Under the pieces are notes generated by a model. That model saw only the letters and a list, made by a program, of their open reading frames with translations, did not search any database and had not been told where the DNA came from. A DNA stretch of 47,085 bases. It comes from Candidatus Nomurabacteria bacterium RIFCSPLOWO2_01_FULL_39_18 (GTDB lineage: Bacteria > Patescibacteriota > Minisyncoccia > Phycocordibacterales > UBA9973). The stretch is from NCBI GenBank assembly GCA_001787005.1, contig MFUV01000013.1:483-47567 (forward strand). The letters run 5' to 3'. The translations under genes and the position numbers were made by a program. This document shows positions 1 to 47,085 of the stretch, one piece after another (within the stretch, counting starts at the first letter, position 1; the number at the start of each line of letters is the position of its first letter).

Positions 1-515
1 AGATAAATTATTTTCGTTTACGGGACTATCACCTTCTGCGGTGTTGCTTTCCAGCAACTTCAACTAATAATTTATTTTTTGACTCTCCTAGATAAATCTA
101 CACTGTCATCTTACAACCCCCCTCACCCAGACTAGCGTTACAAGCCTGTTGCTTATTAACGTAATTAACCAAAAATTAAATTGAGAAAATTATTCGCGTA
201 ACTACAAAATCTTTTAGACTTGTAGCAACAACGCTAGTCTGGGTGAGGGGTTTGGGCTTCTTCCTTTTCGCTCGCCGCTACTTAGGAAATACATATTTGT
301 TTCTTTTCCTCCTGGTACTGAGATGTTTCACTTCCCAGGGTTTGCTTTCCGAACTTGCGCTCGGAATTATCTCGGTTTACGAGACAGGGTTTCCCCATTC
401 GGAAATCTCCGGATCAAAGGTTGCTTTGCACCTCCCCGAAGCTTATCGCAGCAACGCCACGTCCTTCTTCGCCACTTTTAGTCAAGGCATCCACCGTACG
501 CCCTTAAATTTCCTG
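1..515 (-). rRNA. 23S ribosomal RNA, 5' portion (truncated by window edge)
   Basis: Reverse complement carries conserved 23S 5' motifs: GCGTACGGTGGATGCCTTG, CCGAATGGGGAAACCCTGTCTCGTAAACCGAGA, AGTGAAACATCTCAGTACC, GAGGAAAAGAAA, AGTAGCGGCGAGCGAA. 5' boundary approximate. Confidence 0.95.
119..250 (-). other. Insertion-like extended hairpin in 23S rRNA domain I (21-bp perfect arms 119-139/230-250, 90-nt interior)
   Basis: cccctcacccagactagcgtt pairs perfectly with aacgctagtctgggtgagggg. It replaces the short hairpin that in B. subtilis-type 23S lies between AGCCCAAACC and GGGGTTGTAGGA. Confidence 0.75.
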
Positions 516-682
516 TTAAGAAATTTGAAAACCACATTTCTAAGCTCAAAAAAAATTCTATCCCGACCGCTCGGGCATCAAAGATTTTTCAGAGCTTGCT
601 CTTGCCTCCAATTAAAAGACCCTTCTAATTACTGGGGCAAGAATTTAATTTTCAATTTTCATACCATCCTGACTTTCCAAAC

Positions 683-741
683 AAAAAACCGCCTTTCGGG
701 CGGCCTACAGACAAAAAAGAAGTCTGCTTATCAGTGCCGCC
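683..741 (-). promoter_or_regulatory. Attenuator-like terminator/antiterminator in the 23S leader
   Basis: Minus strand: GGCGGC(741-736)...CAGAC(726-722)...GTCTG(712-708)...GCCGCC(704-699)...GGCGG(693-689)TTTTTT(688-683). The 704-699 arm can pair with either 741-736 or 693-689. Confidence 0.5.
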
Positions 742-749
742 TTTTTAAA

Positions 750-787
750 CCCGGTAGTAAGCCCGCTTTCGCGGATCTACTACTGGG
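750..787 (-). other. Leader hairpin upstream of 23S
   Basis: cccggtagta / tactactggg outer stem (one G:T wobble) plus inner ccgc-tttc-gcgg. Confidence 0.5.
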
Positions 788-823
788 TAAACTGTTTCTT
801 GTGGTATTCATACTGATAGGTAG

Positions 824-852
824 AGTATAGTCGAAAGTAAAAAAGATGTCAA
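824..852 (-). promoter_or_regulatory. Consensus sigma70-type promoter for the 23S transcription unit
   Basis: Minus strand TTGACA (852-847), 17-nt spacer, TATACT (829-824). Confidence 0.75.
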
Positions 853-869
853 CTGTTGACATCTTTTTT
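841..869 (-). terminator. Rho-independent terminator of the 898-1596 gene
   Basis: GATGTCAAC/GTTGACATC stem flanked by A-rich and T-rich runs; overlaps the 23S -35 box. Confidence 0.6.
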
Positions 870-897
870 GCAAAAACTGAAGAAAATACTGAAAATA

Positions 898-1596
898 TTA
901 CTTATCAGATACCTCTTCGCTAACCTTTGAAATAAATCTTGCTGCAGCCTCTTTACCACCCAAGCCGAAAGCGAGAGCGCCCCCGATCGACAACATGGCT
1001 ATTACTCCAGTGAAGAGAACACTCATGTAGTAATCAGCAATACCCAGCTGTCCGAGCGCGATGATAAAAGCAAATACCCAGACGGCATACTTCGCAACAG
1101 CGCCAAGCATGTTGGCTGAACTTAAGCCCATAGACCTCGCTGTAGCTGTAGCAGTCTTCGAAAGAGCTTCAGAAACAATTGTAGCAATTATCAAAATCAA
1201 AGCAGCGATAATGACTCTTGGCAAGAATCCAAGCACATCATCTTTTAGGAAAGATGCAATATCATTAAGCCCAACCAGGTTAAGCGAAGGAAGGAGGAAA
1301 ACAATAACTACAAACCACTTTGCCACTTGCCCGATAAAATATCCAGAGTCCAGAGTCATTCCTGCTTTTCTAAAGAAGTTATCCGCCCCAATAGATCTAA
1401 AAAGCATATCTATTTTCAAGGCGCTGAAAACCTGCTCGAGAGCTCGAGCGATAACGTTACCTAAAAGCCAGCCTATGATAAATAATATGACTGCTATTAT
1501 AAACTTAGGCGTAAACTGGATAAAACCCCACCACAAACTTTGAAGTGATGAATTAAAAACGTCACCCCATGTAAACCAAATATTATTCATAATCAA
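898..1596 (-). CDS. Conserved TM-helix / MscS-like mechanosensitive channel family membrane protein
   Basis: 232 aa with several hydrophobic helices and C-terminal ALAFGLGGKEAAARFI motif. Confidence 0.75.
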   Translation of the reverse strand: MIMNNIWFTWGDVFNSSLQSLWWGFIQFTPKFIIAVILFIIGWLLGNVIARALEQVFSALKIDMLFRSIGADNFFRKAGMTLDSGYFIGQVAKWFVVIVFLLPSLNLVGLNDIASFLKDDVLGFLPRVIIAALILIIATIVSEALSKTATATARSMGLSSANMLGAVAKYAVWVFAFIIALGQLGIADYYMSVLFTGVIAMLSIGGALAFGLGGKEAAARFISKVSEEVSDK

Positions 1597-1668
1597 TAAA
1601 AAACCGTTAACTAATAAAGACCTTTAAAGTTTCGACCTTATAAAGTGCTCAATACATTATACCAATTT

Positions 1669-2268
1669 TTAAGCCTTTTTTAAAGCCTGTGTGGATAACT
1701 CTTTGGTCTGCAGAATAATCTCATGGGGGTAATCAAGGATATCTCGCACAAGTTTGTCATACATATTTAGCCTATAAATAAACTCTTTTGTTTCAAAAAC
1801 AGCATAAATGAGCTCTACCCCTATTAGGGCTTCCAATTTCCGAACTCCTTCTTCAATCCCAGCTTTTCGGAGCTTATCTCCCACTATCAATAGATCTACC
1901 CGACTGTCATCATTTTTAGTAAAAACACCAGAAACTATAATCAGCTTAACTTTCCCAACCTTTTTAAAACTGTCTAAAATTGATTGTTTATTGAAAGTAT
2001 CAGATCTAACTAAAAGCTCTTTAAATTCGCTAACATATTTAAAAAGAGGATCAAAAAACCATTCCAAGGAGGTTGAGGAGTTCTTCTTAATGAAATTAAC
2101 GGAGGCCAACAACCTCAACTCTCGACGGACGATATTAGGACTCACTCGACTCCGCTTCGCCACATCTGTATTCTTGAAACCCTTGCCTTTATTCAACAGA
2201 AATAGACGCATTATCTTTACTCTGGCCGCACTGCCTAATATTTTTTCCAAAATTTCCATAGGTTGCAT
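1669..2268 (-). CDS. Winged-helix transcriptional regulator with nucleotidyltransferase-like C-terminal region
   Basis: N-terminal LGSAARVKIMRLFLLNKGKGFKNTDVAKRSRVSPNIVRRELRLL is HTH-like; C-terminal VDLLIVGD segment. Confidence 0.6.
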   Translation of the reverse strand: MQPMEILEKILGSAARVKIMRLFLLNKGKGFKNTDVAKRSRVSPNIVRRELRLLASVNFIKKNSSTSLEWFFDPLFKYVSEFKELLVRSDTFNKQSILDSFKKVGKVKLIIVSGVFTKNDDSRVDLLIVGDKLRKAGIEEGVRKLEALIGVELIYAVFETKEFIYRLNMYDKLVRDILDYPHEIILQTKELSTQALKKA

Positions 2269-2304
2269 TATAATGCTTTCCTCGTAAAAAACAAGTGAAA
2301 AGTT

Positions 2305-3894
2305 TTAATGCTGGTAGAATCCTCTTGCTTCCGAATCAGGAAGCATTATAAGATTTACACCCTTTGCCTTGCAAAGCTCCACTATTTTTTCATCATTGAT
2401 CGAACCGCTAGTGGAAAAAATAGTTTTTATTCCTTTATTTATTAAAACTTCCGGGGCATCAGGAAAAGGAAAGAAGCTGTCGGAATATGCCACGGCTCCG
2501 GTTAAATCTTTATCTCCAGCACGGAGGATAGCCAAATTCGCCGCCCCAACCCTGTCTTGTTGCCCCACCCCATTACCCAGAAGCTTTCCGTCTTTAACTA
2601 AAGTTACTGTGTTGCTGTTTGAAGTGCATCCCACAGCCCAAGCCAAGATGATATCCTTAATAATTTTAGTGTCAAAGAGACACTTTGACATGTCTGGTAC
2701 AAAAGTATAGTTCGGCTGGGTCAAAAATCCACCCCGCACATAACGAAATCTTGGACTTCTGTCTAGTGAATCCAAACCAGCTTTTTTTATATTTTTATTT
2801 ACTAAAATTCTACATTTCCCCTTTTTTCGAGCCAGAATCTCGATGGCTTCTGGTGTAAAGGACGGCGCAGCAACTAAATCCAAAAGTCGTCGCCCATCGC
2901 CTGCAAATTTATGAATTAATTCTTCGGCAATTTTCTCATCTACTGGAAAATTCAACATCACGCACCCGCCAAAGATTGCGTGCAGATCCCCCGATAGCAT
3001 CTTGTCGACTGCGTCCAAACCAGACTCTCCTACTCCCGCCCCACAGGCATTTCCATGTTTTGCCCCAATTACAACATCTGGAACTTTATTAAAATTCTTT
3101 TCAAAGCCAGCGCCGATGTGCGTCATTGTCTGTAGCATCCGGTCTAAATCGCATATGTTATTATAAGACAATGGACTCCCAGCAATAAGAACCCAGTCAG
3201 AAATTGTAAGCTGATCTTTTTTACCAAGGGTTCCCCTTGGTATTTTATAAAAGCTAGCGGGTTTTTGATATGCATTCTCCCCATAAGCGCATGCCAAAAC
3301 CTTTTCTCCAAAAATTCCCTCATGTACACCTTGGCTTAAATATTTCCCTGAGATAGAGCAGTACCACGCCGCCAGCGCTTCAGCTTTCGCTGATAAATTA
3401 TTTATGAATTCTTCACGATTGGGTTCTCCATTTTTCAGCCACTCAATAGTTTTTGCTCTGTCTTCTTTATCGCAGATAGTAATACGCCTGCCCTTCGCGC
3501 TCGAACGTATCAAGGCCACACCCCCCATATCTGTTTTTTCTATCACAGACTCCTTTGTCGCGCTTGGATTATTTATTTCTTCTTCTAGTGGGTATAAATC
3601 TACACAAACCATATCGATCCACGGAATTTCATTTTTTTTTAATTCCTCCAAATGCTCTGGCGTATTTAGAGCCAATAATCCTCCGTGAATTTTAGGATGT
3701 AGAGTCAACACTCGATGGCTTAAAATAGGTTTCATGCCCGTGATCTCCGCAATATCTGTCACCTCGATGCCGACATCTGACAAATACTTCGCCGTACCGC
3801 CGGAAGAAATTATTTTCCAGCCTAAAGCAACCAACTCTTTGGCAAAGTCGGCAATACCCGTCTTATCGTAGACCGATATCAGAGCAGTTTTCAT
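2305..3894 (-). CDS. purH: Bifunctional AICAR formyltransferase / IMP cyclohydrolase
   Basis: ALISVYDKTGI...SSGGTAKYL...HPKIHGGLLA (IMPCH) and KHGNACG, DSFFPF, QQDRVGAA (AICARFT) motifs. Confidence 0.93.
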   Translation of the reverse strand: MKTALISVYDKTGIADFAKELVALGWKIISSGGTAKYLSDVGIEVTDIAEITGMKPILSHRVLTLHPKIHGGLLALNTPEHLEELKKNEIPWIDMVCVDLYPLEEEINNPSATKESVIEKTDMGGVALIRSSAKGRRITICDKEDRAKTIEWLKNGEPNREEFINNLSAKAEALAAWYCSISGKYLSQGVHEGIFGEKVLACAYGENAYQKPASFYKIPRGTLGKKDQLTISDWVLIAGSPLSYNNICDLDRMLQTMTHIGAGFEKNFNKVPDVVIGAKHGNACGAGVGESGLDAVDKMLSGDLHAIFGGCVMLNFPVDEKIAEELIHKFAGDGRRLLDLVAAPSFTPEAIEILARKKGKCRILVNKNIKKAGLDSLDRSPRFRYVRGGFLTQPNYTFVPDMSKCLFDTKIIKDIILAWAVGCTSNSNTVTLVKDGKLLGNGVGQQDRVGAANLAILRAGDKDLTGAVAYSDSFFPFPDAPEVLINKGIKTIFSTSGSINDEKIVELCKAKGVNLIMLPDSEARGFYQH

Positions 3895-3904
3895 TAGGTA
3901 TATT

Positions 3905-4276
3905 CTACTTTAATTCCACTTTTCCGCCAGCTTCTTCAATCTTTTTCTTCAAGTCTTGCGCTTCTTCTTTCTTCATTCCCTCCTTTAGATTCCCTGGAGC
4001 GGCATCGACTAGGTCCTTAGCATCCTTAAGTCCGAGGCCCAAAGCTTCTTTCACAATTTTCATAACAGCAATTTTTTGTTCTCCAGCAGATGCTAGAACG
4101 ACAGTATAAGTACTCTGTTCTTCCGCGGCAGGCGCACCTGCGGCACCGCCAGGTCCGGGGGCAGCGACGGCTACAGCGGAGACGCCAAATTTTTCCTCTA
4201 GCGCCTTCACAAGTTCATGTAATTCAAGCACGGACATCTTTTCTATTTTTTCTATAAGATCTTTAAATTTATCCAT
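3905..4276 (-). CDS. rplL: 50S ribosomal protein L7/L12
   Basis: [21 protein letters not shown]... and [55 protein letters not shown]. Confidence 0.97.
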
Positions 4277-4295
4277 AATAATTTTTTATTAATTT

Positions 4296-4778
4296 CTAAT
4301 TCTTCGACTTTGCTATAGCATCCAAGACAACCGCGAACCGTTGTATTGGAGAATTGATGAGATTCACAAATTGCGCATAAAGAACTTCACGACTTGGAAT
4401 CATGGCTATCTCTGTCATTCTTTCTCCACTGACAAACTTCCCTTCAAAAATTCCCCCTAAAATACTCAAAATTCCCTTGTGGGTTTTTTGAAAATTGTAG
4501 ACTTCGCGAGCCCCGGAAGTTTGATCTTTGGAATATGCAATCGCGATCTCTCCCTTCAGTTCTGGAATCTCTCCTTCAGCTTTACCCTTGAGCGCTCGAG
4601 CAAGCAATGTCTTCCTAGAAACTTTATAGCTCACTCCTTGATCTCTCAAATCTCGGCGTAATGCTGTTTCTTCGCCCACCTTCAACCCGTGAAAATTCAC
4701 GAAAACAACAGAGGCGGATTCTTTGATCGCTTTATCGAGCTCTTTTATCATTTCTTCTTTTTTTGATTTTTGTAACAT
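4296..4778 (-). CDS. rplJ: 50S ribosomal protein L10
   Basis: 160 aa, SASVVFVNFHGLKVGEETALRRDLRDQGVSYKVSRKTLLARAL; adjacent to rplL. Confidence 0.93.
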   Translation of the reverse strand: MLQKSKKEEMIKELDKAIKESASVVFVNFHGLKVGEETALRRDLRDQGVSYKVSRKTLLARALKGKAEGEIPELKGEIAIAYSKDQTSGAREVYNFQKTHKGILSILGGIFEGKFVSGERMTEIAMIPSREVLYAQFVNLINSPIQRFAVVLDAIAKSKN

Positions 4779-4915
4779 AATTTGTTTTTTAAATTAAAAA
4801 ACGGCTCGAGAGCCGCAAGTTTTATACTTTAATCTGAAAGATTTTAGTATTATCGACCCACTAAACAGGATTTACCTGTCCCACCACGGGACAAACCTGT
4901 TTTCTTTGCGGTAAA
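4779..4915 (-). promoter_or_regulatory. L10-type ribosomal leader with terminator/antiterminator
   Basis: CCGCAAAG (4911-4904) can pair with CTTGCGG (4819-4813); competing CGGCTCTCGAGCCG-TTTTTT hairpin at 4815-4796; internal AACAGGTTTGTCCCGTGGTGGGACAGGTAAATCCTGTT structure. Confidence 0.7.
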
Positions 4916-4918
4916 ACC

Positions 4919-4946
4919 ACTATATCATAATTCTATTACTTTGCAA
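4919..4946 (-). promoter_or_regulatory. Putative rplJL promoter
   Basis: Minus strand TTGCAA, 16-nt spacer, TATAGT. Confidence 0.5.
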
Positions 4947-5076
4947 CTCCAATATTATCTAAGAGGTTCCCATTACCCCCTTTATCAATATAATTCACCA
5001 AGAAAACCCCAATCAATCCAATAATTATCATGGTGATAAAAATAATTAAAATTTTAAAAAAATGCTTTGTCGCCAT
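4936..5076 (-). CDS. Small membrane protein, 46 aa
   Basis: MATKHFFKILIIFITMIIIGLIGVFLVNYIDKGGNGNLLDNIGVAK, one TM helix; absent from the supplied ORF track because of length. Confidence 0.5.
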   Translation of the reverse strand: MATKHFFKILIIFITMIIIGLIGVFLVNYIDKGGNGNLLDNIGVAK

Positions 5077-5093
5077 GGTTCTATTTTATCACC

Positions 5094-5121
5094 ATGGTCC
5101 TGAGTTTGTCGAATGGACCAT
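5094..5121. repeat. REP-like hairpin (ATGGTCC...TGAGTTTGTCGAA...GGACCAT)
   Basis: 7-bp stem with CCTGAGTTTGTCGAA loop, resembling a widespread bacterial intergenic palindrome motif. Confidence 0.4.
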
Positions 5122-5123
5122 AA

Positions 5124-5318
5124 TTAAAAACGATATCCGTTAAACCATAAAATAACAAATAAAATAATAAGAACCACGAGGAGGGAGTGCCAGACGTCCC
5201 AACCCGAATATATATTTCTCTTTTTTAGAAAATCAGTAAGTCGCTTGTTGCCCTCATGAAAAAGAAGAAAGGGCAACACTGCTATCATGTACCAAATTTT
5301 AAACAAAAATTCAAACAT
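5124..5318 (-). CDS. Small hydrophobic membrane protein
   Basis: 64 aa with two hydrophobic segments. Confidence 0.45.
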   Translation of the reverse strand: MFEFLFKIWYMIAVLPFLLFHEGNKRLTDFLKKRNIYSGWDVWHSLLVVLIILFVILWFNGYRF

Positions 5319-5374
5319 GCTTTGACTATATTATACAATAAAATGAAAAAAATGGCTCCTGCTTATTTACCTCT

Positions 5375-5776
5375 TCAATTTTTACCATTAAGTATTCTAG
5401 CCCTCAAACTACTGGAGGAAAAATTGTGTTCACGGGTGTTGAAAATTATCTTGATTGGCAAATCATCGCCGGTAAAGTGCTTGCCCTTCCAATCTGTTCC
5501 GATAAAACGAATATCAATATCAATTTTTTTTAATAGTTCATATAAATCCGCCTCAGTATTGTATGGAATTATTTCATCAACATATTTACAGCCCCGGAGT
5601 CGGATTAATCTTTCTTCCATAGTTTCTATCGGTTTATTTTTTTCCGGTCTATTAATGGTTGGGTCGGTCTGAAGCCCCACAACCAGAAAATCACATTGAT
5701 CTTTGCATTCTTTAAGCATCAAAACATGTCCTGCATGCAACAAATCCATCGGCCCGCAAGTGAATCCTTTTATCAT
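5375..5776 (-). CDS. Cytidylyltransferase-like nucleotidyltransferase (glycerol-3-P cytidylyltransferase/RfaE type)
   Basis: GPMDLLHAGHVLML (HxGH) and NTREHNFSSSSLRARI. Confidence 0.8.
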   Translation of the reverse strand: MIKGFTCGPMDLLHAGHVLMLKECKDQCDFLVVGLQTDPTINRPEKNKPIETMEERLIRLRGCKYVDEIIPYNTEADLYELLKKIDIDIRFIGTDWKGKHFTGDDLPIKIIFNTREHNFSSSSLRARILNGKN

Positions 5777-5806
5777 ATTGAATATTATACTATAATGTAA
5801 AAAGCA

Positions 5807-7111
5807 GTGAAGGGCTTATTAATACAATTTAAGATGTTTCTCATCTTTGTCGTTGATTTGATCGTGGCTTTTGGCGCTCTTTCTTTGACGCTTTTTCTGA
5901 GGTATGGGGGAAATGATTTTTATTCTCAAATAACTGCCCACTTTATTCCGTTTTCTATAATAATTTTATTGTTTTTACTTAGTTTTTATATATTTAATTT
6001 ATATTCTTTTAGATTTAACAAAAACATAACGGAATTTATTAATTCTTTTACGAAAAGCTTGGCAGTTTCATTTGCTCTCTCTGTTCTGGTATTCTATGTA
6101 TTTGGAGATTTTTTTAAATTAACTCCAAAGACAAATCTAGTTTTATTCACGGCAATTTTTGGTATTAGTGATTTTTATTTAAGAATACTAATAAAAAGAT
6201 ATTTTGCAAAAAAGGGAATCAACAGAAAAATAATCATCATAAGTGAGGGAGAAAACGGCTTGATCGCAGAGTTAAAACAAAATCAAAATATTGGCTACGA
6301 AATTATACAAGAAACAAGTTGCTTTGATTTAAGCGAAATAATTAACCTTGATCCTGATTTGGTTGTAATAGATTCAATTACAGAAAAAGAATTCGATAAA
6401 ATTTATACTCTCATAAAAAAAGGCGTCTTCGTGTATACTATAAATAATTTTTATACGGAAATATTTCAAAAAGTTCCAACTGAAAAAATAGAAAAGGAAG
6501 AAGTGGTAGATTATCTGAGTAGAAATAGAACTATTTTTAATTTTACGAAAAGGGCCTTAGACGTGATATTGTCTTTAGCGTTAATTCTGATCTTTTCCCC
6601 CCTTTTTGTCATTATCCCGATTTTAATTAAAATCACCTCCAGGGGACCTGTACTATTCAAGCACAAAAGAATCAGCTTAAACGATACAGAATTTACCATT
6701 TATAAATTCAGGTCCATGTATATTGATGCAGAAAAAAAAGGCGCTATGTGGACAGAAAATAATAAAAATGATTCTAGAATCACGCCAATTGGCAGATTTA
6801 TGCGACAAACACATATAGATGAAATACCTCAAGTGGTGAATATTCTAAGGGGGGATATCTCCTTTGTCGGTCCCCGACCAGAAAGACCGGAATTTGTAAG
6901 CGAACTGAAAAGGGACATACTTTACTATGACTTAAGACATTCCGTGAAAGCTGGACTTACTGGTTGGGCTCAAGTGAATTATAAATACGGTTCTTCGGTG
7001 GATGACGCCAAAGAAAAATTAAAATATGATTTTTACTATATAAAAAACAGGAATATTTTTTTTGATATTTTAATTGTTCTCAAAACAATAGCAAAAATAT
7101 TTACTTATTAA
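5807..7111 (+). CDS. Undecaprenyl-phosphate sugar phosphotransferase (bacterial sugar transferase family)
   Basis: N-terminal TM region; C-terminal KRALDVILSLALILIFSPLFVIIPILIKITSRGPVLFKHKRIS, KFRSMYIDAE, VGPRPERPEFV. Confidence 0.9.
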   Translation: MKGLLIQFKMFLIFVVDLIVAFGALSLTLFLRYGGNDFYSQITAHFIPFSIIILLFLLSFYIFNLYSFRFNKNITEFINSFTKSLAVSFALSVLVFYVFGDFFKLTPKTNLVLFTAIFGISDFYLRILIKRYFAKKGINRKIIIISEGENGLIAELKQNQNIGYEIIQETSCFDLSEIINLDPDLVVIDSITEKEFDKIYTLIKKGVFVYTINNFYTEIFQKVPTEKIEKEEVVDYLSRNRTIFNFTKRALDVILSLALILIFSPLFVIIPILIKITSRGPVLFKHKRISLNDTEFTIYKFRSMYIDAEKKGAMWTENNKNDSRITPIGRFMRQTHIDEIPQVVNILRGDISFVGPRPERPEFVSELKRDILYYDLRHSVKAGLTGWAQVNYKYGSSVDDAKEKLKYDFYYIKNRNIFFDILIVLKTIAKIFTY

Positions 7112-7113
7112 AC

Positions 7114-8565
7114 ATGGAGCGAATTAGAAAATTTCTTTTTTTAAATACTAGTCCCAAACAAACCATAATCAAAAACACTTTCTGGCTTTTTGCCGGAGAG
7201 GCCTTAGGACGTTTGTTGAAAATGGGCTTGATTATATATGTCGCCAGAAAACTGGGAGCCGATGGCTGGGGAATTTTTGCCTATGCGCTTTCCATTGCTT
7301 CTTTGTTAATGATTTTCTCTGATATAGGCATAGGTTCGCTCATCACCAGAGACGCAACTCAGCAGAAAAACGACTACCGGTCTTTTATTTCTGCGGCTTT
7401 ATTATTAAAAAGCATTCTTTTGGTAATTAGCGTTATTTTGGTTATCTTTGTAAGTCCGTATATATCAAATATAGAAGAAGCAAAAATTTTATTCCCGATC
7501 ATCGGTCTTATTTTTTTATTTGATTCAATCCGGGATATAGGTTTTGCCGCAAACCGAATACTTGAAAAAATGGAAAGAGAAATGGTTATAAAAGTAATCA
7601 TGAATTTTGCAATATTAGTATTGGGCATTGTCTTAATAAAAATAAATCCTCTGCCGGTATCGGTGGCGATAGCTTACGCTGTGGGAAGCGGAATCAGCGT
7701 CATTTTAATAACGCTGATTATAAAAAATAACATATTGGAATTTATTACAAAAACCAATATAGAAACGGTGAAGAGTATTTTTAAAACAGCCATGCCACTG
7801 GCTATTGTCACTCTGATTGGCAGCATTATGGGAAATACCGATATATATATGCTGGGTATCTGGAAGACACCGGAGGATATCGGTCTCTATTCAGCCGCTC
7901 AAAGATTTCATCAGTTCATCTTAATAATCCCTTCAATGATTGCAACAGCCACGCTTCCGCTAATGTCGAGATTGGCAAACAAAGACAACTTGAAATTTAA
8001 GGAAGTCTTAGAAAAAACCCTTTCGGTATTTATGATTATAGGAATACCGACTGCGTTTGGCGGACTGATTTTAGCGGATCAAATCATTCCATTCCTTTTT
8101 GGTCTGGAATACATTCCGGCAATACCAGTATTGCGGATACTAATGATAATGCTACTGGCTTCTTTCCCTCTATTTTTATTAGTAAATGCTATTTTTGTAT
8201 ATAATGAACAAAAGAAATTGGTCCTGGCAAATGTTTTCGGTGTGCTTATGAACATATCCTTAAACTTTTTATTGATCCCAAAATTTGGCATAACGGGAGC
8301 GGCTTTCGCAACTCTTATTTCCAGCATAATCGTGACTTATGTTATTTGGGGCAAAATGAAAAAAATAAATTATTTTGAGATATTGCCTAATTTAAAAGAA
8401 GTAGTTCTGCCCGCCTTCATTATGTCTTTGGTGATTATAATGATTAAAAAGTTTGGAATTGATGTGATATCAAATATCGTAATATCCTCTGTAGTCTATT
8501 TTTCAATTGTATTGATGACGAAAAAAACAATTTTAAAAGAATTACAGGAAATTTTCGGTAAATAA
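7114..8565 (+). CDS. Polysaccharide flippase (Wzx/MATE-like)
   Basis: 483 aa polytopic protein; FWLFAGEALGRLLKMGLIIYVARKLGADGWGIFAYA. Confidence 0.87.
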   Translation: MERIRKFLFLNTSPKQTIIKNTFWLFAGEALGRLLKMGLIIYVARKLGADGWGIFAYALSIASLLMIFSDIGIGSLITRDATQQKNDYRSFISAALLLKSILLVISVILVIFVSPYISNIEEAKILFPIIGLIFLFDSIRDIGFAANRILEKMEREMVIKVIMNFAILVLGIVLIKINPLPVSVAIAYAVGSGISVILITLIIKNNILEFITKTNIETVKSIFKTAMPLAIVTLIGSIMGNTDIYMLGIWKTPEDIGLYSAAQRFHQFILIIPSMIATATLPLMSRLANKDNLKFKEVLEKTLSVFMIIGIPTAFGGLILADQIIPFLFGLEYIPAIPVLRILMIMLLASFPLFLLVNAIFVYNEQKKLVLANVFGVLMNISLNFLLIPKFGITGAAFATLISSIIVTYVIWGKMKKINYFEILPNLKEVVLPAFIMSLVIIMIKKFGIDVISNIVISSVVYFSIVLMTKKTILKELQEIFGK

Positions 8566-8656
8566 ATTACTTTTAATCTAATTATCCGGAGAAGAATGAA
8601 GTGGAAATTTTAGTAAACCTATACTATAATGGAAGATACTGGTATATTTATCCCCG

Positions 8657-9547
<891 letters not shown>

Positions 9548-9570
9548 ATAGTTTAAAGGATAAGAATGGC

Positions 9571-10116
9571 ATGAAAATTATTCCAGCAAAGATAAAAGGC
9601 GTTCTGATAATCGAACCGGATATTTTTGAAGATAATCGCGGATGGTTTGTCGCGTCTTATAATAAGAAAAAGCTATCGGAATTCGGAATAAATACCGAAT
9701 TTATTCAAGACAATCATTCTATGAGCAAGACAAAAGGCATCTTGCGGGGCCTTCATTTCCAAAATCATCCTTTTTCCCAAGCCAAGCTGGTCTATTGCAC
9801 TAGGGGCGCCGTCCTTGATGTTGTCGTGGATCTGCGCAAAAATTCACCAACGTACAAAAAATGGCTTTCCACTCTACTTTCGGAGGAAAATAAAAAGTTG
9901 CTTTTTATTCCAAGAGGTTTTGCGCATGGATTTATAACATTGACTGATAACGCCCTATTTCAATATAAAGTGGACAATGATTACGATAAGGCGTCGGAAA
10001 GAAGCATCAGGTTCGATGATCCCGAGATCGGCATAGATTGGGGCAACGCGAATCCTCTTTTGATAGACAGGGATCGAAATGCGCCGTTATTAAAGGATTG
10101 CGATATTAACTTTTAG
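9571..10116 (+). CDS. rfbC: dTDP-4-dehydrorhamnose 3,5-epimerase
   Basis: EDNRGWFVASYN...QDNHSMSKTKGILRGLHFQ...PRGFAHGF. Confidence 0.93.
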   Translation: MKIIPAKIKGVLIIEPDIFEDNRGWFVASYNKKKLSEFGINTEFIQDNHSMSKTKGILRGLHFQNHPFSQAKLVYCTRGAVLDVVVDLRKNSPTYKKWLSTLLSEENKKLLFIPRGFAHGFITLTDNALFQYKVDNDYDKASERSIRFDDPEIGIDWGNANPLLIDRDRNAPLLKDCDINF

Positions 10117-10125
10117 AAATTTTCT

Positions 10126-11082
10126 ATGAAAATATTAGTTACAGGCGGAGCAGGGTTTATAGGTTCCAACTTTATTATTTATATAATGGAGAAATATCCT
10201 GATTATAAAATCGTCAATCTAGACAAATTGACCTATGCCGGAAACTTAGAAAACCTAAAAAAAGTGGAGAATAATCCAAACTATACATTCATTCACGGCG
10301 ATATTTGCGATAGGAAAATTGTTGAAAGAGCAATGGAGGGATGCCAGACAGTTGTTCATTTTGCGGCGGAATCGCATGTGGACCGTTCCATCGACCAACC
10401 GGCGGTTTTCATCCAGACCAATATCATTGGCACTGAAATTTTGCTAGAAGTCGCGAAAGAATTAAATATTAAAAGATTCCACCACGTCTCTACCGATGAA
10501 GTCTTCGGCACACTATCTCTGAATAATTTAGAAGAAAAATTCAACGAAACTACCCCGTACTCCCCCCGTTCTCCATATTCTGCTTCTAAAGCCGGTTCCG
10601 ACCATTTAGTTAGGGCTTTTTTTGAAACTTATAATTTCCCCGCCACTATTTCAAACTGCACGAATAATTACGGACCGTTTCAGTTTCCCGAGAAAATAAT
10701 TCCGCTTTTTATAACAAATGCTTTTGAAGATAAGCCCCTCCCCATTTACGGCAAGGGTCAAGCTATCCGTGATTATCTTTATGTCATTGACCACTGTGTG
10801 GCTCTTGATTTAATAATTCACAAAGGCAAAATCGGAGAAACATATTGTATTGGTGGCGATTCCGAGAAAAATGGAGTGGAGATTGCTGACACTATTTTAA
10901 ATTTACTAGATAAGCCACAAAATCTAAAAACCTTTGTGGAGGACCGCAAGGGACACGATATGCGCTACGCGATGGATCACTCAAAAATAACCAGAGAACT
11001 GGGTTGGAAACCTTCAGTATCATTTGAGGAAGGAATAAAAAAGACAATTGCGTGGTATAAAAATAAAAAATGGAAAAAATAA
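10126..11082 (+). CDS. rfbB: dTDP-glucose 4,6-dehydratase
   Basis: [17 protein letters not shown]...HVSTDEVFG...YSASKAGSDHLV. Confidence 0.94.
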   Translation: MKILVTGGAGFIGSNFIIYIMEKYPDYKIVNLDKLTYAGNLENLKKVENNPNYTFIHGDICDRKIVERAMEGCQTVVHFAAESHVDRSIDQPAVFIQTNIIGTEILLEVAKELNIKRFHHVSTDEVFGTLSLNNLEEKFNETTPYSPRSPYSASKAGSDHLVRAFFETYNFPATISNCTNNYGPFQFPEKIIPLFITNAFEDKPLPIYGKGQAIRDYLYVIDHCVALDLIIHKGKIGETYCIGGDSEKNGVEIADTILNLLDKPQNLKTFVEDRKGHDMRYAMDHSKITRELGWKPSVSFEEGIKKTIAWYKNKKWKK

Positions 11083-11780
11083 AATTAAGCATTTGTATTC
11101 CAACTTATGAAATGCGCGGAGAAGCCAAAAGAGTCTTGACTCGCAGTTTTGATATATTAAAAAAACAAACCTTCAAAGACTTTGAAGTGGTTGTTTCCGA
11201 TAATTCAGAAGATGATATTATAAAAAATCTTTGTAAAAATTCCGAGTATCAATTACTGAATATAAACTATTTTAAAAATCCAAGAAAAGGCATAGCTCAA
11301 AATACAAATGAAGCGATTAAGAATGCTAAGGGAGAAATTATAAAAATTCTATACATGGACGACTATTTGGCAAATGAGAATTCTCTCCAAAGAATAGTAG
11401 AAAATTTTAAAGGATATTGGTTGGTTACAGGATGTGAGCATGATGACAATAAACATAGATACAATCCACATTATCCAAAATATAATAAAAAGATATATTA
11501 CGGTAAAAATACCCTTGGCTCTCCTTCGGTCCTAGCCATAAAAAATGGAAATCCTTTACTCTTCGATGAGAATATGACTTGGTTGCTGGATTGTGATTAC
11601 TACAAGCGAATGCACGACAAGTATGGAGAGCCGAACATTTTAAATGAGGTAAATGTGATAATAGGAATAAGTGAACATCAGGTTACAAATATTTTATCCA
11701 ATTTCGTTAAGAAAAAAGAGTATTTATATATGCTAAAAAAATACAAAAAAGAGCTATTCTATTGGCTGAAATTGTGGTAG
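11070..11780 (+). CDS. Glycosyltransferase family 2
   Basis: LSICIPTYEMRGEAKRVLTRSFDILKKQTFKDFEVVVSDNS. Confidence 0.87.
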   Translation: MEKIKLSICIPTYEMRGEAKRVLTRSFDILKKQTFKDFEVVVSDNSEDDIIKNLCKNSEYQLLNINYFKNPRKGIAQNTNEAIKNAKGEIIKILYMDDYLANENSLQRIVENFKGYWLVTGCEHDDNKHRYNPHYPKYNKKIYYGKNTLGSPSVLAIKNGNPLLFDENMTWLLDCDYYKRMHDKYGEPNILNEVNVIIGISEHQVTNILSNFVKKKEYLYMLKKYKKELFYWLKLW

Positions 11781-11790
11781 AATAATCTGC

Positions 11791-12867
11791 ATGATACCTG
11801 TATTAAAACCAACAATAGATAAAAGAACGAAGAAAGAACTTTTAAAAGTGCTAGATTCCGGCTGGTGGGGTTTCGGTCCAAAGACATTGGAGTTTGAGAA
11901 AAAATTCGCGGAATATGTGGGAACAAAATATTGCGTGGCAACAAATTCTGGAACTTCGGCATTGGATTTATGCCTTAAAGTTTATAATATCAAGGGCGGT
12001 GAACTTATTACTACTCCGATGACATTTGTGTCTGATGCTATAGTTGGGGAATGGAATAATATGGATGTAACTTTTGCCGACATTGACCCTAACACTCTTT
12101 GCCTCGACCCCAAGTCTCTAGTTATTACAAAAAAGACAAAAGCCATAATCACGGTTGATTCGCACGGAAGATTGGCCGATATAAAAGGAATAAGAAAAAA
12201 ATTCAAAGGTTTAATTATCGAAGATGCCGCGCACGCAATGTACACCCCCGGTGCAGGTAAGGATGCAGACATAACCATTTGGAGTTTTCAAGCCGTTAAG
12301 TCTATGCCAATGTGGGACGGCGGAGCCATCACCACGAATGATGAAAAAATTTACAAAAAATTACGTACTCTGACATGGTTAGGCGTGGAAAAATCAACAT
12401 ATGAAAGAGCAGTGGGTAAAAAGTACACTTGGGATTATGATATTATCCAAAGCCAAGGAATTAAGGCGTATATGACAGATACCCAGGCAGTTGTGGGATT
12501 GGGTCAGTTGCGCAGACTAGAGAAAACAAATGCTCGCAGAAGAGAAATAGAATCCATGTATAATAAGGCATTCAAAAATATGCCCCAAATAAAAATACCC
12601 ATGCACTCCCACACAGTCCAGTACTACACGATGAAATGCGAAAACCGAAACGAACTGTCTGAGTTTCTCGCGGATCACGATATAGTAACCTCGGTTCATT
12701 TCAAACCCTTGTCGGAAATGACTTACTGGAAAAAAGCGGTAAAAAGGCCTCTGCCAGTAAATGACAGGGTTTGGCTAAAATTGCTCACCTTGCCGGTTCA
12801 CGACGCTTTAACTAATAAAGGAGTAAAATTCATTATCAAAAAAGTAAAGGAGTTTTATGCGAAATAA
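11791..12867 (+). CDS. DegT/DnrJ/EryC1/StrS sugar aminotransferase
   Basis: VGTKYCVATNSGTSALDLCLK...IIEDAAHAM...WSFQAVKSMPMWDGGAI. Confidence 0.9.
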   Translation: MIPVLKPTIDKRTKKELLKVLDSGWWGFGPKTLEFEKKFAEYVGTKYCVATNSGTSALDLCLKVYNIKGGELITTPMTFVSDAIVGEWNNMDVTFADIDPNTLCLDPKSLVITKKTKAIITVDSHGRLADIKGIRKKFKGLIIEDAAHAMYTPGAGKDADITIWSFQAVKSMPMWDGGAITTNDEKIYKKLRTLTWLGVEKSTYERAVGKKYTWDYDIIQSQGIKAYMTDTQAVVGLGQLRRLEKTNARRREIESMYNKAFKNMPQIKIPMHSHTVQYYTMKCENRNELSEFLADHDIVTSVHFKPLSEMTYWKKAVKRPLPVNDRVWLKLLTLPVHDALTNKGVKFIIKKVKEFYAK

Positions 12868-13489
12868 AATTTTAATTACTGGCGGAGATGGAAAACTGGC
12901 TACAGAATTAAAAAAACATCTCAAGGGAGATTACTTGAATAAAAAAGACTTCGATTTCACGAAACTTATTATGCTTAAGAAAAAGTATGATTTGATCGTA
13001 CACGCTGGCGCCTATACAAATGTAAAAAAAGCTGAATTTGAAGAAAAAAAAGAATGCTTTATGGCGAATGTTTATGGAACATTTAATCTTGTGCAACATT
13101 ATAAGGATATTCCTTTTGTATTTATATCTACCGAATACGCCCATAACCCCATTAGTGTATATGCTGTAACCAAAAAACTGGGTGAAGAAGTAGTGAAAAC
13201 ACATCCCAATCATCTAATCATTAGAACTTTATTTAAGCCCAATCCCTTCCCTTTCCCAAGAGCGTACAAGGACCAATACACTCAAGGCGACTATGTAGAT
13301 GTCATCGCAAAACTACTTGCAAGAAGAATAAAAAAATGGAATAAAAAAACATGTAAATTAGAATATTTGGGCACGGGCAGAAAGACGATGTTTGAACTTG
13401 CAAAAAGAACTTGCCCGGATGTGGAGCCAAATAGCATTTATGATTATATGAAAGAAACCGGGCTTTTTATTCCAAAGGATTATGAGTAA
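12857..13489 (+). CDS. Short RmlD-like NAD(P)-dependent sugar reductase
   Basis: ILITGGDGKLATELKKHL...VHAGAYTNVKKAE...FVFISTEYA; 210 aa. Confidence 0.7.
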   Translation: MRNKILITGGDGKLATELKKHLKGDYLNKKDFDFTKLIMLKKKYDLIVHAGAYTNVKKAEFEEKKECFMANVYGTFNLVQHYKDIPFVFISTEYAHNPISVYAVTKKLGEEVVKTHPNHLIIRTLFKPNPFPFPRAYKDQYTQGDYVDVIAKLLARRIKKWNKKTCKLEYLGTGRKTMFELAKRTCPDVEPNSIYDYMKETGLFIPKDYE

Positions 13490-15128
13490 AATAAAGCTTC
13501 CTAATGTAACTTTATGCTGTTTTGGATCAGAGAGATATAGGGACCAGCAACAAAGGGCTCTTGATTATAGCTCAAAAGGGATAGAATTCGGAGCTGTAAA
13601 GAATATTATTGTAAACACAAATACCATCGATGAATGGAACAGAGCTGTTGTATTTGATTTAGGAGACCACATAGATACTGACTTTGCCCTGCTGATACAC
13701 CACGATGGAGGAGTGGGAGAACCGCAATTGTGGCGAGAAGAATGGTTAAAATATGATTTTATTGGCTCCCCTTTTCCACTGCCAACAGATAATTTTTCCT
13801 ATCGAGATATTAATGGAACAATCCAAAGAGTTGGCAACAGTGTATCTTTGAGATCAAAAAAACTCCTGCAATTACCAAAGAAGATAGGAATGGAATGGAA
13901 ACCCTTTCATGGATTTTATAATGAAGACGGTTATATTTGCGTGAATATGAGGCATATTTTTGAAAAGCATGGATGTAAATTCGCTCCTTTTGAAGAAGCG
14001 CTATTATTCGGCCGAGAAATGCCCCTGCCGGAAAATAAAGGTCTGAAAACTTTTGTGTATCATAAAACAATAGGCGAAAATGCCTGCTATCCAAATTTTG
14101 AAATAGGCAACTCGTTAGTTACTGAAATGTATAAAGGTCAAGGGTTAGGAAATCAGCTTTTTTGTTATGTTGCCACGAGAACCATAGCCGCAGATAAGGA
14201 CTATGATTTCGGCATTATGAATAGAGAATTATTTAAAGGAATTGATTTTTTAAACCTAGATTTCGGGAAAAAAATAATTGGAGGCAAGGGTCCCGAAGGC
14301 GGCCCGCCAACAAAACTACCAGAGGGTATAAATTATTATTATAATGAAAAGAAGATAATCCACCCTGTTGATGGATCTGATATAAGATTGTATGATAAAA
14401 ATCTTGTCAATGTTTTACCCAATACTAAAATAGACGGCCTGATGCAAGATGAAAAATATTTTGAGCACAGAAAGCCGGAGATTAGAGAATGGCTAAGGGT
14501 GAAACAAGAATATGAATGCTATGATTATGCGGACGATAATATTTGCGTGATAAACTTCCGAGGTGGAGAATACGCGCGACATAAAGACCTGTACTTGAAC
14601 AAAAAATACTGGGAAGATGCTGTGAATAATATGCTGAAGATAAATAAGAATTTCAAGTTTGTTGTAATCACGGATGATGTATATGAAGCAAAGAAATTCT
14701 TTCCAAATTATGATGTTTTTCATTTCAGCATTGGAAAAGATTACAGCATAATAAAAAATGCGTATTATTTAATCCTTTCTAATTCAAGTTTTCCATGGTT
14801 CCCCGCTTGGCTGTCAGAAAATCTTAAATACTGCATTGCTCCAAAATATTGGGCAAGACACAATACATCCGATGGATATTGGAGTTGCGGTTATAACATC
14901 ACCAAGGGATGGATGTATCAGGACAGAGATGGAAAACTGAACGATTACGCGACTTGCATCAGAGAATTCGAAGAATATAAGAAAAATCATCCAGATTTTT
15001 TTAATGTAAAAAATAATAAAATCAAACAACTCAAGAAAATCAATCCCTTTTTGTTTTTGAAGAAAAAAATAGGCGGTTTGCTTTCACTCAAGACAAAAAA
15101 TTTAATAAGCAGATTTATAAAAATATAA
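13482..15128 (+). CDS. Fusion: DUF5672-like N-terminal + GT11-like (fucosyltransferase-like) C-terminal
   Basis: N: DFALLIHHDGGVGEPQLWREEWLKYDFIGSPFP...VGNSVSLRSKKLL; C: YKGQGLGNQLFCYVATRTIA...VINFRGGEYARH...LSNSSFPWFPAWLS. Confidence 0.7.
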   Translation: MSKIKLPNVTLCCFGSERYRDQQQRALDYSSKGIEFGAVKNIIVNTNTIDEWNRAVVFDLGDHIDTDFALLIHHDGGVGEPQLWREEWLKYDFIGSPFPLPTDNFSYRDINGTIQRVGNSVSLRSKKLLQLPKKIGMEWKPFHGFYNEDGYICVNMRHIFEKHGCKFAPFEEALLFGREMPLPENKGLKTFVYHKTIGENACYPNFEIGNSLVTEMYKGQGLGNQLFCYVATRTIAADKDYDFGIMNRELFKGIDFLNLDFGKKIIGGKGPEGGPPTKLPEGINYYYNEKKIIHPVDGSDIRLYDKNLVNVLPNTKIDGLMQDEKYFEHRKPEIREWLRVKQEYECYDYADDNICVINFRGGEYARHKDLYLNKKYWEDAVNNMLKINKNFKFVVITDDVYEAKKFFPNYDVFHFSIGKDYSIIKNAYYLILSNSSFPWFPAWLSENLKYCIAPKYWARHNTSDGYWSCGYNITKGWMYQDRDGKLNDYATCIREFEEYKKNHPDFFNVKNNKIKQLKKINPFLFLKKKIGGLLSLKTKNLISRFIKI

Positions 15129-15130
15129 AA

Positions 15131-16735
15131 ATGAAAATTGAGAAAAATTTTTTAATGGTTTCAAACTACAACGCTGACATAAGTTGGATTCTAGACTACA
15201 CTGATAATTACATCATCTATGACCGAAGCGACACAGATGAATGGATAAAGCCTTTTGATCCTAAGAAGGTGAAAAAAGTAAAAAACATCGGATGGGATAT
15301 TTATGACAAATTGACCTATCTCATAGACAATTACAACAATCTGCCAGAGGTAATTATTTTAGCAAAAGGAAACTTTTTTAAATACATATCAAGAGAAGAG
15401 TTTAACCTGAATTGTAATAATACACACTTTACTCCCCTTTTGACAAAACACCATAAGACACATTTGCCTGTTTGTTTTTACGATAAAGATGGAATGTTTA
15501 ATGAAGTAAACAATAGCTGGTATTTAAGAATATTCCCTGCAAAATACTTCAGTAGCTACAATCAATTTATCAAGAATTTTGGCATAGAAAAGCCAGAATA
15601 CGTAAAATTCGCCCCCGGCTCAAATTATATTGTGACCAGAGACAACATCCTGAAGCATCCGAAATCATTCTATGAACAATTAAGACACTGTATTGACTAT
15701 TCAACTCTGCCCGGTGAAGCCCAAATAATAGAAAGATTTTTGTATACTCTTTGGACTACTGATAAAAAATTCAGTTCCGAAATGCTAAAATTAATACCTC
15801 AAAGTTTGTTTTATAGGATATATAAAAAGGCTTTGATTTTTTTTATAAATAACATACTAAAAACAATAAGAGCTGGCAGAAATAAAAAGGATTGGTTAAC
15901 GGTCGAAGAAATAAAAAACTTTAGAAAAAAAATAAAGATTTACGATATTTTCACTTATAATGGGGAAGCTGATATTTTAGAAATTCGCTTAAATATTCTC
16001 TATGATACTGTGGATCAATTTATTATTGTTGAAGCGCCCACAACTTTTTCTGGATTAAACAAACCACTATATTTTCAAGAACAAAAAGAGCGTTTTAAGC
16101 CATTTCTAGAAAAAATAAAATATTTTGTCATAGATGATTACCCAAATGATCAGGAATTATTAAAGCTTGCTGACTCAAGTTCCAATGTTCCCACAAATGG
16201 TCCGGAACACTGGAGAAGAGAGTTCTACCAGAAAGAAAGCATCAAAAAAGCCTTGACCCATCTACAAGACGAAGACATCTGTTTCATTGGAGATGTGGAT
16301 GAAATATGGAACCCGGAAGTTTTAATTAACTACGCAAAAGATGACATTTTCAAATTAAGGCAAAATGTCTATACTTATTATTTAAACAATCGCTCTAGCG
16401 AACCTTGGGCCGGAACTATTGTGACAAAATATAAAAATATAAAAAACGACTGTTTAAACCACCTGCGGACTAAAGGGAAAACAAAATATGTTTACATAGA
16501 AAGGGGCGGGTGGCATTTTACAAGCATGGGAGGAATTAATGAAGTCCGTAGAAAATTGAATGATAGTTATACCAAAGATAGTTATAATACAAAAGAAGTT
16601 CAGGAAAAATTGGAAGAAAGATTTGGTAAAAAAGATTATATTGGAAGAAATAGATTTAAGTTCTGGACTGATGAAAAAGAGCTGCCTAAATATTTATTGG
16701 AAAATAAGGAAAAGTATGAGCATTTATTTAAATAA
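15131..16735 (+). CDS. Fusion: DUF3431-like N-terminal + GT17 (beta-1,4-GlcNAc-transferase-like) C-terminal
   Basis: C: IYDIFTYNGEADILEIRLNILYDTVDQFIIVEAPTTFSGLNKPLYF...DEDICFIGDVDEIWNP...GGWHFTSMGG, typical GT17; N: ISWILDYTDNYIIYDRSD...NLPEVIILAKGNFFKY. Confidence 0.75.
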   Translation: MKIEKNFLMVSNYNADISWILDYTDNYIIYDRSDTDEWIKPFDPKKVKKVKNIGWDIYDKLTYLIDNYNNLPEVIILAKGNFFKYISREEFNLNCNNTHFTPLLTKHHKTHLPVCFYDKDGMFNEVNNSWYLRIFPAKYFSSYNQFIKNFGIEKPEYVKFAPGSNYIVTRDNILKHPKSFYEQLRHCIDYSTLPGEAQIIERFLYTLWTTDKKFSSEMLKLIPQSLFYRIYKKALIFFINNILKTIRAGRNKKDWLTVEEIKNFRKKIKIYDIFTYNGEADILEIRLNILYDTVDQFIIVEAPTTFSGLNKPLYFQEQKERFKPFLEKIKYFVIDDYPNDQELLKLADSSSNVPTNGPEHWRREFYQKESIKKALTHLQDEDICFIGDVDEIWNPEVLINYAKDDIFKLRQNVYTYYLNNRSSEPWAGTIVTKYKNIKNDCLNHLRTKGKTKYVYIERGGWHFTSMGGINEVRRKLNDSYTKDSYNTKEVQEKLEERFGKKDYIGRNRFKFWTDEKELPKYLLENKEKYEHLFK

Positions 16736-16736
16736 T

Positions 16737-17573
16737 ATGAAAAATAATATAAAAAAATACGTGGGTAAACTATTGCCAGAAAATATAAAATACTTTATCC
16801 GTAAAATATTAAACTTCGTAAAACACGACAGCAACACAAAAATACCCATAGAAGAACTTAAAATATTCGAAGCACTCAAAGATTCTATGCAAATAGTTTT
16901 TGACATAGGAGCAAGGGAAGATTTGTCGTTTTTTAGTATAAAAAAGAATTGTTTTTACCACCTATTTGAACCAAATAAAAAATTTACAGCGTTGCTAAAA
17001 AAACAAATATCTTTATTGGAGAATCATAATATAAAACTAAATGAATTTGGTTTATCTGATAAAAACGAGGATAACTGTATTTACTATGAACAGAGTCAAT
17101 CTTTTGTGATAAACCCATTTATCAAGGATATTGATACAGGTCAAAGATATTCTCTCAGAACATTAGATGAGTATGTTTCTAAGAATAAAATACCATTCAT
17201 TGATTTTTTGAAAATTGATGCGGAAGGCATGGACTATCGGATCATCAAAGGGGGAGCTGATGTGATAAAAAACAAGACTTCTTATATTCAATTTGAATAT
17301 TGGGATGGTGTAAAAAAATTTGTAGATATATTAGGTAATGATTTTAATTTATATTTAATGATAGAGCCCAGATTACTTGATGCAATTTTAAACGACGCTA
17401 TAAACAATATGACTCAAGCCCAAAAACAAAAAGATTATACAAAGTCAATTACTGCCCTAGATAACGAACTTATCGATCTAATTGATGGTATATTAATTCC
17501 AAAAGGATATGGGGGCAATATTCTAGGCATTAAAAAAAATATCAATAATAAAATTATAGAGAAAATAAAATAA
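16737..17573 (+). CDS. FkbM-family methyltransferase
   Basis: IVFDIGAREDLSFFSIKKNCFYHLFEPN...LRTLDEYVSKNKIPFIDFLKIDAEGMDYRIIKGG. Start moved from 16560 to the ATG 2 nt after the upstream stop. Confidence 0.8.
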   Translation: MKNNIKKYVGKLLPENIKYFIRKILNFVKHDSNTKIPIEELKIFEALKDSMQIVFDIGAREDLSFFSIKKNCFYHLFEPNKKFTALLKKQISLLENHNIKLNEFGLSDKNEDNCIYYEQSQSFVINPFIKDIDTGQRYSLRTLDEYVSKNKIPFIDFLKIDAEGMDYRIIKGGADVIKNKTSYIQFEYWDGVKKFVDILGNDFNLYLMIEPRLLDAILNDAINNMTQAQKQKDYTKSITALDNELIDLIDGILIPKGYGGNILGIKKNINNKIIEKIK

Positions 17574-17585
17574 ATAACAACAAAT

Positions 17586-18110
17586 TTATTTTGTAAATGC
17601 GATTAATTTTTTTACTCTTACTAATCGTTCTTGGGGCGAACCAATTATCTCAACAAACGGAATTTTATGCTTTTCCAAAACATCCCTGATTCGCCAATCT
17701 ATAGCTTGCTGAAATTTAGTATCAGTTGAGCGTAGCCCGTCATCATCAATGGCAAATTGTCCGCTGGGCAAATACAAAACTAGATCGTATTTATTAAATC
17801 TGGGCGCTAATGCCTTAATAGCCAATTTAGTCAAAGACGGTTCTCCTGGGAATAAATGCTCAATATAGGCCAGTAAATCAATGCAGGAGCGGTCAGCCAC
17901 CCACTTACTATCCCTCCTTTCCAGTTCAATTTGCTTTGCAATTAGCCAAAGTTCTGTTTCTGTTGTCGCAGTGTGATCAATGTTATACCCTGCTTCCTTA
18001 GCTAACCGCGCCGCTTCAGGTAAAATTTTTAAATCGGGATAATACTCGTTGATTTGCTTCGCTAAAGTAGTCTTACCCACTCCTTGAGCGCCAATAATTG
18101 CAATTTTCAT
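17586..18110 (-). CDS. P-loop NTPase, NadR/AAA_28-like kinase
   Basis: IAIIGAQGVGKTTLAKQI Walker A; ADRSCIDLLAYIEH. Confidence 0.75.
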   Translation of the reverse strand: MKIAIIGAQGVGKTTLAKQINEYYPDLKILPEAARLAKEAGYNIDHTATTETELWLIAKQIELERRDSKWVADRSCIDLLAYIEHLFPGEPSLTKLAIKALAPRFNKYDLVLYLPSGQFAIDDDGLRSTDTKFQQAIDWRIRDVLEKHKIPFVEIIGSPQERLVRVKKLIAFTK

Positions 18111-18113
18111 AAA

Positions 18114-19373
18114 TTATTTTGTGCCTTCTCTCCATCCAGACATATATTCTTTCTGCCTTTTTGACAAGACATCTATCTTCGCCCCCAGACTATTTAGTTT
18201 AAAAGTAGCAATTTTCCTATCCAGCATTTCCGGAAGAACATGCACTGAATTGGAAAGTTTGCCTTTGTTTTTCAAAACAAATTCTGCGGCCAAGATCTGA
18301 TTGGCAAAACTCATATCCATAACTGAAGCCGGGTGCCCTTCAGCGCTACCCAAGTTCACTAGCCTGCCACCAGCCAAAACAAATATAGTTTTTCCGTTTT
18401 TTAATTTGTAACTTTCCACGAAATCTCTCAAAATTTTTTTGGTCTTAGTTATTTTTTTAAGCGCGACCAAATCAATTTCCACATCAAAGTGTCCGGAATT
18501 TGAAATTATGCATCCATCTTTCATAGTTTTAAATGTTTCAGTGCCGACGACATTGATATTGCCGGTGACAGTACAAATAAAATCCGCAGCCGTGGCCGCT
18601 TCTGTCATCGGCATAACCCGAAATCCATCCATCAAGGCTTCAAGTGCTTTGACTGCATCGATTTCCGTAACTATGACATTCGCTCCCATTCCGCGAGCCC
18701 GCATCGCAAGTCCTTTTCCGCACCATCCATAACCAGCAACGACAAAAACTGAACCGGCCATCAATTTATTTGTAGCGCGAATAATGCCATCGAGAGTTGA
18801 TTGCCCAGTGCCATAACGGTTATCGAAAAAATGCTTAGTCATAGATTCATTCACGGCAATAACCGGGAAAAGCAAAGCGCCTTCCTCAACCATTGATTTC
18901 AATCGCGTAACTCCGGTCGTAGTTTCTTCCGTTCCGCCAAATATTTTTTTCGCCTGATTCAGTCTTCCTGAATGCAATTCTCCCGCAAGATCGGCGCCAT
19001 CATCCATGGTAATATCGGGTTTCATATCAAGCACACTGTTTAGGTGCTCAAAATATTTTGTTTTCGTTTCTCCTTTTTTTGCGAAAACTGGAATTTTGAA
19101 TTTTTTTACCAGCGCGGCCGCCACATCATCTTGAGTCGAAAGAGGGTTAGAAGCGCATAAGCCAACTTTTGCGCCAGCTTCTTTGAGCGCAATCACTAAA
19201 TTGGCTGTCTCTGCCGTCACATGCAAGCAGGCCCCAATAGTAACATTTTTAAATAGTTTTGATTTTTTAAAATCCAAAGCGATACTCGAAAGCACAGGCA
19301 TGTCCTTTCTGGCCCACTCGATTTTGATCATCCCTTTATCTGCCAAGTTTGCATCTTTAACATCATATTTCAT
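18114..19373 (-). CDS. ahcY: Adenosylhomocysteinase
   Basis: GACLHVTAETANLVIALKEAGA...ASNPLSTQDDVAAAL...VVAGYGWCGKGLAMRARGMGANVIVTE...GHFDVEID. Confidence 0.93.
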   Translation of the reverse strand: MKYDVKDANLADKGMIKIEWARKDMPVLSSIALDFKKSKLFKNVTIGACLHVTAETANLVIALKEAGAKVGLCASNPLSTQDDVAAALVKKFKIPVFAKKGETKTKYFEHLNSVLDMKPDITMDDGADLAGELHSGRLNQAKKIFGGTEETTTGVTRLKSMVEEGALLFPVIAVNESMTKHFFDNRYGTGQSTLDGIIRATNKLMAGSVFVVAGYGWCGKGLAMRARGMGANVIVTEIDAVKALEALMDGFRVMPMTEAATAADFICTVTGNINVVGTETFKTMKDGCIISNSGHFDVEIDLVALKKITKTKKILRDFVESYKLKNGKTIFVLAGGRLVNLGSAEGHPASVMDMSFANQILAAEFVLKNKGKLSNSVHVLPEMLDRKIATFKLNSLGAKIDVLSKRQKEYMSGWREGTK

Positions 19374-19432
19374 AATCGGTATTCTAGCATAAAAAAATTA
19401 AAAAATGTTATACTGAGAAAAGTAAAAAACAT

Positions 19433-20356
19433 ATGCCGGTAAATAATCCAATCAAGAAAAAAAAATTCATCACAGGAGCAACAGGATATGTTGGACAACG
19501 TCTTGTTAATTCCCTAGCTGAAAAAGGACATCAAGTTTATGTATTAACAAGAAAAGAATCTCCAGTTTTTTTCAATAACAAAAATATCAACATAATCATT
19601 GGCGATATTACTGACCCGATTAACTTGCCACTCGATATTGATACTATTTATCATTGCGCCGGAGTTATTTGGGAAACTGAACAAATGGAAAAAGTGAACG
19701 TGTTAGGAACAAAAAACATCGTTGATGTTGCCATACGGAACGACTGCCAACTGATACATCTTTCCAGCGCCGGAGTGATTAATCCGCACAACGCCTACGA
19801 ATGGTCGAAATACAGAGGCGAGAAAATAGTTTTGGATGGAATAAAGCTCGGCTTAAAAGCGCATATACTGAGACCAACCACTATTTTCGGTCCGGGGAAA
19901 AATAAAGAAGGAAACAGTTTTTTAGAACTTATAAAAAGTATGCGAAATGGTGCCTATAAAAACATTGGCCAGGGAATATATAACATTGTTTATGTTGACG
20001 AAGTGGTAAAAGGAATGTTGGAGCTTGCTGAAGCGAATATTCCATATGGCGGTATATATTTAGTCAATAACCCTATAACTTTTAAAGATATGGATATTTT
20101 GGTAAAAAACATACCTCCGGTTATTGCCAAAAAAACCAAAACTATCCCCTATCCTGTTGCGTGGTTTATCGCCCTGATATTGACCTTGATTTGTTTCATA
20201 ACTTGTCGGAAAAACCCCTTAACATTTTCAAGGCTTAAAGCCCTTACCAATGCTACAGCTTACTCCCAAAATAAAATTATTGAAGTCGTTCATTTTAAAA
20301 ACACACTGCCAATAGAGGAATATATCAAGAAGGTTTGTTTAAATCTTTTTATGTAG
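19433..20356 (+). CDS. NAD-dependent epimerase/dehydratase
   Basis: FITGATGYVGQRLVNSLAEKGHQVYVLTR...YEWSKYRGEK. Confidence 0.83.
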   Translation: MPVNNPIKKKKFITGATGYVGQRLVNSLAEKGHQVYVLTRKESPVFFNNKNINIIIGDITDPINLPLDIDTIYHCAGVIWETEQMEKVNVLGTKNIVDVAIRNDCQLIHLSSAGVINPHNAYEWSKYRGEKIVLDGIKLGLKAHILRPTTIFGPGKNKEGNSFLELIKSMRNGAYKNIGQGIYNIVYVDEVVKGMLELAEANIPYGGIYLVNNPITFKDMDILVKNIPPVIAKKTKTIPYPVAWFIALILTLICFITCRKNPLTFSRLKALTNATAYSQNKIIEVVHFKNTLPIEEYIKKVCLNLFM

Positions 20357-21157
20357 TTTTAACAATATACCTTTCAAACGTGTGGGCATTAAATTAAAAA
20401 TAGGATAAAAACAAATTTTTGCCCATCCTGATATTATTGCAGATAAATAATTCGGATAAAAATCTTTATGTTCTTGCGCAAAAAGTAAATTTTGTTTTAA
20501 ACGCAAAAATTTATCCTGAGAATTATATCCCCTTACGCTAAAACAATACTGAACCGCGTATTCTTGTAAATTCATAAACTTGCCAACTCTGCCAAGCCGA
20601 AGCCAAAGATCATGATCTTCTGACATTTTTGTCACAGTATAACCGCCGATTTCTTTAACGGCTTTTGTCCTGTATAAAACACTAGAGTGAATAAAACAAT
20701 TTGCGCGTAAAATCTTTTTTCTAATTTCTAAATCAGTTTCAGGCATAAAATACCTGGCTATTTCAGACCCACCCTCATCGACCACAATAACACCGGTTCC
20801 AATTAATACATAATCTTTATTATTATCTAAAAATTTAATCTGTTTTTTAAGTTTATCATTGTCCAGCCATTCATCATCTTGGTCAATTTCTGCAATATAT
20901 TCGCCCGAAGCCATATCCAGGGCAATATTGCGAGTTTTTTGCACCCCTAAATTTCGTTCATTTTTAATATATTTTATTCGCTTATCGTATTTTGTAAAAG
21001 CGGTAACGATTTCTTCAGTATTATCACTTGAATCGTCATTTATAATAATAAACTCAAACTCCGCAAAGGATTGGGCCAGAACGCTTGAAATTGCTTTCTT
21101 AATCCATTTTGCGCCATTATAAGCAGGCATTATTATGCTAACTAGTGGTGTTTTCAT
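20339..21157 (-). CDS. Glycosyltransferase family 2
   Basis: PLVSIIMPAYNGAKWIKKAISSVLAQSFAEFEFIIINDDSSDNT...EIDQDDEW. Confidence 0.92.
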   Translation of the reverse strand: MKTPLVSIIMPAYNGAKWIKKAISSVLAQSFAEFEFIIINDDSSDNTEEIVTAFTKYDKRIKYIKNERNLGVQKTRNIALDMASGEYIAEIDQDDEWLDNDKLKKQIKFLDNNKDYVLIGTGVIVVDEGGSEIARYFMPETDLEIRKKILRANCFIHSSVLYRTKAVKEIGGYTVTKMSEDHDLWLRLGRVGKFMNLQEYAVQYCFSVRGYNSQDKFLRLKQNLLFAQEHKDFYPNYLSAIISGWAKICFYPIFNLMPTRLKGILLKLHKKI

Positions 21158-22487
21158 ATCTCAAGGCTAGAGCTAAAATTATAAAAAACCAAAAAAATCC
21201 CAAGCTATCGTCAAACATTATAGAAATACTAACAGCAAAAATGGTGCCAAGCAATGCAAGGGTGAAAGGATTAAAATCAGAATTTAACTTGATAAAAAGG
21301 TTCTTGAACGCGCTGACAAAAATAAAAAGGAAACTAAATATACCCAACAACCCTCCCCATAACCAAATTTGAAGGAATGTATTATGTGGACCGGAATTTA
21401 TATATTCTCCACTATAATCTCTAAGGTTAAAACTAAAATGGGTATTCGGACCTATGCCCAGTGGATTTATTAGTACTTGCCTTAAATAAAATGGCCAAAT
21501 TTGGAAACGAGTTTCTCTAGAAAAATAAACAAGGGCTGGGTTACCAACTTTATCGTTAATAAATTTAAGTATAACTTCGCCGGCAGATTTGTCTTGAATA
21601 GGCAAATAGCTGGAATGATCGGAACCACTCGGATATAAAGCTCTCAAAATCACTCTTTGCTTGCCAGTGTCGGGAGTTAGGGCAAATCCTACCGCAAGAA
21701 TTACAAAAATCAGAAGGCCGCTGTAAAATAACTTTTTCCAATTAAAATTGTGGAGTGAAAAGACAAGCCAAACAAAAATCGAAGCAAAAAGAAGTGAAAC
21801 AAGTCCTCCGCGAGACGCGGCCCAAAACAACAAAGATACTATAAGAAAAGAAGCCGTGATGTACCCCGCTCGGAACCACTTGTTCTCCGATTTAAAAAGA
21901 GAATAAGCGATGAAAAAAAATGCCGGAATAAGTAAAATCTTGGATATTATATTCGGACTCATTGTAAAACCCAAAAAAGTGCCGTCATTCCCGAGCGAGA
22001 GATAATAAACTGCTTTGGGAAAGAATACAAAAATCCCGTATACCGCGGGCATTAGCAGAGCATAAAAATATATTTTAACGTAATTTTTATCGTTTCTGGT
22101 GTAAATCAAAATCAATAAAAATATACTTAAGGAAAATATGAAAACGCCGAACTCCAAAAGAGCGTTGAAAGTATATGGAATTCCTTTTAAAATAGAAACC
22201 CCCCAGCCGAGCAAAACTGAAAAAACCAAACAAATAAAAGCTATTCTGATGTCCCGAGGTATGGAAAAGAAAAGCTCTTTTATTTTATTATTCTTGAATA
22301 TATCAACTATAACCAACAAAACAATCAGCAAAACTATTATTTCAAACGGCTTCGGAATAAAAGTGTTGTAAAAATTCCCAAGCCTGTAAATCAAAGCAAA
22401 TAAAGCCACAAAAATTAAATTTTTACTTATTTCTTCCAATGACAAATTTTTAATTTTATTTACTAGATTATTCACATTCGTATCCAT
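21138..22487 (-). CDS. O-antigen ligase/polymerase family membrane protein
   Basis: Polytopic; LLFWAASRGGLVSLLFAS and GPNTHFSFNLRDYSGEYINSGPHNTFLQIWLWGGLLGI. Confidence 0.82.
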   Translation of the reverse strand: MDTNVNNLVNKIKNLSLEEISKNLIFVALFALIYRLGNFYNTFIPKPFEIIVLLIVLLVIVDIFKNNKIKELFFSIPRDIRIAFICLVFSVLLGWGVSILKGIPYTFNALLEFGVFIFSLSIFLLILIYTRNDKNYVKIYFYALLMPAVYGIFVFFPKAVYYLSLGNDGTFLGFTMSPNIISKILLIPAFFFIAYSLFKSENKWFRAGYITASFLIVSLLFWAASRGGLVSLLFASIFVWLVFSLHNFNWKKLFYSGLLIFVILAVGFALTPDTGKQRVILRALYPSGSDHSSYLPIQDKSAGEVILKFINDKVGNPALVYFSRETRFQIWPFYLRQVLINPLGIGPNTHFSFNLRDYSGEYINSGPHNTFLQIWLWGGLLGIFSFLFIFVSAFKNLFIKLNSDFNPFTLALLGTIFAVSISIMFDDSLGFFWFFIILALALRYENTTS

Positions 22488-22606
22488 CCCGTTAGAGATA
22501 GAAAATCTTTAGATTTCCGTAGTTATATTACTTTAAATGAAAATTTCGACATAAATTATTTTTCTATATTATTTCTATTGATAAACTATATGATCTCTAA
22601 CGGGAT
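22486..22606. repeat. 14-bp perfect inverted repeat spanning the gene junction
   Basis: atcccgttagagat (22486-22499) and atctctaacgggat (22593-22606). Confidence 0.7.
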
Positions 22607-23419
22607 CCAATCTTCTGGAATCAAATCACTTGTATCTCTGGACGCATCACCGAACCATTGTTTCGGGCAGACCACTATTTTGTCTTTATAGGAAGACAGC
22701 CACGCGCCCCACCAAGAAAAAGAACTGTTGGCAATTATAAAATTTCTGCACTTGCTCATTAGATACATATGCCCTTCATTTTTCAATCCAGCATATTCAT
22801 CACCCACAAACATCGTGGGTAATTTAAATGATAAATTTCCTCTGCACCAATCTATATCATCTGAAAAAACATATATCTTTTCTAAAGCCGTTTTGCTAGA
22901 AATATATTCAATACCTCTTTCATAATATTCACTATTTATAACTTCATAATATTTGTTTCCTACATAATCCTCTCTTCTCACATGAATACACAGAGAATTT
23001 TGATTTCTAATTTCGTCCATCAGATTTTGAATATTTTGGACTGGTGGATTTTTGGGAGTAAAATCTTTCCTTATGACATCTTCAAAACCCGCAAAATATT
23101 TCGGGCTGTGCCAATACCCGTCGAGAGACACATCGGAGCCGATAGATAATATCTTTTTATCAAAATTAAAAGTTTTCTCTCTCCCCTTTCTTTGGAAAAT
23201 CCTTCTAAATAACATAACCAAATATGAAGATTCAATTATTTTTGCTTCAATATTAAATACATCCAAGCTAAAATTTCTTTTTGTCACAGTTGTAAGATTC
23301 AGATTCAAAAAACTTGTGTCGAGCTCAAGCCCTGTATTATTTTTCAAAGCCAACACTCGCCCCAGCGCGTACTGAAACATCTGATTGCCTATTCCGCCTT
23401 TCAGTCTTACTATAATCAT
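22586..23419 (-). CDS. Alpha-1,2-fucosyltransferase (GT11)
   Basis: [27 protein letters not shown]...[10 protein letters not shown]...[14 protein letters not shown]. Confidence 0.92.
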
Positions 23420-24348
23420 GATTTTTTATTTTCCCTAAACCATTCATAGGTACGTCTTATTCCATCTTCCAAGTTTATTTTTGCTTTCCAACCTAATCCT
23501 TGAAGTTTGGACACATCAAGCAATTTACGCAGAGTGCCATCGGGTCTTGATTTGTCCCAGACTATATCACCCTTATAGCCGACACATTTCTTTACGACAT
23601 TTGCTAATTCTAAAATAGATAAATCCTCTCCAACACCAATATTTATAATTTCGCTGTCGTTATAATTATTCATTAAAAACACGCACGCATTCGCCAAATC
23701 GTCAACATACAAGAACTCTCTTTTTGGACTACCGGTACCCCACAATATCACCTCCTTTTCATTATTTTTCTTGGCATCATCGAATTTTCTAATCATGGCC
23801 GGAATAACATGCGAACTTTCTAAATCAAAATTGTCATTCTCTCCATATAGATTAGTCGGCATTACGCTAATGAAATTCGTCCCATACTGTTTGTTGTATG
23901 ACTGGCACATTATAATACCCGCTATTTTGGCTACTGCATAAGCCTTATTTGTGACTTCTAGTTCTCCAGTCAGTAAGTACTCTTCTTTGATGGGTTGTGG
24001 AGAATTTTTCGGATACACGCATGAACTGCCTAAGAAGAGCATTTTTTTAACGTCATTTTTATACGCTGAATCAATGACATTGGTTTCAATTGCCAGATTA
24101 TCTCTTATAAAATCAGCAGAATATTTATCGTTTGCAAGTATCCCCCCGACTTTCGCTGCCGCTAGAAAAACATATTCTGGTCTTTCTTTTTCAAAAAAAT
24201 TTTCAACTCTTCTTTGCTGTGTTAAATCTAATTCTTCACGTGTTTTTATCACGATATTTTCATAGCCCTGCCTTTCAAGCTCTCGCACTATAGCAGAACC
24301 AACTAAACCAGTATGCCCAGCAACGTAAATTTTAGAATTCTTCTCCAT
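23416..24348 (-). CDS. fcl: GDP-L-fucose synthase
   Basis: [28 protein letters not shown]...[39 protein letters not shown]. Confidence 0.93.
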
Positions 24349-24351
24349 GTT

Positions 24352-25275
24352 TTATTTGAAAAAATTTCCAAGAAGTGATTTTTTTTCTTTTGCTATTTCT
24401 TCTTTATAGCCTTCTGGTTTAGCTTTATTTAACTCTCTTATGTTGGCTAGCTGCTCTTTTGATACATTGAAAAACTCTCTCCACTTTTTATCCCCAAGTT
24501 CTTTCAATATCTGAGTATATTGTTCTATTCTTTTTATTTTTATATCTCTATTTGATTCATCTGACTCAACTTCAATTTGCTTTTTATTATATAGAAAGTC
24601 TACAGGCAAGCCTTTGACTTTTTTGCCCTTCTTTATAGCTTCAATAATAGGCACCATTATAGAATCCCATAAATCCAATCTATCCTTATTGGGATTATAA
24701 GTTAAAAATTCTTGAGCTCCGACTTTATCAAAAGCTTTGGGTGCAAACCAAAAATCTAATTTGAAATCAGTTCCTGTTTCGTCTTTAACAATTTGATTAG
24801 CTCGCGTATTAGCTCTTTTTTCCATAAAACGCTGAAATGGAGGTAACTTGTTCCATGCCTTCTTCTCGCGCGCTGCAACCACAATATTGTTCCCTGCTAG
24901 AACCTCTCTCACAAGAGGAAGTAAATTTTTTTCCGTAATCAGATCATCTTTTTCCGGTTCAGTCCATAAAAAGACAGGGTGCTCTAAACCATCCGCCTTT
25001 GCAATTTCCATACATCTCCGCAAAGCTTCTCTTCTTCCGCCCCCTAGAGTATTGGGAGCTGTTTTTTCAACTATAGTTATATTATCGTAGGCTTTGATTC
25101 TCTCTAGCATTTCAGGGGGTAATCCGCCATCGTTTCGCACCACCACTTTAATGCCGAGTTTTTTGGCATTGTCAAAAGTTTCAAACCATACTTGGGACCG
25201 AGCTCTGTATGTCGCATCATCTTGATAATAAACTCCGGTGTAAACTATTAAATTTTTTAATTCATCATTACTCAT
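24352..25275 (-). CDS. Uncharacterised protein, possibly a glycosyltransferase-like enzyme
   Basis: 307 aa between gmd and fcl in a tight operon; VVVRNDGGLPPEMLERIKAYDNITIVEKTAPNTLGGGRREALRRCMEIA. Confidence 0.5.
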   Translation of the reverse strand: MSNDELKNLIVYTGVYYQDDATYRARSQVWFETFDNAKKLGIKVVVRNDGGLPPEMLERIKAYDNITIVEKTAPNTLGGGRREALRRCMEIAKADGLEHPVFLWTEPEKDDLITEKNLLPLVREVLAGNNIVVAAREKKAWNKLPPFQRFMEKRANTRANQIVKDETGTDFKLDFWFAPKAFDKVGAQEFLTYNPNKDRLDLWDSIMVPIIEAIKKGKKVKGLPVDFLYNKKQIEVESDESNRDIKIKRIEQYTQILKELGDKKWREFFNVSKEQLANIRELNKAKPEGYKEEIAKEKKSLLGNFFK

Positions 25276-25295
25276 ATATTTTTATATTAATAATC

Positions 25296-26342
25296 TTAGG
25301 CTTTCAGCCCTCGTTCGCTTAATTCTTCTTTCACCATTAAATCTACAAGATCCTTGAATTTTACCTCTGCCTCCCAGTTTAATTTTTTCTTTGCTTTTGT
25401 AGCATCGCCAAGCAAAACATCTACTTCAGACGGTCTGTAATAGTTTTCATCAATACCAACCAAAACTTTACCTGATTTTTCATCTATACCAACTTCTTCC
25501 AAACCTTTTCCCTGCCAGACAATCTTATATCCGACTAAAGATGCCGCGTATTCCACAAATTCTCTCACCGAGTGCGTCTCTCCTGTCGCGATTACATAAT
25601 CATCCGGCTTGTCTTGTTGTAGCATTAGCCACATAGCCTGTACATAGTCCTTAGCATAACCCCAATCTCTTTTTGCATCCAAATTTCCTAAAAATATTTT
25701 ATCTTTTTTGCCTAGTTTTATATCCACTAGACCTTCTACTATTTTTTTAGTAACAAAAGTCCTGCCACGCCTTGGTGATTCGTGATTAAAGAGTATTCCG
25801 TTACAAATAAACATTTTATAAGAATCGCGATAATTTTTGCATATCATGTGAGAAAAAACTTTCGCGCAACCATAAGGACTCTGGGGATTAAACGGCGTTG
25901 TTTCTTTTTGCGGAGTTTCTAAGACTTTCCCGAACATTTCACTGCTTCCCGCCTGATAAAATTTTATCGGGTAATTCTGCTCCTTAATAACATCTAACAA
26001 TCTCAAGGTGCCCAACCCGTCTACGTCAGCGGTGTATTCTGGAATATCAAAACTCACCCGCACATGGCTCTGCGCTCCAAGATTGTAAATTTCATCCGGC
26101 CTGCTTTTATTAACCATGCTATTTATACTATTGGAGTCAGATAAATCGCCATAATGAAGAATGAGGTGGCGATTATCAACATGCGGATCCTCGTATATTT
26201 TTTCCAGTCTATCTGTATTAAAGCTGGAAGAACGCCGAATCATCCCGTGGACTTCATAGCCCTTCTCTAATAGAAATTCAGCCAAATAAGACCCATCTTG
26301 CCCCGTAATGCCTATTATTAAAGCTCTTTTCTTGTTTGCCAT
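25296..26342 (-). CDS. gmd: GDP-mannose 4,6-dehydratase
   Basis: [49 protein letters not shown]...[27 protein letters not shown]. Confidence 0.95.
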
Positions 26343-26344
26343 TT

Positions 26345-27253
26345 TTAGATATTATGATATTTTTTTAATTCCGCAATCCCTTCTTCCAGAGTAACATGCG
26401 GTTGCCAATTTAGAAACTCACGGGCGTAAGCTATGTCAGCCTGTATCTTATGAATCTCGATGCGCGGAGGAATATAGACAGCTTCTCCGCCGATTAACTT
26501 CGCAATAAAATTTACGGAATACTTTTTGTTCGCGCCGATGTTTATCACTTCCCCATGCCCCAATTTACTCTCCTCTATGGCTAATAAATTTGCCGAAACC
26601 ACATCTTGGATATTTACAAAGTCTCTGGTTTGCTCGCCGTCCCCGGTAATGGTAAGCGGCTCCCGCTTTTTCCGAAACTCTAGAAACTTAGAAATTACCG
26701 ATGCGTAAGCGCCGTCGGCGTTTTGCCTTGGACCATAAACATTAAAATATCGAAGGCAAACAGTTTCTAAACCATAAATCTCTGCGTAAAGCTTCATATA
26801 AATTTCACTTATATATTTCTGCGCTCCGTATGGAGAAAGCGGACTGACTTCAGTGGTTTCAGTTATCGGCAAAGTTTTTTGGTCACCATATATTGCGCAA
26901 GTGGAAGCAAAAATAACCCTTTTAACACCATTTAACCTTGAGGCTTCCAAAACATTGAGCGAACCGGTGACATTTACCTCGTGCGTTTCAATCGGATTTT
27001 CGATAGAATATTGCACCTGTGGTAAGGCCGCTTCGTGAAAAACATATTTGGCATCTTTGAAAATCGGTATCAGCTTTTCCTTATCTCTAATATCCACTAT
27101 ATGCAAAACAGCTTTGGAATTTACATTCTCTTTTTTCCCGGCTGACATATTGTCCACAATATGAACCTCATGTCTTGCTTCAATAAGCGCGTCTACAATA
27201 TGCGACCCTATAAACCCCGCTCCGCCTGTAACTATAATTTTCATAATAAACAC
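26345..27253 (-). CDS. NAD-dependent epimerase (UDP-glucose 4-epimerase-like)
   Basis: [41 protein letters not shown]...STCAIYGD...[11 protein letters not shown]. Confidence 0.87.
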
Positions 27254-29274
27254 TATACCTCTTGTAAATGAAAATAAAGTTTATTTTTTAAGCCCCTAGT
27301 TTTTTCTAAAAAACCACGCAGGCTGTACGATACGCCACAAAAATGACCTAATTGACTTTCATCGAACTTTGCGCGAACAGCTTCGCATAACGCAATTGCC
27401 TTATCTGCTTCCTCAAAAGCCAATTTTTCATTGCCGATATACTTGGCATGGAGAGATGCTAACCAAAATACCTGAGGAATTCTAGTTGAGAGTTCTTGGG
27501 CTCGCGCAATCAATTCTCCGGCGCGATCCAAACGATCTACACCAAACAATCTTGCGATAAAAATAGTATGCGCATAGTTCATATTGTATCTCAAATTGTT
27601 TCTATATTGATTATAATGCGCCTCGTATAAATCAATCATTGCATTATATTCAACCGCGATTCCTTTTCTTGCCACTTCGTTGTCAAACTCAGCAGGGTTT
27701 TCAAGTAATGCATTTGTGAATCTTTCAGTCACGAAGTAAACATAATCTGCGGGATAGCCATATATTGAATATGATGATTTATACATATTCATACGTTTTT
27801 CAAAATTAGCCGAAGTTAGAGCACCAACAAGTTCTCGACTATGTTTCGCGGGTATAATTGCGGTAAATATCATTGCTCCTGTAATGAGAACAGCCCCAGC
27901 GCACAGTATTATCGATTTAGTCCTATGTGAGATATTATAAGAAATATCCTCTCCACTAAATGACGACACATATGCAAATAGTATAAATATCATAAACAAG
28001 CTCGCGGTAATATTAAACGAGGTTTGTGTCTGAATAAGATGTAAAACTAACAACAATAAAACAAGAGTGACAGAAAAGTCGCGAGTATCACGATAATGTT
28101 TAAATGAATACCAGCAAGCTAAAATAAATAAAATTATTACACTAAGAATACCCAATATGCCTGTTTCTAGCGCAAGGTCCAGCCAAATGTTGTGCGCTTT
28201 GTCAAACCATTTATCTCCTTTTATAAATGGAATTTCTGGACCCATGGTGTCTTGAAAAGCATATTCAATATTATTAACACCATATCCCAAGATTGGCCTA
28301 TTTGAAAATCCGCTAGCTACTTGCTTCCAGGCTGTCGGGCGATGAATATCGTTTTGACTTGCAAAAAAATTAGCTCCAAACCCTTTTTGCGCAATCGTAG
28401 ATCCTACAAACCCGATAGAGAAGCCTGCCAATACCAGTACAATAAAAGAAAATAAGACGCCCTTAACGACAACGGATACACGGACTCGATGAATAACATA
28501 CAGTACGAGAGTAAGAATGATCCCCATACCCATAACAGCAGAAGAAGCTCGCGCCGTTCCTAAAATAAGCGATGGATGACTAAAAAGTTCTTTAATCATC
28601 CCAATATTTTGCCAGATCTGAAAATTAAAAATGTCAGGATTTATGAGAATAACAAGCATGGCTAGCGCATATGATATTTGCCATTTCAATGAGTCCTTTT
28701 TTGTAAACAATACAGCACCAAAGAAAAAAGCAAAGACATAATAAATTCCAGAAAACGTGTTATTGGAGAATAACGACCCTCCTTGCTCCAGAAAATTAAA
28801 CGCTTTCAAGCCAAAACCATTAATCCCCAAGAAAGAAATAACCGCTAAAATAGCTCCTCCAAATAGTAATCCTCGAAATACATATATGAAGTGGCGGGGT
28901 TTTAATACCGAAGAAGCTATTAGATACCAACCGGAAATATACAACATGGTAGCAATTCCAGTCATACGACTAATAGACCCGAAAAAAGACTCTTCAAAAT
29001 GCCCACTGGCTATTCCCGAAATAAAAAGCGCTAAAATATAACCGAATACAGCTACAGTTATCCAGTTTTTTTTAAACACAACAACGCCCGAGCTATATAT
29101 ATTTATTAACCAAACAACAATAATGATAGATACAGCTATGTACAAAAATATCGATTTCGGGAAACTTCCGGGAAATGTGAATCCTGGAATATATATCAAA
29201 GTAAACAAAAAAGGAGTACCAATTAATAGCACCCGTAATATCTTCAGTGATAGACTATCTTCTGTATTATCCAT
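27253..29274 (-). CDS. O-antigen ligase (Wzy/WaaL-like) with extended C-terminal, TPR-like region
   Basis: ~10 TM segments; GYGVNNIEYAFQDTMG, DKAHNIWLDLALETGILGI; soluble helical C-terminus. Confidence 0.8.
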   Translation of the reverse strand: MDNTEDSLSLKILRVLLIGTPFLFTLIYIPGFTFPGSFPKSIFLYIAVSIIIVVWLINIYSSGVVVFKKNWITVAVFGYILALFISGIASGHFEESFFGSISRMTGIATMLYISGWYLIASSVLKPRHFIYVFRGLLFGGAILAVISFLGINGFGLKAFNFLEQGGSLFSNNTFSGIYYVFAFFFGAVLFTKKDSLKWQISYALAMLVILINPDIFNFQIWQNIGMIKELFSHPSLILGTARASSAVMGMGIILTLVLYVIHRVRVSVVVKGVLFSFIVLVLAGFSIGFVGSTIAQKGFGANFFASQNDIHRPTAWKQVASGFSNRPILGYGVNNIEYAFQDTMGPEIPFIKGDKWFDKAHNIWLDLALETGILGILSVIILFILACWYSFKHYRDTRDFSVTLVLLLLVLHLIQTQTSFNITASLFMIFILFAYVSSFSGEDISYNISHRTKSIILCAGAVLITGAMIFTAIIPAKHSRELVGALTSANFEKRMNMYKSSYSIYGYPADYVYFVTERFTNALLENPAEFDNEVARKGIAVEYNAMIDLYEAHYNQYRNNLRYNMNYAHTIFIARLFGVDRLDRAGELIARAQELSTRIPQVFWLASLHAKYIGNEKLAFEEADKAIALCEAVRAKFDESQLGHFCGVSYSLRGFLEKTRGLKNKLYFHLQEV

Positions 29275-29320
29275 ATAAGCATCATATTACATCATTCGAA
29301 TTAAAAACTCAATACAGAAT

Positions 29321-29350
29321 AAAAAAACCCCGCCTAAGCGGGGTTTTTTT
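29321..29350. terminator. Bidirectional rho-independent terminator
   Basis: aaaaaaaCCCCGCctaaGCGGGGttttttt. Confidence 0.85.
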
Positions 29351-29414
29351 ATTCGAACGACTTTCATCGTCCATCTAGCTTGATTCTATCAAGCAACTAC
29401 GGAGCAAAGTGACT

Positions 29415-31457
29415 TTAGTCAGCAATTGTTGCGTAATTTGTCTTGTAGTCTCCTAGATTAGCGGTGTACACTACAGCAGCTGTAGCAACATCTGATGTCG
29501 CCCAACCAAGTCCTGCTAGTAATGCTCGAAATCCTACGTTATCGATCGAAGGATTTTCGTCCGCCGAAATAGTAACTTTCAAGTTGAATGTTCCGGTCTT
29601 TCCTGACTTCAATTCGTACGCATTGGTCTCTAGCGTAAGATCGTCATCACTCTCCGTCAACACTGCAGAAATCTGAGCTGAAGGCGGTGTTACCGTTCCA
29701 GATGTCTGGACGTGGTATCCGACTTCTTCGGTTGTGCTTGGCGCAGTCGTTGTAGAACTCGTTGATGGGGTACCAGTCAAGGTGTCGCCATCAGGGATAT
29801 ACAACGTTACATCACCATAGTTGAACACATCAAAGATGAGCTCAAGTTCTACGCGGTCATTGTTCACACCGTCAATAGTGTAGGCGGTTGCGACCTGACT
29901 GTTTCCAACAAGTCGGAAACCGTTGTCATATAAGAGATGCGTTCCACCCGCAGGATCTGTTCCAGCAGCTGTAACTGTATCTCCAACTTCGTCTTCTGCC
30001 ACTGTTCCAGAAGTATCTACAGTAAGTTGGATGGTGTCGCCTTCGTTAGTCGCTCCATCAACATCCTGCATAGTTACCCAGAAAATCCATTCTTCTGCAT
30101 CTCCGCCGGCAATCGTGCGATTAAGATCGTCATAGGTTACAGCTCCACCAGCAACAACATCCTCTTTTTCACTGATTCGCACTCCATCTACCTCTATCCA
30201 TGAAGAGACAACAACAACAGATTCATCTCCGCTTCCTCCGCTTGCTGTGATGGTTGACACAACTTCATCTACCCAGATATCGGAATCACCTGATGCGTCA
30301 AAAAGGACTGATGTAATAGGGTGATCTGTATCTGTTGTGTCATCAGAGTCAAGAAGATGGACATCGTTAATCTCATCATCCTCGAGAGTCAATGTCAATT
30401 CTGCGTCATTTGCGGTGGCAAAAGAAGCAAAGTCAAACGTTTTTCCGTATGTACCAGCCGCTGCTACAGCCGCAGCTGAACCTGACTCAGTGGTAGTAAC
30501 TCCCTCAGCATCGGTAAAGCGAACGCTTAAGAGATCTACTCGCCAGTCATCAGAGTTGATATCGCCGCTGTCCAGACTGTTATTAGCTGTGACAGCTACA
30601 ACTAGATCGTCCTCATCTCCCGCTCTGATAATTGCGCCATCAAGACTGATTGACTTAGAGAAGTAGTTAGTGGTTGATTCTGAGAAGTCACTTGTGTCAA
30701 CGCGACCAACTTCTTCTCCCTTAAGCCATACAGACACCTCGCTTGCGTAGTCCTGCAGGTCTCGGTCGTCAGCTGTTGATGCCTGATGGAACTCAACCTT
30801 AACCGAATCAAGTTCTACGTCAGAGTCTTCGTCGGCTTCAACATCAACGTGGAGAATTTTTGCGTCCTCCTCCCCTTCCCCAACTTCTTCACTGGAGTAG
30901 GTTCCTCGTAGAGTTAGAGTGATATCGCCTGCTCCACCCTCCAAAGGACCTGATGTTGAAGGACCCGAACCACTACTGTCGCACTTTACGCCAGTTGTTG
31001 GACTATAGCCAGAAGTTGAAGTACAGCCTGCTGGTAGAGATCCGCCTCCTGAACATGGTTGCCCAGTAGTTACACTATACCCAGAGCTTGAAGTACAACC
31101 TGCTGGATAAGAACCACCACCGACAGAACCCATTAATGAAGCTTTCGTCAAAGGACCAACAACTCCGTCAGCCACAAGACCGTGAGCTGCCTGGTATGAC
31201 ATGACAGCTGCTTTGGTCATAGGACCAAATTTTCCATCAACTACAAGAGTAGCTCCACTGCCATTTAACGTAGCCTGGAGAGTCATCACGCAACTGGAAG
31301 CTGTTGAACCAGCCATTAAGGTTGGACAAGCAGAAAGCGCAGCCGCATCGGCGTTCGCCTTCTGTACAGCAACCATTCCGAATGTTACGAGTATCGCTGA
31401 TGCCAACACGACGAAGGCAAAAAGTTTTACTCCTTTTAAATTCAATATATTACTCAT
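29415..31457 (-). CDS. Secreted peptidoglycan-binding-domain protein, acidic, S-layer-like candidate
   Basis: Signal-like N-terminus; CVMTLQATLNGSGATLVVDGKFGPMTKAAVMSYQAAHGLVADGVVGPLTKASL (PG_binding_1); two PAGCTSxSGYSxTTGxxC repeats; ~500 aa Asp/Glu/Ser/Thr-rich region. Confidence 0.7.
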   Translation of the reverse strand: MSNILNLKGVKLFAFVVLASAILVTFGMVAVQKANADAAALSACPTLMAGSTASSCVMTLQATLNGSGATLVVDGKFGPMTKAAVMSYQAAHGLVADGVVGPLTKASLMGSVGGGSYPAGCTSSSGYSVTTGQPCSGGGSLPAGCTSTSGYSPTTGVKCDSSGSGPSTSGPLEGGAGDITLTLRGTYSSEEVGEGEEDAKILHVDVEADEDSDVELDSVKVEFHQASTADDRDLQDYASEVSVWLKGEEVGRVDTSDFSESTTNYFSKSISLDGAIIRAGDEDDLVVAVTANNSLDSGDINSDDWRVDLLSVRFTDAEGVTTTESGSAAAVAAAGTYGKTFDFASFATANDAELTLTLEDDEINDVHLLDSDDTTDTDHPITSVLFDASGDSDIWVDEVVSTITASGGSGDESVVVVSSWIEVDGVRISEKEDVVAGGAVTYDDLNRTIAGGDAEEWIFWVTMQDVDGATNEGDTIQLTVDTSGTVAEDEVGDTVTAAGTDPAGGTHLLYDNGFRLVGNSQVATAYTIDGVNNDRVELELIFDVFNYGDVTLYIPDGDTLTGTPSTSSTTTAPSTTEEVGYHVQTSGTVTPPSAQISAVLTESDDDLTLETNAYELKSGKTGTFNLKVTISADENPSIDNVGFRALLAGLGWATSDVATAAVVYTANLGDYKTNYATIAD

Positions 31458-31767
31458 AATATTTTTCTAATTACTACGCCATTAATTAGTTTCGACAAAA
31501 CTAAAAGCGTATTTTTCCTTTCATTATTTTCACCCGCTAATAAACTAATAATAAAGTAATAATGCAGCGGATAAATAAATAATGAACAGATGTAAACTAA
31601 AGCATTGAAAACAAAACTATTTAGTTTTCAATGACCTTTCCATTTGTTTTCACTGGAGTCCCCTTGTGATTTTTTCGACGAAATTACAAGAAAGAATAAA
31701 GAGAAAACAAATATAACTTGCGAATACGCAACACACACAAAAATGTGCAACACGTAAACACAGCTAC

Positions 31768-31795
31768 ATTATAATATACCCCCAAAATACGGCAA
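31768..31795 (-). promoter_or_regulatory. Putative promoter giving a ~300-nt 5' UTR to the 29415-31457 gene
   Basis: Minus strand TTGCCG, 16-nt spacer, TATAAT. Confidence 0.45.
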
Positions 31796-31894
31796 TATAT
31801 TATGTGGATAACTCACTTTATCAGCGAATCAAGGGTCTAAAAACCCAAGTATCCATAAACTCATAGTCGCATATTCCTAGACAAAATGCAAGGG

Positions 31895-32719
31895 TTAAGA
31901 AGCAAAATATCTGCTCCAGCGCTTCTCCCCCGTCTTATTGAGGATGCCTTCTTTTACCATAGATATTAATTCTCTCTGTATTGTCTTTTCACTACAAGAA
32001 ATCAGCGATTCTGCTTGCATTGGAAGTCCTTGAGCTTTCTTCTTGATGTCCGTTATCGTAAGACCATTTGCATCCATTTTAATAATATGGACAATTTCTT
32101 CTCGTCTTTGTCTTTTTAATATATCAAAGTTATTTCTGGCTAAATTTATAGATCCACCTAAGGAACGAGCTAAGGTCTTATCGGACAAAGCCTTCATTAA
32201 AGTACTGCCCTTCTGTAAACCTATTCGAGTGCTTGTTTGAACTGTGCTAGGAAATTTTTGATGTCCTTTAGACTGTTCCCCCACGCTTTTTGGGAAAATA
32301 AATTTACTGTCTGGTTTCTTCCCACTGCTAGGATCAGAATCAAGAAAATGCTCTTCGAGCCAAGTTGACTTTATTTGCCCATATTCTTTCATAGACTGCT
32401 CCAAAGAAAGGAATTCTTTCTTTAGAATATTGAAGTTCATTTCAGAAATTAAATTAATAGCAGATGCTATGTCCAAAAGAGACATCACCTCGGTAATCTT
32501 TGGAATAGCTTGTGTTGGGATAGAATTTACATCTGAGATAATTTCTGCTCCCAATGTTCTTAACCTATTTCTAAGTGGTTCTTCTTTATCTATCATGTCC
32601 GTTACCATATAAAGAGCCATAATAAGCTTATTAACCTTATTGTATGGGATAGAAAAATGCCTGTCCTTTATGAAAAGGTCTTGGCTGGAGTCCTTTATAT
32701 TTCTATCCTCTTCTAGCAT
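31895..32719 (-). CDS. Winged-helix/HTH regulator-like protein
   Basis: C-terminal REEIVHIIKMDANGLTITDIKKKAQGLPMQAESLISCSEKTIQRELISMVKEGILNKTGEKRWSRYF. Confidence 0.55.
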   Translation of the reverse strand: MLEEDRNIKDSSQDLFIKDRHFSIPYNKVNKLIMALYMVTDMIDKEEPLRNRLRTLGAEIISDVNSIPTQAIPKITEVMSLLDIASAINLISEMNFNILKKEFLSLEQSMKEYGQIKSTWLEEHFLDSDPSSGKKPDSKFIFPKSVGEQSKGHQKFPSTVQTSTRIGLQKGSTLMKALSDKTLARSLGGSINLARNNFDILKRQRREEIVHIIKMDANGLTITDIKKKAQGLPMQAESLISCSEKTIQRELISMVKEGILNKTGEKRWSRYFAS

Positions 32720-32838
32720 ATGTCCATTATATATAAGACAAAGGAAATTGTCAAGGACAAGCTATGTACATTCAGCCGTGATAATTTTTAAAATGCACAC
32801 ATAATTTCCTGCTGGAAATTTGCTCTGCTCGTCACTCA

Positions 32839-32873
32839 AGAAAATAATAAGCGGATTACCGCTTTTATTTTCT
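32839..32873. repeat. Strong intergenic hairpin
   Basis: agaaaataataagcgg / ccgcttttattttct, 15-bp stem with one bulge. Confidence 0.6.
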
Positions 32874-32924
32874 AAGCTCCTGTGCAAGGCATTTAAAAAA
32901 CTATCTCCGGCTGAACTTGGTTTA

Positions 32925-32959
32925 CTAGAAGCTAGAACCTAGCACCTAGAACCTAAAGC
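32925..32959. repeat. Degenerate heptanucleotide tandem repeat (CTAGAAC-like, 5 units)
   Basis: ctagaag ctagaac ctagcac ctagaac ctaaagc. Confidence 0.65.
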
Positions 32960-33025
32960 ATGTTAAAATACTTGCATAGTAAAAAATGTCAGTCCTGGGC
33001 TGGTTCGCTTTGATACGGGGAAACT

Positions 33026-35203
33026 ATGAAAAAAAATAAAAACGATAAAAAATCTTCGGGACTGAAAAGTCAAACAAAACATGGAATCATGGCAGTCGTT
33101 TTTTTTGTTTTTGCATTGTTTTTTTTAATTTCTAAATTCAACATGGCGGGGATAGCGGGTGAATTTGTTTACGAGAAAATGCATTTTCTGCTTGGCATAG
33201 GCTATATTCTTCTCCCAGCCCTACTTGTCTTGCTTGGATTTTCATTTATGAAATCGGAGGCTCCAGACATCGGATGGAGAAGCGTGATAAGTAGCGCGAT
33301 GTTTCTCCTCTCTGGTCTCGGAATGATAGACATCGCCTTTCTTGATCATTCCGGCGGACTGCTGGGGGAAGTTCTATCAACACCTTTTGTTTATCTTTTT
33401 GATAATTTTGCGGGAATAATTTTTCTTGGTGCAATTTTAATAATTTCGATCCTGGTGATGTTTGATGAAAAATTGGACTTTGGTCTGCTTTTCAAAAACA
33501 TCTGGAATTTCGTCGCACAAAAAAGGGCGCAACCGGAAGAAAAGTTAGAGGAGTCGAAAGAAAATGAGGAAGAAGAAAAAGAATTTGTGCCAGATTCTAG
33601 TGAAACAAAAAAAGAAACTGCTGGAGAAAAAATAAAAAATGTCTTGGGTATTAACAAAAAAGATCAAGAGGAAGAAGAAATGCCGATTAAAAAAAGAAAG
33701 AGCGGATTGGTCTCCACCTACACGCCTCCTCCGCTTTCTCTCCTCGAAGAAGATCAAGGGAAACCGAATACGGGAGATGTTAAAGCAAATTCAAATATTA
33801 TCAGACGCACATTGGCAAATTTCGGCATTGAAGTTGAAATGGACGAAATAACAATCGGTCCGACAGTAACTCGCTATGCATTGAAGCCCGCCGAAGGTGT
33901 GAAACTTTCTCGCATTGTGGGGCTGCAAAATGATTTGGCCCTCGCGCTGGCAGCTCACCCGATTCGTATCGAAGCGCCCATCCCTGGCAAGTCATTGGTC
34001 GGCATAGAAATTCCAAACAGATCAAAATCAATAGTGGGCCTGGCGACTCTCCTTGGAGATGATAAATTCCAAAATTCTCCGAAGCCTTTAACGATAGCCC
34101 TTGGTCGTGGCATCTCTGGTAGGGCTGTATTCGGCAATCTAGTAAAAATGCCACATGTGTTGGTGGCCGGAACTACTGGTTCTGGAAAGTCAGTGACAAT
34201 TCATTCGATGATTGCTTCTCTCCTGTATCGAAACGGGCCTGATGATTTGAAATTTATTATGATCGATCCGAAGCGCGTGGAGCTCACTCTTTACAACAAT
34301 ATCCCCCACTTGCTTACTCCAGTTATTACTGAAGCTAAGAAAACTATCCTCGCCCTAAAGTGGGCAGCTAAAGAAATGGACCGCCGCTATGACATCTTGG
34401 AAGCAGAATCGGTGCGAGATATAGAGTCTTACCACAATAATGTTTGGAGTGTAAAACCAAAAAAAATGGAGAAGGATGATATGGGAATAGAAACTGAGGT
34501 TGATGCTGACCGTCTGCCATATATTGTCATCATTATTGATGAATTGGCAGATATCATGAGTTCATATCCAAGAGAGCTCGAATCCGCTATTGTGCGTTTA
34601 GCTCAAATGTCCAGAGCTGTCGGCATACATTTAATACTGTCTACCCAGCGTCCGGAAGTAAATGTTATTACTGGCTTGATAAAAGCCAATATTCCAGCAC
34701 GAGTTGCCCTGAAAGTGTCTTCGCAAGTGGATTCACGCACTATATTGGATACTGGCGGAGCAGAAAAGCTTCTAGGCGCCGGTGACATGCTTTATTCCTC
34801 TGGCGAAGCCCAACCAGAACGCCTACAGTCCGCATTTATCTCAGAGACTGAAGTCAAGAAAGTTGTAAAATATCTGGCGGACGAATATAAAGATGAAATT
34901 TCCGAAGAGATATCTCTCTCGCAGGGTTCTATCTCAAATGATAAAAGCATTTTTGAAAGCACGCTTGAGGATGAAGAAATCGATGATGAAATGTATGAAG
35001 AGGCTCGTTTGTGTGTAATAGAAGCAGGTCGTGCGTCAACTTCGTATCTCCAAAGAAAATTAAAGTTGGGATACGCGCGCGCCGCGCGACTGATGGATAA
35101 ATTGGAGGAACGCGGAGTTATCGGCCCAGGAGATGGCGCAAAACCAAGAGAAGTGTTGGAGAAAATTACGCATGATGAAAATGGAGATAATGTAATGCAA
35201 TGA
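33026..35203 (+). CDS. ftsK: DNA translocase FtsK/SpoIIIE
   Basis: N-terminal TM segments; MPHVLVAGTTGSGKSVTIHSMIASLLYR, FIMIDPKRVELTLYNNIPHLLTPVITE, IIIDELADIM, LSTQRPEVNVITGLIKANIPARVALKVSSQVDSRTILD; C-terminal gamma domain. Confidence 0.96.
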   Translation: MKKNKNDKKSSGLKSQTKHGIMAVVFFVFALFFLISKFNMAGIAGEFVYEKMHFLLGIGYILLPALLVLLGFSFMKSEAPDIGWRSVISSAMFLLSGLGMIDIAFLDHSGGLLGEVLSTPFVYLFDNFAGIIFLGAILIISILVMFDEKLDFGLLFKNIWNFVAQKRAQPEEKLEESKENEEEEKEFVPDSSETKKETAGEKIKNVLGINKKDQEEEEMPIKKRKSGLVSTYTPPPLSLLEEDQGKPNTGDVKANSNIIRRTLANFGIEVEMDEITIGPTVTRYALKPAEGVKLSRIVGLQNDLALALAAHPIRIEAPIPGKSLVGIEIPNRSKSIVGLATLLGDDKFQNSPKPLTIALGRGISGRAVFGNLVKMPHVLVAGTTGSGKSVTIHSMIASLLYRNGPDDLKFIMIDPKRVELTLYNNIPHLLTPVITEAKKTILALKWAAKEMDRRYDILEAESVRDIESYHNNVWSVKPKKMEKDDMGIETEVDADRLPYIVIIIDELADIMSSYPRELESAIVRLAQMSRAVGIHLILSTQRPEVNVITGLIKANIPARVALKVSSQVDSRTILDTGGAEKLLGAGDMLYSSGEAQPERLQSAFISETEVKKVVKYLADEYKDEISEEISLSQGSISNDKSIFESTLEDEEIDDEMYEEARLCVIEAGRASTSYLQRKLKLGYARAARLMDKLEERGVIGPGDGAKPREVLEKITHDENGDNVMQ

Positions 35204-35544
35204 ACAATCGTGCGAAAAAAATATTTCAGGTAGTAAGCCTTTCTGTCTTTTTCCTTCTTATTATTGGTTATGCTTTTTTTCGCTCTCATGATTTAATATT
35301 TGGAGTGCAAATCAAAAATGTAAATATAGAAGATGGAACAAAAGTAACAAGTAGTATTTTAGATATAACGGGAAACGCAAAAAGTGCAATAAAATTAAGT
35401 TTAAATGGACGAGAAATTTCGATAGATCAGACGGGAACTTTCAAAGAGACAATTGCGCTTTTGGAAGGATATAATATAATAAACATTAAAGCCGAAGACA
35501 AATTCGGAGACACCGATGAGAAAAATTACAAGTTAATTCATTAA
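35200..35544 (+). CDS. Membrane-anchored protein with Ig-like extracellular domain
   Basis: N-terminal TM then VNIEDGTKVTSSILDITGNAKSAIKLSLNGREISIDQTGTFKETIALLEGYNIINIKAEDKFG. Confidence 0.55.
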   Translation: MNNRAKKIFQVVSLSVFFLLIIGYAFFRSHDLIFGVQIKNVNIEDGTKVTSSILDITGNAKSAIKLSLNGREISIDQTGTFKETIALLEGYNIINIKAEDKFGDTDEKNYKLIH

Positions 35545-35575
35545 AATAATGAGCAGAGCGAATATATTTTAAGAA

Positions 35576-35673
35576 CCCCGTTAAATGATTTTCGCAAAGC
35601 AAAAATCAAAATCCAAAGGATTTTATTTAACAGGGTAAAGATTTTTATACTCACTACGTTCGTTAAAAATCAT
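35576..35673. repeat. Multi-hairpin (cruciform-capable) intergenic element upstream of recA
   Basis: CCCCGTTAAAT (35576-35586)/ATTTAACAGGG (35625-35635) enclosing GATTTTCGCaaaGCAAAAATC and AAAATCCaaaGGATTTT, then GATTTTTA...TAAAAATC. Confidence 0.6.
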
Positions 35674-35675
35674 TT

Positions 35676-36740
35676 ATGTTAAAGAAAAAAGAGAAGAAAG
35701 AAGATAAAACTGTGGGAATGGCAGTGCTCGAAGATACTTTGAAATCCATACAGACAAAATTCGGAGAAGGATCAATCATGAAATTCGGTGACTCTCCTAA
35801 AGTAGATGTCAATGTCATACCGACCGGCTCCATCGGACTAGATATGGCACTCGGAGTAGGTGGAATACCACGCGGTAGAATTATTGAAATATTTGGGCCT
35901 GAATCCTCCGGCAAGACTACGCTTTCGCTCCATATTGTGGGAGAAGCACAGAAACTCGGTGGAGTCTGCGCATATATAGATGCTGAACACGCAATGGACC
36001 CAGAATACACCAAGAAACTTGGAGTCAATATAAATAATTTACTTATTTCTCAACCGGACAACGGTGAACAAGCCCTTGAGATCGTGGAATCCTTAGTCCG
36101 CACTGGAAAGATTGACGTAATCGTCATTGATTCAGTTGCCGCATTAACTCCAAAGGATGAAATCGAGGGCGATATGGGGGCGTATCATGTGGGCAAGCAG
36201 GCCAGGCTGATGAGCCAAGCGCTCCGCAAGTTAACCGCGATAGTGGCGAGATCTAAAACTGTTGTTATCTTTATAAATCAGATTCGCATGCAAATCGGAG
36301 TAATGTTCGGCAACCCAGAGACTACTCCAGGCGGGAAAGCGCTGAAGTTTTATACCTCTGTACGATTGGACATCCGCAAAATTGCTCAAATTAAAAAGGG
36401 CGAAGAGGTGGTTGGTTCTCGCACCCGTGTAAAGATAGTAAAAAATAAAGTTGCCGCGCCGTTCAAGCAGACAGAGTTTGATATCATTTACAATGAGGGG
36501 ATTTCCAAAGAGGGGGAAATCATGGCACTCGGTGAGAAATTCAAAATTATTGAGAAAAGCGGAAATTCTTATTTTTTTGTACCCCCACCCGACCTCCCCC
36601 TTCTCAAGGGTGAGGAGAAGGTGGAAAAAACAAAATTGGGCGTGGGTTATGATTCTACTCGCACCTTCTTAAAAGAAAATAAGAAAATCTCGGATCAAAT
36701 ACTGAAAGAAATACGCAAAAAGTTTGCAGAGGAGGCGTAA
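35676..36740 (+). CDS. recA: Recombinase RecA, with an in-frame palindromic-repeat insertion near the C-terminus
   Basis: [45 protein letters not shown]...[21 protein letters not shown]. Confidence 0.97.
36579..36624 (+). repeat. Palindromic repeat, subfamily II, in recA coding sequence
   Basis: gtacccccacccgacctcccccttctcaagggtgaggagaaggtgg, aligning with 40161-40202 and with the reverse complements of 40566-40601 and 41548-41586. Confidence 0.8.
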
Positions 36741-36756
36741 AGGTGAAATCTGTAAT

Positions 36757-36800
36757 CCACCTCACCCCTGCCCCTCTCCAGAGTACCAGAGAGGGGAAAA
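36757..36800 (+). repeat. Palindromic repeat, subfamily I, left flank of DUF559 gene 1
   Basis: ccacctcacccctgcccctctccagagtaccagagaggggaaaa; 8-bp stem cccctctc/gagagggg. Confidence 0.85.
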
Positions 36801-37157
36801 TCAAATACTAGAAAGTCCTTTTATTGTTCCTTTGATTTCATCTAAAACTTCATGTAAATCTTTTTCTACTTCAGAATTCCAAAACCTGATAACATTTATA
36901 TATTTAGATTTTAAATATTCTGTTCTCGCCTTATCATATTCTTTATTTTCTTTTTTATTATGTATAGATCCGTCCAATTCTATCGCGAGTTTTATGGAAG
37001 GAGCATAAAAATCCACAATAAACATATCTATTGGATGTTGCCTTCTCCACTTCACGCCAAGATTATTATTTCTAAGTTTCTTCCAAAGTATTTGCTCTGT
37101 TTTCGTAGTTTCCTTTCGCAAATATCTTGCTTTGATTATTGTTTTTAATTTAGCCAC
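36801..37157 (-). CDS. DUF559 domain protein (Vsr-fold endonuclease-like)
   Basis: TKTEQILWKKLRNNNLGVKWRRQHPIDMFIVDFYAPSIKLAIELDGSIHNKKENKEYDKARTEYLKSKYINVIRFWNSEV. Confidence 0.85.
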   Translation of the reverse strand: MAKLKTIIKARYLRKETTKTEQILWKKLRNNNLGVKWRRQHPIDMFIVDFYAPSIKLAIELDGSIHNKKENKEYDKARTEYLKSKYINVIRFWNSEVEKDLHEVLDEIKGTIKGLSSI

Positions 37158-37190
37158 TTATTAATAATATATCATTTTTAGTATTTCGCA

Positions 37191-37235
37191 TTTTCCCCTC
37201 GCCATTAATATGGAGAGGGGTTGGGGGTGAGGTTG
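37191..37235 (-). repeat. Palindromic repeat, subfamily I, right flank of DUF559 gene 1 (inverted)
   Basis: Reverse complement caacctcacccccaacccctctccatattaatggcgaggggaaaa aligns with 36757-36800. Confidence 0.85.
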
Positions 37236-37267
37236 ATTTTATTAGATTTTCTGCTAGTATAACAGCC

Positions 37268-37849
37268 ATGTCTCAACTGCAATACAACGAAATCCGCGAG
37301 AAGAAAATAATAATCCACGACGACGAGCCGTGCGAGGTGGTGGAAAGCCACGTCGCCCGCACCCAGCAGAGAAAACCGCAAAATCAGGTCAAGCTGAAGA
37401 GCCTGATCTCCGGCAAGACTATTTCAGCAACCTTCCATGTGTCAGAATCTGCCGATGAGGCGGACATTAATAAGAAAGAAGTAACTTTTCTGTATTCTAA
37501 TAGAGGAGAATATTGGTTCTGTGACCCAAACGACAAAAGCAACAGATTTAAATTGGACGTTGTTCTCATCGGTGAAGCTGCAAAATTTCTAAAACAAAAC
37601 AGCAACGTCACTGCCCTGGTCTGGTCCAATGACAACGAAGAAGAAAAAATCATTAAAATAACTCTGCCGATAAAAATGAATTTCAGAGTAAAAGAAGCTC
37701 CGCCGGCAGTTCGGGGAGACACTTCTAAGGGAGGAAACAAGGTTATAACTCTCGAAAATGGTACAACCCTAAACGCTCCGATGTTTATAAACGAAGGAGA
37801 CACCGTCAGCATCAATACTGAAAATGGAGAGTATGTGGAACGAGTCTAG
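37268..37849 (+). CDS. efp: Translation elongation factor P
   Basis: KIIIHDDEPCEVVESHVARTQQRKPQNQVKLKSLISGKTISATFHVSESADEADI...ENGTTLNAPMFINEGDTVSINTENGEYVERV. Confidence 0.93.
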   Translation: MSQLQYNEIREKKIIIHDDEPCEVVESHVARTQQRKPQNQVKLKSLISGKTISATFHVSESADEADINKKEVTFLYSNRGEYWFCDPNDKSNRFKLDVVLIGEAAKFLKQNSNVTALVWSNDNEEEKIIKITLPIKMNFRVKEAPPAVRGDTSKGGNKVITLENGTTLNAPMFINEGDTVSINTENGEYVERV

Positions 37850-37965
37850 ATTCCAGAAAACGTAACTTTTCGAAGGGGTTTCGAGGCTGACGAGCCGAGA
37901 ACTTCAGGATTTTTTAAGCTTCAAAAATCCGTACCGAAGAAAAGTTTATGTTTTCTGGAATTTCT
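37850..37965. repeat. Large hairpin element filling the efp/rpsR convergent gap
   Basis: attccagaaaacgtaacttttcg pairs with cgaagaaaagtttatgttttctggaat; inner ggattttt/aaaaatcc. Confidence 0.7.
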
Positions 37966-38166
37966 CTATTTCACTAAAAAAGGTAGCAAGCCCAGGAAGC
38001 GGGCGTGTTTGATGGCGGAAGTCAGCCCGCGCTGATTTTTAGCTGTTACGCCAGTGCGCTTGTGACTCATGATTTTGCCATTAGGGTTTAGAAATTTCTT
38101 TAGAATTTCAATATCCTTGTAGTCTATGTACTTTATATTATTTGCTGAAAAATAATCTTGCTTCAT
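37966..38166 (-). CDS. rpsR: 30S ribosomal protein S18
   Basis: IKYIDYKDIEILKKFLNPNGKIMSHKRTGVTAKNQRGLTSAIKHARFLGLLPF. Confidence 0.95.
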   Translation of the reverse strand: MKQDYFSANNIKYIDYKDIEILKKFLNPNGKIMSHKRTGVTAKNQRGLTSAIKHARFLGLLPFLVK

Positions 38167-38175
38167 GTTTTTTTG

Positions 38176-38634
38176 TTAAAACGGTATATCTTCGGGATTA
38201 ATATCTTCTTCTGGATATTCAATGCTATCAATTTCTTCAGAAGCCTTGGATGATGGAGCTCCCCCACCGTTTGCGCCTCCAGAACCCCCAGAACTCATAC
38301 CTGTTCCTTTCGGACCAAACTGCGTGCGATCTGCAACGATCTCTGTGCGATATTTCTTCTCTCCGCTCGTCTTGTCATCCCAGCTTCTAGTTTGTATTCT
38401 GCCCTCTACTAATATTGAACTGCCTTTCTTCATATACTGCGCGACGGTCTCTGCTTGGCGTCCGAAAACTACAATATTGTGATAGTCAGCAGATTCTTGG
38501 CGCACGCCACTTTTATCCTTCCAGACACGGTTGGTAGCAATAGAAAACGAACAGACCTTTATCCCGGAAGGAAGAGATTTCAGTTCTGGATCTCGAGTCA
38601 AATTTCCTATTAAAATTGCTTTATTTAAATACAT
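38176..38634 (-). CDS. ssb: Single-stranded DNA-binding protein
   Basis: MYLNKAILIGNLTRDPELKSLPSGIKVCSFSIATNRVWKD...EYPEEDINPEDIPF acidic tail. Confidence 0.96.
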   Translation of the reverse strand: MYLNKAILIGNLTRDPELKSLPSGIKVCSFSIATNRVWKDKSGVRQESADYHNIVVFGRQAETVAQYMKKGSSILVEGRIQTRSWDDKTSGEKKYRTEIVADRTQFGPKGTGMSSGGSGGANGGGAPSSKASEEIDSIEYPEEDINPEDIPF

Positions 38635-38681
38635 TTTGATTTTACTTTATAACTTTATAAACCTTTGACTTTATAACTACT

Positions 38682-39185
38682 TTAGACTGCCACCAATGCA
38701 TCTATTTCTTTGTCTATTTCTTCTTTATTTATTGGAACGGCCGTCTCGCTATCTATACTTCTCCTCGTAGGCAATCTTTTGTATGAATCCCCGCGCACGA
38801 ATCTTTTTGCCGCAATGGTGTTCTCTTTTACGGTTTTTAAGATTAAAAATCTGATGAAATTAGAGTCGAGATCGAGGTGTTTTTTTAATTCTAAAATTTT
38901 ATCAGAGTCCATCACAAATTTACTCCAGCCGAAATAAGCAGTATTAAATTTATTGCGAACATTTGCTACAACTTTTGACATAGAATAAGCGAGAGGAATC
39001 ATCTTTGGGATTTCATCAGAAATAAGCTCGCCGCCAAAGGAAGAGACGAGGTCTTTCAGATTGCCATAACTGACTGGTATATTTTCTTCGGCAATTGTGG
39101 GCGCCAAAAGATAGCCAAGTTCATAGACCTTGAAATCTGCGCCTTCTGATATTTCATTTTTATCTTTAACTTCTCCGTCTTGCAT
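38682..39185 (-). CDS. rpsF: 30S ribosomal protein S6 (divergent)
   Basis: YELGYLLAPTIAEENIPVSYGNLKDLVSSFGGELISDEIPKMIPLAYSM...RFLILKT; upstream of ssb-rpsR. Confidence 0.8.
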   Translation of the reverse strand: MQDGEVKDKNEISEGADFKVYELGYLLAPTIAEENIPVSYGNLKDLVSSFGGELISDEIPKMIPLAYSMSKVVANVRNKFNTAYFGWSKFVMDSDKILELKKHLDLDSNFIRFLILKTVKENTIAAKRFVRGDSYKRLPTRRSIDSETAVPINKEEIDKEIDALVAV

Positions 39186-39230
39186 GGATTTGATACTAAC
39201 AAAAAAACCCTAGAAAGTAAAGTTAATATT

Positions 39231-39312
39231 ATTCCCCTCTTGAGGGGTGGCTAAAAGCCGGGGTGGATGCATTCCACCTCCCCCTGAAGGGGTACTCCTC
39301 AAGAGGAGAATT
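39231..39312. repeat. Back-to-back inverted pair of palindromic repeats (subfamily III), no internal gene
   Basis: attcccctcttgaggggtggctaaaagccggggtgga-tgcat-tccacctccccctgaaggggtactcctcaagaggagaat. Confidence 0.8.
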
Positions 39313-40150
39313 AAATCCCAAATATCCGTTTTGCATTCGCTATAATAGCCTCTCTGACTTCGTCCTCCGACAAGTTCTTGATCTCGGCAATTTTTTTGAC
39401 AATTTCCTTTACATAGGCAGGTTCATTTCTTTTACCTCTATGCGGCACAGGTGTCACGTATGGACAGTCTGTCTCGGACATAATCATATTGGGCGGAGTA
39501 TTTTTTATAACTTCGTCATAGTTATGAGTAAACGTAATGACTCCGGTGAAAGAAAGCGTGAAGCCAAAATCTAAAAATGCTTTCGCGTCTTCTGGACTGC
39601 CAGCGAAGAAATGTACGTCGCCTCTGACCTTGGAGTGTTGTTTTAAGATTTCTAAGCTATCTTTGTATGCACTTTTAGTTTTATCAGCGAGGTTATTGCG
39701 AATATGAAGCATTAGGGGAAGATCAAATTCATTCGCAAGTTCTATCTGCTCTATAAATGCTTCTTTCTGTTTTTCAATTGATTCCTCGTCCATTCGATAA
39801 TAATCGAGCCCGCATTCTCCTATCCCCACCACCTTCGGATCTTTTAAAAGTTCGCGATAGAATTCTTTGTCAAAAATCTCGCCGCGTGAGGCAAATTCCT
39901 GGCCACCTTTTCCCAATTCCTGAAGGTCATGATACGAAGCGCCAGTGTGGATGGGGTGAAGTCCGACGATCGCATAAACACCCTCTTTATATTGATTTGC
40001 CATCTCCACTGCCTTCTTTGAAGTATCCATTTGCGTACCGACGTTTATCATCCAGGTGTCATTCTCTAGCGCACGGGCAATCACCTCATCTTTGTCTTCG
40101 TCAAAAGCTTTAAAATTAACGTGGCTGTGTATGTCGATATATTTGGGCAT
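39311..40150 (-). CDS. tatD: TatD family metal-dependent hydrolase/DNase
   Basis: YIDIHSHVNFKAFDEDKDEVIARA...GLHPIHTG...VGIGECGLDYYRMDEESIEKQKEAFIEQIELA...SETDCPYVTPVPHRGKRNEPAYV. Confidence 0.94.
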   Translation of the reverse strand: MPKYIDIHSHVNFKAFDEDKDEVIARALENDTWMINVGTQMDTSKKAVEMANQYKEGVYAIVGLHPIHTGASYHDLQELGKGGQEFASRGEIFDKEFYRELLKDPKVVGIGECGLDYYRMDEESIEKQKEAFIEQIELANEFDLPLMLHIRNNLADKTKSAYKDSLEILKQHSKVRGDVHFFAGSPEDAKAFLDFGFTLSFTGVITFTHNYDEVIKNTPPNMIMSETDCPYVTPVPHRGKRNEPAYVKEIVKKIAEIKNLSEDEVREAIIANAKRIFGI

Positions 40151-40158
40151 GTTGTTTA

Positions 40159-40545
40159 TTATACCCCCACCTGACCTCCCCCTACATTAGGGCGAGGAAA
40201 AGTTTCTAACTCTTTTGTAATTCTTTTTAACACTTTATCCATATTAGCACTAACTTCCCTATTCCAAAAACGAAAAACTTTTATATCATTAAATGAAAGA
40301 TAATCATCTCGTTTTTTGTCATAATCTTTATTTTCTAAATGTTGAAAACCGTCCAGTTCAATAGCAATTCTTTTTTCTACACAATAAAAATCTAGAATAA
40401 AAGGACCCACAGAATATTGACGAGTAAACTTAAATCCCAATTTTTTTCTTCTCAAACTAGCCCAAAGAAGTTTTTCTTCGTTCGTTTCACCGTGACGCAA
40501 TTCTTTGCGTCTAGATTTTAATTTGGGATCGTTGTATATAAACAT
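40159..40545 (-). CDS. DUF559 domain protein (Vsr-fold endonuclease-like); 3' end of ORF lies in a palindromic repeat
   Basis: TNEEKLLWASLRRKKLGFKFTRQYSVGPFILDFYCVEKRIAIELDGFQHLENKDYDKKRDDYLSFNDIKVFRFWNREV; C-terminal RPNVGGGQVGV is repeat-encoded. Confidence 0.85.
   Translation of the reverse strand: MFIYNDPKLKSRRKELRHGETNEEKLLWASLRRKKLGFKFTRQYSVGPFILDFYCVEKRIAIELDGFQHLENKDYDKKRDDYLSFNDIKVFRFWNREVSANMDKVLKRITKELETFPRPNVGGGQVGV
40161..40202 (+). repeat. Palindromic repeat, subfamily II, left flank of DUF559 gene 2
   Basis: atacccccacctgacctccccctacattagggcgaggaaaag. Confidence 0.88.
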
Positions 40546-40563
40546 AAGATTTTTCTTTTCTTT

Positions 40564-40601
40564 GCCCTCACCCTATGTAGGGGGAGGTCAGGTGGGGGTA
40601 C
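40564..40601 (-). repeat. Palindromic repeat, subfamily II, right flank of DUF559 gene 2 (inverted)
   Basis: gccctcaccctatgtagggggaggtcaggtgggggtac; reverse complement matches 40161-40202 with a long exact core tacccccacctgacctccccctacat. Confidence 0.88.
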
Positions 40602-40605
40602 TGAT

Positions 40606-41535
40606 CTAAATTGAATTAACTCTCAACATTCTTTTTGCTATCCTAATAAATTTATTTATTTTACTAGGATTTCGATCGATTGACCATCTTAATTTATCAA
40701 AAGATATTAGCAACATAAGTTTTATGAGTTCTGGTTTAAGTAACCCAAATTGTTTTTGTGACATACCGTATCCTTTTATAAATTGATTGAATTCAAGATT
40801 GCTTGGTCTATGGGTTTCTATTTTACATCTTAATATGTGAGTAAAATCATAATGGGGAATGATGTGAACTTCGGCTGAACCCCAATCAAGTAAATTCACT
40901 TTCCCTGATTTCTCAACAAGCGTATTCCAAACAGAAATATCTCCGTGATTTAGTCCAAAAGTGTATTTTTCTTTTTTTATATTATTAAATATTTCTTTGA
41001 CTTTTTTTGATTGTTTTTGGGTCAGAACTTTCAGTTTTATTAGCTTGTCATTATTTTTTAGGCTTTTTATATTATAATTCACATATTTTTGCCAAGAACC
41101 TGTAAAGACACCCCGCTTTAGGTTAGTCAGGTTTTCTCCAAAACCAGAAACTTTCACTGAATGTATTAGTTTTGTATATTTACCAAGTTTATAGTATAGA
41201 TTTAATTTACTTTTTAATTTCTTGCCATTTTTACCTGAAACAAAGGTTTCAATCATATATGCTCTGCCCTGTGATTTACTCACATCAAGCACGCTGGGTC
41301 CCGGGATACCCACTTCTCTTGATTTTTCGATGCACCATTTTTCTTTTAAATAATTTTGATATGCTTTATATTCTTTATGGGGTAGACTAAGTTTTATAAC
41401 AATTTCTTTTTCTTTAGAAATTGCTAGAAAATTTTTGTTGTTACTTCCTCTGCCAATATGTTTGATTAAAATATTTTTAGAATTAAAAAACTTTTTAGCA
41501 ATCTCTAAAGCGATTTGGGTGTCTGATGATTTCAT
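40606..41535 (-). CDS. Aminoglycoside phosphotransferase/choline kinase-like protein
   Basis: FGLNHGDISVWNTLVEKSGKVNLLDWGSAEVHIIPHYDFTHIL (APH-like HGDxxxxN...DWG). ATG at 41535 chosen over the track's GTG inside the repeat. Confidence 0.75.
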   Translation of the reverse strand: MKSSDTQIALEIAKKFFNSKNILIKHIGRGSNNKNFLAISKEKEIVIKLSLPHKEYKAYQNYLKEKWCIEKSREVGIPGPSVLDVSKSQGRAYMIETFVSGKNGKKLKSKLNLYYKLGKYTKLIHSVKVSGFGENLTNLKRGVFTGSWQKYVNYNIKSLKNNDKLIKLKVLTQKQSKKVKEIFNNIKKEKYTFGLNHGDISVWNTLVEKSGKVNLLDWGSAEVHIIPHYDFTHILRCKIETHRPSNLEFNQFIKGYGMSQKQFGLLKPELIKLMLLISFDKLRWSIDRNPSKINKFIRIAKRMLRVNSI

Positions 41536-41547
41536 TTGATTGTATTT

Positions 41548-41586
41548 TGCCTTCACCCTATGTAGGGGGAGGGTTGGGTGGGGGTA
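41548..41586 (-). repeat. Palindromic repeat, subfamily II, abutting the metG stop codon
   Basis: ttgccttcaccctatgtagggggagggttgggtgggggta, same orientation as 40564-40601. Confidence 0.85.
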
Positions 41587-41588
41587 AT

Positions 41589-43073
41589 TTAATCTTTCCT
41601 CAAAAACAAAGGTTCCTTGGGTTTCTTGTTCTCTTTGATTAATTTTTGTATTTTTTCCGAAGTCTCAGGAAGAAATGGTGCGAGTTGTACAGACACATTG
41701 AAAAGCATTTTGACAAACTTTTGTATTAATTCTTTTCCCTTCTCTGGGTCTGTTTTTACCAACTTAAATGGTTCCAATCTTTGTATAAATTCGTCTATTT
41801 CGGAAATATTTCCCCAAACAATATCCATTCCGAGTTTTAAGTCAAAAGATTGTATTTGGGAAGAAACCATTGTATCAAACTTTAAATTCTTATCTTCAAT
41901 TATTACTGGTGCCTCTAAATTATCCTCTGCCATTTTCATCACACGACTTACCAAATTCCCCAAGCCATTCGCAAGATTTGCATTGTAAGCATCCTTGAAT
42001 CTCTCCATCGTAAAAGGGCTATCTTCAAAAGGGGAAATTTCACGCAAGAGGAAATATCGAAGCGCATCTGTGCCATATTCTTTCACAATTTCAACTGGAT
42101 TAATTACATTGCCTATAGATTTAGACATTTTTATTCCACCTTCGCCGGTAATGAAACCATGGTAGACAATGGTATCGGTTGTTGGCAGTCCCGCAGACAT
42201 AAGCATCCCCTGCCACATTACTGACTGGAATTTCACCATGTCTTTGCCGGCAGTCTGAACTTTTTCTCCCTTCATCCAAAACTTTTCAAAATCATTTACC
42301 TCATCCCGCCCCTCTCCTTGCAAAGGAGAGGGAGAAACACCAGACCAACCCAGAGTCGAAATATAATTAACAAAGGCATCAAACCAGACATACATAACCT
42401 GATTCTCGTCTCCTGGGATAGGAACCCCCCAAGAAAAGCGTGTTTTATTGCGAGAAATCGAGAAATCTTCCATGTCGTTCTCTACGAAATCCATCGCCTC
42501 CTTCCTGCGCCACTCTGGAATGATTACTTTTTCAGTAGAAAGATATTCTAATAATTTTTCTTTATATTTACTCAGCCTAAAAAAATAATTTTCTTCCTCA
42601 ACCACTTGTGGTGTTAAGGTGGGATGAAACTCGCATTTGCCATTCACTAAATCTTTTTTTGTAATGAACTTCTCGCATCCTACGCAGTACAGCCCTTTGT
42701 ACTTTTTTTTATAAATATCGCCTTTTGCCTCACATAGACGCCAAAATTCTTGCACAGCTTTAGTGTGCAGGGGGTCGGTCGTCCTGATAAAATTATCATT
42801 CGAAAGATTTAAGGTTTTTTTTAGATCTAAATAATTTTGCGCGTATTTGTCCACATAATCTTGCGTATCTTTTCCTTCTTTCTGGCTTGCCTCCCAAATT
42901 TTCTGACCATGCTCATCCGTACCCGTGCTGAAAAAGACATCTCTCCCCAGAAGGCGCTGATATCTCGCTATCGCGTCCGACTGCGCAAGTTCAAGCGCAA
43001 AACCAATATGTGGCTCTGCATTTACATAAGGAATTGTGGTAGTAATGTAAAAACTTTTTTTATTAGAACTCAT
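41589..43073 (-). CDS. metG: Methionyl-tRNA synthetase, with an in-frame palindromic-repeat insertion
   Basis: FYITTTIPYVNAEPHIGFALELAQSDAIARYQRLLGRDVFFSTGTDEHGQKI...GFITGEGGIKMSKSIGNVI. Confidence 0.96.
   Translation of the reverse strand: MSSNKKSFYITTTIPYVNAEPHIGFALELAQSDAIARYQRLLGRDVFFSTGTDEHGQKIWEASQKEGKDTQDYVDKYAQNYLDLKKTLNLSNDNFIRTTDPLHTKAVQEFWRLCEAKGDIYKKKYKGLYCVGCEKFITKKDLVNGKCEFHPTLTPQVVEEENYFFRLSKYKEKLLEYLSTEKVIIPEWRRKEAMDFVENDMEDFSISRNKTRFSWGVPIPGDENQVMYVWFDAFVNYISTLGWSGVSPSPLQGEGRDEVNDFEKFWMKGEKVQTAGKDMVKFQSVMWQGMLMSAGLPTTDTIVYHGFITGEGGIKMSKSIGNVINPVEIVKEYGTDALRYFLLREISPFEDSPFTMERFKDAYNANLANGLGNLVSRVMKMAEDNLEAPVIIEDKNLKFDTMVSSQIQSFDLKLGMDIVWGNISEIDEFIQRLEPFKLVKTDPEKGKELIQKFVKMLFNVSVQLAPFLPETSEKIQKLIKENKKPKEPLFLRKD
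42298..42341 (+). repeat. Palindromic repeat, subfamily I-like, in metG coding sequence
   Basis: acctcatcccgcccctctccttgcaaaggagagggagaaacacc; 10-bp stem ccctctcctt/aaggagaggg; encodes GVSPSPLQGEGRDEV on the minus strand. Confidence 0.85.
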
Positions 43074-44139
43074 TTTTAGTACGAGCTAAAGTTTTATCTT
43101 TTTCTATGTCGTCCAAGAATTCCATTACAATGATGGCTACGGGAATAGAAAGCAAGATCCCCCAGAATCCACCCAATTCGAAACCTATTAAGGCGGACAA
43201 GATTATGACAATGGGCGAGAGACCAACAATTTTCTTAATGATAAGCGGAGCAAAAAGAAAAACTTCAAATTGATGGATAATAAGATAGGCCCCCGTGACT
43301 AAGAATGCGCTCGAAAATCCTCCGGAAAGATAGGAAAAGGAAAAAGCTGGAATCAGAGCAACCAAAATGCCGTATGGTATGAGCTCCATCACCCCCGCGA
43401 TGATAGAAAGAAGAAGCGCGTATTCTATGCCCAAAAGTGAAAGGATTAAATAAATAAGCACCGCCACCACGAAACCCAAGACCACTTGACCCTTCATCCA
43501 GAGAGCAATTTTCTTACGTGAACGCTCCCAGAGATCTACAACATAATCATCATATTTAATCGGGGTAACTAGACGGAGGAAGTTTTCTATTCCCTTCTCT
43601 TGAATCGAAAGATAGAAGGAAATAAGGACAATCAAAATGAGGTTGAAAATGCCACCAAAGGCAACAGACAGCGTAGTGAAAAATCCGCTAGAAAGATTTG
43701 TGATGAAAGCTTTGGACACAGACAATAAATTGCCAAGCGAAAAATTAGAAGAAAGGCTATTCACTATATCTTTGGCGCCAGAGAAGGCTTCATTCTGGAA
43801 ATAATTCAAAAACGAGACGCCTGGAATGTAGGTCGAGATAAAATTAGAAAAATTATAAACTTCGGTGATCAGAAGCGGAGCAAAAAGATAAAACATTCCC
43901 GCCAAGAAGAGAAGCGAGCAGGCATATAAAATTACAATTCCAAAAACTCTTTGTATGCCTATTTTTTTAAAGTGAGGCACCGCGGACTCCACAAAAGAAG
44001 CAAGCACGATTGAGGTCAAAACAACTAAAATTAAATCTCGTAAAAACCACAGCAGAAAAACGCACAAGGCGACCAAAACCGCCCGGATCATCGTGCCGGT
44101 AGAGATGGAAATATGGGTAGTGCCATTCTTTTCAAGCAT
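43063..44139 (-). CDS. AI-2E transporter family (PerM/YdiK-like) membrane permease
   Basis: Polytopic; LLSIIAGVMELIPYGILVALIPAF...LIIHQFEVFLFAPLIIKKIVGLSPIVIILSALIGFELGGFWGILLSIPVA. ATG at 44139 preferred because the duplicated promoter-like sequence overlaps the longer start. Confidence 0.85.
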   Translation of the reverse strand: MLEKNGTTHISISTGTMIRAVLVALCVFLLWFLRDLILVVLTSIVLASFVESAVPHFKKIGIQRVFGIVILYACSLLFLAGMFYLFAPLLITEVYNFSNFISTYIPGVSFLNYFQNEAFSGAKDIVNSLSSNFSLGNLLSVSKAFITNLSSGFFTTLSVAFGGIFNLILIVLISFYLSIQEKGIENFLRLVTPIKYDDYVVDLWERSRKKIALWMKGQVVLGFVVAVLIYLILSLLGIEYALLLSIIAGVMELIPYGILVALIPAFSFSYLSGGFSSAFLVTGAYLIIHQFEVFLFAPLIIKKIVGLSPIVIILSALIGFELGGFWGILLSIPVAIIVMEFLDDIEKDKTLARTKNEF

Positions 44140-44159
44140 AGAAATATAATAGCACAAAA
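44068..44159 (-). repeat. Direct repeat, left copy (functional 5' end of the permease gene)
   Basis: Ungapped ~92-nt match (about 8 mismatches) to 45195-45286. Confidence 0.9.
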
Positions 44160-44181
44160 GAGACTTAAATTAAAATCAAAA

Positions 44182-44204
44182 ATGACTAGGTCTTGCCTAG
44201 TCAT
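44182..44204 (-). terminator. Rho-independent terminator
   Basis: atgactagg-tcttg-cctagtcat followed by TTTTT-like tract on both sides. Confidence 0.75.
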
Positions 44205-44221
44205 TTTTGAAATTCGTTTGT

Positions 44222-44557
44222 TTATTCCCCAGCAACCCCAGGTGCTGTATCAGCTCTTTCTTTGTATCTTTTTAACTGGTCCTCAACATCTCCAACAACC
44301 GATTTCTCAATATTTAATTTTACCTCCTCAAGTATAGCATCTACTAGTTGCATTCTTGTCATTTTACCTTTTGCAACTTTTTCTAAAAGTCTTTCTATTT
44401 CAGTTTGCTTTGGAGCAAGCCTTTCTACGATAACTTGAGCAGAACGTTTTACCCTTTCCTCAAACTCATTTTCAAATCCTGCTTCTGCCCCCCCCCCAAC
44501 GGTACCCTCGCCGTCTCCCGCTGGTTTCATAAGCCTAGATGGCATTCCTTCTTTCAT
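44222..44557 (-). CDS. Hypothetical protein with a 10-G homopolymer in its coding sequence
   Basis: 111 aa; ORF bounded by the terminator at 44182-44204. Confidence 0.45.
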   Translation of the reverse strand: MKEGMPSRLMKPAGDGEGTVGGGAEAGFENEFEERVKRSAQVIVERLAPKQTEIERLLEKVAKGKMTRMQLVDAILEEVKLNIEKSVVGDVEDQLKRYKERADTAPGVAGE

Positions 44558-44705
44558 AAATTTATTTTAGTTATTTTATTAATAATTCGACTCACACAAT
44601 TATTTTAGCACTATTTCGACCTTCGTGGAAGTTTTATAGAGGCTTGCCAATCTCTTGAGTTTGTTTAAGAACATAATACTAAAAAATTATGATGTCTGTC
44701 AAACT

Positions 44706-44975
44706 TTAATAAGTATTCGAACTTCTTATTTTTATATCAGATATTAAAATAATTTTTTCTTTCACTTTAATCTTAAAGAATATTCTGTATCTTCCAACAC
44801 GCCTACGCCATGCGTCTTTCTCTCCTTTAATTTTTTGAATATCTCCCAAATAGGGACTGTTAGGTAAGAGTTTAACGGTGAAAAGCAAGAATTCACTATC
44901 CTTACGAGGAATCTTTTTCAAAAACTTAAAAACACTCTCATCAGTTTGTAAATCCCAATTTAGTTGTGAGTTCAT
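44706..44975 (-). CDS. RelE/ParE-family toxin
   Basis: FKFLKKIPRKDSEFLLFTVKLLPNSPYLGDIQKIKGEKDAWRRRVGRYRIFFKI. Confidence 0.8.
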   Translation of the reverse strand: MNSQLNWDLQTDESVFKFLKKIPRKDSEFLLFTVKLLPNSPYLGDIQKIKGEKDAWRRRVGRYRIFFKIKVKEKIILISDIKIRSSNTY

Positions 44976-45165
44976 CGTAAGATAAAGTTTTCCCCTTTTT
45001 AAGGTTTAATTCAGCTCTCCTCAATGCCCTTTTTTCTGCTGGTGTTGGTGTATATTCTTTGTACTTACGCAAAATAAGCAAGGACTCGTACTCTTTCCTC
45101 GGTACAAGCACTAAATCTCCCATTCGGGATAAACTTTTTGGAATTGTCACATTATAAGTGTTCAT
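44941..45165 (-). CDS. Cognate antitoxin (AbrB/Phd-like)
   Basis: MNTYNVTIPKSLSRMGDLVLVPRKEYESLLILRKYKEYTPTPAEKRALRRAELNLKKGKTLSYDEL; overlaps the toxin start. Confidence 0.7.
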   Translation of the reverse strand: MNTYNVTIPKSLSRMGDLVLVPRKEYESLLILRKYKEYTPTPAEKRALRRAELNLKKGKTLSYDELTTKLGFTN

Positions 45166-45194
45166 ACATATACAATAACATAATTATATATTTA

Positions 45195-45286
45195 GGCAAC
45201 TAAAACAGCCCAGATCATCGTGCCCGTGGAGATGGAAATATGGGTAGTGCCATTATTTTCAAGCATAGAAATATAATAGCACAAAA
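45195..45286 (-). pseudogene. Truncated duplicate of the permease 5' end (promoter plus 24 codons then stop)
   Basis: Translates MLENNGTTHISISTGTMIWAVLVA*, versus MLEKNGTTHISISTGTMIRAVLVALC in the intact gene. Confidence 0.85.
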
Positions 45287-45326
45287 ATACCCAAATCAAG
45301 CAAGTGTAGACAAACTAATCAAAACC

Positions 45327-45665
45327 TTATTTAAAATTTTGAAATCGACGAAAAAAATCTCTCTTTATCTTTCTACCAGTAATGTCAGTCCCTTCAGGTA
45401 AGGCACCTATCATTTTCTTTTTTGCCCCAAACACAAAATCCCGTAGCCAGGTCATTCGTTCTGGATGCCCCACGAACGTACGAACCAACTCCTCGATATC
45501 TGGTTGCGTGCCTTGAACTAATTGGCCGGGAACCGGAATAATAACAATTTCTGGGGGCAGATATAATTCCAATTCAACAAGAAGAGCCCGGACTTCTTGT
45601 TCTTCTAGTTTTTTTATACGTTCAACGGCGGGCCCTTTGGGTGGAAGGGGTTGTCTTGTTTCCAT
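45327..45665 (-). CDS. Hypothetical protein
   Basis: 112 aa ORF with no recognised domain. Confidence 0.4.
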   Translation of the reverse strand: METRQPLPPKGPAVERIKKLEEQEVRALLVELELYLPPEIVIIPVPGQLVQGTQPDIEELVRTFVGHPERMTWLRDFVFGAKKKMIGALPEGTDITGRKIKRDFFRRFQNFK

Positions 45666-45716
45666 ATACAGATATTATAGTAACTTTAAGAAAAGCAAGC
45701 AATAAGAGCAATTTAT

Positions 45717-46985
45717 CTAAAATTTTAGTATTTTAGAGAATTTAGCCTTTTTCTTGAACGGCCCAATAAGCGCCAGGTTTAGTTTGTTGTTTTTGAAAAT
45801 ATCTTTGGATAAATTTTGTATTTGGCTGGCTGAAACTTTGCGGATTTCTTTCGCTTTTTCAATCGTGCTCTTCATTTCCCCCTTCAAGAGTTCTTGCCCG
45901 CCGTAAAAATTCGCAATGTCATCGGAGGACTCGAGAGAGAGCTTCATGTTGCCTATCAGGCACTCCTTTACTTTATCCAACTCTTCTGGACTTACTTTAA
46001 AACTTTTTAATTTCCTGCATTCTTCGAGCACCGCGTAAATAACTTCTTCGATTCTTTTATTATCCACCCCAGCAGAAATCTGAAACACTCCATGGTCAGT
46101 ATAGGCATCGTTGTAAGCGCGGACATAGTACCCCACTCCCATTTCCTCGCGAAGCTTCACGAAAAGCCTCGAGCTCATTCCTCCGCCCAAGACCCCGCCC
46201 AAGACCGAGAGAATTGCGCTCTTTTTGTTGAATAAATTTAAACTCCGCACACCTAAGACAAAGTGTGTTTGATCCGTCTTTTTAAAATTAACCAGAAACT
46301 GCGGTCTTTTTTGTTTTTCTTTCACGCCCGTTTTATGGATTTTCTTGCCACGCTCCACTTTGCTAAAAATTTTATTTACTTCACTCAAGACTTGCCCTTC
46401 TGTCACAGCCCCCGCCACTAAGAGCACTGTAGCTTCCGGCAGATAATGCTCCTTCTTGTAGGTGACAAAATCATCTCGTTTCATACTTAAAATATTTTTC
46501 TTCTCGCCGGCAATATTCCAGCCAGCCGGCTGGTCGCCATAAAGCAGTTTCAAAAACAAATCCTGCACATGCCTCTGGGGCATATCTTCGTACATATTTA
46601 TCTCTTCGATGATTACGCCTTTTTCTTTTTGTATTTCTGCATCTGGAAAAGTCGAATTCAGATATATGTCTGAAATAATATCAAAGATTTTCTTGAAATG
46701 TTTCGCATCGGACTTGGCATAATAGCCCGTATATTCTTGCGCTGTGAAAGCGTTGTACTGGCTTCCGAGAGCGTCTAACTCCTTTGAAATATCAACGGCT
46801 TTCGGCCTTTTTACTGTTCCCTTGAAACACATATGTTCTAGAAAATGCGAGATGCCGTTCACTTTTTTTATTTCGTACTTTGATCCGGCTTCTACCAAGA
46901 CCAAAACCGTCACTGTCGGGTTGTCTTTCATTGGGATAGTCACAACCCGTAAGCCATTTTGTAAAATCTTTTTTGAGAATTTCAT
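45717..46985 (-). CDS. M16 family zinc metallopeptidase (processing-peptidase-like)
   Basis: NGISHFLEHMCFKGT (HxxEH), GGVLGGGMSSRLFVKLREEMGVGYYVRA. Confidence 0.92.
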   Translation of the reverse strand: MKFSKKILQNGLRVVTIPMKDNPTVTVLVLVEAGSKYEIKKVNGISHFLEHMCFKGTVKRPKAVDISKELDALGSQYNAFTAQEYTGYYAKSDAKHFKKIFDIISDIYLNSTFPDAEIQKEKGVIIEEINMYEDMPQRHVQDLFLKLLYGDQPAGWNIAGEKKNILSMKRDDFVTYKKEHYLPEATVLLVAGAVTEGQVLSEVNKIFSKVERGKKIHKTGVKEKQKRPQFLVNFKKTDQTHFVLGVRSLNLFNKKSAILSVLGGVLGGGMSSRLFVKLREEMGVGYYVRAYNDAYTDHGVFQISAGVDNKRIEEVIYAVLEECRKLKSFKVSPEELDKVKECLIGNMKLSLESSDDIANFYGGQELLKGEMKSTIEKAKEIRKVSASQIQNLSKDIFKNNKLNLALIGPFKKKAKFSKILKF

Positions 46986-47009
46986 AATTTAAATATACTA
47001 GCATAAAAG

Positions 47010-47067
47010 CACCCCCTCCGCCTTTGGCACCTCCCCCTTAGCTAAGGGGGAGGCTGGCTAGGGGTAC
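47010..47067. repeat. GC-rich palindromic repeat with a 24-nt perfect palindrome core
   Basis: gcaccccctccgcctttggcacctcccccttagctaagggggaggctggctaggggtacc; core cctcccccttagctaagggggagg (47030-47053). Confidence 0.8.
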
Positions 47068-47085
47068 CAGTTGAATAATGGGAGG

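What the first reader, a model, noticed from the sequence alone, without database searches (positions are those of the whole stretch)
36757..37235. Cassette 1: DUF559 gene precisely framed by inverted subfamily I repeats between recA and efp
Left copy ccacctcacccctgcccctctcc...gaggggaaaa ends at 36800, and the DUF559 TGA stop (TCA on plus) begins at 36801. The right copy is the same unit inverted (ttttcccctcgcc...ggagaggggttgggggtgaggttg). Both have the purine-rich end inward and the CACCTCACCCC end outward, so the whole block looks like a unit with terminal inverted repeats. It starts 17 nt after the recA stop.
Basis: seen in the sequence. Interest (0 to 1): 0.72.

Follow-up and report, generated by a model that had tools for sequence, protein, structure and literature searches.

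The report
Nuclease gene framed by BoxC-type repeats
A tiny gene for a Vsr-like DNA-cutting enzyme sits between two inverted hairpin repeats and behaves like a miniature mobile element; the same enzyme-repeat partnership recurs across many bacterial phyla and may explain how a puzzling class of repeats (E. coli BoxC, 'triplex motifs') spreads.

Summary
In detail: a 118-aa DUF559 nuclease gene (36801-37157, minus strand) is framed by two inverted repeats between recA and efp. Each repeat has an inner hairpin plus an outer G-rich block that mirrors the purine arm. That is the architecture of the known BoxC/PIT/'intrastrand triplex motif' (TM), whose spread is unexplained.

My structural TM scanner finds 7 TMs in the window and none in Markov controls; two frame cassette 1, two frame a second DUF559 cassette with a different TM subfamily. 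TM density is about 100 times higher within 100 bp of small DUF559 genes than 1.6-2.4 kb away. Across 380 genomes of the phylum, 46 of 49 with a TM pattern encode DUF559 (101/380 overall; Fisher p = 3e-27). DUF559 phylogeny follows TM subfamily (11 changes versus 28 shuffled). The recA-efp and metG-tatD junctions are empty, occupied, or hold repeats without the gene in relatives; different subfamilies hit the same slot. The link extends to Deinococcus, Spirochaetes, Chloroflexi, Proteobacteria (E. coli ycjD).

Best explanation: a REP/RAYT-like mobile unit in which a Vsr/EDxHD-fold nuclease processes its cognate TM. Mobility is inferred from comparative genomics; cleavage and transposition are untested.

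The parts
36757..36800 (-). Left terminal repeat of cassette 1 (TM subfamily I): hairpin inside, G-rich mirror block outward
   Evidence: single-strand fold -8.9 kcal/mol, z -3.0
36801..37157 (-). DUF559 gene (118 aa), Vsr/EDxHD-fold nuclease with intact conserved residues E20, D48, E59, H65, D74 (alignment numbering without the initial residue)
   Evidence: Pfam E 2.5e-32; alignment of 41; model pLDDT 90; Foldseek 3hrl, 3r3p, Vsr
37191..37235 (+). Right terminal repeat of cassette 1 (TM I, inverted)
   Evidence: fold -10.1 kcal/mol, z -5.0
36580..36615 (-). TM read in frame inside the recA ORF (peptide [13 protein letters not shown]); absent from most relatives
40160..40202 (-). Left terminal repeat of cassette 2 (TM subfamily II)
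40159..40545 (-). Second DUF559 gene, 40% identical to the first in the alignment; its listed 3' end runs into the left repeat
40560..40602 (+). Right terminal repeat of cassette 2 (TM II, inverted)
40606..41556 (-). APH/kinase-like gene between cassette 2 and a third TM II copy; possible passenger
   Evidence: PF01636 E 1e-9
41550..41586 (+). Third TM II-like copy, next to the metG stop
   Evidence: read directly; below the scanner's threshold
42297..42333 (-). TM read in frame inside metG (GVSPSPLQGEGRDE), absent from most relatives
47030..47066 (+). TM at the 3' end of a third DUF559 gene that runs past the window end (G000:C13:47577-47858)

Best explanation
Cassette 1 is a minimal mobile genetic unit: one small Vsr/EDxHD-fold nuclease gene (DUF559) between two inverted copies of a BoxC/triplex-motif (TM) repeat. 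The nuclease most likely recognises its own TM subfamily when the repeat is single-stranded or extruded as a hairpin (for example at a replication fork), nicks there, and so lets the unit, or TMs without the gene, be copied or moved to new sites, as RAYT transposases do for REP/REPIN sequences. Shown here: the framing, the cognate pairing of nuclease clade and repeat subfamily, the genome-level dependence of TMs on DUF559, the empty/occupied/gene-less alleles, and recurrent occupation of the same slots by different subfamilies. Inferred: that DUF559 is the enzyme that moves TMs, and the nick-and-copy chemistry.
For: Framing: own two ends resemble each other far more than other cassettes' ends (0.62 vs 0.34 permuted, p = 1e-4); 78 of 108 small DUF559 genes have a TM within 200 bp, 45 on both sides; TM density 4.8/kb within 100 bp vs 0.045/kb at 1.6-2.4 kb; 0 of 7 large fused DUF559 genes in the genus set have one. 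Dependence: 46/49 TM-pattern genomes have DUF559, p = 2.9e-27; 17 of 19 families, p = 1.6e-7; all 20 DUF559 loci taken from genomes without that exact pattern still have a TM, 13 standard and 7 with a hairpin in the second loop. Cognate pairing: DUF559 tree vs TM subfamily 11 changes, shuffled mean 27.9, 0 of 200 as low; the window's genome alone holds copies from several clades. Alleles: recA-efp and metG-tatD (1-50 bp in 19 of 30, filled in others, TM pair without gene in G069); Deinococcus hpa operon with insertions at different junctions and clean empties. Fold: Vsr and I-Bth0305I relatives.
Against: No excision, cleavage or transposition has been observed. No clear target-site duplication could be mapped, because available relatives are too divergent. 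End orientation is not uniform: tail-out in this genus (19 of 25) and Deinococcus, often tail-in elsewhere. Three TM-positive genomes lack a detectable DUF559. A DUF559 protein of Caulobacter (VsrA) is proposed to act in mismatch repair (PMC12907096). TMs also bound at least one other gene (40606-41556).
Confidence: 0.68

Rival explanations
1. Homing-like spread: DUF559 cuts genomes or sites lacking the unit (perhaps at a solo TM) and recombination repair copies the TM-flanked gene in. The TMs are cut sites and homology arms, not transposon ends.
For: The fold and the order of invariant residues match the EDxHD homing endonuclease I-Bth0305I (family in PMC3943268). The same slots (recA-efp, metG-tatD) are reoccupied, and different subfamilies replace each other there.
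Against: DUF559 here is a bare 118-aa catalytic domain without the DNA-binding tethers of EDxHD homing enzymes. Units occur at many unrelated sites, and full inverted repeats, not split halves of one site, frame the gene.
Confidence: 0.17
2. DUF559 is a host repair nuclease (Vsr-like mismatch or non-B DNA processing). TMs near its gene are autoregulatory or are the structures it polices; the framing is not mobility.
For: A Caulobacter DUF559 protein causes a DNA-damage response when a cytosine methyltransferase is deleted (PMC12907096); YcjD is related to Vsr (PMC1189080); TMs form triplexes in vitro (PMC4666352).
Against: Patchy presence, several divergent copies per genome, empty sites, gene-less paired TMs, truncated DUF559 in D. 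wulumuqiensis, and no conserved position.
Confidence: 0.1
3. DUF559 is passenger cargo: TMs are moved by another enzyme and merely happen to capture DUF559.
For: A kinase-like gene is also bounded by TM II copies in the window.
Against: TMs almost never occur without DUF559 (46/49), and DUF559 clade predicts TM subfamily. No other gene was seen to recur between paired TMs in the loci read.
Confidence: 0.05

Closest known systems
BoxC / PIT / intrastrand triplex motif repeats (Holder et al. 2015, PMC4666352; Maher and colleagues cited there)
   Same: Hairpin with a purine arm plus a mirror third block; intergenic; inverted pairs; wide spread (E. coli, cyanobacteria, Neisseria).
   Different: [quoted passage not shown] here tied to DUF559, in a Patescibacteria genome, framing the gene, and also inside coding sequence.
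REP / REPIN with RAYT (TnpA-REP) transposase (PMC2817692, PMC3116915)
   Same: Enzyme gene flanked by inverted short palindromes, gene-less paired and solo copies, subfamily-specific pairing (own knowledge plus abstracts).
   Different: RAYT is an HUH Y1 tyrosine transposase and REPs carry GTAG-type tags; here the enzyme is a PD-(D/E)XK/Vsr-like nuclease and the repeat carries a triplex-type third block.
EDxHD homing endonuclease I-Bth0305I (3r3p)
   Same: Catalytic fold and residue order; a mobility-driving nuclease.
   Different: Intron-encoded, multi-domain, long target; no terminal inverted repeats.
E. coli YcjD and N. gonorrhoeae NGO0050 (3hrl)
   Same: Same DUF559 family; both loci carry TMs nearby.
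   Different: Function unassigned in the literature read; the E. coli locus alternates with the eef operon rather than with an empty site (PMC12817139).
Rickettsia palindromic elements (from memory)
   Same: In-frame insertion of a palindromic repeat into protein genes (recA, metG here).
   Different: Unrelated sequence as far as I recall; a lead only, not tested.

Membership tests
DUF559 (PF04480) | Match above the curated cut-off | tested here: met
   111.4 bits vs 20.6, E 2.5e-32
Vsr/EDxHD-type PD-(D/E)XK nuclease | Fold and conserved acidic/His residues | tested here: met
   Invariant E20, D48, E59, D61, H65, D74; model matches 3hrl, 3r3p, 1vsr
Vsr/EDxHD-type PD-(D/E)XK nuclease | Mg-dependent DNA cleavage | not testable with these tools
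   Needs protein
BoxC / intrastrand triplex motif | Pyrimidine arm, loop, purine arm, loop, mirror third block | tested here: met
   Scanner hits at 36761-36796 and 37195-37234; 0 in controls
BoxC / intrastrand triplex motif | Forms a triplex in vitro | not testable with these tools
   Shown for the E. coli motif in PMC4666352, not for this one
BoxC / intrastrand triplex motif | Many copies per genome | tested here: inconclusive
   118 pattern matches in G285 but 2 in the window's genome; other subfamilies not counted genome-wide
REP-RAYT system | HUH Y1 tyrosine transposase | tested here: not met
   Protein is DUF559 with a Vsr-like fold
REP-RAYT system | Gene flanked by inverted palindromic repeats | tested here: met
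REP-RAYT system | GTAG/CGTC-type tag at the repeat foot | tested here: not met
   Tail is CACCTCACCCC; tag definition from the title and abstract of PMC3733652
DDE insertion sequence | DDE transposase encoded by the element | tested here: not met
   Only DUF559 in the element
DDE insertion sequence | Target-site duplication | tested here: inconclusive
   Relatives too divergent to resolve junctions
Homing endonuclease gene | Cuts the allele lacking the element | not testable with these tools
   Needs assay

The most novel reading that the evidence does not exclude
DUF559-TM units are a widespread, undescribed class of bacterial mobile element in which a single Vsr-like nuclease moves itself and its triplex-motif ends by a mechanism unlike DDE, HUH, serine or tyrosine recombinases. 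They are the source of the BoxC/PIT/TM repeats found across bacteria, including those of E. coli, Neisseria and cyanobacteria.
Probability: 0.45. Interest if true: 0.93.

Novelty: new variant of a known kind. Interest (0 to 1): 0.82.

Why it matters
BoxC/TM repeats have been known since the 1990s and occur in hundreds of genomes, with no known function and no known agent of spread; the 2015 survey explicitly found none. A nuclease gene family that co-occurs with them, flanks itself with them and co-varies with their subfamilies turns an open question into a testable enzyme-substrate hypothesis. It also suggests a function for DUF559/YcjD, adds a nuclease-only type of REP-like selfish unit, and would explain some genome plasticity and in-frame protein insertions in minimal Patescibacteria genomes.

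Tried and rejected
The first genome-contig scan with the diverse alignment A1 failed; a tighter alignment A2 worked. E. coli was tried for clean empty sites: the ycjD region is covered in 3,365 of 5,426 genomes, but the alternative allele read is the eef operon, so it is a swap. Azospirillum and Picosynechococcus plasmids gave no close strain without the unit. Terminator/promoter function was set aside: earlier work found none for these motifs (PMC4666352), and TMs lie on both sides of the gene. A conserved mismatch in the hairpin stem (T.G, A.G, G.A) was considered as the nuclease's cue: present in 31 of 61 genus ends but 10 of 62 elsewhere, and the scanner biases the count, so it stays a lead. 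Target-site duplications could not be mapped. PADLOC and PHROG gave only weak homing/HNH/restriction-type matches; no defence role is argued. The all-ORF control was contaminated by ORFs beside DUF559 and was replaced by the distance profile.

Full report
WHAT IS THERE. The window lies in an 813-kb Patescibacteria-type genome (named relatives of the same DUF559 include 'Candidatus Nomurabacteria'). Between recA (35676-36740) and efp (37268-37849) sits a 118-aa DUF559 gene on the minus strand, 36801-37157 (PF04480, E 2.5e-32). It is framed by inverted repeats at 36757-36800 and 37191-37235. Each repeat, read on its G-rich strand, is: pyrimidine arm, loop, purine arm, short loop, and a third G-rich block that mirrors the purine arm. 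The hairpin points inward and the third block outward. Single strands of both fold better than shuffled sequence (z -3.0 and -5.0).

WHAT THE REPEAT IS. This is the architecture called BoxC, PIT element or G/C-rich intrastrand triplex motif (TM) in Holder et al. 2015 (PMC4666352). That paper reports the motif in more than 260 genomes and 23 copies in E. coli K-12, ten of them as five inverted pairs; it cites work that found no promoter or terminator role and states that no transposase or integrase was ever found nearby. A scanner for the architecture, not for a fixed sequence, gives 7 hits in the 47-kb window and none in three Markov controls. Four of the seven are the four ends of two DUF559 cassettes: cassette 1, and cassette 2 at 40159-40602, whose repeats are a different subfamily.

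DUF559 AND TM GO TOGETHER. In the genus set 32 of 45 small DUF559 genes have a TM within 400 bp, 20 on both sides, and none of 7 large fused DUF559 genes does. Over 108 small DUF559 genes from many phyla, 78 have a TM within 200 bp and 45 on both sides. TM density falls from 4.8 per kb within 100 bp to 0.045 per kb at 1.6-2.4 kb; these loci were chosen for DUF559, so the internal distance comparison is the control. In 380 genomes drawn from the phylum a gapped TM pattern occurs in 49, of which 46 have DUF559, against 55 of the other 331 (Fisher p 2.9e-27; by family 17 of 19, p 1.6e-7, total families estimated; reversed pattern 0 in all). Twenty DUF559 loci from genomes without that exact pattern all have a TM, 13 of the standard kind and 7 with a small hairpin in the second loop. 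Named examples include Spirochaetes (L116, L135), Zixibacteria (L162), Kuenenia (L152), Methylobacter (L148), Acinetobacter (L154), Deinococcus (L088, L205, L212) and E. coli ycjD (L083). Some loci scored as 'none' by the scanner show longer-stemmed or hairpin-looped versions by eye.

COGNATE PAIRS. The two ends of one cassette resemble each other more than ends of other cassettes (0.62 vs 0.34; permutation p 1e-4). The DUF559 tree groups by TM subfamily: 11 changes where 9 is the minimum and shuffles average 27.9 (0 of 200 as low). Subfamily labels were assigned by me from the repeats alone, by eye. One genome carries several clades: the window's has copies labelled I, II, IV, VI and VII. Enzyme and repeat therefore travel as a unit.

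MOBILITY. At recA-efp, 3 of 30 loci carry the unit, at least 11 have a 16-62 bp gap without it, and G014 has repeats without the gene. In the tree the window copy groups with G025's copy at another locus (support 97/91) rather than with G025's recA-site copy; a single clade of recA-site copies is rejected at p-AU 0.022, which is modest. At metG-tatD the gap is 1-50 bp in 19 of 30 genomes. It is filled by units of subfamily II (window, G020, G023, G103), III (G001), IV (G013) and VII (G029), and in G069 by two inverted TM II copies with no gene; one clade for these is rejected at p-AU 2.6e-5. In the Deinococcus hpa operon units sit at different gene junctions in different species, while D. deserti, D. 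ficus, D. radiophilus and D. radiodurans have none in the stretch read; D. wulumuqiensis has a truncated DUF559. TMs also sit in frame inside recA and metG, in loops where most relatives have no insert.

ENZYME. The 41-sequence alignment has invariant E20, D48, E59, D61, H65 and D74. The AlphaFold model (pLDDT 90, pTM 0.83) matches NGO0050 (3hrl), the EDxHD homing endonuclease I-Bth0305I (3r3p) and Vsr; sequence profiles agree (3hrl E 3e-31, 3r3p E 1e-4). YcjD was placed near Vsr in 2005 (PMC1189080). A Caulobacter DUF559 protein triggers a DNA-damage response in a methyltransferase mutant (PMC12907096), which suggests such proteins cut DNA in vivo.

HOW IT MOST LIKELY WORKS. The facts fit a REP/RAYT-like partnership with a different enzyme class. 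The nuclease recognises its own TM, probably as an extruded or single-stranded hairpin, and nicks; repair or strand transfer then places a copy elsewhere. Units that lose the gene remain as TM pairs or solo TMs and can multiply (118 matches in G285, some as tail-out inverted pairs about 16 bp apart; arrays behind the Photobacterium gene). Steps shown: framing, pairing, dependence, presence/absence. Steps inferred: recognition, cleavage, transfer. A homing-type mechanism is the main rival. Membership in REP-RAYT is not met (no HUH transposase, no GTAG tag); it works like that system without belonging to it.

NOVELTY. Searches of open papers found none that joins DUF559 with inverted repeats, BoxC or triplex motifs; subscription papers are not covered. 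The parts are known; the partnership, as far as I can tell, is not.

Noticed in passing
window 37849-37961: A different intergenic repeat (GAAGGGGTTTCGAG...GAACTTCAGGATTTTTT.GCTTCAAAAATCCGTACCG) framed by an inverted TTCCAGAAAAC / GTTTTCTGGAA; similar blocks with different ends follow recA in relatives (L064, L069).
   Followed up: no
window 36580-36615 and 42297-42333: TM repeats read in frame inside recA and metG; several relatives carry other TM-like read-through peptides in the same protein loops.
   Followed up: partly
window 39221-39315: Another C-rich hairpin pair (cccctcttgaggggtggctaaaagccggggtgga ... ccacctccccctgaaggggtactcctcaagagg) beside tatD, of the kind seen in L079 after recA; no gene inside.
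   Followed up: no
window 40606-41586: APH/kinase-like gene bounded by TM II copies on both sides, next to cassette 2; possible passenger or composite.
   Followed up: partly
G007:C4 and G092:C6 (recA): RecA matches split at residue 211-212 inside 735-739-aa open frames, which looks like an intein.
   Followed up: no
L089:2852-4436 (Photobacterium sp. GJ3): Array of about 15 alternating TMs directly downstream of a DUF559 gene, BIME-like.
   Followed up: no
TM hairpin stems of DUF559 cassettes in the genus (window 36757-36800, 37191-37235 and relatives): Single stem mismatches are nearly always T.G, A.G or G.A, often right after CTC; subfamily I ends often differ (T.G at the 3' end, G.A at the 5' end).
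   Followed up: partly
E. coli sapF-fabI (L170 vs L171-L174): ycjD with its TM alternates with the eef efflux operon; the eef alleles have no TM in the stretch read.
   Followed up: partly

Follow-up and report, generated by a model that had tools for sequence, protein, structure and literature searches.

In the Candidatus Nomurabacteria genome analyzed here, the DUF559 gene between tatD and metG (DUF559-2) and the two inverted repeats around it probably constitute a single mobile or formerly mobile module of a REPtron-like kind, which combines a nuclease of the Vsr/PD-(D/E)XK fold with triplex-repeat ends. DUF559 genes are associated with such repeats across the bacteria, individual clades are paired with individual repeat types, gene and repeats travel together, the site is empty in relatives, and repeats occur both solo and as gene-less pairs. 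The window, that is, the whole stretch of DNA that was analyzed, comprises 47,085 nucleotides of contig MFUV01000013.1 and contains the following features.

36580 to 36615, minus strand: solo repeat, in frame, near the 3' end of recA
36759 to 36794, minus strand: cassette 1 repeat, outer tail towards recA
36801 to 37157, minus strand: DUF559-1 (cassette 1), of a different clade and with its own repeat type
37197 to 37231, plus strand: cassette 1 repeat, other arm
39311 to 40150, minus strand: tatD, downstream neighbor and one border of the insertion site
40159 to 40545, minus strand: DUF559-2, putative nuclease (PF04480 match, predicted PD-(D/E)XK/Vsr fold)
40162 to 40197, minus strand: 3' arm of cassette 2, triplex-type repeat CCTCGCCCT-AATGT-AGGGGGAGG-TCA-GGTGGGGGT-A, tail outward, towards tatD
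40566 to 40600, plus strand: 5' arm of cassette 2, triplex-type repeat CCTCACCCT-ATGT-AGGGGGAGG-TCA-GGTGGGGGT-A, tail outward
40606 to 41556, minus strand: APH-family phosphotransferase-like gene (Pfam APH, E 1e-9)
41551 to 41586, plus strand: third, direct copy of the cassette 2 repeat, straight after metG
41589 to 43073, minus strand: metG, upstream neighbor and other border of the insertion site
42297 to 42332, minus strand: solo repeat, in frame, inside metG
47032 to 47066, plus strand: repeat adjoining a third DUF559 gene

The inverted arms of cassette 2 are not a product of chance. They span 41 nt (40162-40202 and 40560-40600; complementarity, 83%) and score 60 as an inverted repeat, compared with a 99th percentile of 27 to 29 for control windows from comparable loci. 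The exact 26-nt core that the first-pass annotation had described in opposite orientation in the two flanks (TACCCCCACCTGACCTCCCCCTACAT, 40162-40187, complementary to 40575-40600) is indeed present, and its view of the cassette as a real unit with the coding sequence fused to the element end also holds, the open reading frame running through the 36-nt arm. The repeat does encode the C-terminal tail as proposed, but the count is 12 residues (PRPNVGGGQVGV) rather than about 11, the whole 36-nt 3' arm being translated in the DUF559-2 frame. Nor does the reading frame end inside the repeat: it reads through the 3' arm and, since the stop codon (TAA, 40161-40159) lies immediately beyond, crosses the element end. 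The tail is repeat-derived, because it falls outside the Pfam domain (last residue, 114), the AF2 model leaves it disordered (pLDDT of <50 at residues 123 to 128), and the tails of homologues differ, being set by repeat and frame (NSPSP, TSSSP, GPHPNVGGGLVGV, and INELK, each followed by a stop codon, the last ending before the repeat). A tail conserved in homologues that lack the repeat was looked for among the homologues and was not found. The same gene-ends-in-repeat arrangement is seen in Escherichia coli, where ycjD, which lies between sapF and fabI, is the DUF559 gene. In the one strain examined, its reading frame ends in LSPSPQPSP and a stop codon inside an exact TM_ECO/BoxC element, and a second TM_ECO element lies about 170 bp beyond the end of the gene.

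The repeats share a layout in which a C/G-rich hairpin is followed by a purine tail matching a third strand. Read backwards, this tail matches the hairpin's purine arm, G facing G and either T or A facing A, and judged from sequence it is predicted to act as a reverse-Hoogsteen third strand in an intrastrand-triplex motif. In the 3' arm of cassette 2, 9 of 9 positions of the third strand GGTGGGGGT agree with the mirror image of AGGGGGAGG, and the 5' arm likewise reaches 9/9, so that in both arms the last of the C, G, and G blocks mirrors the middle one. A perfect third-strand tail is carried by 47% of the arms in the genus and by 54% of those from other bacteria; the mean tail match is 0.83 to 0.85, compared with 0.60 to 0.62 for shuffled tails (P = 1e-10 to 2e-12). 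An RNAalifold consensus, which served for counting only, paired the 5' block with the tail, the alternative partner to be expected of a triplex-type motif.

This C-G-G architecture of three blocks, in which the second loop is short, is shared with the BoxC/PIT/TM_ECO repeats (consensus, CCCTCNCCCN3-6GGGNGAGGGN3GGGNGAGGG), which form triplexes in vitro, are found in >260 genomes, are tied to genome instability, and have been reported with neither an association with mobile elements nor a named nuclease (PMC4666352). Both kinds are dispersed and often form inverted pairs, and the published consensus itself stands beside E. coli ycjD. Unlike TM_ECO, the repeat in the window has its own blocks (CCTCRCCCT / AGGGGGAGG / GGTGGGGGT), so that the literal consensus is not matched by the cassette 2 arms, and repeats of the genus also sit within coding genes. 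A related pattern, GGAGAGGGN{2,5}GGGTGAGG, occurs eight times elsewhere in the genome, both cassette 1 arms included. Among 145 Patescibacteria genomes, DUF559 was present in 17 of the 19 with a pattern lying within the published consensus, and hence non-circular, versus 15 of the 126 without it (Fisher P = 1e-11, uncorrected for phylogeny); a reversed control pattern matched once. The comparison of repeat counts with DUF559 counts per genome is partly circular, because the repeat model was built from DUF559 arms. Repeats are retained without DUF559 in some genomes (G024, G026, G088, and G202). In the open-license literature we found no link of DUF559/YcjD to BoxC or REP-like repeats; a subscription paper could hold one. 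The E. coli sapF-fabI site (L316 and L317) is a natural presence/absence system, in which a lineage has ycjD and its BoxC repeats or else the eefRABCD efflux operon (PMC12817139).

When the best inverted repeat between two 250-bp flanks was scored for each DUF559 domain (threshold, a score of at least 34), flanking inverted repeats were found within the genus at 36 of 51 DUF559 loci versus 1 of 257 control windows, the latter having identical geometry and lying elsewhere in the same loci. Across many phyla (Patescibacteria, Chloroflexi, Proteobacteria, Bacteroidota, Nitrospirota, and others), the corresponding figures were 42/74 (57%) and 0/405. The broad set consists of the 80 loci that best matched Nomurabacteria queries and is hence a non-random sample, and at about 40% of the broad loci no flanking pair was detectable within 250 bp. 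Arm geometry is not uniform, since the tails are directed outward in the genus and inward in many Proteobacteria. One genus-wide control window scored 384, reflecting a very long palindrome or an assembly artifact. GIY-YIG genes, taken as a control in the genus, have short inverted repeats of their own (score of at least 34 in 5/24 loci), which differ in sequence; the association is therefore not one of any small nuclease with the same repeats. At GIY-YIG loci L230, L226, L229, L235, L231, L232, and L243, the repeats are of the CCCGTTAGAGAT or CCCCACACCTTT type, and possibly these genes and their repeats form a third repeat/nuclease family. The Neisseria gonorrhoeae DUF559 locus L314 (NGO0050-like, cf. 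3hrl) has several copies of CCCTGTGGGAGAGAGCTAGAGAGAGGG, another triplex-type repeat, around the gene.

Repeat types are specific to DUF559 clades, and gene and repeats move together between sites. For this comparison, the 5' flank of one locus was matched with the reverse complement of the 3' flank of another, excluding coding similarity. Among pairs from different genomes, the proportion with a repeat score of at least 34 was 5% at 30 to 40% DUF559 identity, 62% at 60 to 70%, and 81% above 70%, and label shuffling within genomes confirmed that repeat similarity tracks DUF559 identity (P = 0.001; broad set, P = 0.002), while DUF559 genes co-resident in one genome have differing repeats. Above 70% identity, the same repeat was found in 13/16 pairs at different sites and in 16/20 at shared sites. 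Since repeat type follows clade and same-clade genes have the same repeats at other sites, gene and repeats travel together.

The metG-tatD junction illustrates this mobility. The comparison of tatD upstream regions among relatives, suggested as a check in the first-pass annotation, showed that the metG stop codon abuts tatD in most of them, most of these empty junctions being free of any repeat. DUF559 cassettes occupy the junction in this genome (G000) and in G020, G023, G013, and G029. In the tree, the G000, G020, and G023 copies form a single clade (100/99), and the G013 and G029 copies are nested among those located elsewhere, so that the junction has been invaded independently at least three times. 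In G019 and G033, two further relatives, the junction contains inverted repeats without a gene, the G033 pair being of the same repeat type. Unrelated elements have inserted at the junction as well, making it a hot spot: at L206 (G004) and L198 (G020:C42) it holds an open reading frame resembling a Y1-type transposase, and in G004 a PF01797 match adjoins tatD. A target site duplication was not detected (mean longest direct repeat of 1.63 versus 1.60 in shuffled data; n = 57), which speaks against a classical DDE transposon or MITE. DUF559 is scarce on plasmids (39/72,556) and phages (2/50,697), so spread is inferred to be mainly intragenomic or by chromosomal transfer.

Additional genes may be carried along. 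The cassette at the junction includes a VOC-type gene in G013 and the APH-like gene in G000. The latter is bracketed by the repeats at 41551-41586 and 40566-40600, the former of which also brackets APH plus DUF559 together with that at 40162-40197. As it is missing from the empty junctions of relatives, the APH-like gene is a passenger candidate within a repeat-bounded insert. At two other DUF559 loci, L064 (C10:152969) and L065 (C9:9361), repeat pairs enclose DUF559 and a second gene, judged by eye to be nucleotidyltransferase-like and VOC/glyoxalase-like, respectively; repeat-bounded units may thus carry passengers.

DUF559-2 (128 amino acids) has its domain at residues 9 to 114 (Pfam DUF559, E 4e-32) and scores 110.8 bits against PF04480 (DUF559/YcjD), above the gathering cut-off of 20.6. 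Its AF2 model (pLDDT, 88) matches 3hrl and the catalytic domain of the EDxHD homing endonuclease I-Bth0305I (3r3p; E 1e-4, TM 0.81 over the target) and, weakly, 1vsr in Foldseek, and E24, Q43, D52, F53, E63, D65, G66, H69, and R79 are invariant in 67 DUF559 sequences. The modeled alpha/beta nuclease fold and the conserved acidic residues place DUF559-2 in the PD-(D/E)XK superfamily, to which YcjD has been assigned in the vicinity of Vsr, which HMM comparison detects (PMC1189080). In Caulobacter, VsrA carries a DUF559 domain and is functionally linked to a cytosine methyltransferase, and the DUF559 protein triggers DNA damage signaling in vivo once cytosine methylation is lost; the experimental study interprets it as a Vsr-like repair enzyme (PMC12907096). 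Conceivably, DUF559 could be a host repair enzyme that nicks T:G mismatches in the manner of Vsr, the repeats being coincidental or regulatory, for example as terminators. The Vsr-like fold, the HMM relationship, and the Caulobacter data agree with this, yet we consider it unlikely. It does not predict clade-specific repeats on both sides, co-travel to new sites, several clades per genome, or in-frame cassettes in leucyl-tRNA synthetase (LeuRS), and the clade-repeat pairing in particular argues strongly against it as the whole explanation. Furthermore, no methyltransferase gene lies beside cassette 2, the neighbors being tatD, the APH-like gene, and metG, and DUF559 here, unlike Vsr and VsrA, is multicopy and repeat-flanked, with a mobile distribution.

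The resemblance to I-Bth0305I raises another possibility, homing, in which DUF559 would cut a gene-less repeat that is then repaired from a DUF559-bearing copy, genes thus invading existing repeats. This we regard as a tentative alternative with a real but lesser claim. It finds support in the closest functional fold match, in the gene-less repeats of G019 and G033 at metG-tatD, and in a site that is occupied by different clades and shows no target site duplication. On the other hand, the majority of empty junctions have no repeat, and the gene-less pair of G033 retains a short spacer as beside DUF559, more like an internal deletion. Moreover, DUF559-2 shares the catalytic-domain fold of the homing enzyme but is a lone catalytic domain of about 115 amino acids without a DNA-binding extension, and it lies outside any intron or intein, free-standing between metG and tatD; the LeuRS copies are plain in-frame inserts. 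Homing departs from the repeat-spreading module that we favor mainly in the order of events.

That module works like a REPtron, in which a single-domain nuclease gene (RAYT, or TnpA-REP) lies between inverted palindromic repeats with further copies scattered through the genome; the same layout is found here. Further REPtron features reported in PMC6006769, namely, repeat types specific to a nuclease subclass, inverted pairs, "double foot" forms, and repeats within the nuclease gene, also have counterparts. It is not a REPtron, because nuclease and repeat chemistry differ: the central gene is a DUF559 PD-(D/E)XK/Vsr-fold nuclease in place of a Y1 HUH transposase, and the repeat is a purine-motif triplex motif rather than a GT[AG]G-footed hairpin, such a foot being absent 5' of the hairpin in the cassette arms as checked by eye. 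Also unlike in REPtrons, DUF559 genes at new sites probably bring their own repeats.

Alternatively, resident Y1 (RAYT/TIRYT) transposases might spread the repeats, with DUF559 merely sitting in repeat-rich places. The genus is rich in Y1 transposase genes, of which this genome has 13, and repeat number correlates with Y1 number (rho, 0.51). Nevertheless, we hold this to be very unlikely, as Y1 genes have unrelated hairpins of their own (TGTCAAGG...CCTTGACA and similar) at 19/29 loci, a frequency at the same level as that of DUF559 (36/51 in the genus) in the same genomes. A confident DUF559-type repeat was seen at just one scanned Y1 locus and a purine hairpin in 1/38 Y1 arms, and repeat type follows DUF559 clade. 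With Y1 controlled for, repeats and DUF559 have a partial correlation of 0.55, compared with 0.22 for repeats and Y1 with DUF559 controlled for, so that, together with these hairpins, RAYT is disfavored as mobilizer of DUF559-type repeats.

The age of cassette 2 calls for a different reading from that first given. Its flanks were correctly noted to be more alike than those of cassette 1 (94% versus 72%), which had suggested more recent activity, and a late single jump would indeed leave near-identical arms. Such an event is scarcely credible here, since orthologous cassettes occupy the same site in G020 and G023 (DUF559 amino acid identity, 74 to 75%), the gene has codiverged with tatD (DNA identity, 76 to 82% and 72 to 75%, respectively), and the arms are equally conserved between species. 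At 87 to 94% identity across orthologues, the arms are better conserved than the gene, and their similarity thus reflects conservation or homogenization and not recent insertion. Cassette 2 behaves as vertically inherited in three species and is not freshly mobile.

Repeats are not confined to cassette 2. The genome (813 kb in 13 contigs) contains 49 dispersed matches to the repeat model. Of its six DUF559 genes, three lie within about 11 kb at this locus, the third beginning just beyond the window end (G000:C13:47577-47858), and all six have a repeat of this general kind nearby. The solo repeat in recA is common to G014, G019, and G033, other relatives having a short loop at this position. 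In LeuRS of seven relatives, an in-frame DUF559 cassette with both repeats sits just before the editing-domain VFTTRPDTIFGATY motif, and these copies form one clade (100/99). The same linker is empty in other relatives, contains an alpha/beta-hydrolase alone in one (G008, L170), and holds both inserts in one (G011, L168/L082); NUDIX domains are also present in LeuRS of relatives. LeuRS copies L054, L055, and L082 have an additional repeat in frame within the DUF559 domain (e.g., RRNNPSLTLPEGEGRNSNG), and repeats inside tnpA-REP genes have likewise been reported (PMC6006769). Genes tolerate such in-frame insertions because open frames are frequent in the repeats. This is reminiscent of the Rickettsia palindromic elements, short palindromic repeats in frame within protein-coding genes (PMC10969869 summary), in which no nuclease gene has been described, whereas here solo in-frame repeats (recA, metG, and LeuRS) coexist with nuclease-bearing LeuRS copies.

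As to mechanism, we infer that DUF559 recognizes and cuts the repeats and that repair does the rest. The nuclease may recognize the hairpin or triplex of its cognate repeat on exposed single-stranded DNA and would cut it there; repair of the break or of a single-stranded intermediate could then copy the repeat to new places, with or without the gene and passenger genes. Spread of this kind would be closer to that of RAYT/REP or to homing than to cut-and-paste transposition. Given that the same family stands beside the same repeat type in many bacteria, including E. coli, the long-missing gene behind the spread of these repeats is probably DUF559. With somewhat less confidence, we lean towards the wider proposal that DUF559 (YcjD) proteins are bacteria-wide, RAYT-independent repeat mobilizers that recognize triplex/hairpin ends, gave rise to the orphan BoxC/PIT/TM repeats seen in E. 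coli and in hundreds of further genomes, and in Patescibacteria also place both repeats and nuclease domains, in frame, within essential genes such as that for leucyl-tRNA synthetase. A cognate nuclease (ycjD in E. coli K-12-type strains) makes the origin and instability of BoxC/PIT/TM directly testable. If true, the proposal would offer a second, chemically different explanation for the spread of REP-like repeats, assign a function to a large family of "unknown function," DUF559, and exemplify the in-frame entry of mobile modules into essential genes.
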